IMG/VR virus record: IMGVR_UViG_3300009177_000040
Coordinates: 1-61,335 of that record
From: a virus
Direction: 5' to 3' (one strand)
Length of the DNA: 61,335 bases
In this document: one piece after another, positions 1-61,335 of the stretch
Layout of the letters: every line of letters starts with the position of its first letter
Numbering within the stretch: the stretch's first letter is position 1
Made by a program: the position numbers and the translations under genes
Notes under the pieces: model-generated
The model's database searches: none
What the model was told of the DNA's origin: nothing
What the model saw: only the letters and a program-made list of their open reading frames with translations

Positions 1-123
1 CCTTCGGGATCGTCTTCGCTGACGAGGCTGCATCCGACAGCGCGATCGAGTCGGCCACTGCGCGGGCAATCGTGGCTACGCGCGTGAGCTGGTCAGCCAG
101 AGCGAGGACGTCGCCCAGGCGAA
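1..123. repeat. Terminal direct repeat (left copy)
   Basis: These 123 bases are identical to 61213-61335. A reading frame continues through the joint, giving exactly 647 codons when one copy is removed. This fits an assembly of a circular or terminally redundant, circularly permuted genome with an end overlap. I see no sign that it is a biological long terminal repeat, because it lies inside a coding region. Confidence 0.9.
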
Positions 124-976
124 TGCCCTGTGAGTCCAGAGCTGAGTCCGCGAGGGTCAGGCCGTCGGCCTGCGTCCTGCCGTACGCCATCACCCGACTG
201 AGCGAGTCGGCCAGAGCGATCGTGTCGTCGATCGAGACCGCTTTGCCCTTGAACGTGGTGGCCAGGTCGGCCAGGGCCAGCGAGTCGGCCTGCAGCAGCC
301 CTCGAGCAAACACCCTGGCGTCGGCGAGGACGAGGCTGTCCGTCAGCGTGCGAGCCGCGGCCATCACGCGGCTCAACTGATCAGTGAGGGCAAGGCTGTC
401 CACCACAGACAGCCCGCGGGCCATCGTCCTCGCGTCGGCCAGGCTCAAGGTGTCCGCGACGGACTTGGGGATCGTCTTCGCCGTGGCAGCCGAGTCCGAC
501 AGGCTCAGCGTGTCGGCGACGAGCTTGCCACGAGACATGGCTCGCGCATCAGCGAGGCTGATCGAGTCCGTGACCGCCTTGCCTTGCGCGAAGGTGCGCG
601 CGTCAGCCAGCGAGAGCGTGTCCGCCACAGACTTCGGGATCGTCTTGGCGGTTGCAGCCGAGTCGGCGAGGGTGAGCGTATCGGCCAGGGAATTCGGGAT
701 CGTCTTGACGCGAGTGTTGGCGTCCGCCAGTGCGACCGAGTCCGCGACGGAACGAGCTGTCGTCGTCGCCCTCGAGAAGCTGTCGGCGAGGACGACCGTG
801 TCGGCCAGGGACTTGGCGGCTGCCTTGACCAGCGTGACGCTGTCGGACAGCGCGACAGTGTCGGCTGGCGTGACGGTCTGCCCGACGACCGCGTACTTCC
901 CGCCGAACAGCCCAGGGATGCGGATGAACCGAGGGTTGAACTGCGCCTGGAGCGCGAAGAAGATCGGGTTGTTCAC
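1..976 (-). CDS. Tandem-repeat (LADS-type) virion-associated protein, N-terminal part
   Basis: The gene starts at a GTG (974-976) that overlaps the TGA of the upstream gene (GTGA) and runs off the left end, continuing at 61212. The first 30 residues (VNNPIFFALQAQFNPR...) are unlike the rest and could be a virion anchor. From about residue 38 the protein is a chain of roughly 20-residue units with cores such as LADTLSLAD and VADSVALAD, joined by TIPKS or ARGK spacers. About 14 units lie in this part and about 28 in the whole protein. The DNA repeats are similar but not identical, so unit number may change by recombination. Confidence 0.7.
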   Translation of the reverse strand, partial: MNNPIFFALQAQFNPRFIRIPGLFGGKYAVVGQTVTPADTVALSDSVTLVKAAAKSLADTVVLADSFSRATTTARSVADSVALADANTRVKTIPNSLADTLTLADSAATAKTIPKSVADTLSLADARTFAQGKAVTDSISLADARAMSRGKLVADTLSLSDSAATAKTIPKSVADTLSLADARTMARGLSVVDSLALTDQLSRVMAAARTLTDSLVLADARVFARGLLQADSLALADLATTFKGKAVSIDDTIALADSLSRVMAYGRTQADGLTLADSALDSQGIRLGDVLALADQLTRVATIARAVADSIALSDAASSAKTIPK

Positions 977-1716
977 AGCCAGCGCCAGTTCTGGGGCTTG
1001 ACGGTGAACGGCATCTGGAGCGGAGGCACCGGCCGCACTGCGATCACAGCTGCGGCGTTGCGGGTGTTGGACGTGTCACCCGTCCACTGGCCGACGTCCT
1101 CAGACGCCGCGGTGTTCTGCCGGAACGCAATCCCGCAGGAGATGCCACCGACGACGTCGGTCGTGACCGGGCCGACGCCCGTGTTGTAGTTCGTCGGGGA
1201 CGCACTCCAGCCGGTGAACGACCCAGTGGTGCTCGTCTCCCCGAACCCGGCGATCGAAATCCAGAGCGTGTCGGCCGATCCCCAGGAAGGGACGAACGAT
1301 GCCGGGTCTGCCTGCGTCGAGGTACCGCTCGCGAATGAGCCTCCCTCTGGCGCTGCGCTTGTGTAGGCAGCCGGGATCGCCATCAGGAACATGGCGGCAT
1401 GGCCAACGACCGTGGCGGCCTGCGTGACCGTGAAGGTTCCGGTCTCGCTCCCGGTGGACACCTTCCAGGCTGCGCCAATCCCCATCGTCGACGCGCCTGT
1501 GCCTACGTCGAGGAACTCGGTAAAGCCGCCACCCCATGTTCCGAACGAGGCGTTCGTGACGCCAGCCTCGTACGAGACGATGGCTGCGATCAGCAGGTCG
1601 CCCGCGCTCTTCGTCAGAGACGACAGGCTCGGGAAGGTGCGCGCTGCTACAGTGTCGGCCTGCCCGGTGTGCAGCAGCGTGCTAGCACCAGTCGTGGGGA
1701 TGGTGGGGAACGCCAC
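973..1716 (-). CDS. Virion structural protein (hypothetical)
   Basis: A 247-residue protein rich in Gly, Ala, Ser and Thr with many short beta-type stretches, as in phage head-decoration or tail-fibre proteins. It starts at a GTG three bases after the TAG of the preceding gene and its stop overlaps the GTG of the repeat protein. No catalytic motif is visible. It lies downstream of the capsid gene in a co-oriented block, so a virion role is likely, but the exact role is unknown. Confidence 0.6.
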   Translation of the reverse strand: MAFPTIPTTGASTLLHTGQADTVAARTFPSLSSLTKSAGDLLIAAIVSYEAGVTNASFGTWGGGFTEFLDVGTGASTMGIGAAWKVSTGSETGTFTVTQAATVVGHAAMFLMAIPAAYTSAAPEGGSFASGTSTQADPASFVPSWGSADTLWISIAGFGETSTTGSFTGWSASPTNYNTGVGPVTTDVVGGISCGIAFRQNTAASEDVGQWTGDTSNTRNAAAVIAVRPVPPLQMPFTVKPQNWRWL

Positions 1717-1719
1717 TCA

Positions 1720-2157
1720 CTACTCTTCCCACTGGAACGTGACGACCACGAGCTGGCCGGTACCGGCCGCTGGGATGATCGCGATGCCGTTGGCCGTTCC
1801 CTTCGGGATCACCAGGCCACTGCCCTCGTACGTCCAGACGACGGCAGCCCCGGCCATTGACGCCGGGAACTGGTAGCGGTCGATGAACCCGGCCGTGATG
1901 GTCGGGCCGGTGGAGGAGTGAGCCTGCCACATCTGACACTGCGGGGCAGGCCCGTCCTGCCAGTTCTGCTCGTCGACGCTCGCGCCCACGGTGCCCGCCG
2001 AGGTAAGCCGCCGCACGGCGATGTCCACCGCGCTGGTGGTGGGGTTCTCGACGGTGATCTTGCGGACGATGCCTCCGCCACCAGCGACGCCCATGAGTGA
2101 CGCGCAAGGCAGCGTGGTCGAACCGGCTCCTGTGCACACGGTCGATGCTGAGTACAT
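1720..2157 (-). CDS. Virion protein, hypothetical
   Basis: A 145-residue protein with an ATG preceded by GAAGGAGGA at good spacing. The sequence alternates hydrophobic and polar residues (VRKITVENPTTSAVDI, GTGQLVVVTFQWEE), which suggests an all-beta fold. It sits between two other unannotated proteins downstream of the capsid gene. I infer a structural role from context only. Confidence 0.55.
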   Translation of the reverse strand: MYSASTVCTGAGSTTLPCASLMGVAGGGGIVRKITVENPTTSAVDIAVRRLTSAGTVGASVDEQNWQDGPAPQCQMWQAHSSTGPTITAGFIDRYQFPASMAGAAVVWTYEGSGLVIPKGTANGIAIIPAAGTGQLVVVTFQWEE

Positions 2158-2169
2158 GCTCCTCCTTCG

Positions 2170-2889
2170 TTACCAGGTCTGCCGGTTCGCGTGTACGTTG
2201 ATGAGGGTCGGGCCAGCTTCTCCCGCCGGGACGTAGGTAGCTTCGGCTAGGTAGGCGATGGCACCGGCGAAGATCGAGACCCCGGACGTCACTCCCTGGA
2301 ACGTGCCAGCGACGTTGTATGAACCGGCGCTAGCCTCGATGCGGTAGGAGACGACTTCGCCGCCCAAGTCCCATGCGTCAACTGCGGGGCTGGTCGGCGT
2401 GTTGCCTGTCGAGTCGTCATCCTTTGAGGCGTTGCCCAGGACGATCGAGCCAGCCTGGACGGCAAGCGTCGATGTGTTCCAGGAGTTCGTGCCCGAGAAG
2501 CTCTGGCCCGCACCTTCCGCATCCGCCACGTCGAGCGGGCTGGATGACTTCACGCCGAGCAGGGAGGTGAGGCCGAAGGTGTAGCTGACGCCAGCGTCAG
2601 TTGTGTCGAAGGTGGGCGTGATGACCGTTCCGGACGCCAGCCCCGCCGGAGCGTACGCACGTGCCCACGCCTTGCGGAAGGCGGCAGCGCCGAGGTGCCC
2701 ACGGTCAACGACCCACGACAACCCACCGCCGGACACCGATGTCAACACCGAACCGTCGCCAAAGAGCGAGGTGCTGAGAACGATGAAGCTCCCCACCGCG
2801 GCCGTGGCCGCGGTGGTGACCGTTACGGAGCCCAGCGTACCGGCGCTGTTCGCCGTTCCTAGATTGCCCTGGTCGATAGTGATCGCCAC
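2170..2889 (-). CDS. Virion protein, hypothetical
   Basis: A 239-residue protein starting at GTG shortly after the TAA of the capsid-proximal gene. It resembles the 973-1716 product in style: GTSNSW/GTLGSVTVTTAATAA segments, a central SSPLDVADAEGAG region and a Gly/Ala-rich C-terminus. The two may be distant paralogues encoding surface-exposed beta proteins. No known domain was recognised. Confidence 0.55.
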   Translation of the reverse strand: MAITIDQGNLGTANSAGTLGSVTVTTAATAAVGSFIVLSTSLFGDGSVLTSVSGGGLSWVVDRGHLGAAAFRKAWARAYAPAGLASGTVITPTFDTTDAGVSYTFGLTSLLGVKSSSPLDVADAEGAGQSFSGTNSWNTSTLAVQAGSIVLGNASKDDDSTGNTPTSPAVDAWDLGGEVVSYRIEASAGSYNVAGTFQGVTSGVSIFAGAIAYLAEATYVPAGEAGPTLINVHANRQTW

Positions 2890-2895
2890 TGGCTG

Positions 2896-3414
2896 TTACG
2901 CGCCAGCGGTACCGATCGTGACCGTCCAGGTGATGGTCAGCGTGTCGCCAGCCTGCTTGTCGATGTTGGAGTAGACCGCGCGGGCCAGCATGGTGCCGGT
3001 CGATGCGGCGTTGAAGATGCCCGCCTCACGCAGGGCCGAGTTGGTTCCGTCGCCCGCGGCCCAGGTGCCGACGTAGGTGACGACGTTGACGGAGTCCGTC
3101 CTGGAAGTCAGGGCATTGCGGTCGACCTCCGCACCGAGTGCGGTGTCGCCGAACGCTGCGGCGGTTGAGCCTGTCCCGATCGCCATCCACCCCATGGCCG
3201 CGCCACCCGGCGAAGACGAGAGCTGGTCGGCGATGTGGTTCTCGCCCGCGTCGACGACGAGGTTGTGGACGCGCTGCTCCATCTTCAGCTCGCCGTTCTC
3301 GTCCAGCAGCTCGAGGAACACTTCGCCTGTGATGGGCACGAACGACTGGATGGCTGGGCGACGGTCTAGCGCCAGGCCAATCTCGTCGCTCACGCCGAGC
3401 AAGTCATTGTGCAT
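2896..3414 (-). CDS. Head-proximal structural protein
   Basis: A 172-residue protein. The ATG at 3414 was chosen because GAGAGGAG lies 6-7 bases upstream; a longer in-frame ORF has no ribosome site. The middle (NLVVDAGENHIADQLSS, MAIGTGSTAAAFGDTALG) matches a recurring type of phage structural protein encoded near capsid or tail genes. It directly follows the major capsid gene, so a decoration or adaptor role is reasonable. Assignment is by pattern and position only. Confidence 0.6.
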   Translation of the reverse strand: MHNDLLGVSDEIGLALDRRPAIQSFVPITGEVFLELLDENGELKMEQRVHNLVVDAGENHIADQLSSSPGGAAMGWMAIGTGSTAAAFGDTALGAEVDRNALTSRTDSVNVVTYVGTWAAGDGTNSALREAGIFNAASTGTMLARAVYSNIDKQAGDTLTITWTVTIGTAGA

Positions 3415-3480
3415 CGTCACTCCTCTCGAGGTAAGCGTGGGGCCAGCCGGGGGAGAGGTGGCTGACCCCACGCAGTGTTG

Positions 3481-4788
3481 CTACAGGTGCGTACCGAGGT
3501 GCGCGAACCGAAGCGGATCGAACACGACGGACTTGAAGGCACCGATGACACCGACCTCCATGCCACCGATGCTGGGCTCCACGGCCCGGAGCTGAACCGG
3601 CGCTCCGGTCGTCTCACCCACCAGGAACGCGGATGCGTCCCCGACGATCGCGGTATCGGCGTCGAAGCCGTACGACCCGACCACGTTCAGACCAGCCCAG
3701 GTGCCGGTCATGGTGCCGATGTTCAGGTTCCCGACTGCCGAGACCTGGAGGACCTGATCGGTCCCGAGACCGGCGAGCTGGAAGAACCTGTTCGCTGCCA
3801 GGTAGAGCGTGTCGGTCTGCGCCCGTCCCGCCGTGTTGGTGTACACCTGCGAGATGGCCGCGATGGCCGCAGCCCTCCACTGGGCGAACGACTCCGTACC
3901 GGCCGTGCCGAGACGACCGGACGCGGTGCCGACCGTTCCGATGGCCGTGCCTTCGAGGACCTCGCACGCGGCCGACTCGGTCTGGCGAGCGTAGGACTCT
4001 GCCGCCAGGTCGAACCAGAGCGCGAGCGCGTCCGGCGAGGACCAGTTGATGGCCTGCCAGGACAGGTCGCCTCCACCGATGTACGTGTCGGCGGTCATCG
4101 TGTCGAGCACGACCGACATCCGAGCCGTACCGCCCTCCTGCTTCTCCCCGGGCTGCAGGAGAACGTCGGGCCGACCGGTGATGCGCGGGTACGTCAGCGA
4201 CCCGCGATCGAGCGGGACGTTGCGGGCCGAGTTGACGACCGGCCGCGACTTGTCGATGAGGTCCATGATCTGGGCCATGTGCGGTGCGGGCACCAGACCA
4301 CCGATGTTGGACGTGAGGGTGTTCTGCAGCGTGCGCTCGACGCGCTGGGCTGCGTCCTCGACGGTCCTCGAGACGCGATCCGACTCGCCAGCGGCGAGAT
4401 GGGCGATCTCGGGGAACCGGACGATCATCTGATCGCGCGCGAACTCTGCGAACGTCCGGTAGACCACCGGCTGCTGCAGGGAACCGCGGGCGACCGCGAA
4501 GCCACGCGTGGTCTGATCGACGTTGCCGTCGTCGTCGTCGCGTACGAGGCGGGAGACGTCCTTGGCGGAGTCATGGCGCTCGACGTCGGCGGCGAGGAGG
4601 ACGATCTCGGCCTCCAGCTCTTCGACCCGGGTGCGGTACTTCGCCAGGTGCTCCTGCTCGTAGTCGTTGAGGTCACGGTGCTCTTCCTCGGCGACGCTGA
4701 GGAGGTCCGTGATCTTCTCGGTGGTCCGCTCGCGCTCGTCGGCAAGCCGCTCGAGACGCATGCGGGTCACTCCGAGTGCTCCAGGCAT
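3481..4788 (-). CDS. Major capsid protein, HK97 fold
   Basis: A 435-residue protein. Residues 1-70 are highly charged and heptad-like (RLERLADERERTTEKI, EELEAEIVLLAADVER), as expected of the cleaved scaffolding delta domain of HK97-type capsid proteins. The rest has the alternation of N-arm, spine and beta segments expected of the family and ends in GAFKSVVFDPLRF. CGGAGGTAAACAGC precedes the ATG. The portal-protease-capsid order supports the call, and the protease upstream would remove the N-terminal domain. A leader with repeated GGCACCC motifs precedes the gene. Confidence 0.9.
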   Translation of the reverse strand: MPGALGVTRMRLERLADERERTTEKITDLLSVAEEEHRDLNDYEQEHLAKYRTRVEELEAEIVLLAADVERHDSAKDVSRLVRDDDDGNVDQTTRGFAVARGSLQQPVVYRTFAEFARDQMIVRFPEIAHLAAGESDRVSRTVEDAAQRVERTLQNTLTSNIGGLVPAPHMAQIMDLIDKSRPVVNSARNVPLDRGSLTYPRITGRPDVLLQPGEKQEGGTARMSVVLDTMTADTYIGGGDLSWQAINWSSPDALALWFDLAAESYARQTESAACEVLEGTAIGTVGTASGRLGTAGTESFAQWRAAAIAAISQVYTNTAGRAQTDTLYLAANRFFQLAGLGTDQVLQVSAVGNLNIGTMTGTWAGLNVVGSYGFDADTAIVGDASAFLVGETTGAPVQLRAVEPSIGGMEVGVIGAFKSVVFDPLRFAHLGTHL

Positions 4789-4930
4789 GCTGTTTACCTC
4801 CGTTGGGTTCAGAATCTACCCGGCGGGTGCCAACAGCTTCGGGGTGGGGTGCCGCGCGCTACGCGGGGTGCCACTGCCGAGGCGAGCGGGGTGCGCCTAG
4901 TTCGTTTCTTACCTTAGCCCAGTCGGCCGG
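4789..4930 (-). promoter_or_regulatory. Capsid-gene leader with repeated GGCACCC motif
   Basis: The gap between the protease stop and the capsid ATG holds four copies of GGCACCC or GCGCACCCC on the minus strand, near 4825, 4847, 4866 and 4888, spaced 19-22 bases apart, roughly two helical turns. A ribosome site sits just before the capsid start. The regular spacing suggests protein-binding sites or an RNA leader boosting capsid expression. There is no clear -10/-35 pair. Confidence 0.35.
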
Positions 4931-5968
4931 TTACCGCTTCGCGGCGTCGACCACGGGCTGCGGAACTTCCTCGCCGACCTGGCGGAAGATGCGCACCAGC
5001 CGCCGGGCGACCTCGGCCCGCTGCACGTTCGTGATGCCCGTAGTGGAGGGCAGCCGCCGGGCCGCGGAGTGGAGGGCGAAGATGTTGACCTCGCCGGTCG
5101 GCTCCAGGATCGGCAGCGAGCACCGCTCCTTGGCGGGCCGGTCTCCGCCACGGTCGATCAGGCAGCTGGCCTCGTACTCTTCGTCGTCGAAGCGGACGGT
5201 GTCCGAGTCCCAGACCGCGCGGGACACGGTGCGCCGCTCGAGCTGCGTCACGCCGACCTTCTCGAGCATGGCTGTGATGTCGTCGCGGGCGACGAGCTCG
5301 GGCACGATGACCGCGGACACCGGCTCCGGCTCTCCCTCCGGCTCGCTCGGCGCTGGATCGCCGGGGTCGGGGGGGTCGGGAGGGGGGTCACCGGAGACAG
5401 GCTCCTCCGGCTGCTCCCTGACAGCCAGCACCTCCGCCCCGGGGAACGCCGGGTTGCGGCACAGCGCGACGTTGCGCAGCCGGGCCTCCGTGCGGGACAC
5501 GACGCCGTTCGCACCGCGGCTGGACTTCAGCACGACGGCCTCCAGGCTCATGCCGGTCAGGATTTCCTCGCGCACCAGCTCGCGTGCCTTCTCGCCGTCG
5601 CTGCCTCCGAGCAGGCGGAACGTCCCGTGCAGCCCATCGGTCTCGGAGCGCAGCTCGACGCCGCGGCCCACGACTCCGCCGATGCCCTTCTCGTGCTCGA
5701 AGTTGAGCAGGACGTCGACGCGGTTGGCTGCCTTGAGCTGGCGGTCGAAGACGCCGGGGTTCCACTGCTCCATGTACGGAGTGAAGTCCGGCGGGTCGGC
5801 AACCTGGTGCGGCGTGTTGTATGGGACGATGCGCGCGTACAGCGTGCGGCCGTCTCCCTCGGGGCTGATGTCGAAGTTGATCTCGCGGTGGACGACCTCG
5901 CGGAACTCCATACCACCGGACGAACCGGTGTCGTCGGTGCGGTTCACCCTCCACCAGTACTGGCTCAT
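4931..5968 (-). CDS. Prohead protease, HK97 S78 family
   Basis: A 345-residue protein. The first 190 residues carry the S78 prohead-protease pattern: FTPYMEQWNPGVFDRQL, LLNFEHEKG with the likely catalytic His at about residue 92, and ILTGMSLEAV with the nucleophile Ser at about 141. A Pro/Glu-rich linker (about 190-225) leads to a C-terminal domain that could be a scaffolding or unrelated appended domain. The start overlaps the portal stop (ATGA). It would mature the capsid protein encoded next. Confidence 0.9.
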   Translation of the reverse strand: MSQYWWRVNRTDDTGSSGGMEFREVVHREINFDISPEGDGRTLYARIVPYNTPHQVADPPDFTPYMEQWNPGVFDRQLKAANRVDVLLNFEHEKGIGGVVGRGVELRSETDGLHGTFRLLGGSDGEKARELVREEILTGMSLEAVVLKSSRGANGVVSRTEARLRNVALCRNPAFPGAEVLAVREQPEEPVSGDPPPDPPDPGDPAPSEPEGEPEPVSAVIVPELVARDDITAMLEKVGVTQLERRTVSRAVWDSDTVRFDDEEYEASCLIDRGGDRPAKERCSLPILEPTGEVNIFALHSAARRLPSTTGITNVQRAEVARRLVRIFRQVGEEVPQPVVDAAKR

Positions 5969-7197
5969 GTGCTCACTCCTGTCGGTCGGAGCGCGACTAC
6001 GCTCGCTGACTGCTGCTGTGCGGGGGATGCACTCGCTGTGGGCGGTTGAGTGAGCGCCGCCAGAGCCTCGCCCTGCTGTTCCGGCGGCAGGCTCAAGACT
6101 GCCGCGCGGACCTCGTTATCGGTGACGACCCCGGCTGCCTTGAGCGACAGCCAGGCGTCCACCATCTCCTTGAAGGACGGCGCAAGCGTCGCCTTCGCAT
6201 CGAACTCAACCCAGCTCCCGCGGGGCAGCATGTTGGCCGAGAGCGCACGGTGCAGACGGGTAGCTGCGGGAAGCAGCTCGAACCGCCACCAGTGCTCGCC
6301 GAGCATCTCGGGCGACTGGTACGTCAGGCCTCCCTCGAGCGGGAGGTTGACCATGTAGGGTGGGACACCGAACGCCGAGGCGATCACCTGCGCATCGAAC
6401 TGCTGAACTTCCAGCAGCATCAGGTCGGCCGGGCTGAAGCTGAGCTGCTCGTAGTCGATGTCCGGCGGCAGAACGGCCGGTGCGCCGCGCCGGGCCGACG
6501 TGCGTGAGGCCCACATGGCCTGGAGCGCGGCAGCCTGGTCCGCATTCAGCTTCTTCTTGGGACGCAGGACCGTGTTGGGGACGCCGCTCTCGCCGCTCAT
6601 CTGGCGAGACATCTCGGCCGTAGCCAGCAGCCCGTAGAGGTAGCTGCCGTAGGCAGAGAGTGCGCTGGTGCCGCGCACGCCACCGGGGTTGCGGCTGATC
6701 TGGATGACGTCGTCGGGGTTCAGCTCAACGCTGCCCGAGCGGTAGCGCCGCGCTCCGCGGACGACGCGCACGTCCATCGGCATGGGGTCGAGAACCGTCC
6801 AGGTGCGCGGCAGCCCGGTCTGCGCGTAGCGGTCGGTGACGAGGATGAAGCCGTCGCCGTAGCCGTACTGCGACCAGATGAGCGCGAAGATGGCGTCGCC
6901 GATGCCGTTGGGGTACCAGTTGGGGTCGGGGTTGGAGACCCAGGCAGGCTCGTTGTTGCCGAAGAAGCGGAGCGGCATGGTCGCGATCTGCTGGCTGTTG
7001 AGCTGCATGCAGCGGTTCGCGACCCAGACCTTCTCGGTCAGCTGCTCGCTGAAGCCGAAGAACGAACTGGTCGCCAGACCGGCCCAGAAGTCGGACGACA
7101 GCTCGCCCATCAGACCCGAAAGCTCCGTTGACTCTTCGACGCGCTCGACGATCTGCTCTGGCCCTAGCAGCATGCGCGACAGGAATCCTCTCGCCAT
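5965..7197 (-). CDS. Portal protein, HK97 family
   Basis: A 410-residue protein starting MARGFLSRMLLG at 7197, where the ATG overlaps the terminase TGA by one base. Family features are seen in the middle: NRCMQLNSQQIATMPL, then the polar stretch with NPDDVIQISRNPGG, and SPADLMLLEVQQFDAQVIASAFGVPP, which is typical of HK97-type portals. It forms the dodecameric vertex through which DNA enters. The C-terminal 40 residues are Ala/Pro/Gln rich. Confidence 0.92.
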   Translation of the reverse strand: MARGFLSRMLLGPEQIVERVEESTELSGLMGELSSDFWAGLATSSFFGFSEQLTEKVWVANRCMQLNSQQIATMPLRFFGNNEPAWVSNPDPNWYPNGIGDAIFALIWSQYGYGDGFILVTDRYAQTGLPRTWTVLDPMPMDVRVVRGARRYRSGSVELNPDDVIQISRNPGGVRGTSALSAYGSYLYGLLATAEMSRQMSGESGVPNTVLRPKKKLNADQAAALQAMWASRTSARRGAPAVLPPDIDYEQLSFSPADLMLLEVQQFDAQVIASAFGVPPYMVNLPLEGGLTYQSPEMLGEHWWRFELLPAATRLHRALSANMLPRGSWVEFDAKATLAPSFKEMVDAWLSLKAAGVVTDNEVRAAVLSLPPEQQGEALAALTQPPTASASPAQQQSASVVALRPTGVST

Positions 7198-8678
7198 CAG
7201 TAGATCACCAGCTCCTCCGTGTCGTCGACCTCGGCCAGTGCGCGTGCCCTCCACCAGGCTGCCCGTACGGCGAGAGCACCGGACACGTCGTCCTCAGACT
7301 CCACCAACCTCGGATTGCCCTGTCGGTCGACCTGCGCCGTCAGCCGCCGCATCTGCTCGGCGATCAGCTCTGCGTGGTCGTGGGCGATCTGGCCCTGCAT
7401 CAGTGCCTGGTAGAACTCGGCCGTCGAGTCCTTCTCCGTCGCCAGGTCAGACGGCCAGGGCTCAACCGGCAGCCCATCGTCCAGCAGCCGCTCGAACATG
7501 TTGATGCGGATGTGCTGCTTGTGGATGATCTCCTCGACCTCCCACTGCTCGCAAGCCCGGCGGATGACGTTCTCGAGCTCCAGGTCCGTCGGCTTCTCTC
7601 CCATCCAGCCGAAGAACACCGTGCCGTCCAGCGCCGCACCCACGACGGCGATCTGCCGTCGGTAGTTGCCCCAGACAGCCAGCACGACGTGCGCGCCGTC
7701 GCGCGGCGGGTCTGCATGCACGCAGTCGTCCCAGGCGCGGTGCGGCAGCCACAGCCCGGCCGAGTCCACCGGCTGACCAAGGTGGTACGCGCGGAACTCG
7801 TACTCGGGCATCACCGCCGCCTTCAGCGCCAGCGAGTCGGGGATCAGGAAGCCCGCCTCGATCGCCGGGTTGGCTTTGCGCCACTGGGCCTCGTCGTAGA
7901 TGTCGCAGCCCGGGTCGGCCGCGTACTCGATGAACTCGACCCCGGCGGGCAGCTCACCGGCATGGTGCCGCTTGCGCAGCTCCTCCAGCATGTTGTCCGG
8001 GCCAAACCCGGGCGTGCCGAAGCCGATGACGCGCTGGTTCGGTCGCTTGCCTAGGCGAGCGATCATCGTCGTCACCAGCTCGGGCGGAACCTCGCTGATC
8101 TCGTCGATCAACGCCAGGTTGTAGTTCAGCCCCTGCACCGCAGACAGCTTCGCCGGATGGGCCGTCATCTTGGAGCCGGTCGGCCGGTACACGAGGATGC
8201 TGTCCTCGGAGAACACATCGAACAGCCCGTCCTTCTGCAGCTTCGGTGACGACTCGATCATGCGCACCGCGTTGCTGATCAAGCGGCGGGCCTGGTCCTC
8301 CTTCGTGGCGAGGATGTCCACCTCGACGTAGTCGTCACCACGAGCAATGCGCTCCAGCCCGATGGCCGCCATCAAGGTCGTCTTGCCGTTCCCGGCGCTG
8401 ATCGAGATGAACGCGGCCAGCGCATCCACAAGCCGCTTCATGATCTGCCGCTGGAACCGAGCCAGCTTCACCGGGTCACCCGTCCCGACGCCCACCGGCT
8501 GGATCAAGGTTCGCTCGATCCACCTCGCCATCCGGGCGTCCTCACGAGTCCACTTCCAGCCATGCCACTCCGGCAGCTCCAGCGTCCTCAGTGGAGGCTT
8601 CGGCCCGGCCCTACGCAGAATGTCGTGCCTTACCTCGACCTTCTTCGAAGCGCGAGGCTTAGAGACGGATCGCGCCAT
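7197..8678 (-). CDS. terL: Terminase large subunit
   Basis: A 493-residue packaging ATPase/nuclease. The Walker A motif SAGNGKTT lies at residues 94-101, a Walker B LALIDE follows at about 175, and the nuclease half contains acidic clusters ending in ESEDDVSGALA. I chose the ATG at 8678; a TTG nine bases upstream is also possible, and neither has a strong ribosome site, so expression is probably coupled to the overlapping HNH gene. It would cut concatemers and pump DNA through the portal encoded next. No small terminase subunit was recognised nearby. Confidence 0.93.
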   Translation of the reverse strand: MARSVSKPRASKKVEVRHDILRRAGPKPPLRTLELPEWHGWKWTREDARMARWIERTLIQPVGVGTGDPVKLARFQRQIMKRLVDALAAFISISAGNGKTTLMAAIGLERIARGDDYVEVDILATKEDQARRLISNAVRMIESSPKLQKDGLFDVFSEDSILVYRPTGSKMTAHPAKLSAVQGLNYNLALIDEISEVPPELVTTMIARLGKRPNQRVIGFGTPGFGPDNMLEELRKRHHAGELPAGVEFIEYAADPGCDIYDEAQWRKANPAIEAGFLIPDSLALKAAVMPEYEFRAYHLGQPVDSAGLWLPHRAWDDCVHADPPRDGAHVVLAVWGNYRRQIAVVGAALDGTVFFGWMGEKPTDLELENVIRRACEQWEVEEIIHKQHIRINMFERLLDDGLPVEPWPSDLATEKDSTAEFYQALMQGQIAHDHAELIAEQMRRLTAQVDRQGNPRLVESEDDVSGALAVRAAWWRARALAEVDDTEELVIY

Positions 8679-8973
8679 GCTGCTCAAGACTTACGTTGTG
8701 TGACCGCGAATTCACCATGCGGGGTCGAAGCGTGCTCTGCGTTCTAAAAGAACCGTTGTGGAGGTCCCTTGCGGTCTGGGCTCCGCGACGACCGTTGCAG
8801 GGTCCGCAGGATGCTACGAGGTTGGCTGGGTCGAACACCGGGCCTCCTGCTGCTCTGGCGATAACGTGGTCGGCCTGGGTGGCTCTTGCGCCGCACCAGT
8901 GGCAGCGGTAGCCGTCACGCCGGAGGATGCTGAGGCGGAGGCGTGCCCATCGTGCTGTGGTCATCGGGTTCAT
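8659..8973 (-). CDS. HNH endonuclease
   Basis: A 104-residue protein with an HNH/zinc pattern: CHWCG, then QADHVIARAAGG, then NLVASCGPCNGRRG. The start ATG overlaps the preceding stop (ATGA), and the gene's end overlaps the terminase start. An HNH protein next to the terminase is common in HK97-like phages, where it is needed for terminase cleavage of DNA. That role is inferred from position. Confidence 0.85.
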   Translation of the reverse strand: MNPMTTARWARLRLSILRRDGYRCHWCGARATQADHVIARAAGGPVFDPANLVASCGPCNGRRGAQTARDLHNGSFRTQSTLRPRMVNSRSHNVSLEQHGAIRL

Positions 8974-9176
8974 ATGTCGCGGCTGTGCTTCTTGAGCGTC
9001 TCGTCGGGGGTCACGGTGATCGTCTCGTAGGCAGCCCGGTCTGCTGCGCTGGAGATGAAGCCTGTGCGAGGGATGGAGCGCAGCTCCATCGTCATCTCGT
9101 CCCAGACGTTGACTGTGCCGTCCTGGGTGACGGTGACCTTGGTCTCGGTCTTGGGCAGCCACATCTGGTTGCTCAT
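8970..9176 (-). CDS. Small hypothetical protein
   Basis: A 68-residue protein of beta-rich appearance (TETKVTVTQDGTVNVWDEM). Start and stop overlap the neighbouring genes as ATGA on both sides, so it is translated as part of a coupled string leading to the terminase. No family recognised. Confidence 0.6.
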   Translation of the reverse strand: MSNQMWLPKTETKVTVTQDGTVNVWDEMTMELRSIPRTGFISSAADRAAYETITVTPDETLKKHSRDI

Positions 9177-9382
9177 GTGTTCCTCTCTGAGATGGAGGAC
9201 TCTAGCTTATTGGCTGCGAGCTGGAGGAGGGCAACGTCGACGACGGGCAGCTCCCATTCCTGTGCGTACATCAGCACGAGGTCGTCGATGGGGACGCTGT
9301 GTTCCCCTGCTGCCTTACGCTTGATGGAGTGCAGCGTCCGGTACGTCGCTCTCCTGAGGTGGGTGCTGCGCTGCGCTGCCAT
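9173..9382 (-). CDS. Small hypothetical protein
   Basis: A 69-residue basic/helical protein. The ATG at 9382 was preferred over an earlier one because GAAGGAGG sits five bases upstream. It overlaps the end of the 9315-9515 gene in another frame and is coupled to the following gene. Its size and place upstream of HNH/terminase would allow a small-terminase role, but no DNA-binding motif is clear. Confidence 0.55.
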   Translation of the reverse strand: MAAQRSTHLRRATYRTLHSIKRKAAGEHSVPIDDLVLMYAQEWELPVVDVALLQLAANKLESSISERNT

Positions 9383-9515
9383 CGAGGCCTCCTCCTTCAC
9401 GAAGGTACCGGTCGATGACCCGAGGGTCAGGACACTCCCGTGGCCAGATGATGTAGGACAGCAGCAGTTGCGCGTCGCTGGGGGTCATGCAGCGCAGGAG
9501 CCGAGCGTGGTTCAT
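9315..9515 (-). CDS. Small hypothetical protein
   Basis: A 66-residue ORF with an ATG preceded by AGGGAGG. The N-terminal 45 residues (MNHARLLRCMTPSDAQLL...) look like a compact helical protein; the last 20 residues are read in the region that also encodes the start of the next gene. The 68-base overlap makes the C-terminus suspicious, but the ribosome site supports translation. Confidence 0.45.
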   Translation of the reverse strand: MNHARLLRCMTPSDAQLLLSYIIWPRECPDPRVIDRYLREGGGLDGSAAQHPPQESDVPDAALHQA

Positions 9516-9525
9516 GCGGGCCTCC

Positions 9526-10086
9526 CTACGCTGAGTTGGAGAGCGCACTACTCCCGGTTGCGGAACCTACGTTAGCGTGTCCTTGCGGATGGCGCTCGTC
9601 GGGTGGCGGTAGGCCCAGTGCTCGATACAGGTAGAGCACGGGCAGCTGGAGCCGCCATCGGTCACCCTCGTGCATGGTGGTGAGCAGGTAGGCAAGCCCG
9701 CGCTCCACCATGCGCTCATCGACCCGGGGTGACCATTCGTACACGTTGACCAACACTGTGTTGCCGGTGACGGTGCTGACCCCTAGCAGCTCGGTGTGGC
9801 CTGGCAGTACAGGCTCCGGGCCACGGCGTGTGCGCCTGACCGGGACATGACGTTGGCGCTCGGTGCCCCAGCGGTGGCGGTGGCTGAGGTGCCACCACTC
9901 GGGCCGTCGGCCGTTGTCCCGCATCTCGGTGAGGCGCAGCTCGAGCTCGGCGTAGCTGCCTTCATGGTAGGCGCTGGGCATCATCACGACGCCATCGCCA
10001 CGAGACCCGGCCTCCCATGCTGTGCGGGCCTCGTCCAGGGTGCGCAGCAGCTCCACCAGCGTGGCGGTGGGCGTCAGCGTCTTCAC
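9526..10086 (-). CDS. Hypothetical protein
   Basis: A 186-residue protein starting at a GTG immediately after the TAA of the previous gene. The N-terminal half is helical (LVELLRTLDEARTAWEAG), followed by a basic stretch with several Arg/His residues and a hydrophobic C-terminal third. No domain recognised. Confidence 0.6.
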   Translation of the reverse strand: MKTLTPTATLVELLRTLDEARTAWEAGSRGDGVVMMPSAYHEGSYAELELRLTEMRDNGRRPEWWHLSHRHRWGTERQRHVPVRRTRRGPEPVLPGHTELLGVSTVTGNTVLVNVYEWSPRVDERMVERGLAYLLTTMHEGDRWRLQLPVLYLYRALGLPPPDERHPQGHANVGSATGSSALSNSA

Positions 10087-10320
10087 TTACGTTCCCGACT
10101 CCCACAGGTAGGGGTCGCTCGGTGCCGTGGCGAGGCGCTTGCCTTCCTCGACTGCTGCCCCATGGCAGACCTCGCAGATGGCGTCGGTTCGGGTGGCCCG
10201 CTGGGTCAGCTCCCGCAGGGCACGGAACGCTTCGACCTGCTGCTTGCTGCCCGGGGGCAGCTCGGCCAGTGCGTCGATGATCGTCTCTCCCAGGTACTGA
10301 ATGGAATCAGGCTCGTCCAC
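10087..10320 (-). CDS. Small hypothetical protein with a CxxC pair
   Basis: A 77-residue mostly helical protein with a single CEVC motif near residue 49. GTG start with AAGGAGG seven bases upstream. Directly follows a tiny membrane-protein gene and precedes the 186-residue gene without a gap. Confidence 0.6.
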   Translation of the reverse strand: MDEPDSIQYLGETIIDALAELPPGSKQQVEAFRALRELTQRATRTDAICEVCHGAAVEEGKRLATAPSDPYLWESGT

Positions 10321-10329
10321 GATGCCTCC

Positions 10330-10431
10330 TTATCCGATGTAGATGCCGATGATCAGACCGATGCAGAACCAGAACACGGAGAGCGCACCCGCCACGAGGA
10401 TGAAGCCCAGCATGGCGGGTGCGCCATCCAT
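10330..10431 (-). CDS. Tiny membrane protein
   Basis: A 33-residue ORF from an ATG lying just after the TGA of the transglycosylase-like gene. About 25 of its residues form one hydrophobic segment (LGFILVAGALSVFWF then IGLIIGIYIG). It is too short for most gene finders but fits the gap exactly and its TAA is followed by the ribosome site of the next gene. Pairing with the secreted upstream product suggests an envelope function. Confidence 0.55.
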   Translation of the reverse strand: MDGAPAMLGFILVAGALSVFWFCIGLIIGIYIG

Positions 10432-10435
10432 CACG

Positions 10436-11059
10436 TCACAGGCACCAGTGACAACCGTCCTGGCCCGTGTACCGCATGTACGCCGCGGTCAGGGCTTGAC
10501 CGAGCGCGTTGTGCCAGTCCCAGACGACCGGATCGACGATCCAGCCGTGCTCGGACATCCACGCTCGCGCATCCGGTGCGTGCGCATAGAACGTGCCACT
10601 CATGAACTGCATCGGCCCGCATGCCCCTGAGCCACCGTAGTTGCAGACGAAGCCACCGTCCACGGTGTAGCAGGCTCGGCACTCGCGGCCCGAGATGGCA
10701 AACAGCCATCCTTCGGTCCCGGGGAAGGGACGCTGTGCGTAGCGGACCGCTCGAGTCCAGTTGCCTGTCATGGGGATGGCGCGGTCGAGCAGGTGCCGCA
10801 ACTTCACGGCGCGTTGCTTGTGGAGCATGAACTTCTCCCTGGCGATCCGACAGGATCGCGTCCAGGGGACCTGACGGCAGTTCTCCTGCCTCGGTGCACG
10901 GAGCCAGACATGATCCAGGTTCGTGAAGAACTGGATCACCGATTCCGACTTCTGCAGTCTGACCTGCAGCTGTTGATGCGACTGCGGTGCTGCTTGCGCT
11001 GTCGTTGCTGCGATCGCGATCGCGACGAACGCGATCGTTATGGCGGACAGCCTGGGCAT
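10436..11059 (-). CDS. Secreted lytic-transglycosylase-like protein
   Basis: A 207-residue protein with an N-terminal signal peptide (residues 1-23, AFVAIAIAATTAQA then a likely cleavage site). The C-terminal half resembles the SLT/lysozyme-like fold: an early acidic residue in AISGRECRACY, then GACGPMQFMSGTFY and NALGQALTAAYMRYTG, the motifs that usually surround the transglycosylase active site. It is rich in Cys, as in exported actinobacterial proteins. It lies far from the lysis genes, next to the terminase block. Activity and timing are uncertain because the catalytic Glu context is divergent. Confidence 0.6.
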   Translation of the reverse strand: MPRLSAITIAFVAIAIAATTAQAAPQSHQQLQVRLQKSESVIQFFTNLDHVWLRAPRQENCRQVPWTRSCRIAREKFMLHKQRAVKLRHLLDRAIPMTGNWTRAVRYAQRPFPGTEGWLFAISGRECRACYTVDGGFVCNYGGSGACGPMQFMSGTFYAHAPDARAWMSEHGWIVDPVVWDWHNALGQALTAAYMRYTGQDGCHWCL

Positions 11060-11170
11060 GCAACCTCCCGGGTTGGGGACATGTCGTGCGGTCGGCCCAG
11101 CCTCTCCGACCGCGCGCCGAGATCGCCGGTAGTCCGCTCGGCTCCACTCCCGTCGCTGCGGGATTTCTGT

Positions 11171-11515
11171 TCAGTCCAGCTCCCCTGCGCTAGGACCAAC
11201 CTCGACAACCTCTGCGTTCGGGAACAGGTCACGCGCTGCCTGCATCGCAGTGGCGCGCTCCACGTACCCGTCGTCACCGCTGTCGGCGACGTTCTCTCCG
11301 TTGGTGTCGCTGGCCGTCCAGCGCCAGCCATCCTCGGCCTGGAACACGACGACCCGGGCCGCATCTACCCGGCCGGGCCTCGGTGTGGAATCCTCCAAGA
11401 TCAGACGCCTCCTCTCGTTGTGGCCGTCGGTCACGAGGCGCAGGAGACGAATCTCCTCCCGCAGCTCCTTGACCTCCTGTTCGAGCATCTGCTCACGAGC
11501 GGTCATACGTGCCAT
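11171..11515 (-). CDS. DUF1508-like protein with N-terminal coiled coil
   Basis: A 114-residue protein. Residues 1-35 form a charged helix (EQMLEQEVKELREEIRLL). Residues 60-100 contain GWRWTASDTNGENVADSG followed by YVERATAMQAARDLFP, the pattern of the short YegP/DUF1508 module. The start lies inside the last codons of the preceding gene (13-base overlap). Function unknown. About 110 bases between this gene and the next hold no ORF. Confidence 0.6.
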   Translation of the reverse strand: MARMTAREQMLEQEVKELREEIRLLRLVTDGHNERRRLILEDSTPRPGRVDAARVVVFQAEDGWRWTASDTNGENVADSGDDGYVERATAMQAARDLFPNAEVVEVGPSAGELD

Positions 11516-12039
11516 GCCCCGGTGTTCTGCTTCGGGTCACCGGGGTAGCCTGCGTCCTTGAGGCACTGGCAGGGAGACCGGCCGTCCATCCCCCTCGAGC
11601 CGGGCAGCCCGGGGACGCTGTAGCCCTCGTCGCGGATGGATGATGTCTGCAGACTCTCGTGGTACGTTGCGCCGGACTCGTCACTGAAGCTGTCGCCGCC
11701 ATGGTCGACGACGCCGGGCCGCAGTGAGCCATCCTCCTCGTACATGCAGTACTGGACGTTGGAGCCACCTTCGGAGTTGGTGGCCCGTGGGGCGACCTTG
11801 ATGTAGCTCGGTGGGGGAGGTGGGGGAGGCGGCGGAGGGGGAGGTGGCGCTGCCTTCGGGTGCACCTTCATCTCCTCGTAGATGCCGAGGGCGAAGTTCG
11901 CCTTAGGCCTGGTGGCCGGTTCGCCAGCGGCGACCCGCTCGACCTTACGTGCGTCGGTGGGGTACTTGGCCTTGAACCGCGGCCAGACATCCTTCTGGAA
12001 GTAGGTGCTCTCCCACATGCGCCAGACGCCGAAGCTCAT
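11503..12039 (-). CDS. Hypothetical protein with a polyproline run
   Basis: A 178-residue protein. A globular N-terminus (WRMWESTYFQKDVWPRFK) is separated from a Gly/Ser/Asp-rich C-terminus by an uninterrupted run of 13 prolines near residue 65. Such runs normally need EF-P for efficient translation. The start overlaps the preceding small gene (ATGA). No domain recognised. Confidence 0.6.
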   Translation of the reverse strand: MSFGVWRMWESTYFQKDVWPRFKAKYPTDARKVERVAAGEPATRPKANFALGIYEEMKVHPKAAPPPPPPPPPPPPPSYIKVAPRATNSEGGSNVQYCMYEEDGSLRPGVVDHGGDSFSDESGATYHESLQTSSIRDEGYSVPGLPGSRGMDGRSPCQCLKDAGYPGDPKQNTGAWHV

Positions 12040-12185
12040 GGCCGGTTCCTCCGTCTCGACTTGAGGGCCATCTTCCGCTTACGGCGCTTGGACTCGGGCC
12101 GCGTCCGTGAGTGCCGTTTCCGATCGAACGTCTCGATGTCCTTCTCGTTGATTCCGAACGCCCGCATCAGGTCGGCCATGCCCAT
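12036..12185 (-). CDS. Small basic protein
   Basis: A 49-residue, very basic protein (ESKRRKRKMALKSRRR at the C-terminus) after a short helical N-terminus (ADLMRAFGINEKDIETF). It fills the gap between the dioxygenase stop and the next gene, overlapping the latter as ATGA. Net charge suggests nucleic-acid binding. Confidence 0.6.
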   Translation of the reverse strand: MGMADLMRAFGINEKDIETFDRKRHSRTRPESKRRKRKMALKSRRRNRP

Positions 12186-12186
12186 C

Positions 12187-13116
12187 TCATTCTCCGATCA
12201 GAGCTGCGTTGCGGGTCTCGGTGTTGATGCGCCTGCGCTCTGCCTCCGTGGCCGCATCACCGCAGTCCTGCATCTTCGTCCTGAAGTAGCTGACCACTGA
12301 GATGCGCTCGAAGCCGGGGTCGCCGACCATCGTGCCGAGCTCATTGTAGTGAGGCATCGGATCGAACGGGGTGTTGCCGTGCCACTGGTGGGCGTCCATC
12401 AACAACAGGTCGCCTTCCCGCATGTCCACGCCGAGCCGGTACTGCGGCATGCAGAGCCAACCGCCGCTGAACTCGCCCCGGCGGAACACGGTGAGCGTCG
12501 AGAAGCCGGTCTCGAGGTCGCCCTTGTCGGTGTGCACGGCCGTCGGGTAAGTGTTGTTGACCGTGATGGTCGTGAACGGCGTCCCGGGGATCACCCAGTC
12601 AGGCGAGGTGCGCTCGGCAACGCGGGCCTGCGCTGCGTACCGCTCCGGCACCTGTTCCTTGAGGCAGGTGGCGATGCGCTCGAACAGCGGCCACAGGCCG
12701 CGCCACTGCTCGACCTCACGGCCAGACCAGGCGGTCAGGCGACAGTACTGCTTCGGCCCACTCGCCTCCCATGCGCCGATGATGGCGCTGTCCACCTTCT
12801 TGGCGTAGCTGCGCTTGCGCACGCCGGTCGCCGTCTTCCACTCGGGGTTGCTGACGGCCCGGGTCGGCGTCCCGGCAGCGTAGCCCCGGTTCGACGTGTA
12901 GGTGCCCTTGAGCGCGTGCAGGATCGGGTAGGTCTCCTCCACCAGCTCCGGGCCGATCGCGCCAGGCAGGTAGATCGCCAGCGGCTCGCCGTCCGGGCCG
13001 ATCACCCGGGACGGCCCGATCAGCTTGACCGACACGTCTGCCTCGGTCATCATCTTGCCTTCCATCGCCGCGGCGACTTCGGGGTCGATGCGATTCCTCA
13101 TCCTGAATTCCTGCAC
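12187..13116 (-). CDS. TET/JBP-family DNA base dioxygenase
   Basis: A 309-residue Fe(II)/2-oxoglutarate enzyme. The double-stranded beta-helix motifs are clear: VHTDKGD with metal ligands His and Asp (about 195 and 197), FSGGWLCMPQYRLGVDMREGD, then QWHGN with the distal His (about 246) and RISVVSYFR with the 2OG-binding Arg (about 271). This spacing is that of the TET/JBP branch, which hydroxylates the 5-methyl group of thymine or 5-methylcytosine in DNA. The GTG start overlaps the kinase stop and has AAGGAGG nine bases upstream; a later ATG lacks a ribosome site. It opens the modification block together with the kinase, AGPT-like and PLP genes. Confidence 0.85.
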   Translation of the reverse strand: MQEFRMRNRIDPEVAAAMEGKMMTEADVSVKLIGPSRVIGPDGEPLAIYLPGAIGPELVEETYPILHALKGTYTSNRGYAAGTPTRAVSNPEWKTATGVRKRSYAKKVDSAIIGAWEASGPKQYCRLTAWSGREVEQWRGLWPLFERIATCLKEQVPERYAAQARVAERTSPDWVIPGTPFTTITVNNTYPTAVHTDKGDLETGFSTLTVFRRGEFSGGWLCMPQYRLGVDMREGDLLLMDAHQWHGNTPFDPMPHYNELGTMVGDPGFERISVVSYFRTKMQDCGDAATEAERRRINTETRNAALIGE

Positions 13117-13700
13117 TACGCAGCACCTCCTTGTAGGATCGCGGCCACCGGGTCGATAGACACTAGCTGGCGTACGACGTCGGCGGTGGCTCCGTCGTCG
13201 TGACGGTGGTAGGAGACGACATTCGGCGGTAAGCCGTGCAGCACGTTGCGCAGCTTGGTCTGGCGACCCTTCACCCAGCTGGCGCTCTGCTCGGGCTTGC
13301 CCAGCAGGAGGGCACGCGAGCTGCGGCGCTGCGCCAGAGTCAGCGGGCTTGCCTCCAGGCAGGCAACGTGCAGGAGCCAGCCTGCGTCCCACACGGCCCG
13401 GAAGAACTTCAGGTTGGCGAGCCGGTCCCCCTCGCCCAGGACGTGTTCCCCGGCTCCGGTGCCCGCCAGCCAGTTCACCATCGCAGGCTGGACGTTCATG
13501 GCGAGCGCGTCGGTGCCGCTGAACTCTTCTCGGCGAGCGCCGAGCTCGACCACGGGAGGTGCGGTCGCCATTTCGAGCCAGCGTACCGGGCCGACCCTGT
13601 GCTCGGCAGCGGGCACCCCGGCGGTCATGGCCTCCACGAGGGTGCTCTTGCCTGAGCCGGGTTCGCCGACGATGTAGAGCAGGTGACGATCCTCGATCAT
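13116..13700 (-). CDS. P-loop kinase of a DNA hypermodification cluster
   Basis: A 194-residue NMP-kinase-like P-loop protein with Walker A GEPGSGKST at residues 12-20 and a basic KGRQTKLRNVL near 145. Kinases of this type in phage base-modification clusters phosphorylate 5-hydroxymethyl pyrimidines in DNA to give the activated diphosphate. Its place between the dioxygenase and the pyrophosphorylase-like gene fits that step. Substrate is inferred. The ATG overlaps the stop of a small membrane protein. Confidence 0.7.
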   Translation of the reverse strand: MIEDRHLLYIVGEPGSGKSTLVEAMTAGVPAAEHRVGPVRWLEMATAPPVVELGARREEFSGTDALAMNVQPAMVNWLAGTGAGEHVLGEGDRLANLKFFRAVWDAGWLLHVACLEASPLTLAQRRSSRALLLGKPEQSASWVKGRQTKLRNVLHGLPPNVVSYHRHDDGATADVVRQLVSIDPVAAILQGGAA

Positions 13701-13813
13701 CGTGTCACCACCACGATAACAGCCAGCACGAGGAACACCAGCAGCCCCCACTTCCAGCTCGGCACCGGAGGCGGGTCCGGTGGGAACTTGCGGTATCTCT
13801 TGTCGGGCGTCAT
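13697..13813 (-). CDS. Tiny single-pass membrane protein
   Basis: A 38-residue ORF that overlaps both neighbours by ATGA. A Pro-rich, charged N-terminus is followed by one hydrophobic helix (WGLLVFLVLAVIVVV). The fit between two modification genes supports its reality; no function can be given. Confidence 0.6.
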   Translation of the reverse strand: MTPDKRYRKFPPDPPPVPSWKWGLLVFLVLAVIVVVTR

Positions 13814-15009
13814 CGCCAGTGCGTCGCCTCGTAGCCGTTCACGAACGTCGGGTCATCTCGGCCCATGCAGATCACCTCTCCCGTGTTGCGGTACCAGTTC
13901 TGTTTCTCGGGCTTGAGCCCTACGTCGCCGGGCTGCCGCTCGAGCAGAAGATGCTCGGGGAACAGCTCGGCGCGCGCATGCCAGAACAGCTCCAGCCCTT
14001 CGCCGGGCCAGCGTTCCTGCATGGAGACGATGCGGTTGTGGAGCATGTCCACGTAGCAGTTGGGGTAGCGGCGGTTCGGCCGATGCCAGCTCTTGTAGGT
14101 GCAGAACGCAGACTCGAGCGTGAAGTAGTTGACGTGGTAGGCGAACGGCTCGTTGCGGTATCGCCAGCGGGCCTCCTGGAGCAGGATGTCGGCCTCCTCC
14201 GCGAGCCACTCGACCTGACCGCGGCCGTACTGGCCCTGGAACCCGGTCTCCACGTACCAGTCGAGGTCGTCACGGCCGAGAATCTTGGCGATGCCGTTGC
14301 GGTGCGACTTCGAGCCGCTCATGTCGTCGAGGAACAGCTGATCGCAGTTGAGCGGCACCCCGCAGATTCGCAGGTACTCCAGATAGCTGAACGTCGAGAG
14401 GCGACCGAACGAGTAGAAGTGGTTGCGCACCAGCGCCCAGGCCCGGCGGAAGAACTCGTACTCGTCCCCGACGCCTCCGCACTCTTCCTGGAAGAAGTCC
14501 CACTGGCTGCGGCCCGCCAGCTCGTCGCGGTAGCTGCGGACGCAGGCCGGGAACCCTGCCTTCTGGTGACGCCGGTCGGTGTCCCAACCGAGACGTGTGA
14601 AGTTGTCGTTGAACCAGGCGTCGAGCAGCTCATGGTCGAGCCATGCCGGGTCGGGGAAGCGACGCATGATGATGTAGCTCGTCACCGGGTGCTGCGTGCA
14701 GCCGTTGATGAAGGCGAACCAGAGCGCGTCCTCCGTCGACCAGTGCAGCTGCTTCGCCAGCCAGGGGATGAGCGCGTAGACCACGCCCGGGTGAGAGCCG
14801 TACTTCAGGTGGAACCCGTAGAAGCGCAGGAACGTCTCGCGCCGGTACTCTGGCCTGCGGAAGTCCATGCCCGGCTCGAGGTCCTCGACGTCGGCGACGT
14901 CCATCAGATCGGAGTAGCGGCCAATCTCGCCGCGGCGCTCGCCGGGCGGCATGTAGTACAGGTGCCGCCACTCCTGCAAGTCGAGCGCGGTTTCGGGTGC
15001 GCGGCTCAC
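13810..15009 (-). CDS. Alpha-glutamyl/putrescinyl thymine pyrophosphorylase-like protein
   Basis: A 399-residue protein starting at a GTG overlapping the previous TGA, with CGGAGG upstream. Features such as FYGFHLKYGSHPGVVYA, WFAFINGCTQHPVTSYI, a long all-helical body and VEWLAEEADILLQEAR match the DNA-glycosylase-like AGPT-PPlase group that replaces the pyrophosphate on activated 5-hydroxymethyluracil with an amino acid or polyamine. Next to a TET/JBP enzyme and a P-loop kinase this is the adduct-loading step. The family call is by motif memory; the donor molecule is unknown. Confidence 0.72.
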   Translation of the reverse strand: MSRAPETALDLQEWRHLYYMPPGERRGEIGRYSDLMDVADVEDLEPGMDFRRPEYRRETFLRFYGFHLKYGSHPGVVYALIPWLAKQLHWSTEDALWFAFINGCTQHPVTSYIIMRRFPDPAWLDHELLDAWFNDNFTRLGWDTDRRHQKAGFPACVRSYRDELAGRSQWDFFQEECGGVGDEYEFFRRAWALVRNHFYSFGRLSTFSYLEYLRICGVPLNCDQLFLDDMSGSKSHRNGIAKILGRDDLDWYVETGFQGQYGRGQVEWLAEEADILLQEARWRYRNEPFAYHVNYFTLESAFCTYKSWHRPNRRYPNCYVDMLHNRIVSMQERWPGEGLELFWHARAELFPEHLLLERQPGDVGLKPEKQNWYRNTGEVICMGRDDPTFVNGYEATHWR

Positions 15010-16127
15010 GACCGCGCCTCCGAGTAATCGTCCTGACTCCACGGCTCCTGTTCCTTGGCCTGCACACCCTCGTCGCAGTAGCGACACCCCTTCACGCGGA
15101 TCGGGTGGTGGTACTCGCATCCTTCGCCTTCGTACTTGGCCTGCACGCCAGCAGGCGGGTCGCAGTCTGGGCAGAAGTCCGAGCGGATCGCCTCCTCCGT
15201 CGTCATCTGCCTGCCGCATTGTCCGCATAGCGCAGCGGCATTTTCTTCGGGGTCGGGTTGCCTACCCTGGCGCTCTCCCGCCGCTTGCGCGGCGGCACTC
15301 GAACCCAACCCCGAAGCCTGCACGCCAGCACGGCAGATGCAACGGCCCGATAGATGATCGCGTTGGCATCGGGCAGCGGATCGGTGATCCACGCAGTCGA
15401 CGACGCCGGGGGTGCCGACAATCGGCGCGGCCTGCACGCCAGCGAGGGCGGCGCGGCGAGCGACGACCTCTACGTATCCGCGTGGGCCTTGCTCCGCGAA
15501 CGCTGCGTATTCCTGATCGGTCAGTTCCATGAACGCGGCCAGCCCGCGACCGTCCTCTGCTGATTCGTGCCAGCGCGAAACGATCACGTTGAGCAGTTCG
15601 TCCAGGGCTGCCCGTAGCTCGTCGGCCTCCCGGCGAGCCTGCGCCCGCTCGCGGTTGTTCGCGGCAGCCCACAGAGAGCGGTCTCGCCTCATCCGGTCGC
15701 GTTCATCGTCAAACGTCTTCGCCATGTCGGTCATCAGGTTCTCTAGGTCGCTGGCCCGCTCCTCGGCCGCAGACCGCGCCGACTCGGCTCTCCGCATCAG
15801 TTCGTCCGAACGATCGGCCCGTTCCTCGGCAGCCTCCGCTGCCCGCTGCGTTTCGAGGAACCGTTCCCGGAAATACACCTTCCAGTCCTGTGATCCCTGG
15901 GCCAGCGCGACAAGCGCGTCCAGCGCCTCGTCCGCTTCACATGTACGGCATCGCCGTCCTGGCGGTAGGTCGCGTTCAGGATGGTGCCACGAATGATCGC
16001 GGTACGCCTCGCGGATTGTGGCGGCGTGCTGTTCCGGCCCACCGGTTTCGAGAATCCGGTTCGCCTCGTCGGGCGGATGGTCGGCCCTGACCTTGGCGGC
16101 CCAGTCGGCATACTGTTCGTCGTTCAT
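15006..16127 (-). CDS. Coiled-coil protein with modular Cys-rich C-terminus
   Basis: A 373-residue protein. Residues 1-70 are globular with CRTCEADEALDAL; residues 80-180 form a long charged coiled coil (RAAEAAEERADRSDELMRR). From about residue 225 the short sequence GVQA recurs four times, each followed by a separate module, three of them Cys/His-rich (CGQCGR...CPDCD, CEYHH...CRYCDE). The GVQA codons are a near-identical DNA repeat (cctgcacgcc on the plus strand), so modules may have been assembled by recombination. Its place inside the modification block suggests an accessory role. Confidence 0.65.
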   Translation of the reverse strand: MNDEQYADWAAKVRADHPPDEANRILETGGPEQHAATIREAYRDHSWHHPERDLPPGRRCRTCEADEALDALVALAQGSQDWKVYFRERFLETQRAAEAAEERADRSDELMRRAESARSAAEERASDLENLMTDMAKTFDDERDRMRRDRSLWAAANNRERAQARREADELRAALDELLNVIVSRWHESAEDGRGLAAFMELTDQEYAAFAEQGPRGYVEVVARRAALAGVQAAPIVGTPGVVDCVDHRSAARCQRDHLSGRCICRAGVQASGLGSSAAAQAAGERQGRQPDPEENAAALCGQCGRQMTTEEAIRSDFCPDCDPPAGVQAKYEGEGCEYHHPIRVKGCRYCDEGVQAKEQEPWSQDDYSEARS

Positions 16128-17200
16128 ACCATCACCACCAGTTCGGAAGGCTGGGGGATCGGCGGCAGGTTGTCCTTCATCGCATCCCAGCTCGGCCTCG
16201 ACCCGACGATCCAGAAGCAGCTCTCACCGTCGCTCATCCACTCGGGATGGTGCTTCGCGATGTGGCTCATTACCTTGCCCTCGTAGGTTGGGTGGAACTC
16301 GATGCCCTCGTACTCGTACGGCACCTCCTGCTGGTAGCTGACCTGGCCGGTGCCGTGCAAGTCCTCGTAGTGCAGGTAATAGCCCCCATCGTTGGAGAGC
16401 AGGTTGGCGGTGTCTTGCACTCGCCGGTACTCGTCGGGGTACTCTCGGGTGAACGCGTCCCCGATGGTCGTGTTGAGCGCACGGCTGATCTTCTCCAACC
16501 TGCGCTCGATCCATTCGATGCGGTTCGGCCCGATTCCGACCAGGTTGACCTGGAAGATGTCCGCGGGCCAGAGCGCGAGACCCAGCAAGATGCTGACGGT
16601 GGTGACGCAACTGCCCGCCGGGATGATGAGCCGGTTGACCGTCGGAAGGTTTCGCACCTGCCGTGCGCCGATCATGTGGAAGGCAGCCACCGCTTCGTCA
16701 CTCGCCGATTCCGGCAGGCTGATGCCGTACTCCAGCCGGTACGCCTGCGGCCGCTCGGCCGCCAGCCGGTCTAGCGCACGCTGGAGTGCCGGGTTGTACG
16801 CCACCGGGTTGATGATGAAGCGGGCACCGAGCCGAGCGGCGATGCCCACGTTGGGGTGCTTGAGCGCAGACGCCGGGTTCGTGGCTCCGATGATGTGCGT
16901 CGTGGGCATGCCGTAGTGCCGCGCCACGGCAGTGCTCATGCTGATCTGTGGCGACTTTACCGAGCTGGCCGAGATCACCTCCCCGCCTTCGACCTCCTCG
17001 CTGTACTGGCCAAGCAGGAAGATGCACTGGCGCAGCTTGGAGCCGTTCAGCCCACCGTAGCCCAGCGGGGCGAACTTGTCCTCCCGCTTGAACAGCATGC
17101 CACCGTGGCGCTCGACCGGCGTAAGGTCGAACAGGTAGTCCTCCCAGCGGGTGATGTAGCGGTTGATGCTGAGGTCCCGGAAGATCGTGTCATTCGTCAT
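16124..17200 (-). CDS. PLP-dependent enzyme, ACC deaminase/desulfhydrase-like
   Basis: A 358-residue fold-type II PLP enzyme. KREDKFAPLGYGGLNGSK places the Schiff-base Lys at about residue 55; SASSVKSPQISMS is the PLP-ring segment, and IPAGSCVTTVSILLG the phosphate-binding loop. Related enzymes in hypermodification clusters act on the amino-acid adduct (for example decarboxylation of a seryl group). Here it may tailor the adduct added by the AGPT-like protein, or make its donor. The start lies within the last codons of the upstream gene. Confidence 0.72.
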   Translation of the reverse strand: MTNDTIFRDLSINRYITRWEDYLFDLTPVERHGGMLFKREDKFAPLGYGGLNGSKLRQCIFLLGQYSEEVEGGEVISASSVKSPQISMSTAVARHYGMPTTHIIGATNPASALKHPNVGIAARLGARFIINPVAYNPALQRALDRLAAERPQAYRLEYGISLPESASDEAVAAFHMIGARQVRNLPTVNRLIIPAGSCVTTVSILLGLALWPADIFQVNLVGIGPNRIEWIERRLEKISRALNTTIGDAFTREYPDEYRRVQDTANLLSNDGGYYLHYEDLHGTGQVSYQQEVPYEYEGIEFHPTYEGKVMSHIAKHHPEWMSDGESCFWIVGSRPSWDAMKDNLPPIPQPSELVVMV

Positions 17201-17420
17201 CGTCTTCCTCCTCTCCGGCCATCACGAAGGTGATGCCGTACCCGGGCGGCAGCATGCTGACGAAGGCAGAGCCGACCTCGTCCATCACCAGGTCACGCAC
17301 CGGCACGGCCTGCCAGCGCGTCGGGTTGACCTGCTCCAGCAGGCACTCGACACGTTCACCGTCGCGCGTCACCAGCCAGGCCGAAGGCTGCTGCGCGCTT
17401 CGCCTCCAGGGCAGGTTCAC
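17190..17420 (-). CDS. Small hypothetical protein
   Basis: A 76-residue protein from a GTG overlapping the previous TGA (GTGA). It has a compact middle (WLVTRDGERVECLLEQV) and an acidic tail EEEDDDE. It overlaps the PLP gene start by 11 bases. No family recognised. Confidence 0.55.
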   Translation of the reverse strand: MNLPWRRSAQQPSAWLVTRDGERVECLLEQVNPTRWQAVPVRDLVMDEVGSAFVSMLPPGYGITFVMAGEEEDDDE

Positions 17421-17581
17421 TCCCGACCCCACAGCAGCCTCCACACCCGTGTGAGGAACACTGGGTCGGTCTCGTAGCGGGCCATGAACTTCTTGCGCTG
17501 CTCCGCACGGTCTTCCTCGGTCAGCCTCCACCACCTGGCTGACAGCTCGGCGAGACGCCGGTCCTGCTCGTCGTCGTTCAT
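17417..17581 (-). CDS. Small helical protein
   Basis: A 54-residue protein, largely one charged helix with several Trp residues (LSARWWRLTEED, RVWRLLWG). The ATG overlaps the upstream stop and its own TGA overlaps the next GTG. Unrecognised. Confidence 0.55.
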   Translation of the reverse strand: MNDDEQDRRLAELSARWWRLTEEDRAEQRKKFMARYETDPVFLTRVWRLLWGRE

Positions 17582-17721
17582 CCGTCGTCCTCGACGGACT
17601 GCTTGAGCACCTCGTCAGGCATGCGCTGCATCATGCGTACCTCCTTCCACGAGTGGACGGTCTGGAGGCCGAGAGTCCAGAGCGCAACCACGGCCACAAA
17701 GACCACCCACTGCCAGCTCAT
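17578..17721 (-). CDS. Small membrane protein
   Basis: A 47-residue ORF with one N-terminal hydrophobic helix (WVVFVAVVALWTLGL) and a charged C-terminal tail. ATGA overlaps on both sides place it in the same coupled string as the ParB-like gene. Confidence 0.55.
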   Translation of the reverse strand: MSWQWVVFVAVVALWTLGLQTVHSWKEVRMMQRMPDEVLKQSVEDDG

Positions 17722-18524
17722 TCGGGCACTTCACGAGCTTCGACCGCCGCGGCTGCCTCACCGACTGCCCTTGCGATCGTAGCCACGGTGCCCGTGGTGC
17801 CGTACGCGGCCATCAGCTTGCGGACGTGCTGCCCGAACAGCTCGTACTGCTCGGGGTAGGTCAGCAGCAACACAACCTCGCGGTGCTGCTCGTACTGGGC
17901 GACGGCTGCCTGCCGAGCCGCCGCAGCCTCGGGCGACTCCCCGGCGGTCTCCTCCCACGGCCGCGCCTCCTGCGTGGGCGTCAGACCGGCCTGCTCCTGC
18001 AACGTCTCGCGGTCGTCGAGGCTGTAGCCCGCCGACTCCGCGTAGCCCGCTGTCTCCAGGTCGAGGACGTTGCCGTGAGCCTGCACCGCGTCCTGCTTGG
18101 CCATGCTGGCGATCTTGTTGTCCGCCATGAGGTATCCGAGCCGGGCCTCGTCAGACTCGAACTCGTTCGGCAGCGCAGCGATGTGCGTCCAGTGGAGCAG
18201 CATGGCTCCCTTGCGGACGTGGTGCCCGGCGACGATGACGCCATCGTCGTGCAGGATGGGCCGCACCTGCCCCCACTTCTCGAGGCTGCGGCTGATAGCG
18301 AACACATCGCCGATGTTTGAGTTGCGCTCGTGCTCGGTCAGTGAGTCGATGGGGACCAGGTACGGCCGCAGCGCCTCGGCTCCATGCCAGACCGGCTCGG
18401 CGGGGATCAGCGACTCCTGTCCGTCGATGTGTTCGATGGGCTTGGGCTTGGGCTCGACCTCCGCGATGATTTCCACGAACCCGGCGTTCTCCAGATCCTC
18501 CAGCAAGCTCTTCTCGTCAGCCAT
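17718..18524 (-). CDS. ParB-like nuclease-domain protein
   Basis: A 268-residue protein. Residues 55-140 match the ParB N-domain: LVPIDSLTEHERNSNIGD, EKWGQVRPILHDDGVIVAGH, then RLGYLMADNKIASMA. Such domains accompany DNA methylases and base-modification genes in phages and may act as nuclease or CTPase. The C-terminal third is helical and Ala/Glu-rich. Start and stop are coupled to neighbours. Confidence 0.75.
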   Translation of the reverse strand: MADEKSLLEDLENAGFVEIIAEVEPKPKPIEHIDGQESLIPAEPVWHGAEALRPYLVPIDSLTEHERNSNIGDVFAISRSLEKWGQVRPILHDDGVIVAGHHVRKGAMLLHWTHIAALPNEFESDEARLGYLMADNKIASMAKQDAVQAHGNVLDLETAGYAESAGYSLDDRETLQEQAGLTPTQEARPWEETAGESPEAAAARQAAVAQYEQHREVVLLLTYPEQYELFGQHVRKLMAAYGTTGTVATIARAVGEAAAAVEAREVPE

Positions 18525-18978
18525 CCTGCCTCCCGTGTCCCGCGTTGATGTACTTGACTATCGCGTCCGCTTCTTTCTTGCCCCCGACGGGCCAGTGATC
18601 CTCGCCTGCAATCTTCACCATGTACCGGTAGCCGCGGTGGCGCGAGCCGTCGGGCAGCCTCTCCCAGTAGGCCAGGGCGAGCTGGCCGTTACCGGCTGCG
18701 GCGATCTCAGCCGGGTGCGGCTCACCGCTCGCAAGGTACTCGCGGTACTCGGCCACCGTGCCTCCGAACAGTGCGAAGTCCCGCCATTCAGTATCGGGCA
18801 CCGCGCCGAAGTCGTTCAGCGCCGTGGTCCATCGGGCAAGGTGCACAGTCTCGCCCGCCGGGTACAGCCGGTTGAGGGTCAAGCGGCTGAACTGCGGCTC
18901 ATCGGCCACGAACGTCTTAGCGAGCTTGAACTCTTCGGCCGTCAGATGGCCGGGCAGATCGCTCATGCGTGCCTTCAT
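18517..18978 (-). CDS. Hypothetical protein
   Basis: A 153-residue protein with ATG preceded by GAAGGAGGAATC. Trp/Tyr-rich middle (EWRDFALFGGTVAEYREYL) and a basic C-terminus. It overlaps the ParB-like gene by eight bases. No family recognised. Confidence 0.6.
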   Translation of the reverse strand: MKARMSDLPGHLTAEEFKLAKTFVADEPQFSRLTLNRLYPAGETVHLARWTTALNDFGAVPDTEWRDFALFGGTVAEYREYLASGEPHPAEIAAAGNGQLALAYWERLPDGSRHRGYRYMVKIAGEDHWPVGGKKEADAIVKYINAGHGRQDG

Positions 18979-19016
18979 GATTCCTCCTTCGTCCATCAGT
19001 CAAGTCAATCAGCCAG

Positions 19017-19343
19017 TCAGTCAGTTCTCCAGCAGTACCGGCGCTCCATGTAGTCCAGAGCGGCCGGACCGAGCTTCGTCTGCGTGTACGCCACCTCCTC
19101 CCAGGACAGCGGAGCGGCGAGCTTGCCCTCCGCGTGGAACTTGTCGTGGCATGCCCGGCACAGCGGCATGATGTTCTCGATCACGTCGTCGCCTAGCTTG
19201 CCGCCACGGGTGACGATGTGGTGCGGGTCTGTTGCCTCGCGACCGCAAGCGCGGCACTGGCGGTCCATCAGCAACTTCGCCAGCAGTGCGCTTGGGTCGC
19301 GACGCTTTGCCAGCTCCGCGCTTGGGTCGCGAAGGAGTTTCAC
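19017..19343 (-). CDS. HNH nuclease-like protein
   Basis: A 108-residue protein. CRACGREATDPHHIVTRGG and NIMPLCRACHDKFH are a clear HNH/zinc pattern. The N-terminus carries two copies of RDPSA(E/L)LAK encoded by a 15-base direct repeat (gcgcttgggtcgcga). GTG start overlapping the upstream TAG. This is the second HNH protein in the genome; it may be a homing-type or recombination nuclease. Confidence 0.75.
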   Translation of the reverse strand: MKLLRDPSAELAKRRDPSALLAKLLMDRQCRACGREATDPHHIVTRGGKLGDDVIENIMPLCRACHDKFHAEGKLAAPLSWEEVAYTQTKLGPAALDYMERRYCWRTD

Positions 19344-19543
19344 TATTCCGGCTCCGCCTGCGGCTTCTCGATCGTCGAGTCGTCGGCGTCGCCCTCTGCC
19401 TGGGGCTTCTCGATCGTGGAGTCCTCGGGCTTGCCTTCCGCCTGGGGCTTCTCGATCACGCTCTCGATGGCGACGTCGGGGTTGGCCTCCGGCGTCGGCT
19501 CCGGCTTCGGAGCGGTACCAGCTGTTCCTTCGTCGGGCATCAT
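19343..19543 (-). CDS. Acidic tandem-repeat protein
   Basis: A 66-residue protein, acidic and probably disordered. The core TIEKPQAEG occurs three times in tandem. It starts at an ATGATG preceded by GGAAGGAGGG. Unknown function; repeat number may vary. Confidence 0.55.
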   Translation of the reverse strand: MMPDEGTAGTAPKPEPTPEANPDVAIESVIEKPQAEGKPEDSTIEKPQAEGDADDSTIEKPQAEPE

Positions 19544-19743
19544 GCCCTCCTTCCGTGTTGGTTGATCAAGCCTTCTACCCTGGCGCGGTACTTCTCGAAC
19601 CTGATCCACCAGTCCTCGTCGTTGGACTGAGAGCGCACCGTGTTCCACTTGCTTGGCCCCAGCCCGTCGCAGTGCTGCCAGTAGGCGTCGAGCGCCTGCA
19701 GCATGCGGTGCGTCCAGTGCGCCAGGTCATCACTCGACCTCAA
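19540..19743 (-). CDS. Small hypothetical protein, start uncertain
   Basis: A 67-residue frame with Trp-rich helical content (LDAYWQHCDGLG, DEDWWIRFEKYRARV). The longest start is TTG at 19743 without a clear ribosome site; an ATG at 19704 is the alternative. The stop overlaps the next ATG. Codon usage and composition look genuine. Confidence 0.45.
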   Translation of the reverse strand: MRSSDDLAHWTHRMLQALDAYWQHCDGLGPSKWNTVRSQSNDEDWWIRFEKYRARVEGLINQHGRRA

Positions 19744-20086
19744 GGTCGATCCTGCTCTTCACCTGGACGCCGTTCCCGGACCTGTTGGACTGCATCGTCC
19801 AGAGCTGGTAGTAGCCCGGGGTGGCGAACGTCCACGAGGTTGACATGCAGCCGCTGGCGTTGGCCACGGGGTACGTGACCCAGGACTCGACCAGCGTGCC
19901 CACCTCGTCGCTGTACCAGATGACGGTCAGCTGAATCTCCTTGAGCGGTTCGTACCCGCAGCCGGTGACCGCGCTCTCCGCGCCCACCTCCGGAGCCGGG
20001 TTGAGCAGGATGTCTGCCTTGTAGTTGCGGGCACTCGCGGCTGGCGCGAGCAGCAAGGCAACCGCGATCACGAACAGCCAGCGCAT
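19730..20086 (-). CDS. Secreted beta-rich protein
   Basis: A 118-residue protein with a signal peptide (LFVIAVALLLAPAASA, cleavage about residue 19) and a beta-sandwich-like body with two Cys residues (VTGCGYEPLKEIQLTV, NASGCMSTSWTF). GGGAGAG lies before the ATG. An exported product expressed with early genes could act on the host envelope or block other phages; that is inference. Confidence 0.6.
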   Translation of the reverse strand: MRWLFVIAVALLLAPAASARNYKADILLNPAPEVGAESAVTGCGYEPLKEIQLTVIWYSDEVGTLVESWVTYPVANASGCMSTSWTFATPGYYQLWTMQSNRSGNGVQVKSRIDLEVE

Positions 20087-20096
20087 GTCTCTCCCT

Positions 20097-20591
20097 TCAT
20101 GCCATCACCCTGATGCGGATGTCGACGTGGGCCGGTTCGCCGTACCGCTTGCGAACCAGCTGCTCGACGATCTGCGCGTCGTCTCCGTAGATGACTCCCT
20201 GGAGCGCGTCCTCGACCGGGCGCAGCAGCTTGGTCGTGTCGGGCCGGGTCGTCGGGTAGCGCGGTGCGGAGCGCGAGACCCCGCTCTTGTTGTAGTGGGA
20301 CTGCGGCCGTGGCGTGTAGAACGTCGCCACCAGGGCCAGTGGTCCCTTGAACAGATCACGGCCACGCATCAGCTCGCCCGCCACCTGAGCGACCTGCAAC
20401 TTCCAGGGCTTGGTCTTCGGGTTGTCGTCACGGACGAACATGCGGTTGTTCTTGCCGATGCCCGGTCGCTTGGAGCCGCCGGGTTCGGCCTTCCCGTAGA
20501 CGGTGAACGTGATGCCCCACTGGTCGACGCTGAACTGGTCGATCGTCGCCAGCATGGACTCGGTGCGGGCCTCTTGATCCAGTAAGCTCAT
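20097..20591 (-). CDS. RusA-type Holliday junction resolvase
   Basis: A 164-residue protein. YGKAEPGGSKRPG, DTTKLLRPVEDALQGVIYGDDAQIVEQLVRKRYG and the basic N-terminal half match RusA: the DxxxLxxxxxDaLxG-x-x-x-DDxqI pattern carries the metal-bin­ding Asp residues, here partly changed (D before TTKLL, E/D at VEDAL, DD at GDDAQ). It would resolve branched DNA before packaging. ATGA overlap with the upstream gene. Confidence 0.85.
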   Translation of the reverse strand: MSLLDQEARTESMLATIDQFSVDQWGITFTVYGKAEPGGSKRPGIGKNNRMFVRDDNPKTKPWKLQVAQVAGELMRGRDLFKGPLALVATFYTPRPQSHYNKSGVSRSAPRYPTTRPDTTKLLRPVEDALQGVIYGDDAQIVEQLVRKRYGEPAHVDIRIRVMA

Positions 20592-21259
20592 GCAGCCTCC
20601 TCCCGTTCCCCTGACGTTACCAGGGCGGTCGGATGGAGGTCGATTCCGAGCGCGCGAGCCAGGCGCTGAACGGTCTCCGCGGGGACGAGGTAGTACGTCT
20701 CCCCGCCGTCCTGCGGGTCGTACTCGGACGCATGGTAGACGACCTCCCGGGCCGCATCCTCCACGTCCTCGGCAGGTGGCGCAAACTCTCGGTTTAGGTT
20801 GCTCGCTCCGCGACCATGGTTGACCGGGCCGCGCTCCTGCCGCAGGTGCTCCGCCATCTCGTAGTTGGCCCAGCCGTTCTGGATCGCCAGCCCCAGCCAG
20901 CGGTCCTGCTCCTCCGGCTCGAGCGCGATCACCGTCCGGTGATGCGACCAGGACAGCTCGACTCTGCGCCGGGCGAGCGGGAAGACAGACGCACAGCGCA
21001 GGTACTGGCTCCTGCCTTCGGGAGACATGCCCAGAACCTCGTGCGCCTGGTACGCCTCGTGCCCGTACAGGTTCTCACCGAGCAGCAGCCAGTCGCCGAT
21101 GGCCCACTGGAGCGACTTGTGGCGGTTGGCGAGCAGTCCGCCAACGGCCTCGTACTGATCGTACGCCAGCTCGGGGTCGGTGAGGCGCAGCCCTACCGGG
21201 GTCAGTGCCCCGATCTCCTCCAGAGCACGGAGCGACAGCTCGGCTCCGGTGACCGTCAT
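20588..21259 (-). CDS. Hypothetical DNA-associated protein
   Basis: A 223-residue protein. The central part (LLANRHKSLQWAIGDWLLLGE, LGMSPEGRSQYLRCASVF, SHHRTVIAL) is helical and resembles regulators that follow ParB or HTH modules in actinobacterial mobile elements. It lies between RusA and a helical protein, so a recombination or replication role is plausible. No confident family. Confidence 0.55.
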   Translation of the reverse strand: MTVTGAELSLRALEEIGALTPVGLRLTDPELAYDQYEAVGGLLANRHKSLQWAIGDWLLLGENLYGHEAYQAHEVLGMSPEGRSQYLRCASVFPLARRRVELSWSHHRTVIALEPEEQDRWLGLAIQNGWANYEMAEHLRQERGPVNHGRGASNLNREFAPPAEDVEDAAREVVYHASEYDPQDGGETYYLVPAETVQRLARALGIDLHPTALVTSGEREEAA

Positions 21260-21846
21260 GCCCGCTTCACGTCGGCCCGGTACGGCCGCTCCTCGACGCT
21301 CTCTGCCTTCCTGATGATGGCGGCATAGTCGGGGTTGCCGGAGCCGAGCAGCTGGCGCAGGACGTTGCGGTCGACGCGCTGCTCAATGCGCGTCTTGACG
21401 AGGCTGTTGTAGCGGTCCTCCGGCAGTCCCACTTCCTGCAGCTGCGCCAGGACCTCGATGTCGTACGTCGTCTCCGGCCCACCTCTGACGCTAACCTCCA
21501 GCTCGCCGAAGTGCAGGGTCTTGGTGCCGCGGCGCTGCGCCTCATAGGCCAGAATCTGCTCCAGCCCGACGCGTGCCTCGTCCAACTGCCGCTTGGCCTG
21601 GCGCACGGCATCCAGAGCCTCGGCCACCTCTTCCATGCGGTAAAGGTCTACGGCGAGACCCAGCAGCGGAACCACGACCGTCTCGCTCTCGAGGTCGCCG
21701 TGGCCAAGGGAGACGTCATCGTCGCCTTCGTCGGCGCGCAGCTCGACCTCGGTGCCGTCGGCCGGTGCCTCGATCCCGTGCCGCTCGACACCCACAGCCT
21801 CGGCGACCTGGAGCTCCTCGCCGAACGTCACCTCATGGTCGGTCAT
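21256..21846 (-). CDS. Hypothetical protein
   Basis: A 196-residue protein with an acidic N-terminus, a coiled-coil middle (RMEEVAEALDAVRQAKRQLDEARVG) and a basic C-terminus. ATG overlaps the stop of the ribbon-helix-helix gene. In phages, proteins of this shape next to RusA can be nuclease or recombination accessory factors; unproven here. Confidence 0.55.
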   Translation of the reverse strand: MTDHEVTFGEELQVAEAVGVERHGIEAPADGTEVELRADEGDDDVSLGHGDLESETVVVPLLGLAVDLYRMEEVAEALDAVRQAKRQLDEARVGLEQILAYEAQRRGTKTLHFGELEVSVRGGPETTYDIEVLAQLQEVGLPEDRYNSLVKTRIEQRVDRNVLRQLLGSGNPDYAAIIRKAESVEERPYRADVKRA

Positions 21847-22217
21847 GCAGCCTCTACCTCCTTCTCCACCTTGCGCTTGTGCACCGCACCGCGGCGACGC
21901 ACCGGCGTGTACAGCAGGCCGTAGTGGTCGGCCAGCACGGAACAGATGACCGCGCTCTCGGTGATGGACTGCTGCTTGGCCGTCGCCCAGACTCGGGCCA
22001 GCATCAGCGGCGGTAGCCACACCAGCAGCTGGTTGCCGCGCTGCTCCTTGACGTTACGCTCGCCGGACAGCTCGTACGGCTCCCCCCAGTGAGCCGAGAG
22101 AATCTCACCCACGACGTCGTTCATCGTGATCTCCCGTTCCTGGGCGTCCTCGTAGATGCGCTGCTTCAGCGAGGCCGGGACGTTCTTCACGTTCTTCAGT
22201 TCGTAGGTTGAGCGCAT
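21843..22217 (-). CDS. Tandem ribbon-helix-helix-like regulator
   Basis: A 124-residue protein with two similar segments, NVPASLKQRIYEDAQEREIT and LPPLMLARVWATAKQQSI, each followed by an amphipathic helix (NDVVGEILSAHW, SAVICSVLADHYG). This is the beta-helix-helix layout of RHH repressors in duplicate, so one chain could form a complete DNA-binding unit. A promoter-like motif lies 24 bases upstream, making autoregulation plausible. Confidence 0.55.
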   Translation of the reverse strand: MRSTYELKNVKNVPASLKQRIYEDAQEREITMNDVVGEILSAHWGEPYELSGERNVKEQRGNQLLVWLPPLMLARVWATAKQQSITESAVICSVLADHYGLLYTPVRRRGAVHKRKVEKEVEAA

Positions 22218-22240
22218 GTGACCTCCTCGATCAGCGGGGG

Positions 22241-22259
22241 AGCCTATCAGAAAGCGCGG
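22241..22259 (-). promoter_or_regulatory. Repeated promoter-like motif
   Basis: On the minus strand this reads CCGCGCTTTCTGATAGGCT. Seventeen of 19 bases match the site at 33158-33176. Both lie in short intergenic gaps upstream of coupled gene strings. TCTGAT could be a -10 with TTGGTG 16 bases upstream. Confidence 0.45.
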
Positions 22260-22289
22260 TATGCAGCCACCAAGCTCCCCAAGCCCGGA

Positions 22290-22898
22290 TCATGCGTGCC
22301 CCTCGCCGCGGTATGCGTACTCCTCCTCCTGCACCCAGGCGTCCCTGTCGCTCACCGGAGTGGCGGATCGGCGCTCCTTGCCGAGCACCCCAGCCTGCTC
22401 GGGGAACGGCCGCATGTCGCCGGATGCCCTCGCTCGCTTCCATCGCTCCGCCCACTCCGGCACCTCCGTGCTCGCCTCCCGGGTCGCCGGGCGGACGTAG
22501 GCCGTGTCGCGTCCCTGCCAGAATCCACGAGGGTAGACGCGCTCCTCCATCTTGTGTCCGGTGTCGCAGTCGGGGCACGGCCCGTACTCCTCGAAGCCGC
22601 CAGTGCGGAGGGCGGTCAGCACCCAGCCCATGTCCAGACAGGTAAGGCAATCGACCTCGTCATGGGGGACCGCCTCGCCGCGGCGCAGGCCCACGTCCGT
22701 GTACTCCTGCATGAACTGCGCCCAGCTCGGGAAATGCTCCCACACCTGGACGCCGTTGATCAGAGCCTGCATGCCCATGTCGGCGTCGAGCGGAGCCAGT
22801 GAGGAGCGCCAGGCCGAGCGCGTCAGCTCCTTGTCCGGGGGACGCAGGAATCCGAAGACGTAGTCGATCAGCTGGTCTGCCTGCTCGTTGTTGATCAC
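22290..22898 (-). CDS. Replication-associated zinc-ribbon protein, possible helicase loader
   Basis: A 202-residue protein. The N-terminus (ADQLIDYVFGFLRPPD, WRSSLAPLDADMGMQALINGV, FPSWAQFMQEY) resembles short helicase-loader/inhibitor proteins of the G39P type. The middle carries CLTCLDMGW and CPDCDTG, a zinc ribbon. It starts at GTG overlapping the stop of the replication-initiation-like gene. Loader function is a moderate guess based on shape and neighbour. Confidence 0.5.
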   Translation of the reverse strand: MINNEQADQLIDYVFGFLRPPDKELTRSAWRSSLAPLDADMGMQALINGVQVWEHFPSWAQFMQEYTDVGLRRGEAVPHDEVDCLTCLDMGWVLTALRTGGFEEYGPCPDCDTGHKMEERVYPRGFWQGRDTAYVRPATREASTEVPEWAERWKRARASGDMRPFPEQAGVLGKERRSATPVSDRDAWVQEEEYAYRGEGHA

Positions 22899-23710
22899 GG
22901 CTGCTTCCTCCTCCCTAGCTTCGTCTTGCCGACGTTTCGAGCGAACAGGTCGTCGGCCGGTGCCCTGGGCTTCGGCCGGTTGCGCCACAGCTCCAGGAAC
23001 TTGTCGACCTGCTCCTGGCTGCGGAAGATGATCGTCAGGTCGTCGTGCTGCTTGCGATCAGGCCACGGGTCGCAGCCCACGCCGTCGATGGCGTGCCTCA
23101 GGTCGTCAACGGTGAACTCCTTGAGCCGCTTGCCGATGATGTCCTTGCGCTTCGGACTGATGGCTCTGTAGTTGCTGCGCGTCTTGCCGCGCTGCTCGCA
23201 CCAGTAGGCGTACACCTCCGCCACCGCTCCGTTGGTGCCGCCATTGATCGAAAGGGGACGTCCTTCTGAAGCGTCTTGTACCACAAACAAACCATCCTGA
23301 GCTGTGCTAGCTTCGGAAGGTAGGGGTTCAGGTTCAAGGTCTACTTCTAGTTCTTGACCGGCGGGAGACGCCGGTGGTGCGACCGGCGGGAGACGCCGCT
23401 GGTCGGGGTCCGTGCCATCGGCGGGAGACGCCGCTGGCGTGAGCGCGGGGAAGCTGTAGTGGTAGTGACCGTAGGTGCCGTCGTCGTGACGCTCACGCAC
23501 CCGGCCGATGTAGCCCTCTGTCTCGAGCAGCGCCAGCGCATCGCGGACAGCTCGATCGCTGTAGTCCGTCATGCCGCAGAGCGTCGCCACGCGGGGGTTG
23601 CAGAGGTTTGTCTCGTGGTTGGCGCAGTACGCCAGCGCCAACAGCACTGACTTGCGTACGCCAGAGCCGGGATGTTGCTCCACAGCCCAAGCCTGCGCAG
23701 CCCAGCTCAC
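22895..23710 (-). CDS. HTH replication-initiation-like protein
   Basis: A 271-residue protein. Residues 1-75 form a winged-helix typical of phage replisome organisers (VRKSVLLALAYCANHE, NPRVATLCGMTDYSDRAVRDAL, LETEGYIGRV). A Pro-rich linker leads to a C-terminal helical domain (AVAEVYAYWCEQRGKTRSN, FTVDDLRHAIDG). I placed the start at GTG 23710; it overlaps a seven-codon ORF with a very strong ribosome site, so translation is probably by reinitiation. It likely binds the origin and recruits the next gene's product. Confidence 0.65.
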   Translation of the reverse strand: MSWAAQAWAVEQHPGSGVRKSVLLALAYCANHETNLCNPRVATLCGMTDYSDRAVRDALALLETEGYIGRVRERHDDGTYGHYHYSFPALTPAASPADGTDPDQRRLPPVAPPASPAGQELEVDLEPEPLPSEASTAQDGLFVVQDASEGRPLSINGGTNGAVAEVYAYWCEQRGKTRSNYRAISPKRKDIIGKRLKEFTVDDLRHAIDGVGCDPWPDRKQHDDLTIIFRSQEQVDKFLELWRNRPKPRAPADDLFARNVGKTKLGRRKQP

Positions 23711-23727
23711 TGACTGGTCGGTGCCAT
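23707..23727 (-). CDS. Leader mini-ORF MAPTSQ
   Basis: Six codons plus stop, preceded by GGAGGAGGGAGGGTCGC. The TGA overlaps the GTG start of the replication-initiation gene. It could be a translational coupler, or the remains of the true start if one base is missing in this copy. Confidence 0.4.
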   Translation of the reverse strand: MAPTSQ

Positions 23728-23866
23728 GCGACCCTCCCTCCTCCGATGCCACGGCCTGCCCGCGGCGGGCGGTCCATATTACACCCATCCCAGCGCGACA
23801 ACGCAGCGTGGAAACGTACGCTAACGTAGAGAGCGAGAAGATACCTCCTTCTCCAAGAAGATGGGT

Positions 23867-23911
23867 GAGGCAGCCGTGGCTTTGGTGGGGACCATTCACC
23901 ACGGCTGCCTC
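23867..23911 (-). terminator. Post-stop 13-bp hairpin
   Basis: GAGGCAGCCGTGG pairs perfectly with CCACGGCTGCCTC around a 19-base loop. On the minus transcript it starts eight bases after the TAG of the 23920 gene and is followed by a TCTTCTT stretch. It may end or protect the upstream message. Confidence 0.6.
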
Positions 23912-23919
23912 CCCTCTCT

Positions 23920-24045
23920 CTACCTGCGGGACCAGGCGAGCACTTCGGCGTCACGCTTCCCGCCGACGATGCGCGCCACCTCGTCCGCTTCGACCCGGGT
24001 GAACGTCATCCGGTCGACCACGTACTCGAGGCGCAGCGAAGGCAT
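23920..24045 (-). CDS. Small hypothetical protein
   Basis: A 41-residue ORF whose ATG overlaps the preceding TGA (TGATG). The sequence is charged (RVEADEVARIVGGKRDAEV). It is followed by a strong hairpin, suggesting the end of a transcription unit. Confidence 0.5.
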   Translation of the reverse strand: MPSLRLEYVVDRMTFTRVEADEVARIVGGKRDAEVLAWSRR

Positions 24046-24152
24046 CAGAGCCACCATGCTCTGACCCAGGACCATGCCCCGACAAAGCCCGGGCTGATCG
24101 CCAACGCTGCTGTCGTCGCCCCGACTGCTGCCAGTGCGTACAGCTTCTTCAT
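24045..24152 (-). CDS. Tiny exported or membrane peptide
   Basis: A 35-residue ORF with GAGAGGAGG upstream. It begins MKKLYALAAVGATTAALA, a classic signal/membrane segment, and ends in a Trp-rich tail (WSWVRAWWL). Likely a membrane-active or secreted peptide; function unknown. Confidence 0.55.
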   Translation of the reverse strand: MKKLYALAAVGATTAALAISPGFVGAWSWVRAWWL

Positions 24153-24167
24153 GTGACCTCCTCTCGG

Positions 24168-24515
24168 TCATGACCAGACCTCGAACGACTCGCGCCGGGT
24201 CACGGCCTCGCCGTCCTCGGTCAGCTTGCCCCCACCCTCTGCGGGAAGGTACAGCTCGACCTCGACGTGCGTCGGGCGTATCAGCAGCTCGCGCACCATC
24301 GACTTGTCCTCGATGCCGAGCTGCTCGCACAGCAGGTCGATCGCCTCCACGATCCTGATCCTCTCGTGTGTGTCGCTCACGTGGTCTCCTTTGATCGTAC
24401 GCTCCACCTCGGCCCGAACCATGGCCATCGCTACGTCTACCGGGATGCCCTCCCTGGCGGCGAGTTCGTACCCTTGCTCGACCAAGCTGTCCGTGAGTTC
24501 GTTCCAGCTACTCAC
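24168..24515 (-). CDS. Hypothetical protein
   Basis: A 115-residue helical/acidic protein (SLVEQGYELAAREGIPVDVAMAM, IVEAIDLLCEQLGI). GTG start overlaps the stop of the SPFH-like gene. No family recognised. Confidence 0.55.
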   Translation of the reverse strand: MSSWNELTDSLVEQGYELAAREGIPVDVAMAMVRAEVERTIKGDHVSDTHERIRIVEAIDLLCEQLGIEDKSMVRELLIRPTHVEVELYLPAEGGGKLTEDGEAVTRRESFEVWS

Positions 24516-24943
24516 TTGGAGCCGTCCGGGTTCTTGACCTCGCTAGGGCTGGTGGTCGAGACGAGCGGGATGCCGTTCGCGCCCGACGGGATGTAGACGA
24601 CGCTGTTGTTGGAGCCGGACGTGGCGATGGCCTTGAGTGCCTCCACCATCTCGAACTGGACGTAGAGCGGCGTCAGCGTCTTGGCGATCTCGTCCTGTGC
24701 CTCCCGCACACCGATCGCGTTCTGGAACCTGATCTGCGCATGCTGCTTCGCGATCTGCACTCGCTGCGCCTGGTTCTGAATCTGGATGGCCGAGACCTTC
24801 ACTTGGTTCTGTGCGTCGGCTCGAGCCTGGTACCGGCCGAACGCTTTGCCTGCCGCCACCACCCCGAAGAACAGGGCGAGGACGGCGACCAGCGCCACCA
24901 CGCCTCCAATGATGACTGCTACCGCTCGTCTCCAGCCTGTCAT
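24512..24943 (-). CDS. Membrane-anchored SPFH/prohibitin-like fragment
   Basis: A 143-residue protein. One N-terminal transmembrane helix (AVIIGGVVALVAVLALFFGVV) is followed by a long Gln/Ala-rich helix (IQIQNQAQRVQIAKQHAQ) and a C-terminus resembling the end of prohibitin/SPFH proteins (VEALKAIATSGSNNSVVYI). The usual SPFH core is absent. Phage SPFH-like proteins are seen occasionally; role unclear. Confidence 0.5.
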   Translation of the reverse strand: MTGWRRAVAVIIGGVVALVAVLALFFGVVAAGKAFGRYQARADAQNQVKVSAIQIQNQAQRVQIAKQHAQIRFQNAIGVREAQDEIAKTLTPLYVQFEMVEALKAIATSGSNNSVVYIPSGANGIPLVSTTSPSEVKNPDGSK

Positions 24944-25110
24944 GTCTCCTCCGTCAGCTCGATGATGCATGAAGCCAGCGCCGCGATCATCGCCAGCTGC
25001 TCTCCGAGAACCGTGCCGATGCCGCGTGGGGTGAACGGCGTGCTGTCCAGCTTCACCGCATCCCTGTGCGTGTCCTCCAGTACCAGCTGTGCCCGCTCCC
25101 TTGCAGTCAC
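24940..25110 (-). CDS. Small hypothetical protein
   Basis: A 56-residue helical protein with GTG start, coupled by overlaps to both neighbours (ATGA downstream, GTGA upstream). No family recognised. Confidence 0.5.
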   Translation of the reverse strand: MTARERAQLVLEDTHRDAVKLDSTPFTPRGIGTVLGEQLAMIAALASCIIELTEET

Positions 25111-25307
25111 AGGCCACCTCCTCTCCGTTTGTCAGCAGCCGTCTCAGGCTGCGCGGGTACTGCCTGTCGGTACCCGGCCGTCCAGCGGTGAGCGGACTGC
25201 TCCGAGACGCCGAGCGCGCGGTACCGGCCGTACATGGCGTCGGCCCACTCCGCGGCCGAGTGATGGCCGAGGGAGAAGCGGACGCCGTTGGGCTTCACGT
25301 AGAGCAC
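25107..25307 (-). CDS. Small hypothetical protein
   Basis: A 66-residue protein from a GTG preceded by AAGGAGT. The body (HHSAAEWADAMYGRYRALGVS) looks like a short helical DNA-binding or tail-recognition module, with a basic C-terminus. It overlaps the end of the methyltransferase-like gene by 13 bases. Confidence 0.5.
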   Translation of the reverse strand: MLYVKPNGVRFSLGHHSAAEWADAMYGRYRALGVSEQSAHRWTAGYRQAVPAQPETAADKRRGGGL

Positions 25308-26011
25308 AGAGCGACTCCTTCGTAGGCTGCCCAGGTTCGTGAGAACCTGATGCGGCTTGGCTCCTGCTGCAGCCAGAGCATGGAGCAGGAACCGTAGTTG
25401 GCCTCCGCCCGGGCGACGCTGTAGCCGTACAGCTCGTGGAAGAACCGGCTCATGCCGTCCAGGTACTCGGGGTAGTCGCCGCAGTCGTTGTGCAGGAGCG
25501 CACCGTACCGAGCGCGGTGAAGGTGCAGGTGCGGCTCGGCGATGTCCGTCGTCACGATGTGCCTGTGACCTCGGTTGAACATCCAGGCCCAGAGCAGCTG
25601 CATCAGCTTGTTCTTGCGCCAGGCATGGATCGTGAAGTCGCCGAAGTCGGCGTCCAGGAGCGCACGCCGGGCCAGCACCGGCTTGGCGATGCTGTCGTAG
25701 ACGTCGCCCTCCCTGACCGTCAGCCCCAGGCCGCGCAGGTGCTCGCACAGCCCGGGGTCACGCTCATGCACAACATGGGTCTCTGGCTTGCAGTAGTGGC
25801 GGATCAGAGTCGAGCTGCAACCCAGCCCACCGAACAGTTCGACCGCCGACCGCACCGGCCCGATCGAAGCGAACAGTGCCTCCCGGCACAGCGTGTGCTT
25901 GCTGATGAACGACCGCCGGTACGCACTGAACGGGCCTCCCCGACGCGGCTTCTCGTCGGGGAGGTTGACGGCCATCCGCCACTTGTTGCAGATCAGCCAG
26001 TCCTCGTTCAT
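25295..26011 (-). CDS. SAM-dependent methyltransferase-like protein
   Basis: A 238-residue protein. VELFGGLGCSSTLIRHYC with HVVHERDP and GLTVREGDVYD resembles motif I-III of Rossmann methyltransferases. The usual DNA-methyltransferase catalytic motifs (PCQ, DPPY) were not found; ADFGDFTIHAW occupies the motif IV position. The target may be DNA, RNA or a small molecule. The start overlaps the previous zinc-ribbon gene. Confidence 0.55.
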   Translation of the reverse strand: MNEDWLICNKWRMAVNLPDEKPRRGGPFSAYRRSFISKHTLCREALFASIGPVRSAVELFGGLGCSSTLIRHYCKPETHVVHERDPGLCEHLRGLGLTVREGDVYDSIAKPVLARRALLDADFGDFTIHAWRKNKLMQLLWAWMFNRGHRHIVTTDIAEPHLHLHRARYGALLHNDCGDYPEYLDGMSRFFHELYGYSVARAEANYGSCSMLWLQQEPSRIRFSRTWAAYEGVALCST

Positions 26012-26166
26012 GTGGTCGTGCCGTAGTAGGACTTGGCGCAGCCGGTCGAACAGAACGGGTCTACGTACATCGCCGGGTTGACGCCTGTCCGAGGTGCGGC
26101 GATCTTGATCGGCTTCTTGCATACGAAGCAGCGACCGTCGCGCCTCGGCTTGGGCTTGTCCCTCAT
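26008..26166 (-). CDS. Small zinc-ribbon protein
   Basis: A 52-residue basic protein with CFVCKKPI and CSTGCAKSY, a treble-clef-like zinc site. Coupled by ATGA overlaps to the genes on both sides. Confidence 0.6.
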   Translation of the reverse strand: MRDKPKPRRDGRCFVCKKPIKIAAPRTGVNPAMYVDPFCSTGCAKSYYGTTT

Positions 26167-26978
26167 GCTGCCAGCGCCATGTCTGGCACAGCGTACGCAC
26201 GGGACAACCGCTCGGCCGCAAGCCGGGCCTCCTCAGCGGCAGCAGTCATCCGCTGGAAGCTCCGGCCCATCGCTTCGATCTGCGTTTGGGCCTGCCGTGC
26301 GCTCGCCAGAGCTGCCGTGAGGACGTTGGGCCTGTTCGCCGACGAGGGGGAGAGCCGCATGCTGTTGGCGACCCGGTGGAAGTTCGCCGGGTCGGTCTCG
26401 AGCAGCAGCTTGAGCGCGATCAGCGAGTCCTCGTCGATGTACGAGTACGACAGGTGGATGCAGTGCGACCATTCCGGCGTCCCGTTCTTGCCGAGCTGGT
26501 GCACCGTCCCGCCCTTGCGCAGACGGTACAGCTCGCCGTCCGCACCGCAGACCGTGAAGGTGCCCGTCTTGGCGTACTCCCACTTCTGCGTCTCGGACAG
26601 CATCGACACCAGCAGCCGCTGACCCTTGCGCACAGCCCGCTTGCGGCGGATGGCCTGGCGGTGCTTCCGCTCGCGCGTCTCGCGCAACCGGCGGTCGGCC
26701 TCCTCCTGGCTGATGGCGGGCTGGGCGACCGGATGGTTGTACTGGCCGTAGTCGTAGGTCACCGTCTGGGCCGGGTACTGGTCGGACACCCACACGTTCC
26801 CGTTGACCTCGTAGACGTAGCGCATCGACCCGGTCGTGTTTTCGGCGTACGTCGGCCAGATCGTGTTGACCTGGTACGAGTTGGACGTACCCGTTGCCGT
26901 GATCCCCGTGACCGACCACGAGTCGGTCCCGTCTTCCCGCCAGGCCAGCCGGGCGTTGTCGTAGACGAAGCCCGCCAC
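26163..26978 (-). CDS. Hypothetical protein
   Basis: A 271-residue protein. The N-terminal third is beta-rich (SMRYVYEVNGNVWVSDQYP), followed by a basic helix (RRLRETRERKHRQAIRRKR) and a C-terminal helical region. GTG start right after a TAG. Unrecognised; conserved-looking composition. Confidence 0.55.
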   Translation of the reverse strand: MAGFVYDNARLAWREDGTDSWSVTGITATGTSNSYQVNTIWPTYAENTTGSMRYVYEVNGNVWVSDQYPAQTVTYDYGQYNHPVAQPAISQEEADRRLRETRERKHRQAIRRKRAVRKGQRLLVSMLSETQKWEYAKTGTFTVCGADGELYRLRKGGTVHQLGKNGTPEWSHCIHLSYSYIDEDSLIALKLLLETDPANFHRVANSMRLSPSSANRPNVLTAALASARQAQTQIEAMGRSFQRMTAAAEEARLAAERLSRAYAVPDMALAA

Positions 26979-26981
26979 GGC

Positions 26982-27212
26982 CTACCCCCCGACGAGCGGC
27001 GGGGAGAGGATGATGCGCTCGGCCTTCGGATCGAACTTGTGGAGCTGCTCCTTCTTGCCGCCCTCCTTGTCGACGCGGTACGCCAGGTGGCCCTTGGCGA
27101 CCATGTCGTCGAACGTGGCCTGTGCGTTCTCGATCTCGTCCGGGCTGTTCTTGTCCCAGCCCACCGTGATGTCTCCGGCCTCACGATCGAGGATTGCCAG
27201 AGTGCCCATCAT
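26982..27212 (-). CDS. Small hypothetical protein
   Basis: A 76-residue protein beginning MMGTLAILDREAGDITVGWD, with a mixed alpha/beta pattern. GAAGGAGG lies inside the last codons of the upstream gene, whose stop overlaps this start. Short proteins of this type are frequent in actinophages, function unknown. Confidence 0.6.
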   Translation of the reverse strand: MMGTLAILDREAGDITVGWDKNSPDEIENAQATFDDMVAKGHLAYRVDKEGGKKEQLHKFDPKAERIILSPPLVGG

Positions 27213-27583
27213 GCCTCCTTCTTGGCCAGTTCGATGGCCGTGTCGAGCACGAGGATCGCGTCGTGCTTGCGCGTCTCTTTGCTGTCGTTGAACGACTCCA
27301 CGCCTCTGTGCTTGAAGCTCGGGTACTTCTGTTCGATGGCCTTCTTGAGGAACCGTTCCGCCTTCGTGACGTGGATGCCGTCCACGTCCCGGCAAAGCTG
27401 GAGCAGGCAGCGGCCGTGCCCGCTCGGGTTGCTGGCCGTCCAGCCGGACGACGACCAGGCACCGCGCGGTGAGATGGCCACGCGGGCACGCTCCAGCACG
27501 TCGAGCGCGGACGTGGCAGGGCCACCGAACTCGGGTGCGATCTTGCCCTTCTTGAACGGCTTACGGGGTGGTACCTGCAGCAT
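27209..27583 (-). CDS. DUF6197-like protein
   Basis: A 124-residue protein. LERARVAISPRGAWSSSG, GRCLLQLCRDVDG and VESFNDSKETRKHDAILVL follow the layout of the actinobacterial DUF6197 family (N-terminal helix, a central CL-A motif, and a C-terminal ND-T motif). A second, related protein is at 31822-32304. Function unknown. Confidence 0.5.
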   Translation of the reverse strand: MLQVPPRKPFKKGKIAPEFGGPATSALDVLERARVAISPRGAWSSSGWTASNPSGHGRCLLQLCRDVDGIHVTKAERFLKKAIEQKYPSFKHRGVESFNDSKETRKHDAILVLDTAIELAKKEA

Positions 27584-27947
27584 CGGCTGCCTCCTTCGGT
27601 TGAGCGACCAAGTCGCGTAGCTTGACGTTCTCCTTGGCCAGCCGATCTGCCCGCCGGGTGAGAGCGCGCACCGCGAGACGGAGCTCGTCGTTCTCGACCG
27701 CGAGCGCGTTGGCCGTCTCGGTCAGAGCCGGTGCGTTGACGCCTTCCGGGTTCATCTTCTTCAGGGCAGCCAGCTGCCGTAGCGCCTCCTGCACCTCGCG
27801 CTGGAGCTGGTCGGCTCGAGCCTGCGCGGCCTGCCCGGTCAGCTCGTCGTACTCCTCCTGGTGCAGCTCGATCAGCTTGAGCGCCGCAGCCTTGTTGACT
27901 CGCTCCTCAGAGTCACCGAAGAACAGGTTGTCGAGGAACTCCTTCAC
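27561..27947 (-). CDS. Coiled-coil protein
   Basis: A 128-residue protein that is almost entirely coiled coil (QLQREVQEALRQLAALKK, AVENDELRLAVRALTRR). GTG start overlapping the preceding TGA. It may partner the adjacent HicA-like protein, which also has a long coiled coil. Confidence 0.6.
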   Translation of the reverse strand: MKEFLDNLFFGDSEERVNKAAALKLIELHQEEYDELTGQAAQARADQLQREVQEALRQLAALKKMNPEGVNAPALTETANALAVENDELRLAVRALTRRADRLAKENVKLRDLVAQPKEAADAAGTTP

Positions 27948-28738
27948 GGCCGGGTCTCCGCTTTGTCGAGCCGGGTCAGGATTTCGTCCGAGATGGCCTG
28001 ACGCCGGGCCAGCATCTCGTCCAGCTGCTCTTGCAGCGTATGGACGCGGTCGGCCATCTCGTCGATGCGGCTGGTCAGGTCATCATGGTCGCGAGCCAGC
28101 TCCACCATGCCAGCCGAGGCCAGCTTGGCTTGCGCCTGCACCTGCTTGGCCTTCTCGAACATCTCCTTCTCGGTCAGTGCCTTCTCGGCATTGGCGAACG
28201 AGTCCTCCTCCTTTGCCTCGGTGATCATCTTGTCGAGCTCGGCCTCGCCGATCGGCTCGCTGCCGTTGGTCGGCACCAGGGCATCCCACTCGCGCATGGC
28301 GGTGTCGATCAGTAGATGCGACCACGCGCTCAGGCCACCGTTGGTCCTCTTGACGAAGTCGTGAATGCTGGCTGACGCCGAGTCGAACGTCTTGTAGGTC
28401 CGTAGCCCCGGCTGCAGCTTTGGCATCTCCTCGGTTAGGAACCTGGCGAACACCGCCTTGTTGGGCATGGCGGCGATGCGCTTCCGCAGCTCGGCGACGG
28501 ACGCTATCTCGACCGGCGGCTTGGCGGGACCGGCGGGTTGGTTGGCCGGGGTGATCCCGGCCTGCCGTAGCAGCGCCGTCGTGTTCTCCCGCCAGCGCCG
28601 ATCGCTCGGCGTCGACGAGATGGTCACGACGAACTTGTCGTTGAGGTAGACCGCCTGGTGGCCGCTGCCGGTGTAGCGCACCTCCACACCTTCGATGTGC
28701 TCGATGCTCCGCACAAGTTGCTTCACGTCCTTGTTCAC
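27944..28738 (-). CDS. HicA-like N-domain fused to a coiled-coil region
   Basis: A 264-residue protein. Residues 1-65 resemble the HicA mRNA-interferase fold: KDVKQLVRSIEHIEGVEV, then TGSGHQAVYLNDKFVVTIS with the expected catalytic His, then TALLRQAGI. The rest is helical, ending in a 60-residue coiled coil. HicA toxins are usually about 60 residues with a HicB antitoxin; no HicB is next to it. It may be an RNA-binding protein rather than a toxin. Confidence 0.5.
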   Translation of the reverse strand: MNKDVKQLVRSIEHIEGVEVRYTGSGHQAVYLNDKFVVTISSTPSDRRWRENTTALLRQAGITPANQPAGPAKPPVEIASVAELRKRIAAMPNKAVFARFLTEEMPKLQPGLRTYKTFDSASASIHDFVKRTNGGLSAWSHLLIDTAMREWDALVPTNGSEPIGEAELDKMITEAKEEDSFANAEKALTEKEMFEKAKQVQAQAKLASAGMVELARDHDDLTSRIDEMADRVHTLQEQLDEMLARRQAISDEILTRLDKAETRP

Positions 28739-28995
28739 TTCTCCTCCTTCTCGACGTCCAGCATGTCAGACATGACATCCCGGAACTGATCGAACAGCTC
28801 GCCCCCGGCGTTGATGTCAGGCAAGACCCCGGGCTGCTGGAGCCAAGGGCCAAGCACGCTGACGACTTCCAGGAAGAGCTGCTTGGGGTCGACCACCAGG
28901 AGCCGGGTTGCGCTGTGCTCACCAATCTGCACAGCCAGCACCGGCTCCTCGTACAGCTCGTTGCGCTCGAGCGTGAACCGCTCAGCCCTCAGCAT
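28735..28995 (-). CDS. Small hypothetical protein
   Basis: An 86-residue acidic protein (QLFLEVVSVLGPWLQQPG, FRDVMSDMLDVEKEE). The start lies 14 bases inside the end of the upstream gene. No family recognised. Confidence 0.55.
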   Translation of the reverse strand: MLRAERFTLERNELYEEPVLAVQIGEHSATRLLVVDPKQLFLEVVSVLGPWLQQPGVLPDINAGGELFDQFRDVMSDMLDVEKEEK

Positions 28996-30193
28996 CGGGC
29001 TTGACCTCCTCCGTCTCGGGTTCCGGCTCAGGCTCCTCAGCCACCGGCGGCTCCTTCACCGGGTGGTCCTCCTCGTCCGGTGACATGCGCCAGCTCGGCC
29101 CGGCCAGCTCCACGCCGTCGGTGGCTGCGCCCCAGGCCCAGGCCAAGTCCTCCCGCGTGGGCGGAGGGAACTCGTCCGCCGGGCACCGGCCGCGCAACGC
29201 CAGAGCGGCCATGCCGGTCGCCCGGAACAGCTCGTCCTTCTGCTCCTTGGTGAGATCGCCCTCGCCGAACAGGTAGAGCCGGGCCTGCCCGCCGAAGACC
29301 TGGAACGCCTCCCAGGTGTCAGCGTCGTACGCCTCCTCGACCAGCGCCTGGAGCTGCTTCCAGCTCGTCGGGGCAGGCAGCGGAGCGGGTCCCTCCGTGC
29401 GCTGTTCTGAGGCCAATGCGACCCTATTGGGGGTGCCACCGCCAGCCGGGAGAGCGCCGGAGGGAGCTGCCCCGGGGCTGGTTCCGCTGGATGGCTCGCC
29501 GCCGACCGCGTCCTCCAAGTCCTGGGTGAACACGTCAGACGCAGCCGTCGCGTTCAGCACCGCGGCGACGAGAGCGCGCTTGTCGGCCATCTTCAGCACG
29601 GTGTTCCAGGAGTCAGGCAGGTCTGGATTGTCGACCTGACCGATCTCCTGCTCGGTGATGCGAGCGTCGTCGTCGAAGAAGTTCGAGCCGCAGCCGCCTT
29701 GCTTCTTCCAGCACAGCCAGCCGCCACCGTACTCCTCCTTGCCCTTGATGATCGCCTCCTTCCCGCAGTTCGGGCAGACACGCTTCGCGGTGCGGTGGGC
29801 GTACTTGGACTCCTTCGTCGAGCACAGCCCCTCGCCGGTTCCGACGACGAGCTTGGTTGGGATGTGCTCCAGCGTGCACTTGGAGATGACGGTCAGGTGG
29901 TCGTCGCCATGCCAGACCTTCTCCGTCTCGTAGTGGGGTGCCAGGCGCAGCGCCACGTTGATGGCCTCCGCCCCGGGCTTGAGCAGGCTGGGCCGGTCGG
30001 TACCGGGGATGACGCCGTAGTGGACGTCGGCCGTCATCACCCGGCTCATCACCTGCCTGATCTTGTCCTTCTGTGCAACCACCTCGTCGACCGACAGCTC
30101 GGCACGGGTCATGATGGCCTCGTGCTGGCGGACGGCCGGGAGGTTGGGTAGCTGGTCGAGCACTTCGCCCTCGATGGTCTCCAGGTCGGTCAT
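28982..30193 (-). CDS. Zinc-ribbon DNA-metabolism protein, possible annealing protein
   Basis: A 403-residue protein with start at 30193 chosen by AGGAGAGG upstream. VMTADVHYGVIPGTDRPSLL and KPGAEAINVALRLAPHYE are characteristic of a conserved phage family; a zinc ribbon follows (CPNCGKEA ... CWKKQGGCGSNF), then TVLKMADKRALVAAVLNAT. A Pro/Gly-rich linker leads to a helical C-terminus with an acidic tail. Members are often near single-strand annealing and RusA genes, so a recombination role is possible; I do not assign one firmly. Confidence 0.55.
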   Translation of the reverse strand: MTDLETIEGEVLDQLPNLPAVRQHEAIMTRAELSVDEVVAQKDKIRQVMSRVMTADVHYGVIPGTDRPSLLKPGAEAINVALRLAPHYETEKVWHGDDHLTVISKCTLEHIPTKLVVGTGEGLCSTKESKYAHRTAKRVCPNCGKEAIIKGKEEYGGGWLCWKKQGGCGSNFFDDDARITEQEIGQVDNPDLPDSWNTVLKMADKRALVAAVLNATAASDVFTQDLEDAVGGEPSSGTSPGAAPSGALPAGGGTPNRVALASEQRTEGPAPLPAPTSWKQLQALVEEAYDADTWEAFQVFGGQARLYLFGEGDLTKEQKDELFRATGMAALALRGRCPADEFPPPTREDLAWAWGAATDGVELAGPSWRMSPDEEDHPVKEPPVAEEPEPEPETEEVKPDAEG

Positions 30194-30222
30194 GCCTCTC
30201 CTCTCAGTTCGCCAACGCAAAA

Positions 30223-30271
30223 TGCCCCCAGGAACGGCGACCCTGTGGTAGCGGTCGTCGCCCTGGGGGCA
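30223..30271 (-). terminator. Intrinsic-terminator-like hairpin
   Basis: TGCCCCCAGG pairs with CCTGGGGGCA (10 bp) with a further CGACC/GGTCG inner stem. On the minus transcript it is followed by TTTTGCG. It resembles the hairpin at 32364-32408, which also begins with CCCCAGG arms. Confidence 0.6.
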
Positions 30272-30278
30272 GGTGTAT

Positions 30279-30370
30279 CTTGGGCATGGGACGCGCCGGG
30301 TCGGCGGGTAGGGAACCCTTGCGCTCGGCAACTGCCGCACGGGGTAGCTGGCCCCATGCCCATGCCCAAG
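30279..30370 (-). ncRNA. Branched structured RNA between genes
   Basis: The ends pair over 12 bases (CTTGGGCATGGG with CCCATGCCCAAG). Inside, four small hairpins can form in order: GGGG/CCCC with a 7-base loop, CGGC/GCCG, GGG/CCC with loop TTCCCTA, and CGCCG/CGGCG. The outline is cloverleaf-like but it is not a tRNA: there is no TTCRA loop or usable anticodon arm. It starts four bases after the TGA of the 30375 gene. Confidence 0.45.
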
Positions 30371-30374
30371 CTCG

Positions 30375-30608
30375 TCATGCTTTGGTCCTCCGTGCTCGCC
30401 GGTAGGCCCGGCGTCGCTCGGCCTTGATCACCTTCATGCGCTCGTCGCTCACCGGGTTGAGCACCAGCACACCTTTGTCGCCGACGTCCTCGAGCTGTAC
30501 GCGGCTGACGTCACGTGCTGCCATTCGCTCAGCCCAATCCGTCGGCACCTGTACGTAGTAGACGCGGTTGCCCCGGATGCGCCTTGAGCTGATGCGGCTG
30601 AGGATCAT
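30375..30608 (-). CDS. AbrB-like small DNA-binding protein
   Basis: A 77-residue basic protein. RGNRVYYVQVPTDWAERM and VQLEDVGDKGVLVLNPV fit the swapped-hairpin AbrB pattern, followed by a very basic tail (RRRAYRRARRTKA). ATG preceded by GGAGGAGG. Likely a regulator; the neighbouring RNA structure may be its 3' end. Confidence 0.5.
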   Translation of the reverse strand: MILSRISSRRIRGNRVYYVQVPTDWAERMAARDVSRVQLEDVGDKGVLVLNPVSDERMKVIKAERRRAYRRARRTKA

Positions 30609-30682
30609 GCCACCTCCTCCGGAACAGTAACGCCTGGGTGCCAAGGCGGGCAGCAACAACCCCAGTTCGCCTTCACTGACGC

Positions 30683-31825
30683 TCACCGCTTCGCCTTCGC
30701 GCGGGCGACCGTGTTCCACTCGCGCTCGGTCATGCCGACCATCTGCCAGCCGAAGCCTTCCATCTCGGCCTGGCGGTCGAAGCCCTCCGCCGACTTGGCC
30801 GCGGCGGTCATGGCGTTCAGTGCGCCCCAGCGGGTCATGTCCCCGCCGGTGACGAGCATGGTCAGCACGGTCTCCTTCTCCTCGGCCGTGAGAGCGAAGC
30901 GGTTGGCGAGCACCTCGGTGGCTCCGATGGGGTGCTTGACCGTCGTGCCCTCCAGCGTCTCACGGAGCTGCTCGACCACCTGGTCGAAGCGGGTCTCCGT
31001 GATGGCGTGGCGGAGCGTGTCCCGCGCGGCCAGCCAGTAGGCGTTGTCGTCGGCCTCGAGCGCCTCCTGGCTCAGGATGCCCTCGTCGTCGATGCGCCGA
31101 CCGATGTGGCGACGGCCCAGCTCGCGCGTGACGGTCATGCCGTTGATGCAGGCCAGCCGGTTGACGAACCCGGAGATGGCCATGAGGCCCGACCCTACCT
31201 CGCTGTTGCGCAGCTCGATGCCCCACTGCACGGCGTCACCGACCTTGACCTCCCTGAGCATCTGGGGGAACACGGCCCGGATGTAGAGCCGCTCGTCGGT
31301 GATCGCCGCCTGGTGGAACTCGACCTCCGTGTCTAGGTTCTCGAACTCCGGCAGCAGGTGCCGGGCGATCTGGATGTGGTCGAGCCGCCTGAACGAATCG
31401 GACAGCCAGGCCCGGCCGATCTGCTCACCCACGCCACCGCCCTCGCCCAGCGGCTGCCGGTAGCCCCGGATCATCCGACGCTTCGGCTCCTCGTACAGCC
31501 AGTGACGCACGTTCTTCTCCAGCAGCGGGGGTGCGGCCGTCGTCATCCGATCGAAGTATCGCTTCGGGATGCCGAGGTCCGTCGCCAGCTGCCCGGCCGT
31601 GTACCGGTTCAGGGCGAACGTCTCGGTCTGGTCGTCGGCGTCCACCGTGACCAGGTGGTCGATCCCGACGAAGTCGCCGAGGTCGTTCAGCCGCATCGAC
31701 GCCTCGTAGCTCATGCGCCGGGTGTCGCCGATGACGTCCACCTTGCGCTCGTCCAAGTCGATGATGCGGCCCAGCAGCTGGTCAAGCGAGTCGACCATCT
31801 GGGTGCGTGTCAGGGTCGTGGTCAC
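30683..31825 (-). CDS. DUF932 phage/plasmid-like protein
   Basis: A 380-residue protein from GTG overlapping the upstream stop. Features of the DUF932 group are seen: ALNRYTAGQLATDLGIP near residue 60, ITDERLYIRAVFP, and AISGFVNRLACINGM followed by a helical C-terminus. The biochemical function of this group is unknown; it is common on plasmids and actinophages next to recombination genes. Confidence 0.6.
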   Translation of the reverse strand: MTTTLTRTQMVDSLDQLLGRIIDLDERKVDVIGDTRRMSYEASMRLNDLGDFVGIDHLVTVDADDQTETFALNRYTAGQLATDLGIPKRYFDRMTTAAPPLLEKNVRHWLYEEPKRRMIRGYRQPLGEGGGVGEQIGRAWLSDSFRRLDHIQIARHLLPEFENLDTEVEFHQAAITDERLYIRAVFPQMLREVKVGDAVQWGIELRNSEVGSGLMAISGFVNRLACINGMTVTRELGRRHIGRRIDDEGILSQEALEADDNAYWLAARDTLRHAITETRFDQVVEQLRETLEGTTVKHPIGATEVLANRFALTAEEKETVLTMLVTGGDMTRWGALNAMTAAAKSAEGFDRQAEMEGFGWQMVGMTEREWNTVARAKAKR

Positions 31826-32304
31826 GCTACCTCCTCCTTCAGTTGCGCGAGCCGCTCGTCGAGCAGCCCCCTGATCATGGGCCATGTCGTGCCCGGGTTG
31901 TCGTTGACGTCGATCACCGCCCAGCCCTGCCATTCCTCCTTGCTCTCGACCAGCTTGGACAGCGAGACCGCCGGGGCGAACCGCTCCGTGGTCTCCCGCC
32001 TGGTGGTGATGCCGAGCCGCCAAGCCGACTCCTCGAGCGCGCCAACCAGGCACCAGACGTTCGCCTTGTCGGGGTCGACGCTATCACGGTAGACGCTGTA
32101 GTCGGTGGCCCGTTCGATGTCCTCCAACTCGAGCCGGGTCAGGTCGCTCAGCGGCCCGAAGCCCTGCTCCTGGAGCCACTGGTCTATCTCATCGTCCGTC
32201 CGCTTGGTGCCCCACCAGCAGGACTTCGTCCAGTTCTCGCCGTTGGGGCCGAGCAGCTCCTTCGCTCCTTCCAGGACCGCGATCTTCTGTGCTTTCGTCA
32301 GCAC
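31822..32304 (-). CDS. DUF6197-like protein
   Basis: A 160-residue protein. EGAKELLGPNGENWTKSC, VWCLVGALEESAWRLG and WAVIDVNDNPGTTWPMI match the same outline as 27209-27583, longer by about 35 residues. ATG at 32304 with GAAGGAGG upstream is 60 bases after the 32364 hairpin. Confidence 0.5.
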   Translation of the reverse strand: MLTKAQKIAVLEGAKELLGPNGENWTKSCWWGTKRTDDEIDQWLQEQGFGPLSDLTRLELEDIERATDYSVYRDSVDPDKANVWCLVGALEESAWRLGITTRRETTERFAPAVSLSKLVESKEEWQGWAVIDVNDNPGTTWPMIRGLLDERLAQLKEEVA

Positions 32305-32363
32305 TACGGGTCTCGACTAGCATGCTGCCTCCTTCGTCCGTTGGGTGCCAGAACGCAGAAAGT

Positions 32364-32408
32364 GCCCCAGGGTCACCCCCAACGTGCGGGGGGGGGTGAC
32401 CCTGGGGC
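32364..32408 (-). terminator. 17-bp perfect intergenic hairpin
   Basis: GCCCCAGGGTCACCCCC pairs completely with its complement at 32392-32408 around an 11-base loop. On the minus transcript it begins seven bases after the TAG at 32416 and is followed by ACTTTCTGCG. It may terminate, or process and protect, the upstream message. Confidence 0.65.
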
Positions 32409-32415
32409 TGTTGTG

Positions 32416-33087
32416 CTACGCCGCAGCCTTCGCCCGCGACTTGCGCTGGCGCTTCGGCTTCGGGTCGGGCACGACCTCGGCCTCTGCCTTGGGCGCAGCC
32501 TTGGGCTTCGCCGAGGCGGTCTCGGCCGTGGCCTTCTTCGCGGCAGCGCGGTCAGCGACCTCCTGCAGCTTGTTCAGCACCACGGCGATGTCCTGCGTGG
32601 ACGCAACGCCGAGGCGATCGTACGAGCCGTGGCCCGTCGGGACCTCGACGCTGGGCTTGCGGACACCGAGGTAGGCGTACCCGAGGGTCTGCCCGGCCGG
32701 TGTCTCGATGCGGTGGTACGCCTTCTTCTCGACCAGCTTCGCCGGAATCGCCTCCAGCGCGCTGCGCAGCTCGTCGGCGAGCTGCCCGTTGTTGGCGGCC
32801 TCGTCGGCCATGGTGACTCCTTTCGTGGTGCGTTGTGGAGCGCCGTACCGCTCCTCGATGAAGGCAGCTTCCTGAGAGCGCAACCGCTGCGCCTGCTGCG
32901 CCAGCTTCAAGGCATCGCGCCTACGCTGGTCTGACGCACGGTTGCGTTCTCGCTGATGCTGCTCAAAGTGTTCCCGCCTTAGTTCCTCACGCACGATGCA
33001 TCCCCAGGGGTACACATCGCAGCTGACGCATCGGTGATACACCGTGCCGTGGTGCGGTTCGTGCGTGAAGCCGAACTGGTCGGGCAT
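32416..33087 (-). CDS. Zinc-finger protein with internal start; two nested products
   Basis: One frame of 223 residues. The long form starts at ATG 33087 after GGAGGTGGAGAAGGAGG and has CVSCDVYPWGC and a basic helical middle. An internal ATG at 32811 has its own AAAGGAG and starts a 131-residue product (LVEKKAYHRIETPAGQTLGY, LGVRKPSVEVPTGHGSY) with a Lys/Ala/Pro tail. The internal product is a paralogue of the 39.0-39.3 kb gene, which has the same nested layout. No stop separates the two parts, so a fusion and a short form are both expected. Confidence 0.6.
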   Translation of the reverse strand: MPDQFGFTHEPHHGTVYHRCVSCDVYPWGCIVREELRREHFEQHQRERNRASDQRRRDALKLAQQAQRLRSQEAAFIEERYGAPQRTTKGVTMADEAANNGQLADELRSALEAIPAKLVEKKAYHRIETPAGQTLGYAYLGVRKPSVEVPTGHGSYDRLGVASTQDIAVVLNKLQEVADRAAAKKATAETASAKPKAAPKAEAEVVPDPKPKRQRKSRAKAAA

Positions 33088-33157
33088 CCTCCTTCTCCAC
33101 CTCCTTCTCACGGGGACCGTTGCCTCCGGGCGACCTCCTCCCTCGCCGGGAGAGGCC

Positions 33158-33176
33158 AGCCTATCATAAAGCCCGG
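33158..33176 (-). promoter_or_regulatory. Repeated promoter-like motif
   Basis: Minus strand CCGGGCTTTATGATAGGCT, 17 of 19 bases identical to 22241-22259. TATGAT is a good -10 candidate; no strong -35 is visible. It lies 70 bases upstream of the 33087 start. Confidence 0.45.
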
Positions 33177-33190
33177 TTGTGACAGGGCGG

Positions 33191-33418
33191 TCAGATCGTC
33201 TCGACGAACGTGTCGACGAACTCAACCGTGACGCGCTGCGTCCGGCCGTCCGCCATCGGGAACGTGAACGTCCCCTCAGCGTCGTGCTCGGCGATGAGCT
33301 TCATCGCCACGACGTGCGGTGCCTCGCTGCCGTTGCCGACCTCGACTGTGCCGATGACACAGGTCACGTCGAACGTGAACGGCTCGAGCTTGCGCTGTAC
33401 GCGCTGCTTCGTGTTCAT
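33191..33418 (-). CDS. Small beta-rich protein
   Basis: A 75-residue protein of alternating pattern (FTFDVTCVIGTVEVG, RTQRVTVEFVDTFVETI) with ATG preceded by GGAGGTG. Unrecognised. About 100 bases between it and the next gene contain the promoter-like motif. Confidence 0.55.
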   Translation of the reverse strand: MNTKQRVQRKLEPFTFDVTCVIGTVEVGNGSEAPHVVAMKLIAEHDAEGTFTFPMADGRTQRVTVEFVDTFVETI

Positions 33419-33422
33419 GGTT

Positions 33423-33662
33423 TCACCTCCTCCCCGCTGCCTCGTACTTCTCCTGCCACGTCCTCCCACCCGGCTCCTGCACGAAGTTCAGCAGGTAACG
33501 CCGGGCAGCCTCGTACGGCTTGACGCCATCGAGGTACCACTGGTGCATCTCGTTCTCCTCAGCGTCGTCGAAGATGGCCAGCGTCAGCACGCCGACCTCG
33601 TCCTCCACGATCTGGGAGACCTGGCCTCCTACGTGGTCGAGCCAGCCGGTGAACCTCGACAT
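33423..33662 (-). CDS. Small hypothetical protein
   Basis: A 79-residue protein with an acidic helical middle (VSQIVEDEVGVLTLAIFDD) and MHQWYLDGVKPYEAARRYL. The ATG overlaps the preceding TGA, with GGAGGAGG upstream. Confidence 0.55.
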   Translation of the reverse strand: MSRFTGWLDHVGGQVSQIVEDEVGVLTLAIFDDAEENEMHQWYLDGVKPYEAARRYLLNFVQEPGGRTWQEKYEAAGRR

Positions 33663-33910
33663 CACTCGTCCTCCTCCCACCGCTCGCCTGCGAGCGTCGG
33701 GTCGAACCAGTCCGGCGCGACGTCGCTGCGCCAGTTGCCGACCCGGTCGTTGATCCGCTCCTCCTCGTCGAGCCGCGCGCTCCAGTGCTTGTCGCACCGG
33801 GGGAACGCCCGGCCGCTCGGTGAGAGCGGCATGCGGAACTCGACCTCGCCTTGGCAGTCGCCGCGGCGGTGATCGAGGCAGTCCTCGTGCGTGAGCGTTT
33901 CGGTTGTCAT
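33662..33910 (-). CDS. Small Cys/His-containing protein
   Basis: An 82-residue protein: EDCLDHRRGDCQGEVEFR and RCDKHWSARLDEEERIND carry a Cys/His set compatible with one zinc. This outline (MPLSPSG then RCDKHW) recurs in small actinophage proteins. ATG preceded by AAAGGAGGTG; upstream lies the first tRNA-like element. Confidence 0.65.
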   Translation of the reverse strand: MTTETLTHEDCLDHRRGDCQGEVEFRMPLSPSGRAFPRCDKHWSARLDEEERINDRVGNWRSDVAPDWFDPTLAGERWEEDE

Positions 33911-33930
33911 CGCTCACCTCCTTTCGGGAA

Positions 33931-33974
33931 GACCCTGCGCCGGAGTTGAACCGGCGTGCGTGCCCACCAGGGTC
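33931..33974 (-). ncRNA. tRNA-like minihelix A
   Basis: Acceptor-like stem GACCCTG/CAGGGTC (7 bp), T stem CGCCGG/CCGGCG, loop TTCAACT, 12-base linker containing GGGCAC. It begins six bases after the TAG at 33981-33983. No D or anticodon arm. Confidence 0.75.
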
Positions 33975-33980
33975 AGACCT

Positions 33981-34058
33981 CTACCTCCATCCGCGCAGCC
34001 ACCAACGCAGCACGCGGTCGAAGTAGAAGCTCACTTCTGTGGCGAGTGGCGATGCCAT
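33981..34058 (-). CDS. Tiny Trp-rich protein
   Basis: A 25-residue ORF whose ATG overlaps the TGA of the DUF6283-like gene (TGATG), with AAAGGAG nine bases upstream. Amphipathic and aromatic (VSFYFDRVLRWWLRGWR), so possibly membrane-active. It ends six bases before minihelix A. Confidence 0.5.
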   Translation of the reverse strand: MASPLATEVSFYFDRVLRWWLRGWR

Positions 34059-34480
34059 CACGCCCATCTCCTTTCCTGCTTTCGAGTGAGCCGCGCCACC
34101 AGCGCGACTGCTTCGGCCGAAGGGTTCTCGACCTCAGCCAGACCATGGGCCGCGGCCTCTGCGCCCGACGCCCACAGCGGCACGTCGGTCGTGTACTCGA
34201 GGATCGCGTCCACGTCCTCCACCGGGGTCAGGCCCACTTGGACTGATACCCGAAGCCCGATGCTGTGGTTCATGTCGTGCACCGCCACCCACCCGGCGCA
34301 CAGCCGACCGTCCTGCTGATGACACCCGAACGCTGAGACCGGCTGCCCGCTCGCTACGTCGGCTGCATCGTAGGGCGGCAGCTTGGCGTACTCCTCCTCC
34401 GACCAGACGCCGGACGGTACGTCCCGGCGGTACGGACAGGAGAGGCACGGCCGCGGTGCCGGACGCCTAAGCTCAGGCAT
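34058..34480 (-). CDS. DUF6283-like protein
   Basis: A 140-residue protein. CLSCPYRRDVPSGVWSEEEY, KLPPYD, then FGCHQQDGRLCAGWVAVHD form the Cys/His signature of DUF6283, a family found in many actinobacterial phages. Four Cys/His positions could hold a metal. Function unknown. Confidence 0.75.
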   Translation of the reverse strand: MPELRRPAPRPCLSCPYRRDVPSGVWSEEEYAKLPPYDAADVASGQPVSAFGCHQQDGRLCAGWVAVHDMNHSIGLRVSVQVGLTPVEDVDAILEYTTDVPLWASGAEAAAHGLAEVENPSAEAVALVARLTRKQERRWA

Positions 34481-34661
34481 CCGAGCCTCCCTTCCCTCGG
34501 AGTGCCCGAACCGTCTCGCTGACCACGCAGACGAACAGCACGAGCAGCACCCAGGACCACCAGCTGATGAGGGTCATGATGACGCCCCAGATGAACCAGA
34601 GCGCCAGCAGCCCTACTGCCACCGCGGCGATCAACGAGCCGATGAACTTGAGGGTCTCCAT
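34473..34661 (-). CDS. Small membrane protein
   Basis: A 62-residue protein with two hydrophobic helices (LIAAVAVGLLALWFIWGVI and WSWVLLVLFVCVV) and a basic C-terminus. Coupled by overlaps to both neighbours; AAGGAGG upstream. Confidence 0.6.
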   Translation of the reverse strand: METLKFIGSLIAAVAVGLLALWFIWGVIMTLISWWSWVLLVLFVCVVSETVRALRGKGGSDA

Positions 34662-35035
34662 CACCGACCCTCCTTCCAGGCGTAGAAGCGAGTCTCGTGA
34701 ACGCTGACGCCGTTGCGCAGCTTCACGACCACGCTCCACTCACGACCGTCGGGGTCGTTGCCGTCGTCGTGCCGCCACAGCTTCCCGCTGCGCTTCCACT
34801 CGAAGCGGTGCCCGGCGTACTGCCGGTTGCGGACAGTCAGGTAGCGGTTGTAGACGAACTCCTCCAGGGCGAACTTCTGCCCCTCGTCGTAGATGATGAC
34901 CGTCCCGGCCCGCTTGGGCCGGATTGTCATGCTGGGCGTGTAGCCCATCTTGATCCAGTGCGCACGGTTCGCGTGAGCCTGTGCGCCTGGCTCCTGCATG
35001 ATCGCCCAGCGGGTGCCGTTACGCATCCTCTGCAT
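34661..35035 (-). CDS. Hypothetical protein
   Basis: A 124-residue basic protein with aromatic beta segments (ALEEFVYNRYLTVRNRQY, WSVVVKLRNGVSVHETRFY). The ATG lies inside the end of the upstream gene. Unrecognised. Confidence 0.55.
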   Translation of the reverse strand: MQRMRNGTRWAIMQEPGAQAHANRAHWIKMGYTPSMTIRPKRAGTVIIYDEGQKFALEEFVYNRYLTVRNRQYAGHRFEWKRSGKLWRHDDGNDPDGREWSVVVKLRNGVSVHETRFYAWKEGR

Positions 35036-35318
35036 CGTCCACCTCCCCTCCTTCGTAGTACTGGATGTCCATGCCGGTCTCCTGCGCCTTCGCGCAGACA
35101 TCGCACTGGTACCCGGCCTGCACGTCTCGCGGCGTCAGGCTGTTGGGCCAGTGGCAGGTTGGGCAAGGGAGGTTGCGTGGGTTGTCCGGGCCAGCGGCCC
35201 AGAGCGCGCTCTCCCCGCCGGGGTCGGCGAACCGCGAGGCCCGTGACCATCCGTCGTTGTCTTCGTACGGGTCGTCCCAGTCAGGCTCCGGCTCGTACTC
35301 GTCGCTGTAGTACGCCAT
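35019..35318 (-). CDS. Small zinc-ribbon protein
   Basis: A 99-residue protein with an acidic Tyr/Asp/Glu-rich N-terminus and CPTCHWPN...CDVCAK, a zinc ribbon. ATG 35318 overlaps the previous TGA (TGATG). Confidence 0.6.
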   Translation of the reverse strand: MAYYSDEYEPEPDWDDPYEDNDGWSRASRFADPGGESALWAAGPDNPRNLPCPTCHWPNSLTPRDVQAGYQCDVCAKAQETGMDIQYYEGGEVDDAEDA

Positions 35319-35548
35319 CAGCTGATCACCCATCCTCTGTCAAGCCCGCACTGGGCGTGGACGATGCCTTCGCATGGCACGCGCTCCTGCGCCACCATGC
35401 GCTCCTCCTCGGTGAACGAGGGGTCGTACATGCCGGGGTCATGCATCTCCGCCGGGTCGTCTCCATGTGAGACGACCTCGCCGCAGAGCACGCACCGGCC
35501 GAGCGGCAGCTCGCGATCGAGCTCGCCTACGAACCGATCCCACTGCAC
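35318..35548 (-). CDS. Small Cys-rich protein
   Basis: A 76-residue protein with CVLCGEVVSHGD and a C-terminal CEGIVHAQCG, a likely zinc site. GTG start with GAAGGAGG upstream, just downstream of minihelix B. Confidence 0.6.
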   Translation of the reverse strand: MQWDRFVGELDRELPLGRCVLCGEVVSHGDDPAEMHDPGMYDPSFTEEERMVAQERVPCEGIVHAQCGLDRGWVIS

Positions 35549-35580
35549 GGGGCACCTCCTTCTGTCGCTGTTCCCCCGAA

Positions 35581-35628
35581 GACCCCGACCCGGAGTCGAA
35601 CCGGGCAGGCCGCCAACCGGCCGGGGTC
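35581..35628 (-). ncRNA. tRNA-like minihelix B
   Basis: Acceptor-like stem GACCCCG/CGGGGTC (7 bp), T stem GCCCGG/CCGGGT (one G-U), loop TTCGACT. The 15-base linker can fold as GCCG/CGGC with a 5-base loop. Starts six bases after the TAG at 35635. Confidence 0.75.
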
Positions 35629-35634
35629 GTCTTG

Positions 35635-36072
35635 CTACGCAGGCTGCTTCTCGAGCTGCCTCTCAGCCCGGGCCACCGTGTCGTCCATGAAGCGGCTGAT
35701 GCGCTTGAGCCACTTGGCTCGCGTCACAGTCGCGACGTTGCAGCGTAGGCCGATGTGCGCCACCACCTCGTCGAGCGTGATGAACGCCTTCTCGCCCTCC
35801 GGCCGCTCGCCGGTCTCGGGGTCAACCGCCCGAATGAGCAGCGGCCCGTACAGCTGCTCGGTCAGCCGCAGTCGGGCGAAGTACTCGCCCACGTTCTCTG
35901 CGGTCGGGCCGGGCATGTCGACCGAGATGGTCGACCAGATCAGCGCGTTGGTGACCGGGTTCATGTACTTCTCCCCGGCAACGATGCCGTGGTTCGGGTC
36001 GTCCTGGGTGGCCTCCACCCAGCAGACCTCCTCACTGTTCTCGATCTTCTCGAGGTTCCAGCTGAGGGCCAT
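35635..36072 (-). CDS. Hypothetical protein
   Basis: A 145-residue protein with ATG overlapping the previous TGA (TGATG). It contains IVAGEKYMNPVTNALIWST and a C-terminal basic helix. Unrecognised; it ends immediately before minihelix B. Confidence 0.55.
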   Translation of the reverse strand: MALSWNLEKIENSEEVCWVEATQDDPNHGIVAGEKYMNPVTNALIWSTISVDMPGPTAENVGEYFARLRLTEQLYGPLLIRAVDPETGERPEGEKAFITLDEVVAHIGLRCNVATVTRAKWLKRISRFMDDTVARAERQLEKQPA

Positions 36073-36287
36073 CACACCTCACTCCCTTCCTCGCCCGTGA
36101 CCTCGACGACGCTGGCGTACGCCTTTGCCGCCGGGCCGTAGGCGTTTGCGAGCACGCGCTCGGCGTCCTCGCGGTTGTCGTACATGAGCGCGGTGGCCAG
36201 CGTCGGTGCCCAGCCGAACCCGCCCTGGTACATCCCGGCCCACATGACCGGTCCTTCGTCCGGGAAGACGAACCTGATGACGAACAT
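36072..36287 (-). CDS. Small hypothetical protein
   Basis: A 71-residue alpha/beta protein (VIRFVFPDEGPVMWAG, NREDAERVLANAYG). Coupled by overlaps to both neighbours. Confidence 0.55.
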   Translation of the reverse strand: MFVIRFVFPDEGPVMWAGMYQGGFGWAPTLATALMYDNREDAERVLANAYGPAAKAYASVVEVTGEEGSEV

Positions 36288-36601
36288 CAGACCTCCCCGC
36301 CCTCGACGTCGTGCCAGTAGCAGACCTCGACCATGCCGAAGTCGCCGTGGCTGTGACCGGGGAACGGCTGGCGCACCCCGAAGTACGGCCCGGCCTTCAC
36401 GCGGAAGTCCGGGGTTCCGATCCACGCCATCAGGTCGAGTAGCTCCTCGAGCATGGTGGCCGCGCTGGGCTGGCATGAGAGATGCGGGCCGCTCTCTGGC
36501 CCACCGTCGTCCCACACCAGGTCGTTGGCGAGCGAGCCGAAGCCGCAGCAATCCGACACGGCGCGCTCCATCTCCGCGAGATCGGTCTCGTCGAAGTTCA
36601 T
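36287..36601 (-). CDS. Hypothetical protein
   Basis: A 104-residue acidic protein with ATG preceded by CGGAAGGAGG. His/Asp-rich C-terminus (GHSHGDFGMVEVCYWHDVE). Follows minihelix C. Unrecognised. Confidence 0.55.
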   Translation of the reverse strand: MNFDETDLAEMERAVSDCCGFGSLANDLVWDDGGPESGPHLSCQPSAATMLEELLDLMAWIGTPDFRVKAGPYFGVRQPFPGHSHGDFGMVEVCYWHDVEGGEV

Positions 36602-36629
36602 GGCCTCCTCCTTCCGTTGCGTTGCCGAT

Positions 36630-36672
36630 GACCCCGGCGTGGACTCGAACCACGCTCAGACCTCTCGGGGTC
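36630..36672 (-). ncRNA. tRNA-like minihelix C
   Basis: GACCCCG/CGGGGTC (7 bp) stacked on GCGTGG/CCACGC (6 bp), loop TTCGAGT, 10-base linker AGAGGTCTGA. Begins six bases after the TAG at 36679; the downstream ATG follows a GGAAGGAGG site. Confidence 0.8.
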
Positions 36673-36678
36673 GACGTG

Positions 36679-37329
36679 CTAGCCCTGGTACTCGGGCATG
36701 TTGTCCATCGCGTCGCTGGCGGAGGTGCGAGCCTCCTCCGCGGCGTCGTCCCACATCTGCTGCGCTGCGTCGCGCCAGTCGCTCGGATTCTCGAAGTCCT
36801 CTGGCTCGGGCAGCTCAACCTGCGTGGTGTCTGGCTCCCAGGAGCGCAGCTCGTCCGCCCACTGCTCGAGCTCCTCGGCCACGGCCGACATCGCCTCGCC
36901 GACCGGTGCGTACTGCAACTGGTCGGGCATGTTGTCGACGCCGTCCTGGTACTCCTGTCCGACGTCGGCTGCAACGTCCGCAACCGTCTCGAGCGCGGCC
37001 AGCAGGTCGCTGGTGTCTAGCTCCATCGTCTCCGCGCTGGGGACGACGCCGTTCGGGAACAGCTGCGCGTACTGCTCGTCGAAGTCGCCCGGCGTCCAGT
37101 TTCCCATCTCGGTCTGGGCGTCCATGACGGCCTCCTCGACGGCCGCGGTCTTGCGGCCGCTCAGCTGCGTCGGCCGCGGGTACCCGCAGTCCACATGCTG
37201 GTAGTTCTCGGGGCTGACCCGGCGGCTCCAGAAGTAGTACCGCTGGCCCGGCTCCATCGGCTGACCGCACCTGCGGCAGCGGCGCTCGTACTTGCTCTTG
37301 CGGGCTGTGTGTGTGGTCACGCGTGCCAT
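36679..37329 (-). CDS. Zinc-ribbon protein with acidic body
   Basis: A 216-residue protein. CRRCGQPMEPG and VDCGYP near the N-terminus form a zinc ribbon; the remainder is acidic and helical with repeated DNMPDQLQY/DNMPEYQ elements. ATG preceded by GAAGGAGG. Unrecognised. Confidence 0.6.
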   Translation of the reverse strand: MARVTTHTARKSKYERRCRRCGQPMEPGQRYYFWSRRVSPENYQHVDCGYPRPTQLSGRKTAAVEEAVMDAQTEMGNWTPGDFDEQYAQLFPNGVVPSAETMELDTSDLLAALETVADVAADVGQEYQDGVDNMPDQLQYAPVGEAMSAVAEELEQWADELRSWEPDTTQVELPEPEDFENPSDWRDAAQQMWDDAAEEARTSASDAMDNMPEYQG

Positions 37330-37420
37330 GGCTCCTCCTTCTCGTTTGGTCGGCGTCTAGCCGACCCCATTGGTGCCCTGCGCCAGCGCGGGAGACAGCC
37401 TCTCAGTCCCGCCTGGCCTA

Positions 37421-37461
37421 CGGCCCGTGCCGGAGTCGAACCGGCGTGCCCGGTCGGGCCA
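37421..37461 (-). ncRNA. tRNA-like minihelix D
   Basis: TGGCCCG/CGGGCCG (terminal U-G pair), T stem GCCGG/CCGGC, loop TTCGACT, 9-base linker ACCGGGCAC. Starts six bases after the TGA at 37468. Two more hairpins follow before the next ribosome site, at 37388-37412 and 37348-37366. Confidence 0.7.
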
Positions 37462-37467
37462 ACCACC

Positions 37468-37692
37468 TCAGTTCCAGCACGTGTTGAGGTGCTGGAACCC
37501 GGTGGGCCGGTCTGCCCAAACCATGTCCGTGACGACCCCGCGCTCGGGGTCGCCGTCGAAGATGCGGCAGTGGCCGTCCCACCCGTTGTCCTCCAGCAGC
37601 GTGCGTGCCGCGAGGATCGCTGCGTCCTTGCTGTCTGCCTCGGCCTCGTCGCCAGAGGGGTCGTGCCTCACCGTGTAGCGATGGTCAGTCAT
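37468..37692 (-). CDS. Small hypothetical protein
   Basis: A 74-residue protein (RYTVRHDPSGDEAEADSKDA, DNGWDGHCRIF) starting within the end of the upstream gene. Unrecognised. Confidence 0.55.
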   Translation of the reverse strand: MTDHRYTVRHDPSGDEAEADSKDAAILAARTLLEDNGWDGHCRIFDGDPERGVVTDMVWADRPTGFQHLNTCWN

Positions 37693-37918
37693 CGTCCTCA
37701 CCTTCCAGCTCGGACGCCTCGTTCTGTTTGAGGCAGTTGTCGCACTGATACGGCCGATGCGCGTCGTCCTCGGCGCGCGTGAACATGCCGGGGTAGACGC
37801 GCTCGTCCTCGACCAACTCGCCGCGCTGCGTGGCGTCCAGGTCGTTCTGGAGGCACTCGCCGCAGACGATCATTCCGTGCTCGGTGTACTCGTAGAAGTT
37901 GTCGGGTCCGTACGGCAT
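37685..37918 (-). CDS. Small zinc-ribbon protein
   Basis: A 77-residue acidic protein with CGECLQND and YQCDNCLKQN, a zinc ribbon. ATG overlaps the previous TGA (TGATG). Confidence 0.6.
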   Translation of the reverse strand: MPYGPDNFYEYTEHGMIVCGECLQNDLDATQRGELVEDERVYPGMFTRAEDDAHRPYQCDNCLKQNEASELEGEDDD

Positions 37919-38136
37919 CACCAGTACCTCGCTTCCTGCGGGTAGCAGAACTTCGCTGCGGCCCATGTGTAGTCGCTGATGACGACGGCCTCGAGGTGCT
38001 CCCACCTCGGGTCGCCGGTCAGCTCGGTGAACATGGCGTCTGCGGCCGACTGCATGTCGCCCGCGGCCCGCCCGATGTTGAGCAGCCGCTCGCGCTCGTG
38101 GCGAGACAGGCTGACGTATGCGGGCTGGCCGGTCAT
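37918..38136 (-). CDS. Small helical protein
   Basis: A 72-residue protein (RHERERLLNIGRAAGD, DPRWEHLEAVVISDY). The ATG overlaps the previous stop (ATGA). Unrecognised. Confidence 0.55.
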   Translation of the reverse strand: MTGQPAYVSLSRHERERLLNIGRAAGDMQSAADAMFTELTGDPRWEHLEAVVISDYTWAAAKFCYPQEARYW

Positions 38137-38552
38137 CCCAACCACCGGCGGAAGCCGTCCTCGACGCGGGCCTGATCGGTCAGCGCCTCGTTCAGGTACC
38201 CGACGTAGGAGGCGACGCGGAACTCCTGCGCCTCGCTCTCCGGCTGCGCCTTCCACTCTTCGACGCGAACCTGCCATGCCTCGACGCGCTCGCCCAAAGC
38301 CTTCAAGGTCTGCCCAAACACCTTGAGCAGCTCGTCGTCGGTGAACTCCCGCAGGTTGAACGCCTCCCGGCTGGTGCGGTTGAGCAGGTTCCCGCAGCGC
38401 GGGCAGCGCATGCCGTCGTCCAGCCTCAAACCCGTCGTCGCCTTCCAGGCGAACGCGGGCCGATCGACCGTGCCCCACACCGTCTCGCTCAGCTTGACGC
38501 GGCAGTGCGTGTTGGGGCAACGTCCGACGCGATATGTGTCGTCGAATGTCAT
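38133..38552 (-). CDS. Zinc-ribbon protein
   Basis: A 139-residue protein with CPNTHCRVKL and RCPRCGNLLN, a zinc ribbon, then a helical body. ATG preceded by AGAAGGAGG. The 415 bases upstream hold no convincing gene; they contain the palindrome at 38689-38706 and minihelix E. Confidence 0.6.
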   Translation of the reverse strand: MTFDDTYRVGRCPNTHCRVKLSETVWGTVDRPAFAWKATTGLRLDDGMRCPRCGNLLNRTSREAFNLREFTDDELLKVFGQTLKALGERVEAWQVRVEEWKAQPESEAQEFRVASYVGYLNEALTDQARVEDGFRRWLG

Positions 38553-38682
38553 CGCGCCGACCTCCTTCTCTGATCGCTGCCCGGCGGTCAGGCCGGGCTG
38601 GGGACTGTGACCTCTGGCGCTCGCATCGCCGCCTGGCTTTGACCGCTCTCGCGGGGCAGGCGACCTAGGTGGAGCGTCAGAG

Positions 38683-38706
38683 TATATAGCGCGCTGTGCA
38701 GCGCGC
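38683..38706 (-). promoter_or_regulatory. TATATA plus GCGCGC palindrome
   Basis: GCGCGCTG and CAGCGCGC are separated by two bases, a near-perfect 18-base palindrome, and abut TATATA. Similar AGCGCGCT boxes next to AT-rich stretches occur at 41505-41533 and 41993-42010. It could be a promoter with an overlapping operator for the 38552 gene. Confidence 0.45.
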
Positions 38707-38708
38707 AT

Positions 38709-38746
38709 GCGCAGCTGCTGGAGTCGAACCAGCCGTGGTTGCTCGC
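38709..38746 (-). ncRNA. Divergent tRNA-like minihelix E
   Basis: A clear T arm (GCTGG, loop TTCGACT, CCAGC) with a weaker acceptor stem GCGAGC/GCTGCGC that needs one bulged G. It is the least regular member and is not next to a recognised stop codon. A more distant CGCAGC near 38830 could pair instead. Confidence 0.5.
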
Positions 38747-38968
38747 CGGGCCGAAGCCCTGTGCCGGTGACCATCCGGTCTAGCGACCGCCGGTCCCTCG
38801 CTACGAGCACCGCGCCACCTCGGGCTGCGGCGCTAGAGAGCAGAGCGGCTTGCTCCGAGACCGGCCTGGCCAGCTCCTCCCGAAGGACTCGCTCCGGCAC
38901 CGCGTCGTCGTCGGCTTCGTGGGTGGCGCGTCGCCGCGCTCCCACCAACCGCTCGCCCTGCTCTCTAT

Positions 38969-39011
38969 GACCCCGGCCGGGAGTCGAACCCGGCCTGCGA
39001 CCATCGGGGTC
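38969..39011 (-). ncRNA. tRNA-like minihelix F
   Basis: GACCCCG/CGGGGTC (7 bp), GCCGGG/CCCGGC (6 bp), loop TTCGACT, linker ATGGTCGCAG. It starts seven bases after the TGA at 39019, which is the natural end of the upstream gene if a one-base frameshift is accepted. Confidence 0.8.
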
Positions 39012-39018
39012 GTTTCGC

Positions 39019-39548
39019 TCACTTGGCGGTGCGCTTCGCGACTGCCTGAGCGCGGTGACGACCTTGCGGACGTCGCCCTTCTTGCTGACGGACATGTACT
39101 CGTACTTGCCGTGTCCGTCGCTGACCTCCACCGCTGCCTTGCGGGCACCGAGGTAGAGGTAGCCGAGCGTCTTGCCCTCCACCGTCATCCGGCGGTAGGC
39201 CTTCTTCTCGACCATGCTCAGAGCCGGGAACTGCGTCGTGAGCGCAGCAACCAGATCGTCGCCGAGGTTGGTATCAGGGGTCTTGCTGGCCATGGTGGCC
39301 TCCTTCTTGTTGCGCTGCGCGCCCGATTGGCGGCAGCAGTTGTGTACCTTCACGTCTTCGCGCGACCAGCCCATCTCCTCCATCTCGGAGTCGATGTAGT
39401 CGGACAGCGCATCTTCCAGCGAGTCGAACGGCCCGCTGATGACCGAGGCGTGCCGGTCGGCCTCGCGCTTGATGTCCTTGCAACCTTCGCGATGCACCGA
39501 GGCGATCTCGTTCTGCATGATCTGATGGCTGAGGACGACGCACCTCAT
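39019..39548 (-). pseudogene. Nested two-part gene, frameshifted near its end
   Basis: The frame opens at ATG 39548 after AAGGAGG with a small Cys-containing domain (VHREGCKDIKREADRH, VKVHNCCR). An internal ATG at 39293 with AAGAAGGAGG starts a paralogue of the 32.4 kb product (MVEKKAYRRMTVEGKTLGY). The coding sense changes frame by one base near 39045: only then does it end QAVAKRTAK-stop at 39019. Otherwise the frame runs for 400 bases through minihelices F and E. This is either a real mutation, a -1 shift, or a sequence error. Confidence 0.5.
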
Positions 39549-39570
39549 GACCCACCTCCTTGGTCAACCC

Positions 39571-39593
39571 CGGGACGCCGGGCTGGCGTCCCG
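39571..39593 (-). other. Nine-bp hairpin downstream of minihelix G
   Basis: CGGGACGCC pairs with GGCGTCCCG around a five-base loop, immediately 3' of minihelix G on the minus transcript and before the next ribosome site. There is no U-tract, so it is more likely a leader or processing element than a terminator. Confidence 0.4.
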
Positions 39594-39595
39594 AT

Positions 39596-39638
39596 GACCC
39601 CGGCGCGGAGTCGAACCGCGCTGTGACCGCTCGGGGTC
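39596..39638 (-). ncRNA. tRNA-like minihelix G
   Basis: GACCCCG/CGGGGTC (7 bp), GCGCGG/CCGCGC (6 bp), loop TTCGACT, linker AGCGGTCACA. Starts six bases after the TAA at 39645. Confidence 0.8.
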
Positions 39639-39644
39639 CATGCC

Positions 39645-40298
39645 TTACTTGAACGTGACCTCGAAGGACACGTCCTTGCGGTCGTACCCCGGGCCGGGGC
39701 TGACCGCGGTGAGCACCGCGCGGTTGACGTCGACGACGTCGGCGTCAGCACCCATCGCGCGGAGTCCCTCGAGCACGGCGTCGGTCATGTCCTGCGCCAG
39801 CTCGTCGTAGGGGAACTCGTCCTGCCAGTTCTTGTAGACGTCGCCGACCCAGTCGAGCTTGACCATCGGCTCGTCGTCGTTGCCGACGACCGCCAGCCAC
39901 CGCTCGTCTGCGTCGAGCCAGACCGTCTGCGTCTTGCAGCTCGGGCAGCGCGGCCCGTACTCCTCGACCGGCCACATGCCGCACTCGCAGGTCTTGCCCT
40001 CGACCCGGGCAACCTGCGCATCCTCGAGCGCGGTCTCATCGGCGGGCACTGCCTCGCCGACCACGACCAGGTACTGTGCGCGGGCGACCCGGCTCGCAAC
40101 GAGCGTGCGGGCGACCGCTTCGTCCTCGACGAACATCTCGACGCTTGCCATCGCGTCGTCCCAGAGCATCGCAAGCCCGCTGCTGTCAGAGCGGTCACGC
40201 ACGTCCGTGAAGCCGTAGCAGCCTGCGTTGTTGTAGAGTGGCCGCTCGGCCTCAGCCAGTGCGTCCCACTCGGTCTCGGTGAGGGTGCGGTACGACAT
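39645..40298 (-). CDS. Hypothetical zinc-ribbon protein
   Basis: A 217-residue acidic protein with CECGMWPVEEYGPRCPSC in the middle, a zinc ribbon, and a C-terminal beta segment. ATG at 40298 follows GAAAGGAG. Unrecognised. It lies between minihelix I upstream and G downstream. Confidence 0.6.
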   Translation of the reverse strand: MSYRTLTETEWDALAEAERPLYNNAGCYGFTDVRDRSDSSGLAMLWDDAMASVEMFVEDEAVARTLVASRVARAQYLVVVGEAVPADETALEDAQVARVEGKTCECGMWPVEEYGPRCPSCKTQTVWLDADERWLAVVGNDDEPMVKLDWVGDVYKNWQDEFPYDELAQDMTDAVLEGLRAMGADADVVDVNRAVLTAVSPGPGYDRKDVSFEVTFK

Positions 40299-40332
40299 GA
40301 CGTCGCTCCTTTCGATCGGTTGCACTTCGATG

Positions 40333-40394
40333 CGCGCCGGGAGGGAGTCGAACCCTCGTCAACGACCAGCCGCTTGGCGATCCGGGTCAGCGCG
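40333..40394 (-). ncRNA. Longer tRNA-like element I
   Basis: Acceptor-like stem CGCGCTG/CGGCGCG (one U-G), T stem GAGGG/CCCTC, loop TTCGACT. The 30-base linker contains ATCGCCAAGCGG, which resembles the D arm of bacterial tRNA-Gln, but no anticodon arm. It lies two bases downstream of minihelix H, forming a tandem pair. Confidence 0.65.
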
Positions 40395-40396
40395 AT

Positions 40397-40438
40397 GACC
40401 CGGCCGGGGAGTCGAACCCCGCGTGACCGTTCCGGGTC
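40397..40438 (-). ncRNA. tRNA-like minihelix H
   Basis: GACCCGG/CCGGGTC (7 bp), T stem CGGGG/CCCCG, loop TTCGACT, linker AACGGTCACG. Starts six bases after the TAG at 40445; followed by element I. Confidence 0.78.
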
Positions 40439-40444
40439 GATGTG

Positions 40445-40813
40445 CTAGGCCTCGCTCCAGTGGAGCTGGCCGTCCTTCTCCTCGACGCCCCAAAGCTCGT
40501 CGCTCTGACCGACGACCTCCATCCACTGGAGCGTCGGGGTGCCGTTCTCGAGCGTGTTCTCGTAGCGGTCCTTCCGCATGTACCGCTCGGCGTACCGCTT
40601 CGCCTCGTCGAGCGAGTCGACGACGGTGTAGCACTCGCGGAAGCTGCAGTCGCCGTTCCAGCCGTAGCCGTAGACGACGTAGCTGACCTCGACCCGGCCG
40701 GTGCCTGAGCACCAAGGGCAGCGGGTGAGCGTCTCGCCCTGGAAGTCGAACGGGGCGACCTGACCCGTGCCGTCGCACTCGACGCAGGTCGTGTATGTGG
40801 TGTCGGCCGACAT
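40445..40813 (-). CDS. DnaJ-type zinc-finger small protein
   Basis: A 122-residue protein. CVECDGTGQV and CPWCSGTGRV are a paired CxxCxGxG zinc site of the DnaJ type; an alpha/beta tail follows. ATG preceded by GAAAGGAG. Its function in the phage is unknown. Confidence 0.65.
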   Translation of the reverse strand: MSADTTYTTCVECDGTGQVAPFDFQGETLTRCPWCSGTGRVEVSYVVYGYGWNGDCSFRECYTVVDSLDEAKRYAERYMRKDRYENTLENGTPTLQWMEVVGQSDELWGVEEKDGQLHWSEA

Positions 40814-40893
40814 GGTCGGCTCCTTTCGTACCGTCGGCGCTTCCCCGCCTCGATTGGCCCACGCCGGTCGGGAAGCTCGGCCGTAGACCTTAT

Positions 40894-40935
40894 GACCGCG
40901 GCCGGAGTCGAACCGGCCTGATGACCGTCGCGGTC
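40894..40935 (-). ncRNA. tRNA-like minihelix J
   Basis: GACCGCG/CGCGGTC (7 bp) directly stacked on GCCGG/CCGGC (5 bp), loop TTCGACT: exact tRNA acceptor/T-arm geometry. Linker ACGGTCATCAG. Starts seven bases after the TAG at 40943. Confidence 0.8.
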
Positions 40936-40942
40936 TGCTGTG

Positions 40943-41179
40943 CTACATGCGCTCTGAGCGGAGCGCGCGGACGAAGCCGAAGGCGACCAGCGTGACCGTC
41001 GTCAGCGCGACGGCGACCGTGGCGACCTCGAACAGCAACATCGACTCGTAGTCGAAGCCCTGCGGAACGCCCAGGGCTGCTGCCAGCACACCGCCGAAGA
41101 TTACGACGGCAGGACCGGCGACCGTCTCGAAGGCGAACCATGCGCCTGAGCCGTGAACCATGTGCAGTAGGTCGAGCAT
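40943..41179 (-). CDS. Two-helix membrane protein
   Basis: A 78-residue protein with two hydrophobic segments (GPAVVIFGGVLAAALGV and LLFEVATVAVALTTVTLVA). ATG preceded by AAGGAGC. It lies between minihelices K and J. Unrecognised. Confidence 0.6.
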   Translation of the reverse strand: MLDLLHMVHGSGAWFAFETVAGPAVVIFGGVLAAALGVPQGFDYESMLLFEVATVAVALTTVTLVAFGFVRALRSERM

Positions 41180-41213
41180 GATGTGCTCCTTGGTTGGTGG
41201 GGACGTTGCAGAT

Positions 41214-41253
41214 GAGCCGCCGCGGAGTCGAACCGCGGTACGCCGACCGGCTC
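41214..41253 (-). ncRNA. tRNA-like minihelix K
   Basis: GAGCCG/CGGCTC (6 bp) stacked on CCGCGG/CCGCGG (6 bp), loop TTCGACT, linker GTCGGCGTA. Starts five bases after the TGA at 41259. Confidence 0.78.
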
Positions 41254-41258
41254 GTCGA

Positions 41259-41408
41259 TCAGTGAGCGTGACGATGCATGTGGAACGCGGCGACCAAGTA
41301 GCAGACCGCCTTGACCGGCGAGTCAACGTGCGTCAGTGCTTCGACCAGACCGTCCATCATGTGGTGGTCGAGGTGGAGCGCGATCGAGGTGAGCTGCATG
41401 CGTGCCAT
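41259..41408 (-). CDS. Small His-rich protein
   Basis: A 49-residue ORF with GAAAGGAAC upstream of the ATG. His clusters at both ends (LHLDHHMMDG, HMHRHAH) suggest metal binding. Its TGA is followed by minihelix K at the family spacing, which supports translation. Confidence 0.5.
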   Translation of the reverse strand: MARMQLTSIALHLDHHMMDGLVEALTHVDSPVKAVCYLVAAFHMHRHAH

Positions 41409-41453
41409 GGGGACCGTTCCTTTCGTGCGCTGGGGACCGTTCGGTGTTGCGAT

Positions 41454-41494
41454 GGCCAGGCGCGGAGTCGAACCGCCGTGTGCCGTTGCTGGCC
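41454..41494 (-). ncRNA. tRNA-like minihelix L
   Basis: GGCCAG/CTGGCC (6 bp), T stem GCGG/CCGC, loop TTCGACT, 12-base linker with GGCACAC. It is the first element met by minus-strand transcription. Upstream is a four-codon ORF (MKRA) ending in TAGTAA, 17 bases away. Confidence 0.65.
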
Positions 41495-41504
41495 TTGGTG
41501 ACGC

Positions 41505-41533
41505 TGTATTACTAAGCGCGCTTCATGCGCGCT
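41505..41533 (-). promoter_or_regulatory. AGCGCGC inverted repeat
   Basis: AGCGCGC and GCGCGCT flank TTCAT; an AT-rich TATTACTA adjoins. It resembles the sites at 38683-38706 and 41993-42010. Possibly an operator or second promoter in front of the minihelix array. Confidence 0.4.
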
Positions 41534-41539
41534 GTTTGA

Positions 41540-41990
41540 AATAACCCGTATCCCTCGTCACCCGACCCTTCTGGCCGGTGGTAAGCGGTTCGTCTCCTGG
41601 GCGGTGGTTCGAGGCTGGCTGGCTGTCTAACGTTCCGGCCGGTGCTTCGATCCCTGGACGCTTGCGTGCCGCTGCCGTGTTGCCTTCGTGTCCGCGTCCT
41701 GCCCGGTGGTGCTGGGCGGGTTCACCCGGTGGATTGGCCTCTCGCTGCGGGCCTCGCCTACCGCCTGACTCTGCGCTTAGCTGGGGCGCTCCTACCTCGA
41801 GACCGGTGCTTCCGGATGCTCGTGCCTCCCCGGTGACCTCTGTGCGCTCTGCGCGGCGAGGGCGGTTCGGCCGTTCGCTCCGCGTGCCTCTCGGGGCTGG
41901 CCGGGTTGGGTTCCCTCTCTGCGTCTCGGAGGGTGGAGCGGGGCTGCTTCGTGTCGGTCTCCTTTCGGTTGGGCGGTGAGACCTCATCTT
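41540..41990 (-). other. U-poor untranslated leader
   Basis: No convincing gene here. In a 140-base stretch I counted on the minus strand only about 4 per cent T, while A stays common, which explains a spurious long open frame. ACCGG-type boxes (CACCGG, ACCACCG) recur about seven times. It lies between the promoter candidate at 41993 and the first minihelix, so it would be a long leader RNA. Confidence 0.5.
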
Positions 41991-41992
41991 CG

Positions 41993-42010
41993 CATAAATA
42001 GCGCGCTTTG
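41993..42010 (-). promoter_or_regulatory. Candidate leftward early promoter
   Basis: Minus strand AAAGCGCGCTATTTATG in a locally AT-rich stretch; TATTTAT may be the -10. It shares GCGCGCTATATA/GCGCGCTATTTA with 38683. All genes from 41.4 kb leftward would be downstream. No clear -35 at 17 bases; TTGACC lies 23 bases upstream. Confidence 0.45.
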
Positions 42011-42192
42011 GGAGCATGTATTTGGTCAAGCCTAAACCTTCACTCAAGGTCGTTCCCGCAACCCCAATGTTCATGAGGCCCGTTTTTCGCCACCCTTCGA
42101 CTTTTTTTCTGACCTTCGACGAATCCAGGCCCGACGCGGCTCGAGCGGCCCACGACCGGAATATGAAGGGAAGATATGTAGACGCACGAAGA

Positions 42193-42233
42193 GGCCCTCG
42201 GCACTGCACGCTGGTACGCGCAGGCCGAGGGCC
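42193..42233 (-). terminator. Eighteen-bp hairpin after the lysis genes
   Basis: GGCCCTCGGC/GCCGAGGGCC is extended by CTGCGCGT/GCGTGCAG, which pairs fully only when G-U pairs of the minus transcript are allowed, around loop ACCA with one bulged base. This indicates selection on minus-strand RNA. It lies about 100 bases after the holin stop and probably ends the late transcript. Confidence 0.6.
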
Positions 42234-42330
42234 AGGTAGAGCCGGGTCTCGCCCCACGGGAGCAGAGCTGACCCTTGCCCCGCGACTCGGACAGCGACAC
42301 CCGAGCCGCGAGCTTAGTTAGCCGGGCTAA

Positions 42331-42615
42331 CTACTTCTTGACGGTGGTGGCGGGCCGCGGCGTGACGCCTTCCGCCTCGACCACGGGCTGCCCGATCAGG
42401 GAGCCAGTCGGGTCCTTGCCGGTGCTCTGACCGACGATGACCTTGAGCACGGCGAGGACTGCGGCGATGGCGACGAACTTGATGCCGGTCTCCCAGCCGA
42501 TGCTGTCGGTGTCGGTCAGGTAGGTGAGCAGCGCAGCGGCTGCTGCCTGGATGCCAGTCCAGCCCACCCGGTCGGCAAAGTCCAGCCACTTGTTGACCAC
42601 GACATTGTTCGCCAT
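42331..42615 (-). CDS. Holin, r1t-like
   Basis: A 94-residue protein with two predicted hydrophobic helices (AAAAALLTYLT and FVAIAAVLAVLKVIVG) after a short N-terminus (WLDFADRVGWTGIQA), and LKVIVGQSTGKDPTGSLI, the layout of r1t-type holins. Last gene of the late block. Its context after the endolysin and collagen-like genes supports lysis. Confidence 0.65.
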   Translation of the reverse strand: MANNVVVNKWLDFADRVGWTGIQAAAAALLTYLTDTDSIGWETGIKFVAIAAVLAVLKVIVGQSTGKDPTGSLIGQPVVEAEGVTPRPATTVKK

Positions 42616-42629
42616 CCACTTTCCTCCTG

Positions 42630-43448
42630 TTAGGGCAGCTTGAGTTGCACGCAGACGAACATGGTCATCTGGCCACCCGGCGTGTTGAAGGTGATCGTCT
42701 GACCGGCGAATCCTTCGGGGCAGTTCAGCCCCTCGGCCGTCGGGCCGGGAGGGCCAGGTGGGCCAGCAGGCCCGGGCGGACCCGGCGGGCCGGGCACGGT
42801 GGAGTCGGCTCCAGCTGGCCCTGTGGCTCCAGCCGGGCCGGGAGGACCGGGTACGGTCGAGTCCTCGCCTGGCGCACCTCGAGGACCGGCCGGGCCGGGT
42901 ACCGTCGAGTCAGCTCCAGCCGGGCCGGTGGGGCCAGCTGGGCCGGGCACCGTGGAGTCCTCGCCTGGGGCACCGGCCGGGCCGCGAGGCCCAGGCACCG
43001 TCGAGTCTGCTCCGTCCTTGCCGTCAGCACCGGCCGGGCCGGTTGCCCCGGGCGGTCCTTGCGGGCCGGGCATGCCGGTGAAGACTTCCCAGCTCGGGCC
43101 GGGAGGCTCGCTGGCGATGTTCTGCCGCAGCGCGAGGTAGACGACGCCATCGTCGGTGACGAGGTCGCCGGGCTGGTAGGAAGCGCGGCTGCTCCAGTTG
43201 CCCCTGAAGTTGACTCCGATCGCGCCTGGCGGACCGGCCGGGCCGGGGGCACCTTTCGCGCCAGCTGGGCCGGTCTTGCCGTTCTTGCCGGGCTGCCCTG
43301 CCGGGCCGGGCGGGCCAGGTTCGCCCGGCGCACCGGCAAGCAGCCGAGTGGAGGCCGAGGAGTCTCCCCGAATCCCCCATCCGCTCGCGCCTCCGCCGAG
43401 GAACACTAACATCAGGCCGAGCGCCATGATCGCAGTGACGCGCTTCAT
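42630..43448 (-). CDS. Secreted collagen-like protein
   Basis: A 272-residue protein. An N-terminal signal ([17 protein letters not shown]) is followed by Gly-X-Y repeats ([27 protein letters not shown]) interrupted by a 50-residue module [18 protein letters not shown] that resembles small carbohydrate-binding (chitin-binding type) domains, and a C-terminal Cys-containing knob. Collagen-like stretches are usual in tail fibres, but this one has a signal peptide and sits in the lysis block. It may coat cells or debris or be a released receptor-binding factor. Confidence 0.65.
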
Positions 43449-43603
43449 CGCGCTCTCCTGAGCAGCTGACGCCTCAGTGCGCTAAGACGATCCTCGCATT
43501 CGAGGTACGCGCGTTGGCGCTCCTTGTTGCGAGCCAGCCCCATCGCGATGTAGGTGATGAACAAGCCTGTGACAGTCATCAGGACCGCGGCCACCCAGAC
43601 CAT
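43445..43603 (-). CDS. Small membrane protein of the lysis block
   Basis: A 52-residue protein with one N-terminal transmembrane helix ([19 protein letters not shown]) and a charged helical tail. Overlaps both neighbours. Could be an antiholin or spanin-like partner. Confidence 0.6.
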
Positions 43604-44226
43604 CAGACGCCCTTCGCCAACGCCCAGACGACGAGGGCTGTGACGAGCGGGGCGACGAAGGTTGCTAGCACGAGTCCCCCGACGAGCTTGTACTGCCAGG
43701 CCTGCACGGAGTTTACCTGGTTGACTAGAGTGCGGTGCCGCTGGTCGTAGACCTCCTGCGAGAGGTACTCCCCGCGTTCGCTGACGACCATCTCACGCAC
43801 CTTGTCCGTGGCCGAAACGAGATTCTGGACAACCTCCCGCCGGTCGGAGATGGCCCTCTCCTGGTCGACGCGGTACTGCGACACGTGCGTGTCGAACACC
43901 GCACGCGGAAGCATGTTCTTCTCGAGGTTGTCGATCTCCTCTGACATGACCGAGTGCCGTTGGTCGTAGACCTCACGCGAGAGAGAGGTATTCTCGAGAC
44001 GGCGCAACGCAATCGCCGCTGCCTCCATCTCGACCTTGGTCGCGTACTGCTGCGGGAAGCCCTCCAGCCGACTCGCCAGATCGTCGTGCGCCAGCCTGAC
44101 GGTCTCGCGGTCGGTGGCGCGGAGAGAATCGAATCGCTTCTCCGAGTGCTCGACGATCCGGTAGACCGCGGCGATGATGCGGTAGAGACTCTCCTCTTCC
44201 TCGAAGCGGTTCCCCTCATGCTCCAT
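43603..44226 (-). CDS. Coiled-coil protein with C-terminal membrane anchor
   Basis: A 207-residue protein, mostly coiled coil, with one C-terminal helix (LVGGLVLATFVAPLVTALVVWALA). The element LS(R/Q)EVYDQRH occurs twice, about 80 residues apart. ATG overlaps the endolysin TGA (TGATG). It may be a holin-associated or envelope-spanning protein. Confidence 0.6.
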   Translation of the reverse strand: MEHEGNRFEEEESLYRIIAAVYRIVEHSEKRFDSLRATDRETVRLAHDDLASRLEGFPQQYATKVEMEAAAIALRRLENTSLSREVYDQRHSVMSEEIDNLEKNMLPRAVFDTHVSQYRVDQERAISDRREVVQNLVSATDKVREMVVSERGEYLSQEVYDQRHRTLVNQVNSVQAWQYKLVGGLVLATFVAPLVTALVVWALAKGV

Positions 44227-44999
44227 CACAGTGCAGGCAGCTTACGTGCCCGACTGATCTCCAGCATGTGCTTCTTGGCGTCGGCCGTTCCACGCACGCT
44301 CGAGCAGCCCATGTGCGTGTGGGAGCGGCCCGGGTCGCCGGGCCAGTGGCCCACGGCACCGAGCTGCTGGCCCATCTCGAGAATCTGCCCGACCTGGCAG
44401 GTGCGGGTTCCGTAGTGCGTCGAGAAGAAGCGGTAGCCCGTCACCGTCTCGAAGTAGACCGACCAGGCCCAGATGCCCGGGCCGGTCGGGTACAGGCGAG
44501 GGTCGTGACCGCTGAACCGGGTGACGCGACAACGCTCCGGGGCGAGCACCGGCGTGCCTCCGTGCGCCATGAAGTCGATCGCCCAGTTGCCCGCGATGCC
44601 CGCTGTCTGGTGCAAGCCCTGCCCGACGTAGGTACCGGCGACGTCCGGGTGCGGGTAGCACATCGAGACGACGTCCTCGCGCACGTACTTGAGCGCCAGC
44701 GAGTCGAGCGCGTACTCGCCCTTGTGCGGGCCGGACTTGACCTTCTCCTCACGCAGCGACAGGTACTCGCCGCGGCCGTAGTCGCCGTCGGCCGTCAGGC
44801 GCTCCTGCCGCTGGTACTTGCGCATCGCGGCGTCTAGCGCGGCACCGTAGTCGTCGGTCTCCTCGCCGAGCTCGGTGTCGAGGAAGCCCAGTCGGATCAG
44901 CGCGCGCTTCAGACCTTTGACGGTGCTGTAGTTGAGGGTCTGGTTCTTGCCCGGGCCGAAGCACGGGCCGGTGTACGGGAAGCGGGCCTCACTGAGCAT
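44226..44999 (-). CDS. Endolysin, M23-like peptidase with peptidoglycan-binding N-domain
   Basis: A 257-residue protein. Residues 20-80 (TVKGLKRALIRLGFLD, YGAALDAAMRKYQRQERL, GDYGRG) form a peptidoglycan-binding helical domain. The C-terminal half has the M23 core: GLHQTAGIAGNWAIDFMAHGG with His and Asp metal ligands, and SHTHMG for the HxH pair. It would cut peptide crosslinks at lysis. ATG preceded by TCAC-spaced weak site; located directly before the coiled-coil/holin genes. Confidence 0.82.
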   Translation of the reverse strand: MLSEARFPYTGPCFGPGKNQTLNYSTVKGLKRALIRLGFLDTELGEETDDYGAALDAAMRKYQRQERLTADGDYGRGEYLSLREEKVKSGPHKGEYALDSLALKYVREDVVSMCYPHPDVAGTYVGQGLHQTAGIAGNWAIDFMAHGGTPVLAPERCRVTRFSGHDPRLYPTGPGIWAWSVYFETVTGYRFFSTHYGTRTCQVGQILEMGQQLGAVGHWPGDPGRSHTHMGCSSVRGTADAKKHMLEISRARKLPAL

Positions 45000-45008
45000 G
45001 GTGCCTCC

Positions 45009-45641
45009 TCACGTGATGCCGTAGAGGGAGAAGATGCTGCCCTGCTTGATGTCGGTGCCCGAGATGAACAGCGTGATCCGCGTGACCGCCGACGTGCTCG
45101 ACCACTGCGCGGAGAACGCGCCAACCTGAGAGTTGCTGCCGTCGTACAGGCCGTAGCTCGAAACCGCGAGGCGGTTGAACGCGCCGGTGGCGTAGTACGG
45201 GAACAGAATCTTGCCGTGCGCGTCGTAGCCCGAGCCGGTGGCGGGGACGCTCGCGATGTTCGCGGCGGTCTGCGCGGAGAGCGTCGCCGCGCTGGCGCTG
45301 CTGCCCGAACCGCGCAACACCTCCAGCCGATAGTTGGCGGCCGAGTCGTTGTTGAATCTCAGGAGGATGTCGTTCGCGGCTCCTTCCGAGCGGGCCACGA
45401 ACCACAGCTCGAGGTGGCGGTAGGTGCCGGGGATGCTGGTGAAGTCGATGGTGGCTGATCCCCCAGAGGGTGCGACGATCTCCTGGATGAGAACCATCGG
45501 CCCAGTCACCAAGGCGGAGATGCCCGCCGACAGGTCGTCGATGTCGATGCTCTTGCTGTTGCCCGCGCGAGCCAGCACGTACTGGTCGCCCGAGACCAGG
45601 TCGGTGACGGCAGGTAGGTCGCTGATCTTGGTGTCAGGCAT
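45009..45641 (-). CDS. Tail-associated structural protein
   Basis: A 210-residue beta-rich protein. The opening MPDTKISDLPAVTDLVSGD and the closing FISGTDIKQGSIFSLYGI are typical of phage tail-tip or fibre-associated proteins. It lies between the large tail protein and endolysin. No enzymatic motif. Confidence 0.65.
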   Translation of the reverse strand: MPDTKISDLPAVTDLVSGDQYVLARAGNSKSIDIDDLSAGISALVTGPMVLIQEIVAPSGGSATIDFTSIPGTYRHLELWFVARSEGAANDILLRFNNDSAANYRLEVLRGSGSSASAATLSAQTAANIASVPATGSGYDAHGKILFPYYATGAFNRLAVSSYGLYDGSNSQVGAFSAQWSSTSAVTRITLFISGTDIKQGSIFSLYGIT

Positions 45642-45655
45642 TCATGTCCTCTCTC

Positions 45656-47008
45656 TCACAGCAGCAAGAACCCGGAGCCATCTTCCAGCTCGATGCGGAA
45701 GCCGTCCTCCAGCAGCAGGTTGTGCGGGTCAGGTGGCATGGCCGTCCCGATGATCCCGGCACCGGCCACGATCATCACCGCACGGTATATCTTCGGAATC
45801 CATCTGGCGACGAGCGGATGGCCGAACGCATGCCAGACCCAGGACGCCGGTGCGACGTCGTCCTCTTCGGTGGTCAGGATGAACCCGTCAGGCGTGAGCT
45901 CGATCGTTCCGGCGTGGACGTTAGAGCCGTTGACGCAGTCGACGAAGCCACGCTGGAACGACTGGAACGCTCCCCTCGAGCTGACGCCGTCCGCGAGCGC
46001 GGCCCACTGGAACGACTCGGTGACGACCGAGAACCCGACCGCTCCTCTGGTAGCGCCGGACGCCTGCCCTTGCGGCTCGTCGCTGATCGAGTAGCCGAGC
46101 ACCAGGCCGGGTGCGAACGGCAGCCCTGTAACCGACACCGTCCCGCCGGTCGAGGTAGCCGGGGTCAACCGGCCGGTCTGGCTGTCCTCGTCCTCCCATG
46201 TGACCGCCACCGCGTAGTTGTTGGTGGACTGCGGGTCCATGCGGAAGTTGGTCAGGCCGGTGCCGGTCGGGATCGCGAGCACGTCTGACGTGGCAAGGAA
46301 CGGCCCGATGAACTCGCCGCCTTGCGCGATGACCGTCCCAGGTGCCTGGTTGTAGATGCCGATGTTGTACTGGCCGGTGCCCGGGGCAGTGGGGAACGTG
46401 AACGCTGTTAGCCCGGCACCAAACCAGGATGAGCCACCGGCGGAGCCGGGGTAGGCACCGCCGCCGAAGAACTCCTGTGTGCGGTCGGAGCCTGCGATCG
46501 CCCAGCCATCCCACGTCCCTTGCATCAGGCAAGCGCCGACCTTGTAGCCCATCGTGTACGTGTTGTTGCCCGCGCCACCGATCAGGTCAGCGTTGGACAC
46601 GTCCATCAGCGCGACGTACACCAGCTTGTAGCCAGCGGTGACGCCACCCCAGGTGATCGTGAACCCGTCCGCGTCGAGCGAGGTCAGCGACGCGTTGTAG
46701 ATGCCGGACGTGCCGCCGCTGGTGTCAAGTAGTGCGATCGCTGCGGTGTTGCTCGCGGAGTGGGCGTCGCCCGCCGGGGAGAGAGTCGCGAAGTGCTGGG
46801 CGATGGTGGACGTGCTGAGGTACTCTGCGCCCATGCCCCTGAACAGAGCGGACGCCGCGCTGGTGACCGCCGTGTCCTCGGTCGACCAGTTCGCGCCGAA
46901 GAAGAACACGGCCTTGGGTGTGCCGCCAAGGCCAGTGATCGCCTGCGCGCCGGTCGAGGCGGGCACGGTGATGATCCCCGCTCTCCAGTGAGCGTCGCCG
47001 GTCGCCAT
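45656..47008 (-). CDS. Minor tail protein
   Basis: A 450-residue beta-rich protein. It ends in LLLEDGFRIELEDGSGFLLL, a C-terminal motif widespread in actinophage minor tail proteins. The body is Gly/Ala/Thr-rich with many short strands. Position downstream of the tape measure supports a tail-tip role. Confidence 0.65.
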   Translation of the reverse strand: MATGDAHWRAGIITVPASTGAQAITGLGGTPKAVFFFGANWSTEDTAVTSAASALFRGMGAEYLSTSTIAQHFATLSPAGDAHSASNTAAIALLDTSGGTSGIYNASLTSLDADGFTITWGGVTAGYKLVYVALMDVSNADLIGGAGNNTYTMGYKVGACLMQGTWDGWAIAGSDRTQEFFGGGAYPGSAGGSSWFGAGLTAFTFPTAPGTGQYNIGIYNQAPGTVIAQGGEFIGPFLATSDVLAIPTGTGLTNFRMDPQSTNNYAVAVTWEDEDSQTGRLTPATSTGGTVSVTGLPFAPGLVLGYSISDEPQGQASGATRGAVGFSVVTESFQWAALADGVSSRGAFQSFQRGFVDCVNGSNVHAGTIELTPDGFILTTEEDDVAPASWVWHAFGHPLVARWIPKIYRAVMIVAGAGIIGTAMPPDPHNLLLEDGFRIELEDGSGFLLL

Positions 47009-47491
47009 CTACGGCTCAGGCGGATGGACGATGGCGAAGGCCACCATGACGCCCAGGCCCTCGGCTGTCCCGTCTGCCGAAACGACCTCGAACCCGATGC
47101 GGTCACCGGTCGCCACCGGCGGCTGGTCGTCGTCGATGACCGGCTCTGCGCCAGACACCGGGTAGCTGAAGTAGTCGCCGCTGATCTCGATGATGGTGGT
47201 GAGGAAGTCGTAGCTCTGCGTCAGGTTGGACACCTGGACGGTCACGTCACCGGCCAGGGAGACGCCTGCGGCCGCGTAGACGAGGCTGGTGCGGTCGAGC
47301 CACTCCGGAATCCAGATCACCATTTTGCCGGTGCCTTCGGACACGACGATCGCCGAGTCGGGCAGCGTGCCGTCGAGCGCGTCCCGGTCGGCGAACAGCT
47401 TGACCTCGTAGAAGCCGTAGGGCTGCAACGGGTCAGAGCCACCGAGCTGCTTCGGCCTGTGCGTCCAGGCGTGGTAGTTCGGCCCGCTCAC
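47009..47491 (-). CDS. Minor tail protein
   Basis: A 160-residue protein starting at GTG overlapping the preceding TGA. Phrases such as YHAWTHRPKQLGGSDPL recall the short tail-fibre linkers of actinophages. Likely a tail-tip component. Confidence 0.6.
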   Translation of the reverse strand: MSGPNYHAWTHRPKQLGGSDPLQPYGFYEVKLFADRDALDGTLPDSAIVVSEGTGKMVIWIPEWLDRTSLVYAAAGVSLAGDVTVQVSNLTQSYDFLTTIIEISGDYFSYPVSGAEPVIDDDQPPVATGDRIGFEVVSADGTAEGLGVMVAFAIVHPPEP

Positions 47492-48825
47492 GCAAACACG
47501 TCCGTGCCGTAGTAGGAGGCCGGTGTCAGGTTGGGCGTGAAGTTGACGAGGTCGTAGGACGGGTTGAGCGGGCGGCACTCGATGTTGATGCCGTCGATGA
47601 AGAAGGGCTCGTTCGCGAGGTCGGCCTCGTCGATGGTGAGGTTGATGGCGTCGCCGATGTCGCTCTGGGTCATCAGCCGCCAGGTCTCCGGCGCGCGGGG
47701 GTCGGCCGGTGGGCACGACTGGAACAGAACGGACTCGACCGACTTGCGAATCTCGTGGTAGTTCAAGACGTAGAAGTTGGCGTACCGCTCGCACTGCTGA
47801 CGGCCGGTCTCGTCGTTGTCGAAGTTGCGCTTGACGATGAGGTCGCCAGCCTCGTAGCCGCGGTAGCCGTACGCCGTGATCGAGGTGGCGTTGGTCTTGA
47901 GCATGTCCTGGATCAGGTCACGGTTGAACTCGAACCCGTTCTCGTCGGCCCGTGGCCAGATGGAGGCGGTGTTGATGATCCGCGCTCGAGGTGCGTTGTA
48001 GCTGAAGTCCTTGACCTCGGCTGAGACACCGGACGGCGAGGGTGAGCCGATGGCTCCGCTGTCCTCTCGGGTGCCCGCATAGAACCGCCTGAACGACCAC
48101 TCTGTCGGTGAACCGGCCTCGGTGGCCTCGGGGTTGAACCGGGCCATGCGACCGTGGAAGCAGCACCGGCCAAAGCGGTCCTCGAAGAAGTTGGCGACGC
48201 CGGGGAACTCCGCATCGGCTCCGTCACGGCAGCCCTGCAGGATAACGTCGTCGGGGTCGTACACCACCTCGTTGACGTCGACGTGGCCGGTGAAGACGAC
48301 CATCATCGTGGGAGCGATGTTGGCGTCGGTCAGCAGCGCGATGATGAAGTCATCGACTCGCTGCTCCTCGTAGAACACGACGCCGGTGACGGTGGCCGGG
48401 GTCGGGTCACCCATGACGCCTGGCAGGAACTTGACGCCACCCAGGTAGTCGAAGATGCCTACGGCAGTAAGGGACGTATCGGCCAGCGGCGCACCCGGCA
48501 CGTTGACGAGGTTGCGACGCAGGTCGTCGATGTGGCCGCGCCAGCGTGGCTGCCAGGCAGCCGTGTTCGGGTTGTAGAGCTGGAGCATGATCTGGCAGCC
48601 AACCAGGTCGGTCGTCAGCGTCTTGTTCTGGTCGTGGAAGTAGACCGTCGCGTTGCCGGTGTCGGTCGTGTCGAGCTCGGTCTGCCGACCGGCGTAGCTG
48701 TCGAACCCGTAGTTGCGGCACAGCGTGATGTTGTCGTAGCGAGTCCAGGTGGGCTCCGCTACGAGCGGCCCGGCCGACTCTGCGATCAGGACGCGGCCAG
48801 CTCCAGGTGAGGCATCGACCGCCAT
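47488..48825 (-). CDS. Minor tail protein
   Basis: A 445-residue protein. Its early part (YDNITLCRNYGFDSYAGRQTELD) and late part (ADLANEPFFIDGINIECRP) match the conserved minor tail protein that follows tape measure and distal-tail genes in siphoviruses of actinobacteria. ATG is just after the tape-measure stop. Confidence 0.7.
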   Translation of the reverse strand: MAVDASPGAGRVLIAESAGPLVAEPTWTRYDNITLCRNYGFDSYAGRQTELDTTDTGNATVYFHDQNKTLTTDLVGCQIMLQLYNPNTAAWQPRWRGHIDDLRRNLVNVPGAPLADTSLTAVGIFDYLGGVKFLPGVMGDPTPATVTGVVFYEEQRVDDFIIALLTDANIAPTMMVVFTGHVDVNEVVYDPDDVILQGCRDGADAEFPGVANFFEDRFGRCCFHGRMARFNPEATEAGSPTEWSFRRFYAGTREDSGAIGSPSPSGVSAEVKDFSYNAPRARIINTASIWPRADENGFEFNRDLIQDMLKTNATSITAYGYRGYEAGDLIVKRNFDNDETGRQQCERYANFYVLNYHEIRKSVESVLFQSCPPADPRAPETWRLMTQSDIGDAINLTIDEADLANEPFFIDGINIECRPLNPSYDLVNFTPNLTPASYYGTDVFA

Positions 48826-48826
48826 G

Positions 48827-51800
48827 TCACGCCGTGTGGTGCTTGTTGGGTCCCCGCTTCTGCCTCGGGTTGCGCCGCGCGCTGCGCTGCTGGTGCTTCG
48901 TCGTGTTGGTGGCGACCTTTACGCCGTCGAGGTTGACGGTCGTGTGGATGACGATGGGCCGGTCGTCCACGAACTGCCCGGCCTTCGACCGCGTGCCCTG
49001 CCCGGCCAGAGCGCGGCCTGCCGTGTTGAACCCGGAGAGCCGCGCACGGATGGCCATTGCTTCGTTCTTGTCCAGCCCCAGACCCTCGACGATCTTCTTG
49101 GTGTTGAGTCCCTTCGTCTTCGTCAGCGGACCCTTGATGTCCGTCTTGTCGCCAGCACCCTTGATGTCGTTGAGCATGTCGATGATCGCCTGCCGCACCT
49201 CGCGACCGGCGGTCTTGAAGTTCTTCTTCAGGAAGCTGACGATCTTGTTGAGCTGCGCCCGGTTCTGCTTCGTGTCGAGCGCGGTGCCCTTGATCCAGGA
49301 CAGCATCCCGGTCGCCCGCTTGAGCAGGCTCTTGCCGCCAGGCAGCTTCTTCTCGCCCTCGGCTGTCAGCCCGAGCGCCTGGAACTGCGCCGCCTTGAGC
49401 GCGTCGGCCGTCGCCTGGTTGGCGTCCTTGACGGTATCGCCCATGGCCTGGGCGTTGTCCCAGAGCATGCGGGCCAGCTCGGTCGTGCGGCCGACGACGG
49501 AGATGCGCGCCAGGATCGTCTTCTTGATCAGGCCCAGGATGTCCTCTGCGGCCTTGAACCGCTTCGCGGCCACCGCCTTGTCGAACTTGAGCCCCAGCGA
49601 GTCGATGGTGTTCTGGAACGCGGTCTCGGCCTTGTCCGCCAAAGCCTTGAGCCTGGCCTTCCGCTCCTCTGGCGTCTCCACGTTCTTGGGCTTGGGGGGA
49701 GGCTTGCTTCCGCCACCACCGGCACCCGCCTCCCCGCGCGCAATGTCCAACATGCCCTGGTTGACGGCCGGGCCTGCGCTGCGCTGCGTCTTGACGTTGA
49801 TGACGATGTCCTTGCCGTGCAGGGTGTCGATGTTGGCCTGGATGTTCGTCGTCGAGGTCTTAGAGTCGGTCTCCATGTTGAGGAGCGTCTCCTGCCAGCC
49901 CTTCTTCAAGTTCTGGAACGTGCCGCCACCGAGCTTCTTCGGGATGTGCGTGAACGGCTCGATGATCTTGAGCGCGGCCTGGATCGACTTCTTCTCGAGC
50001 CAGTCCCACATGCGGGTCCATGCGTTGGCGACGACGCGGCTCAGCTCCGAGAAGAGATGACCGACCTTGTGCACCAGTCCCTCGATCTGACGAATGACTG
50101 CGGCGATCCCCAGCAGCCGGATCGTGAACCTGGTGAGCTCGTTCAGCTTCTCGAACCTCGCCGCGATACGACGGAAGAGCCTGCCGAAGATGCGGTCGAA
50201 GATGCCCGCCAGCACCCCGGGCAGTCGGATCAGGTCGGCCGCCAGGGCGGTAGCCAGCCTCTCGGAGAGGCGACCGGCCTGGTCGACGAGGAAGCTCCCG
50301 ACCCGGGTGAACACCGACGAGAGCGAGGAAGAGATGCCCCGGGCGAGAGGAGTGGCCAGCTTGGCGAAGGGCTTGAGCATGATCGCGCCGAGCTTCCGCA
50401 GGCCGAAGACCTCGGGGAAGAGCAGGCCCAAAGCGTCGATGGCGACGGACAGGGCGAGCTGCCAGTTGCGTGCCCAGAAGCCAGGATCGAGCAGCGCCCG
50501 GAACGCGCTCAGCATCGCAGTGATGATGCCCGGCCCGGCCGCCACGCCCACGGCCTCCCAGTCGATGTCGTGCAACGCCTTCGAGATGGTCCCGGCCAGG
50601 TTCTGCATCGCCGGACCGATGAAGTCTCCTGCCCTCTTGAAGGCACCTCCGATCTGCTCGCCGATGCTCGACCAGTCCACTCGCTCCAGCGCGTCCGTGA
50701 ACCCTTCCGCGATGCCGGAAGCCCCGGCCATTACGGCCCGCCAGTCGATCTTGTTGAACAGGCTCACCAGCGCGTCTGTGAGCCGCTTGGCTCCGCCGGT
50801 GGCGGTCGTCCAGACGAAGTTCAGCTTGGCCCGGATCGTCTTGGCCTCACCGAAGTCCTTGAGGAACGAGTCCACCTTCTGGAACGCCTTGGTCAGGGTG
50901 CGTGCGATCGTGTTAGCGAGCGGCTCGAGCATCGCGCCGAGCCGGATGCCCGCGACACGCAGAGCCTGGAGCGTGCGCTCGAACTGGAAGCCCTCGTCCT
51001 CGGAGATGGCCTTGAACGCATGCTGCACCGACCCGGTCGTGTTGGTCATGTTCTTGAATATCTTCTCGACCGCTGCGCCGTTCTTGCCGACCAGCTGGAG
51101 CACGGACGTCAGTGCCTTGACGTTCGGGAACGCCTGCGCCAGAGCCGTCGTGTTGCCCGCGAACGCTCCCTTGACGAGCGTGAGGACCTTGAGCAGCCCG
51201 CCCTTCTCGCCCAGCGTCTCGCGCAGGGTGTCGATGTTCAGCCCGACGGACTTGAACGCATCGGCCGACCTCTTCTGAGGCTTGAGCAGGGTGGCGAACA
51301 CCGCACGCAGCGCGGTGGTGGCCTTCATCGCCGACGTGCCAGAGCGCGTCATGCCCGCGATGGCTGCGCCGACCTCGTTGAAGCCGACTCCAAGCTCGGC
51401 CGCGAGCGGTGCGATGACCCCGATGCTCGGTGCCAGCGCGTCGGCCGCGGTCTTACCCTCGCGCACCGTGGCCGTCAGCACGTCGGCTGCCTGCTGCGCA
51501 TTCAGGTTCGCCTTCCCGTAGGCGTTCATGGCAGACGTGACCGCGTCCGCCACCGTCAGCGTCTCGCCGAGGCCCGCTGCCGACGCCATGGCCGAGATGC
51601 GCAGCGTGTCCATCGCGTCTGCCCCACGCAGACCGGCGGACGTCACGAAGAACAGAGCGTCAGCGAGCTCCTTGGGCGACTTCGCGACCTCGGTACTGAG
51701 CTTGAGGATGTCGTCAGACCACGCATGCACCTGGTCCCTGGACACGCCGACCAGCCCGACGATCTTGTGCATCGAGTCCTCGAACTCGTTGAACTGGCGG

Positions 51801-51979
51801 CTGGCTACTACACCGATGACCGCGCCAACGGCCGCCATCTCGAGACCGATCTTCGCCACGTGCTTGGCGGAGTGCTTCATGGTCTCGTTGAACCGCCGGG
51901 TCGACTGCTCAGACTTTCCTAGGGCACGCTGATACGAAGTGCTGTCACCGATGATCTCGACGATGAGCTTGCGTGCCAT
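48827..51979 (-). CDS. Tape measure protein
   Basis: A 1050-residue protein. The N-terminal 350 residues carry the TP901-type core (VVASRQFNEFEDSMHKIVGLVG, ADALFFVTSAGLRG, ELGVGFNEVGAAIAGMTRSG). Several hydrophobic helices lie in the middle and the C-terminus is basic (RSARRNPRQKRGPNKHH). By the usual rule of about 0.15 nm per residue the tail would be near 150-160 nm. The ATG directly abuts the TAG of the chaperone -1 extension. Confidence 0.93.
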   Translation of the reverse strand: MARKLIVEIIGDSTSYQRALGKSEQSTRRFNETMKHSAKHVAKIGLEMAAVGAVIGVVASRQFNEFEDSMHKIVGLVGVSRDQVHAWSDDILKLSTEVAKSPKELADALFFVTSAGLRGADAMDTLRISAMASAAGLGETLTVADAVTSAMNAYGKANLNAQQAADVLTATVREGKTAADALAPSIGVIAPLAAELGVGFNEVGAAIAGMTRSGTSAMKATTALRAVFATLLKPQKRSADAFKSVGLNIDTLRETLGEKGGLLKVLTLVKGAFAGNTTALAQAFPNVKALTSVLQLVGKNGAAVEKIFKNMTNTTGSVQHAFKAISEDEGFQFERTLQALRVAGIRLGAMLEPLANTIARTLTKAFQKVDSFLKDFGEAKTIRAKLNFVWTTATGGAKRLTDALVSLFNKIDWRAVMAGASGIAEGFTDALERVDWSSIGEQIGGAFKRAGDFIGPAMQNLAGTISKALHDIDWEAVGVAAGPGIITAMLSAFRALLDPGFWARNWQLALSVAIDALGLLFPEVFGLRKLGAIMLKPFAKLATPLARGISSSLSSVFTRVGSFLVDQAGRLSERLATALAADLIRLPGVLAGIFDRIFGRLFRRIAARFEKLNELTRFTIRLLGIAAVIRQIEGLVHKVGHLFSELSRVVANAWTRMWDWLEKKSIQAALKIIEPFTHIPKKLGGGTFQNLKKGWQETLLNMETDSKTSTTNIQANIDTLHGKDIVINVKTQRSAGPAVNQGMLDIARGEAGAGGGGSKPPPKPKNVETPEERKARLKALADKAETAFQNTIDSLGLKFDKAVAAKRFKAAEDILGLIKKTILARISVVGRTTELARMLWDNAQAMGDTVKDANQATADALKAAQFQALGLTAEGEKKLPGGKSLLKRATGMLSWIKGTALDTKQNRAQLNKIVSFLKKNFKTAGREVRQAIIDMLNDIKGAGDKTDIKGPLTKTKGLNTKKIVEGLGLDKNEAMAIRARLSGFNTAGRALAGQGTRSKAGQFVDDRPIVIHTTVNLDGVKVATNTTKHQQRSARRNPRQKRGPNKHHTA

Positions 51980-52533
51980 CTAGTTGAAGCCTCCCGCGCG
52001 GAAGTCCCAGGCGTCCATCAGCTGGTCGGCCGTCAGGGAACCGACGTCGTTAGGTCGGAGGTTGCAGGTGTAGCCGAGACGGGGCGACCAGAAGAGTCTG
52101 GGCTCCAGTTCCCCGGGGGCAGCTCCGAAGCGTCGTCGGAAGAGCTTCCAGAAGAACTGGTCGGATCGCCGCTGCTTGTCGGCGAGTCGAGCTCGGGCTT
52201 CGGGGCTTCGGCCGGGGTAGGGTCCGGCAGCGCCTCCGCCATCGCTGCCAGCTGCTCCAGCACGTTCATCATGTTGACCTTGAGCACCATGGCCTTGACG
52301 TCGCGCTCGCGGAGCGCCGGGTCAGACCGCTGGATGCCGACGTGGAGCAGACCGGCCACGACGCCGGGGTGCAGTCCCTCCAGCTCGAAGATTTGGTCGA
52401 AGGTCAGGTTGGAGTACCGGTACATGACCATCGCCTCGTCGAGGTCGAACGTGTCGAGCGGTGGCAGCACGTACGGCGTGCCGTCCACCTCGATGCGGTT
52501 CTCTGTGCGGAGCTGGTCTTCAACTTCTGCCAT
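51980..52533 (-). CDS. Tail assembly chaperone GT, -1 frameshift product
   Basis: From about 52250 the -1 frame is open and reads ARLADKQRRSDQFFWKLF...LFWSPRLGYTCNLRPNDVGS, ending DFRAGGFN at a TAG (51980-51982) one base before the tape-measure ATG. This has the features of the second chaperone domain, so the longer product is probably made by programmed -1 frameshifting. I could not identify a textbook slippery heptamer in the overlap. Confidence 0.6.
52033..52533 (-). CDS. Tail assembly chaperone (G-type, zero-frame product)
   Basis: A 166-residue protein. LDTFDLDEAMVMYRYSNLTFDQIFEL and the acidic/helical middle match the first tail assembly chaperone of siphoviruses. The last 50 residues in this frame are Ser/Pro-rich low complexity. 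It lies between the gp10-like gene and tape measure, as expected. Confidence 0.75.
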   Translation of the reverse strand: MAEVEDQLRTENRIEVDGTPYVLPPLDTFDLDEAMVMYRYSNLTFDQIFELEGLHPGVVAGLLHVGIQRSDPALRERDVKAMVLKVNMMNVLEQLAAMAEALPDPTPAEAPKPELDSPTSSGDPTSSSGSSSDDASELPPGNWSPDSSGRPVSATPATSDLTTSVP

Positions 52534-52549
52534 GTCGCTGTTCCTTTCC

Positions 52550-52942
52550 CTAGAACCCGTTCCTGCGGCCGAGGGTGTCGAGCACGACCTCGATCGCACC
52601 CACCACCCGCTCCTCGTTCTGATCCAGAGCCGGTTCCATCGCGCGCTCCATCAGGAGGTCGGCGACGTTCTTGCGCCTGCGTGCGGTGTTGCGGCTCTGA
52701 CGCTTCTTGGGCGTCATGTAGACGAGCGCGGTGCGCTTGCTGACGACGATCTTCTGCTCGGCCCATGCCGGGCTGTAGACCATGTTCTCAATCGTGTTGA
52801 GTGCCTTCTGTTCGGCAACAACGCGCACCGGCTCGGCTGCGTGCTTCAGCCCTTCCCTCAGGTCCTCCTGCAGGTTGTCCTGGATGTTGTCGAAGGCACG
52901 GACGGTTTCCCGTAGACCCTTGACCCTGACCTTGCCGGGCAC
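52550..52942 (-). CDS. Tail completion/neck protein, gp10-like
   Basis: A 130-residue basic protein. VKGLRETVRAFDNIQDNLQE, LKHAAEPVRVVAEQ and YSPAWAEQKIVV follow the HK97 gp10-like pattern. GTG start seven bases after the major tail protein stop. The gene order (after the major tail protein) is slightly unusual. Confidence 0.6.
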   Translation of the reverse strand: MPGKVRVKGLRETVRAFDNIQDNLQEDLREGLKHAAEPVRVVAEQKALNTIENMVYSPAWAEQKIVVSKRTALVYMTPKKRQSRNTARRRKNVADLLMERAMEPALDQNEERVVGAIEVVLDTLGRRNGF

Positions 52943-52949
52943 CGCGGGC

Positions 52950-53369
52950 CTACGGCGTCCAGTCGAACAGGCTGTTGGGTGCGGGCTTGAACTCCACGCT
53001 GACCTCGGCCCGCTCGTTCAGCGTCGCGCTGGGCGGGTAGCTGAAGCAGTTGGCCGTACCGCCGTACCACGGGTTGGTCGCGCTCGTGCCAGCATCGGAG
53101 TCCGGCTGCACGAAGATGGGGAACGACGACCCGCCCTCGTACAGCGGCCAGATCGTCTGGTGGACTGACCCGTTCGCGAAGTCGTTCAGGAACTGGACGG
53201 TGATGGTCTGGTCCTGCGTACCGGGCAGGAACTCGCGCCTGCCGGTCGGGCTGAACCCAGACACATCGACCTGCTCCTTCTCGTCTCCGATCTGGACATC
53301 GAAGGCGTGATCGGAGAGCGTGACTCCGTTGACCACGACCTTCCAGTCTGTCGAGATGAACTTCGGCAT
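52950..53369 (-). CDS. Major tail protein
   Basis: A 139-residue beta-rich protein: DWKVVVNGVTLSDHAFDVQIGDEKEQVDVSG, EFLPGTQDQTITVQFLNDFA, and VSVEFKPAPNSLFDW are typical of siphovirus tube proteins. It precedes the chaperone and tape measure genes. Confidence 0.8.
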   Translation of the reverse strand: MPKFISTDWKVVVNGVTLSDHAFDVQIGDEKEQVDVSGFSPTGRREFLPGTQDQTITVQFLNDFANGSVHQTIWPLYEGGSSFPIFVQPDSDAGTSATNPWYGGTANCFSYPPSATLNERAEVSVEFKPAPNSLFDWTP

Positions 53370-53389
53370 TGCCCGACTCCTTTCGTCGG

Positions 53390-54577
53390 TTAGACCGCTG
53401 CGAGCAGCTCGCGAGCGCGAGCTTCGTAGACAGCCCGGTTGGCTTGTGTCGCTGTCTGCACCTGGGGGTCGAGGCCCGACCCGGCGATGGCGTTCTTGAG
53501 ATGACTCAGACCAACGCGGACGTCGCGTAGCGTCATCCCCGCTGCCCGTGCTTCCAGGCTCAGCAGGTTGTCCGAGTAGTACGCTGGCTCCACGAGCTGC
53601 GTGTCGAAGCCTCCGAGCGCGAGCAGTTCATCCCGCATCCCGGCGAGGCACCAACCGTCGATGTACGGCAGGCTTTGGCCCTCGTAGTCGGCGTGCCGGT
53701 CAAAGCGTAGAGGACCCACTAGCACACCAGACTCTATCTCGTCACGGAGTTCTTCGAGCCAGTGCGACCGAACCAGCCGCACATCGTTGTTGAGGAACAG
53801 CACCGCGTTGGCGGTGGCGTGCTCCAGTCCGAGGTTCGACCCTCCTACAAACCCCAGGTTTACGTCGCTCCTGAGAGCGGCGAATGGCAGAGCCGGAGTT
53901 GAGCCGCAGTCGACGATCAGCAGCTCGTCCGTTGACCATCGGTGGCTGACCGCGGCGAAGTAGTCGTCCGCCAGCTCTGAATGGTTGTGCCAGGGAGTGA
54001 CGATCGCGATGCTCGGCTTGTTGCCCGGCCGGATGGTGGAGGTGATCTCCTCCCGCCAGACCGGCTCACCCATGTTCTCGACGCACTGGGCGATGAACGT
54101 GTAGTCGCCACCCGGCTCCTTCCAGCCGAGCTTGTGCGGCGTCCAGGCACCGAGCTTGCCCGGCTCGTTCGGCACGACGTACATCTGCGTGGAAACGTTC
54201 CCGAACTCGACGACCGGCTCACGCCAGAGCACGCCATGCGCGTAGTGCGACATGCGGAAGATCACCGGCCGGTCGCAGGCTGCCTCCCGCATCAGCTCGA
54301 TCGCCCCGGGGTTGTACACGTCATCGTCGTCCATGAAGCCCAGGTGCGTGCCGGTGGCGAGCTCGATCCCGGCGACCCGGCCCGCGTGCCCGCCGGTCAC
54401 GCCCCAGTGCCCCTCGATGGAGCGTGCGTTGGGCGGCAGCTTGCAGGGCAGCTCGGTTGCGCCTCGCGAGCGGTCGAGCGCGACGATGATCTCGTCGGCA
54501 CCGGCGCAGCTCGCGAGGGTGCGCTCGAGTGACGGACGCCCGAGGGTCGGAATGACGATGGACAGGGTTACGGCCAC
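53390..54577 (-). CDS. Double GT-A glycosyltransferase
   Basis: A 395-residue protein with two GT2-type domains. Domain 1 (1-175) has LSIVIPTLGRPSLERTL and the metal-binding FMDDDDVYN. Domain 2 (185-395) has IVTPWHNHSELAD, LIVDCGSTP and VLFLNNDVRLVRSHWLEEL. It may add sugars to virion proteins, host surface glycans, or the hydroxymethylated DNA bases made by the TET/JBP enzyme. It starts the inserted island as seen from the tail genes. Confidence 0.75.
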   Translation of the reverse strand: MAVTLSIVIPTLGRPSLERTLASCAGADEIIVALDRSRGATELPCKLPPNARSIEGHWGVTGGHAGRVAGIELATGTHLGFMDDDDVYNPGAIELMREAACDRPVIFRMSHYAHGVLWREPVVEFGNVSTQMYVVPNEPGKLGAWTPHKLGWKEPGGDYTFIAQCVENMGEPVWREEITSTIRPGNKPSIAIVTPWHNHSELADDYFAAVSHRWSTDELLIVDCGSTPALPFAALRSDVNLGFVGGSNLGLEHATANAVLFLNNDVRLVRSHWLEELRDEIESGVLVGPLRFDRHADYEGQSLPYIDGWCLAGMRDELLALGGFDTQLVEPAYYSDNLLSLEARAAGMTLRDVRVGLSHLKNAIAGSGLDPQVQTATQANRAVYEARARELLAAV

Positions 54578-55095
54578 ACGACTCCAATCCCGCAGCGAGC
54601 GGAGGTTGCATCTGCGACTACCTCGATGGTGGGGCGAGCCTCCGCCTTGACTTCCGCCCAGAGCCGGTCTACGCCGTACGCTGGCCGAGGCAGGATGTCG
54701 TGGAAGGCGACGATGCCGTTGGGCTCGATCATGTCGCGGTAGTTGTCCCAGTCCTGCTTGACGGCCTCGTAGGTGTGGTCTGCGTCGATCAGGCAGAACC
54801 CGTAGGGACCGAGAGCACGCACCTGCTCAATGATGGCCGGGTCGTGGGATGACCCTTGTAGCAGCACCAGGTCGCACTTGGCCCTCGCCGCCCAGGCTTT
54901 CCATCTCGCCGGGCCGGGGCTGCGCATGGTGTCGTCGACGGCCACGACGCGGTTGGCGAGCTGAAGCCAGTGCCAGAGCGTGCCGCCTTCGTACACGCCT
55001 ATCTCGAGAACCGTCAGCGGCAGGGTCAGCTGAGACACCAAGGACAGGAGGACCTCCAGCTCGAGACCCTCCTGCTGCGGGGGAGGAACCGTCAC
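54568..55095 (-). CDS. SAM methyltransferase (class I, cephalosporin-hydroxylase-like)
   Basis: A 175-residue protein from GTG overlapping the FN3 gene stop. LTVLEIGVYEGGTLWHW is motif I, VAVDDTMR and YGFCLIDADHTYEAVKQDW follow, with IVAFHDI near the end. This resembles small methyltransferases associated with glycan tailoring. Confidence 0.65.
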   Translation of the reverse strand: MTVPPPQQEGLELEVLLSLVSQLTLPLTVLEIGVYEGGTLWHWLQLANRVVAVDDTMRSPGPARWKAWAARAKCDLVLLQGSSHDPAIIEQVRALGPYGFCLIDADHTYEAVKQDWDNYRDMIEPNGIVAFHDILPRPAYGVDRLWAEVKAEARPTIEVVADATSARCGIGVVWP

Positions 55096-55505
55096 GCGAT
55101 CTTTGCGAACGTGACGCAGGACTGCGGTGATCTCAGCCCGGCGACGTTGATCGCTGTGACGCAGACCCGGAACGTGGTCTTGCGGTTGAGGCCGGTTACG
55201 AGGTACTGGTTGGCGGAGACAGTCAGCGGGCTGCCCCCATCCTTCGTCAGCTCGTAGTGGACTGCGGAGCGGGAGTCCTTGCTCGCGCCCCATCCAACCA
55301 GGACGGTGTTCTTCCTCGGCTCACCCAGGTTGGAGAACGGGCCGGGCTGGGTCGGTCCCCAGGCGATCGTCACGGACGTCTCTGTGGCTCCGATCTGCTG
55401 CACGTTGGTCGGAGCTGCCGGGCCGGTTGTGGCTGCCCAGGTTACCGCGATCACAAGGAAGGACAGCATCGCCGCAGGAACTGCGATGAGGGTGGCGCGA
55501 CGCAT
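55092..55505 (-). CDS. Secreted fibronectin type III protein
   Basis: A 137-residue protein with an N-terminal signal/anchor (LIAVPAAMLSFLVIAVTWAA) and one FN3 domain (PTNVQQIGATETSVTIAWG, YELTKDGGSPLTV, TTFRVCVTAINVAG). FN3 domains usually bind surface carbohydrates; here a signal peptide suggests export instead of virion assembly. Confidence 0.7.
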   Translation of the reverse strand: MRRATLIAVPAAMLSFLVIAVTWAATTGPAAPTNVQQIGATETSVTIAWGPTQPGPFSNLGEPRKNTVLVGWGASKDSRSAVHYELTKDGGSPLTVSANQYLVTGLNRKTTFRVCVTAINVAGLRSPQSCVTFAKIA

Positions 55506-55512
55506 TCGTCTC

Positions 55513-56073
55513 CTAGGGGTTGGGGTCGTAGGGAGTGACGACCTCGCTGATCAGCTCGAAGTGCTCGGCCAGCTCGACGCGCATCGCCAGTCGGTCGAAC
55601 GTCTCGGCGATGCCGTTGCCGCACTCGTTCGGGATGTGGCCATGCCAGTGGTTGGGGTCTTCCCCTGCCCCGGCCGCTCGGCTGATGACGTGCGTGAGCT
55701 GTCCGGCCGGGCGACGGTGATCGTTGTCCCAGTGGTCGGCGATCCACCAGTCGCGCTCTCGTGCGGCCACGTAGGTGGCGTCGCTGATCTGCCAGCCGGG
55801 TGCCTTGAACCCGTGCTCGAACAGCTCGGCGCAGTGGTCCATGACGAACCCGGCCTGCTCCAGCGTCCAGTCCTCGGCCTCGCGAGGGTGCGGGTGCTCC
55901 CAGCCGTGGACGGCGAGCTCGATCCAGTCGGGCGTGCCGCGCCAGAAGTCCTCGGTGCCGAGCGCCGGGATCGCGAACACCGTGCAGCGGAACCTCGGGT
56001 TGATGACGCGCAGTCGCTCCAGCAGGTCGAGCCGGTTGCTCGCCTCGGAGAAGTCGTCGAAGTCAACTACCAC
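55513..56073 (-). CDS. Polysaccharide deacetylase-like protein
   Basis: A 186-residue protein. VVDFDDFSEASNR, FRCTVFAIPA, IELAVHGWEHPHP and EHGFKAPGWQISDAT follow the NodB-fold order: metal DD, His-x-x-x-His, and a catalytic groove Pro/Trp. It could trim glycans, in keeping with nearby glycosyltransferases. GTG start overlapping the upstream gene by 11 bases. Confidence 0.65.
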   Translation of the reverse strand: MVVDFDDFSEASNRLDLLERLRVINPRFRCTVFAIPALGTEDFWRGTPDWIELAVHGWEHPHPREAEDWTLEQAGFVMDHCAELFEHGFKAPGWQISDATYVAARERDWWIADHWDNDHRRPAGQLTHVISRAAGAGEDPNHWHGHIPNECGNGIAETFDRLAMRVELAEHFELISEVVTPYDPNP

Positions 56074-56602
56074 GCAGGTACAGGAAGATGTTGTTGCGGT
56101 ACCACGGGGAGACCGCGTGCTTGTCCCAGATCAGCGGGCGGATCGTGTCCTGCGTCTCGAATCCTCTGGCCTCAAACTTCTCGTGCCAGTACTCGTGCGG
56201 CTGACAGTTGATGTGGCCGGTGCCCGCCTGCCCCGGCACCGCGGCCGACCAGAGCACCGCTGAGCCGCAGTGACGGTCGATCGTGTCGACCAGCGTGTCG
56301 GCTGCCTCGGCCGGGAGGTGCTCGCCCACCTCCAGGCACAGCGCCAGGTCGAACGTGCGACCGAGGTCGAGCGGCTTCGTGAGGTCGTACTGGATGTAGC
56401 CCTCCGGTGCGGCGATGTCCACGCCGACCAGATCGTTACAGAACGGCCGGAGACTTTCGAGCCACTCACCCTGACCGCATCCCACGTCCAGCACGGAGTC
56501 GGGCGCGAGCAGCCCGGAGATAAGCGGAGCGAGCGCCTCGGCGCTGGCGGTCACGGTCGGCGAGCGTCCTGCGAAGAACTCGGCACCGTAGAGGCTGGTC
56601 AC
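56063..56602 (-). CDS. SAM methyltransferase
   Basis: A 179-residue class I methyltransferase: DSVLDVGCGQGEWLESL (motif I), LVGVDIAAPEGYIQYDL, and LALCLEVGEHLPAEAADTLVD. C-terminus HSPWYRNNIFLYL resembles glycan methyltransferases. GTG start overlapping the previous stop. Confidence 0.72.
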   Translation of the reverse strand: MTSLYGAEFFAGRSPTVTASAEALAPLISGLLAPDSVLDVGCGQGEWLESLRPFCNDLVGVDIAAPEGYIQYDLTKPLDLGRTFDLALCLEVGEHLPAEAADTLVDTIDRHCGSAVLWSAAVPGQAGTGHINCQPHEYWHEKFEARGFETQDTIRPLIWDKHAVSPWYRNNIFLYLRGS

Positions 56603-56727
56603 AGCAACCTCAGCTCAAGCGGGCCAGCCACGATCCATGTCGCGCGTCGCCCCGGCCTGAGCGGGTGCGGCTGCCGCCAAGCAATGAAGAACGGAGACAG
56701 GCCCGGGGGACGCTTCCTGACGATCAT
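56599..56727 (-). CDS. Small basic protein
   Basis: A 42-residue Pro/Arg-rich ORF just after the GT stop, overlapping the methyltransferase start (GTGA). Composition and coupling make it plausible; no function. Confidence 0.4.
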   Translation of the reverse strand: MIVRKRPPGLSPFFIAWRQPHPLRPGRRATWIVAGPLELRLL

Positions 56728-56732
56728 CAGCC

Positions 56733-57413
56733 TCAATACGCTCGCCCTCCTTCCTTCACCCTGCGCTCGAAGTAGTCCGGGTAGCGAGTCCATTGCCCGT
56801 CCGTTGTCTCGTGGTGCCATGCCTCCAGCCGAGCCACGTACCCACAGCGACCGCCCTGGCCGCGGTAAGCCCAGCACAGCTGGACATCATCGTCGTCGTT
56901 GGTCTCGTCGTTGCGGAAGGTCTGGTAGACCGGGCCGGGTGCCGCCAGGAAGATGCCGCCGATCTGCGGGACGTCGAGGATGCGCTCCTCGCCGATGAAG
57001 AACTCGCCCTGTGCCGCCGGTGGTCGGCGCAGGCCGAGGATGCGCGGCGAGAGAAGCACGCCGCTCTCCATCACGAGCTGCGCGATGTCGCGCAAGGTGT
57101 CGGGCTGGGTGAGCGCGCAGTCGTTGTCGAACTTCACGACGACGTCGTACTCGCCCTCCAGCGTGTCGAGCAGCCGGTTGATGCCCGCGCTGATGCCGAC
57201 GTTCGAGGGCAGCAGCACCCGGCGCTTGAACCTCGTCTGCCGGGCCAGCCAGTCCACGGTGCCGTCCTTCGATCCCTGGTCGAGCACGTAGTGGTCGTAC
57301 GGGCACCCGGCGTTCCAGCGCAGCCGAGCGAAGCAGTGGCGCGTGTACGTCAGGCGGTCACGGAGCAGGGACAGGACTGCGATGCGCAAGGCTACGTGAA
57401 CCAGCCCTGCCAT
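56733..57413 (-). CDS. GT2 family glycosyltransferase
   Basis: A 226-residue GT-A protein: RIAVLSLLRDRLTYTRHCF, HYVLDQGSKDGTVDWLA, SNVGISAGINRLLD and VVKFDNDCAL with the DxD metal site. A C-terminal acidic NDETNDDDDVQLCWAYR could hold the acceptor base. Part of the glycan/DNA modification island. Confidence 0.75.
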   Translation of the reverse strand: MAGLVHVALRIAVLSLLRDRLTYTRHCFARLRWNAGCPYDHYVLDQGSKDGTVDWLARQTRFKRRVLLPSNVGISAGINRLLDTLEGEYDVVVKFDNDCALTQPDTLRDIAQLVMESGVLLSPRILGLRRPPAAQGEFFIGEERILDVPQIGGIFLAAPGPVYQTFRNDETNDDDDVQLCWAYRGQGGRCGYVARLEAWHHETTDGQWTRYPDYFERRVKEGGRAY

Positions 57414-57472
57414 GTGCAGATCAGCACGACCAGGATCGCCGCCAGCAGTACCTCAGTGATGGACACCTTCAT
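57392..57472 (-). CDS. Tiny membrane peptide
   Basis: A 26-residue ORF with AAAGGAG and TGATG coupling to the glycosyltransferase stop; one hydrophobic helix (EVLLAAILVVLICTW). It overlaps the start of the next gene by 22 bases. Confidence 0.45.
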   Translation of the reverse strand: MKVSITEVLLAAILVVLICTWQGWFT

Positions 57473-58722
57473 CAGCTACTCCTTTGCGTCCCGAGCTTGG
57501 CCTTGGCTGCCTTGCGCTGGCGCGCTCTGCGCACCTGGCGCGACTCACCGTTCCGCCGCTCGACCAGCGGGCCGACCTCCTTCGGCCGGGCCAGCTGCTC
57601 CAGCGCGGGCTTCCAGTACAGCTCCGCCACGCGGTCTGCCTCGTACGTCTGCGCCAGCTCGAGCGCCGCGGCCGACTGCGCCGGGTCGCCGCGCGACTCG
57701 TACGCCTCCTCCAGCCGCTCCAGGATGGACGCCACCGAGGGCATGATGGCGAAGCCCATCTGCGCTCCGTCCCACCACTTGTCTCCGCTGACGAGCCAGC
57801 CACTGGCGGTCAGCTCCGGCATGGAGCTGTGGTCGCTGGCGATGACCGGGACACCGCAGGCCTGCGCCTCGATGATGGGGATGCCGAAGCCCTCGCTCAT
57901 GGAAGGGTTCAGCAGCACGTCGCAGGCGTTCATGACACCGGCCACGAAGTTGTCGTCCATGACGTGCAAGTGCCAGGCGACGTCCGGCGGGAAGGCGAGC
58001 CTGTCGTCGGGGATGCCGACAGCCCGGGCCAACAGCACCAGGTCGATGCCCGGGGGTGAGGGCTGCGCCACCGTGTGGCAGTAGAGGTAGACGTCCTTGT
58101 GCCGCCGGGCGAACTCGGCGAAGGCATCGAACGCCTGCGGGAACGACTTGCGGGGTGCGTGCGCTGACCAGCCGCGGTTGGCTCCCACCATGCCGACGAT
58201 GAACGCGTCCTCCGGCATCTCCAGAACCTCGCGTGCGGCCCGGCGGTCGGGGTACGGGTAGAACACCTTCGTGTCGACGCCGTGCGGCACGTAGATCGGC
58301 TCCAGCTTGGCCTTCCTCAGCCAGTGCTCGCCGAAGCGGCTCATGGCGATGGGCTGCACCTTCGGGTGCTTGAGCGTCTCGAGCACGGCCGGTGGCGGAG
58401 GCCACTCGTCCACGGGTGCCCAGATCGCCATGCGCAGATCGTCGTCCCACTTGTCGGGCTTCATGACCCAGGAGTCGCAGAGCGCGATCACCCAGTCCAC
58501 CTGGAAGTGCCGGGCGAAGGTCGAGATGGACGGGTTGCCCCAGTCCTGCTGCGCGGCGAACACCGGCATGTCGTTCCAGAACGTCGTGCAGCCAGCGACG
58601 CCGAAGTTGGCGGCCATCGCCATGTCGTGCCCCTGGTCACGCAGCCGCGGAACGAACAGCGCGGTCTGCTTCCCGTAGCCGGATGCGACCATGGGGCTGT
58701 TGGACAACCAGATGATGCGGAT
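57472..58722 (-). CDS. GT-B (GT4-like) glycosyltransferase, apparent ATC start
   Basis: A 416-residue protein if translation starts at ATC 58720-58722, which lies six bases after GGGAGGAG and gives the natural beginning RIIWLSNSPMVASGYG. The nearest usual codon is TTG at 58707, 21 bases from the ribosome site. C-terminal half has NPSMSEGFGIPIIEAQACGVPVIASD, the GT4 EX7E region; basic tail. It could glycosylate modified bases or surface glycans. Confidence 0.7.
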   Translation of the reverse strand: MRIIWLSNSPMVASGYGKQTALFVPRLRDQGHDMAMAANFGVAGCTTFWNDMPVFAAQQDWGNPSISTFARHFQVDWVIALCDSWVMKPDKWDDDLRMAIWAPVDEWPPPPAVLETLKHPKVQPIAMSRFGEHWLRKAKLEPIYVPHGVDTKVFYPYPDRRAAREVLEMPEDAFIVGMVGANRGWSAHAPRKSFPQAFDAFAEFARRHKDVYLYCHTVAQPSPPGIDLVLLARAVGIPDDRLAFPPDVAWHLHVMDDNFVAGVMNACDVLLNPSMSEGFGIPIIEAQACGVPVIASDHSSMPELTASGWLVSGDKWWDGAQMGFAIMPSVASILERLEEAYESRGDPAQSAAALELAQTYEADRVAELYWKPALEQLARPKEVGPLVERRNGESRQVRRARQRKAAKAKLGTQRSS

Positions 58723-58741
58723 GAGTTTCTCCTCCCGTGTG

Positions 58742-59167
58742 TCAGACAGCGAAGTGCTGACGCAGCAGGTCGTTGTCGAGCTCGCCTACCAGGATGGCCG
58801 TGACGACCGCCTTGGTGACCGTGCTGGCGTGCAGCTTTCGCTTGATCCTCTTTTGATGAGACCTGACCGTCAGCACGCTGATTTGGAGCGTGCCGCCCAC
58901 GCGCTCGTTGGTGAATCCGCACGCGGCGAGTGTCAGTATCTGGCGCTCTCGTTCGCTAAGGTCAACGTCCAGTTCCTTCGTGTACTCGGAGTTCTCCGAC
59001 TGGAGTGTCGCGAGGTGGGCCACGAAGTCAGGCCCGACCATGTCCTCCTGCCAGAGCCGTAGCGACTGTTCAACGTCGATGCCGAACCGCCTGAGAGCAC
59101 GCTTCCTTTCGAGTGGCAGGTTGGGGAACTGGCGGTCCGGCCGGGGATGGCGGCCGTCCGCTTGCAT
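58742..59167 (-). CDS. LuxR-type HTH regulator
   Basis: A 141-residue protein with ATG preceded by AGGAGG. Residues 75-130 are a LuxR helix-turn-helix: LSERERQILTLAACGFTNERVG, then LTVRSHQKRIKRKLHA. The N-terminal 70 residues have no receiver domain. It sits inside the late structural block directly before the glycosyltransferase island and could control it. Confidence 0.7.
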   Translation of the reverse strand: MQADGRHPRPDRQFPNLPLERKRALRRFGIDVEQSLRLWQEDMVGPDFVAHLATLQSENSEYTKELDVDLSERERQILTLAACGFTNERVGGTLQISVLTVRSHQKRIKRKLHASTVTKAVVTAILVGELDNDLLRQHFAV

Positions 59168-59175
59168 CGAACCTC

Positions 59176-59625
59176 CTATGGGATCAGCGCAACTCGCCAC
59201 GTGCAGCCGAGCAAGTCGCCGGGTGCGCCTGTGTCGCCGAACCTGCCGTACTCAGTTGGCCCTTCGATGTCGCCGAGCTGTGCCCCGGCGTAGGTCTTGG
59301 TCTGCCGCAGCGCGGCCTCGACCGACTCGTTCGAGCCGTCGTCCATCATGCTGAGCAGCAGGTTCTGTCCCCCCATGTTGTCGACCGTCGTGATGCGCGC
59401 TCTGACGGTGAACCAGTACTGGCGTGCCCGGCCGTAGGCGATGGACTCGGTGAACGGGGTGCTGGGGTAGATGTCGATGCTCGGTGGCGTCGGGTTGCCG
59501 TTCATGCGAGCCACGACCTGAAGGTTCTCGATCACCGGGTCGGGGTTGGCTGTGCCGCCGGTGCCGGAGCCGAGCTCGCTGTCGATCTGCGTCGCCAGCG
59601 CATCCATCATCTGGGCGACGGTCAC
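59176..59625 (-). CDS. Tail terminator/head-tail joining protein
   Basis: A 149-residue protein: MDALATQIDSELGSG at the start, then PSIDIYPSTPFTESIAYGRARQYWFTVRARI, a pattern of tail-terminator or minor capsid proteins. Overlaps the adaptor gene as ATGA-type coupling. Position supports the assignment. Confidence 0.6.
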   Translation of the reverse strand: MTVAQMMDALATQIDSELGSGTGGTANPDPVIENLQVVARMNGNPTPPSIDIYPSTPFTESIAYGRARQYWFTVRARITTVDNMGGQNLLLSMMDDGSNESVEAALRQTKTYAGAQLGDIEGPTEYGRFGDTGAPGDLLGCTWRVALIP

Positions 59626-60251
59626 GCGATGCCCCAGCTGCCCTTGAGGATGGCGAGCTTGTGCGCGTGACGATCCCAGGTGTCGCGAGCCGTGTACATG
59701 GCCAGGTCGTCACCGAGGTTCGTGATGCCGAACGGCGACTGCTCCTCCTTCCAGTGCTCCACCGCGCGCTCGAGGCAGACCTGACGCACGATGGCCGAGG
59801 GGGAGGAGTAGGGCAGCACGACGCCGTTGATGTCGGCCGTGCCGATCTCATGGTCAATCTCGTCAGAGGACGTCATGAGCACGCGCAGCAGGGAGTCGTG
59901 GCGCTGCGCAGGCGAGACGTTGATGAGGGTCGCCAGCTCGCTCACCGTGGAGTAGACCGGCCGGTCGTCGTCCGTGTTCTGCACCGGGAAGGTCGGCAGC
60001 CCCACGTTGAGTGAGGCGTCGACGAAGACGATGCGGTACCAAAGCTCCGCAGCGGTACCGAGCGCGGTCGTGAAGTTGCGGTACATGGGGTTGGCCGGGT
60101 CGGAGTCCACCGGCGTCAGCGGCACCGTCTCGAGAGTCACCCATGCCACCTCGTCCGCGGCGGTGCCCTCCTGAATCATGGCGTCAGTCCACGGGACCGA
60201 GTCGTACCTCGGCGCGGGCCGGTAGTCCTCCAGTGAGACGACGACACTCAT
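59622..60251 (-). CDS. Head-tail connector/adaptor
   Basis: A 209-residue protein. The C-terminal half (VSELATLINVSPAQRHDSLLRVLMTSSDEIDHEIG, SAIVRQVCLERAVEHWKEEQSPFG) matches the helical gp6-like adaptor that binds the portal. The N-terminal part is a beta-rich extension. ATG overlaps the end of the repeat-protein gene. Confidence 0.7.
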   Translation of the reverse strand: MSVVVSLEDYRPAPRYDSVPWTDAMIQEGTAADEVAWVTLETVPLTPVDSDPANPMYRNFTTALGTAAELWYRIVFVDASLNVGLPTFPVQNTDDDRPVYSTVSELATLINVSPAQRHDSLLRVLMTSSDEIDHEIGTADINGVVLPYSSPSAIVRQVCLERAVEHWKEEQSPFGITNLGDDLAMYTARDTWDRHAHKLAILKGSWGIA

Positions 60252-61335
60252 TCCTCGTGATCCTCCTCCTGGACGCCGGTGACTGCCAGGGCGATCTTAC
60301 CGTTCTCTGTATGGCCGTGGCTTCCGTTCCAGCCACGGCTGATCCGGCCGGTGCTGATGGGCGCGAGCAGCACCGTGATGATGCCGTTGAAGATGTTCTG
60401 GTTGTCGGCGAGGGCCAGCAGGTCGGCCAGATGAACCTCGCGCTGGAACGCCAGGACGTCCGCGAGCGCCAGGCTGTCCTGGGGCGACCGGATGTAGGTG
60501 GCGAGACGGAAGAAGCCGTCGGTGATCGCCACCGTGTCCTGCACCAGCACGCCATGCGCCAGCAGGCGGGTGAAGCTGTCGGACAGGTTGACCTGATCGG
60601 TCAGCGTCCGGTTGATGCCTACGGCCTTGGCGAGCTGATCGGTCAGCGCCACCAGGTCGGCGATCGGCTGGTTCTGGGTGCCTGACTTCGCCGGGCTGGC
60701 CAGGTCCGTCAGGCTCACCGAGTCTGCGATCGAGCGGACGATGGCGGTGCTCTGCGTGAGCTGGTCGACGAGGGCCACCGTGTCGGCCAACGCCTTCGTC
60801 TTGTCCGCGCTGATCGCCCGGGCATCCGACAGCCCGACGGAATCGGCGAGCGTGCGCGTGTACGTCGCGATCCTCGTGAACGCATCTGCGACAGCGAGGG
60901 TGTCCGCCGGGTTGACGGCACCGGCTCCCGTCTTCGACGGGGAGATCGAGTCGGCCAGCGCGACGTTGTCGGAGATGGTGCGGAAGAAGGTGGCCGTGCG
61001 GCTGAGCTGGTCGGCGAGTGCAACTGCGTCGGCAACGGCCTTGCCCTGCGCCAGGGTTCGAGCATCTGCCAGGGCGATGGAGTCCGCGAGGGACTTCGGG
61101 ATCGTCTTGGCAGTCGCGATCGCGTCGGACAGGGCGACCGAGTCCGCCAGCGACCTGACCTTGGCGACTGCGGTGGCGAGCTGGTCCGTCAGGGCCAGCG
61201 TGTCGTTGACTGCCTTCGGGATCGTCTTCGCTGACGAGGCTGCATCCGACAGCGCGATCGAGTCGGCCACTGCGCGGGCAATCGTGGCTACGCGCGTGAG
61301 CTGGTCAGCCAGAGCGAGGACGTCGCCCAGGCGAA
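60248..61335 (-). CDS. Tandem-repeat (LADS-type) virion-associated protein, C-terminal part
   Basis: This is the C-terminal part of a 646-residue protein whose N-terminal part is at 1-976; the gene crosses the ends of the window. It consists of units of about 20 residues with the core LADSVALSD, in which Leu/Val and Asp recur at fixed places, often followed by AKTIPKS. The last 60 residues are non-repetitive and end in an acidic EEDHEE tail. The stop overlaps the start of the head-tail adaptor gene (ATGA). Position among head and tail genes suggests a virion component such as a head fibre or decoration; the regular hydrophobic/Asp pattern suggests an elongated beta-solenoid. Both are inferences; I know no named family for it. 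Confidence 0.7.
   Translation of the reverse strand, partial: RLGDVLALADQLTRVATIARAVADSIALSDAASSAKTIPKAVNDTLALTDQLATAVAKVRSLADSVALSDAIATAKTIPKSLADSIALADARTLAQGKAVADAVALADQLSRTATFFRTISDNVALADSISPSKTGAGAVNPADTLAVADAFTRIATYTRTLADSVGLSDARAISADKTKALADTVALVDQLTQSTAIVRSIADSVSLTDLASPAKSGTQNQPIADLVALTDQLAKAVGINRTLTDQVNLSDSFTRLLAHGVLVQDTVAITDGFFRLATYIRSPQDSLALADVLAFQREVHLADLLALADNQNIFNGIITVLLAPISTGRISRGWNGSHGHTENGKIALAVTGVQEEDHEE
61213..61335. repeat. Terminal direct repeat (right copy)
   Basis: Exact copy of the first 123 bases of the window. The unique genome length is therefore about 61,212 bases. The overlap most likely reflects how the circular sequence was opened; it does not mark the packaging site. 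Confidence 0.9.

Follow-up and report, generated by a model that had tools for sequence, protein, structure and literature searches.

Known tRNA-like structures as processing signals

MALAT1 acquires its 3′ end at a tRNA-like structure through the action of RNase P and RNase Z (PMC4919922). Like the viral elements described here, mascRNA and menRNA (RF01684; 3′ ends of MALAT1 and MEN beta) are tRNA-like structures with reduced arms carried on a long RNA. Their edges are cut by RNase P and RNase Z (PMC4919922), whereas for the viral elements we infer cleavage; besides, they occur once per mammalian lncRNA, whereas the viral element is shorter and occurs once per gene gap of an operon. In mitochondria, intergenic tRNAs, and in plant mitochondria the tRNA-like t-elements, mark the cuts that release mRNAs (PMC8601606; PMC4919922), as the viral elements may do between phage genes. 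The mitochondrial tRNAs are mostly complete and active in translation, whereas the viral element consists of 40–44 nt and has no anticodon arm.

The RNase P RNA of E. coli cuts correctly when the substrate offers no more than an acceptor stem, a T stem and a T loop, and the in vitro cleavage of acceptor/T-arm hairpins by RNase P is sensitive to changes at G19, G53 and A58 (PMC11143913). Such laboratory model substrates share the acceptor/T arm with the viral elements, but they are designed, carry an encoded RCCA and have no miniature D arm, whereas the viral elements are natural, repeated and without CCA. RNase P also acts on polycistronic bacterial mRNAs and several phage-induced RNAs (PMC4919922), although these reports do not include a shared, repeated and conserved tRNA-like element behind stop codons. 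No published description of such elements was found in full-text literature searches outside preprints and most subscription journals, and the compact RNA family appears to be undescribed; it has no Rfam family. The reliance of tRNA finders on an anticodon arm has likely kept it from notice.

Minihelices in the window

The window, i.e., the whole 61-kb stretch of viral DNA analysed (61,335 nt), was scanned for a T loop of the form TTCRANY on a T stem of 4 bp or more and a perfect, abutting acceptor stem of 6–7 bp. This strict scan gave 10 matches, every one on the minus strand between positions 33931 and 41253, compared to a chance expectation of 0.13 per strand in first-order Markov sequence. 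Nine of them were typical (33931, 35581, 36630, 37421, 38969, 39596, 40397, 40894, and 41214). The elements were also scored with a covariance model (R1), whose training set included the window elements at 40894, 39596, 36630, and 33931; the six solid elements outside the training set obtained E values from 1.5e-8 to 5e-4. The features, all on the minus strand, are as follows.

41454..41494, minus strand: minihelix with one acceptor mismatch (R1 26.6 bits, E 5e-4; outside the training set)
41214..41253, minus strand: minihelix of 12 bp, 4 nt past the stop codon (strict scan, E 8e-6)
40894..40935, minus strand: minihelix of the GGT class, 6 nt past the stop codon (strict scan, E 2e-11 as a training member)
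40397..40438, minus strand: minihelix, 6 nt past the stop codon (strict scan, E 1.5e-8)
40333..40394, minus strand: marginal variant, 62 nt long, whose linker folds into a hairpin (strict scan, E 0.12)
39596..39638, minus strand: minihelix of 13 bp, 6 nt past the stop codon (strict scan, training member)
39572..39592, minus strand: hairpin GGGACGCC/GGCGTCCC, just 3′ of the 39596 element and ahead of the next ribosome-binding site (read from the sequence)
38969..39011, minus strand: minihelix of 13 bp (strict scan, E 2.7e-8)
38709..38751, minus strand: T arm with no acceptor stem, doubtful member (covariance model)
37421..37461, minus strand: minihelix, 6 nt past the stop codon (strict scan, E 1e-4)
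36630..36672, minus strand: minihelix of 13 bp, 6 nt past the stop codon (strict scan, training member)
35581..35628, minus strand: minihelix with a 15-nt linker, 6 nt past the stop codon (strict scan, E 2e-5)
33931..33974, minus strand: minihelix of 13 bp, next start codon 20 nt downstream (strict scan, training member)

A sequence-only reading of the window had listed twelve minus-strand minihelices, of which ten are solid. The element at 41454, with its single mismatch, nevertheless scored well in the covariance model, whereas the 40333 element passed the strict scan only with a linker of 30 nt that itself folds into a hairpin, and the 38709 element has a perfect T arm to which its covariance match is confined. 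Seven window elements begin 4–6 nt past the stop codon of the upstream ORF. The minihelix family in the window is thus real.

The elements share with tRNA a canonical T arm with a TTCRANY loop stacked on an acceptor stem. ARAGORN detected no tRNA, and hence no full cloverleaf, at any window element or in L001, and BLAST searches with single elements mostly returned full tRNAs. The nearest resemblance in Rfam was to mascRNA-menRNA, detected for four window elements with a best score of 24.3 bits (threshold of RF01684, 42.5 bits); no match in the window reached gathering level.

RNA architecture and covariation

Elements of the family comprise 40–44 nt with a stacked acceptor/T helix of 11–13 bp, a canonical tRNA T loop and a linker of approximately 11 nt. 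Among 200 copies, the helix was 11 bp in 153, 12 bp in 30 and 13 bp in 17; the acceptor/T helix of tRNA has 12 bp. The acceptor/T helix was shown to covary, whereas slid registers did not, which bears out the earlier proposal of a conserved RNA structure. That proposal also held that both the D and the anticodon arm are missing. At 40–48 nt there is indeed no anticodon arm, but the linker was found to form a miniature D arm of 1–2 pairs presenting a conserved GG, akin to G18-G19 of the D loop.

In the larger class, the linker additionally pairs with T-loop positions 59–60. In the GGC class, the linker pairs 2-8, 9-60, and 10-59 covary and were 100% paired in 38 sequences; linker pairs of this class were paired in 87–89 of 91 cases (0 of 2000 permutations). 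Compensatory changes in linker pairs were found between orthologous gaps of two phages, and the distance from the GG to the loop was 14 nt in 128 of 147 copies. For the GGT class, a 4-base pairing between GGUC of the linker and GACU of the loop was noticed by eye and rejected for lack of covariation support.

Directly after the helix, the 3′ flank shows A in 150 and C in 166 of 192 copies, followed by U or G. An encoded CCA, as in the RCCA of RNase P substrates, was present in just 4 of 200 copies. RCCA aids RNase P, though it is dispensable in some bacteria. The 3′ flanks showed no U run of the kind found in intrinsic terminators.

Distribution across viruses and hosts

The covariance-model search detected the same element in isolated phages as well as in dozens of unrelated viral contigs. 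Among the phages, those of Streptomyces carry 8–10 copies each in approximately 100 related records, i.e., the compact family is present in about a hundred sequenced Streptomyces phages alone. It was further found in Mycobacterium phage Predator, Gordonia phage VanLee, Corynebacterium phage StAB and a Streptococcus prophage, and in few copies in halovirus HF2. The elements had no RNA annotation in these phages. The family is spread over many bacterial viruses and possibly, with few copies, over haloarchaeal viruses, and is not a single-phage oddity. Javan288 was found to contain a larger tRNA-like structure beside two minihelices.

In a pattern search of 395 actinobacterial genomes the exact motif was absent. 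A chromosomal origin was also considered and rejected: among the matches listed for GACGGTCN{5,7}GGTTCGACTCC in the genome collection, most were tRNA-Sec and none of the 38 others was a minihelix. L002, a hit of the first pattern scan, proved to be a match by chance, and two relatives of a neighbouring gene (L003 and L004) contained no elements, in the case of L003 because the sequence ends short of the region. Phage phiC31 was considered, in view of terminators without U tracts, for mapped RNA 3′ ends that might coincide with such elements, and was rejected, as it carries no array.

Position relative to genes

The start of the element was located at most 15 nt past a stop codon in 129 of 192 copies, and in 100 of those 129 at 6–9 nt (shifted controls, 8%), whereas about one third of the copies were not close behind a recognisable stop codon. 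The typical spacing is 6–8 nt, and the next start codon follows approximately 42 nt downstream. The preceding stop codon, typically 6–8 nt upstream, is the main positional cue. In five annotated phages, 29 of 34 long gaps (≥60 nt) contained one element, compared to 0 of 24 short gaps, and all 32 multi-copy loci showed a single orientation. The elements sit in sense orientation between genes, i.e., they are placed as in tRNA punctuation. The intergenic placement first noticed in the window was supported: the elements lie in gaps between co-directional genes, and relatives occur at equivalent gaps. The sequence-based tests proposed with that first reading were passed.

In a subset of copies, the element is immediately preceded by an inverted repeat, whose loop often contains the stop codon, and closely followed by a hairpin. 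Flanking hairpins were present in only one fifth to one third of the copies, and downstream hairpins were enriched in the family.

Probable punctuation of viral mRNA and alternative explanations

Their sequence and placement suggest that the elements are probably miniature tRNA mimics serving as cutting marks in polycistronic viral mRNA. The linker GG would dock on T-loop positions 55–56, and the resulting tRNA-like elbow, joined to an acceptor end, would be the feature that RNase P recognises. Host RNase P would then cut at the 5′ edge, close after the stop codon, and RNase Z or another nuclease at the 3′ edge, splitting the operon into single-gene messages. At its distance from the stop codon, the element would lie just beyond the reach of the terminating ribosome. 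Where an inverted repeat and a hairpin flank the element, the mRNAs set free could have hairpins that protect their ends. A helix of mostly 11 bp, compared to 12 bp in tRNA, and the lack of an encoded CCA speak against punctuation, as do the third of copies away from a recognisable stop codon and the limited occurrence of flanking hairpins.

The broader reading, to which we give somewhat less than an even chance, is that bacterial and haloarchaeal viruses share a dedicated family of tRNA mimics with tertiary contacts of its own, used as general, repeated mRNA punctuation that co-opts host tRNA maturation to yield single-gene mRNAs with defined ends. If true, mitochondrial-style tRNA punctuation extends to prokaryotic viruses, which would explain how operons of many small phage genes could give individual mRNAs. 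The elements would also offer RNase P or Z minimal substrates of natural origin whose D arm has a single pair, and would provide a processing signal that can be carried over into synthetic operons.

The position right behind stop codons is also compatible with an element that is retained on the upstream message and caps its 3′ end against exonucleases, in the manner of plant viral RNAs with tRNA-like ends. CCA might then be added, and either the 3′ edge alone would be cut, by RNase Z, or nothing at all. The A-C after a helix without CCA could likewise reflect RNase Z cleavage and CCA addition. In a subset of copies, however, the upstream message already ends in an inverted repeat of its own just before the element, so that a cut at the 5′ edge makes most sense, and we consider such a cap unlikely. 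An element that acts in cis on translation or stability and is left uncut, either as a barrier to ribosomes after termination or as the target of a tRNA-binding protein, viral or from the host, that regulates the next gene, would account for the fixed spacing to the stop codon and the next ribosome-binding site. It seems rather improbable, since a plain hairpin would be enough for a roadblock, whereas the conserved T loop, the GG and the linker/T-loop pairs call for a tRNA-specific partner.

Decoys acting in trans, small RNAs that occupy host tRNA-processing or tRNA-cleaving defence enzymes, would fit a tRNA elbow present many times in each genome, and tRNA-cleaving immunity exists (PMC12851939), but decoys need neither a fixed stop-codon distance nor a single copy per gap and are very unlikely. 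Intrinsic terminators without a U tract are hardly credible, although the elements are stable G+C-rich hairpins behind stop codons: a U run is absent 3′ of them, termination requires no T loop, GG or linker/T-loop covariation, and they recur between genes that would need co-transcription. Decay of tRNA genes left by recombination, suggested by the T-arm sequence, the tRNA genes carried by phages and the Javan288 arrangement, is contradicted as the sole explanation because of the covariation in stems and linker, with the constant GG-to-loop distance, one element per gap and the sense orientation also against it, and is highly improbable as such, although decayed tRNA genes may be the origin of the elements.

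Minihelices in the window

A strict structural scan of the 61,335-base virus record found ten minihelices (tRNA-like RNAs with an acceptor-like stem, a linker and a T arm), all of them on the minus strand within 33.9–41.3 kb, compared to an expectation of 0.13 per strand. The sequence-only reading had claimed twelve. One of the ten found by the scan (40333) received only marginal support from a covariance model of the family. The two claimed elements outside the ten were one that the model supports (41454) and one that is a T arm only (38709):

41454, minus strand: element with one acceptor pair missing, covariance model support (E 5e-4)
40333, minus strand: 62-nt variant with a hairpin in the linker, marginal covariance model support (E 0.12)
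38709, minus strand: T arm alone kept

An Rfam search of the window gave no family at threshold, and ARAGORN detected no tRNA at any element. The minihelix RNA family appears to be undescribed so far. However, the minihelices are of the same general kind as known tRNA-like processing signals and are therefore not categorically new. Two other features were observed in the window:

26867–26955, minus strand: tRNA-Thr (CGT) gene, the sole tRNA reported by ARAGORN
42700–43400: G+C-rich repeats of the GGNCCNGCNGG type, resembling minus-strand sequence that codes for a collagen-like protein

Covariation in the acceptor/T helix and the linker

In an alignment of 73 sequences, 84.5% of the cells of the 13-pair acceptor/T helix were paired compared to 52.4% in shuffled sequences, 299 cells were changed on both sides compared to 96, and helix registers slid by 1–3 columns fell to background pairing. 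Because the 73 sequences had been chosen for pairing, a second test was performed on 46 distinct elements taken from phages that had been retrieved on the overall similarity of a single gap; in this alignment, which was fitted to the covariance model and is biased towards it, pairing was 85.5% compared to 67%, with 96 compared to 21 double changes.

Pairing within the linker had no role in the choice of sequences and thus provides further covariation evidence. The linkers fell into two classes, GGC and GGT. Within the GGC class (for example ACCGGCAGACA), linker positions 2 and 8 form a pair (C-G, G-C, A-U or U-A), as do linker position 9 and T-loop position 60 (A-U or G-C) and linker position 10 and T-loop position 59 (C-G or G-C). 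These were paired in all 38 alignment sequences and, in a larger set, in 87, 89, and 87 of 91, respectively, which none of 2000 permutations equalled. Within the GGT class (GACGGTCNNNN), linker positions 1 and 7 covary (paired in 47/56; 0 of 2000 permutations), and positions 2 and 6 are compatible with pairing yet almost invariant. Between orthologous gaps of the phages phiScoe25 and Vanseggelen, whose upstream proteins are 67% identical, pair 2-8 switched from G-C to C-G, and A-U became G-C at pair 9-60. The conserved, covarying RNA structure proposed from sequence alone was borne out. The linker pairs in both classes therefore form a miniature D arm whose tiny loop holds the GG, and by analogy with G18-G19 of tRNA we infer that this GG would dock on T-loop positions 55-56.

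Position of the elements and putative function

Counting ORFs of at least 40 codons, 129 of 192 elements were found to start no more than 15 nt past a stop codon (100 of these at 6–9 nt), compared to 8% at shifted positions and 16% on the opposite strand; the next plausible start codon lay a median 42 nt downstream. Gaps of 60 nt or more numbered 34 in five annotated phages, and 29 of these contained exactly one element, whereas the 24 shorter gaps contained none. By a strict test, six further phages contained an element in 42 of 59 long gaps and in none of 26 short ones, and the model added hits in some of the gaps found empty. All copies were on a single strand in each of the 32 multi-copy loci. 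The 3′ flank was A in 150/192 and then C in 166/192, followed mostly by U or G, and CCA is therefore not encoded. Flanking hairpins are confined to a subset of copies: inverted repeats with arms of 6 bp or longer were found just upstream of 20% of copies (5% in shuffled sequences), and ones with arms of 7 bp or longer downstream of 33% (6%). When upstream arms of 5 bp were also admitted, 31 of 57 repeats had a stop triplet in the loop.

The element is best read as a putative processing signal, with a tRNA-shaped acceptor end and elbow placed shortly after a stop codon and ahead of the next ribosome-binding site. Acceptor/T-arm hairpins are cut in vitro by RNase P, which is affected by changes at G19, G53, and A58 (PMC11143913). 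At the 3′ end of MALAT1, a tRNA-like structure is a target of both RNase P and RNase Z (PMC4919922), and tRNAs serve as punctuation in mitochondria (PMC8601606); the cutting reading was therefore adopted. While structure and position are observed directly, we infer the cut itself, the enzyme behind it and the advantage it would bring: we lean towards RNase P cutting the 5′ edge of the element, with the 3′ edge probably cut by RNase Z. In the nearest competing reading, the element is retained on the message and forms a tRNA-like cap at its 3′ end.

Distribution among viruses

The first find from a pattern scan of virus contigs was a 41% G+C stretch encoding a DNA polymerase I-like protein and holding five minihelices, each no more than 9 nt past a stop codon; behind four of these, a GAAAGG ribosome-binding site with a start codon lay about 40 nt further on. 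A wider search with covariance model R1 and two broader patterns gave 201 non-tRNA minihelices across 253 viral loci. A linker GG is present in 200 of these minihelices, a feature that was partly selected for since the fetching patterns include part of the linker and the T arm. Acceptor pairing was absent from these patterns, and further copies on the same contigs were likewise outside pattern selection.

Copies detected with covariance model R2 (several of the isolated phages also supplied R2 sequences; StAB, HF2, and Javan288 did not)
Streptomyces phage phiScoe25: 10
Phage Vanseggelen: 9
Phage Dagobah: 2
Mycobacterium phage Predator: 7
Gordonia phage VanLee: 9
Streptococcus prophage record: 2
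Corynebacterium phage StAB: 1
Halovirus HF2: 1 (E 1.5e-6)

Sequence similar to one phiScoe25 gap was found in 109 Streptomyces phage records, six of which were fetched; the model gave 52 hits in these six, every one in sense orientation. Annotation beneath the matches in phages was hypothetical proteins or nothing, and RNA features were absent. With R1, HF2 yielded a second copy, weaker than the first. Tentatively, the family extends to archaeal viruses, based on few copies: two in HF2 and a doubtful one in HRPV-1.

None of 395 genomes in the same class as an Actinoplanes genome contained the exact GGC-class motif, and the GGT-class core gave no minihelix among the 38 non-tRNA matches listed from a genome collection; prophage copies with other linkers would escape such exact patterns. 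As far as these two patterns reach, the family would be virus-specific.

Further observations in single loci were:

Halovirus HRPV-1, 1485–1526: minihelix-like sequence with a 13-nt linker, overlapping the gp5 end including the stop codon
Mycobacterium phage Predator, 4845–4888: minihelix within the start of gp49 as annotated, an overlap suggesting that the gene's start codon has been placed too far upstream
Streptococcus phage Javan288, 446–530: larger tRNA-like sequence behind two minihelices (acceptor AGAGAGG/CCTCTCT), unreported by ARAGORN; similar sequence is present in more than 50 Streptococcus phages, in some annotated as ‘tRNA-OTHER’
L009 6883–7220 and L029 1124–1543, G+C-rich contigs: minihelices embedded in low-complexity intergenic repeats of the GGCANGGC type
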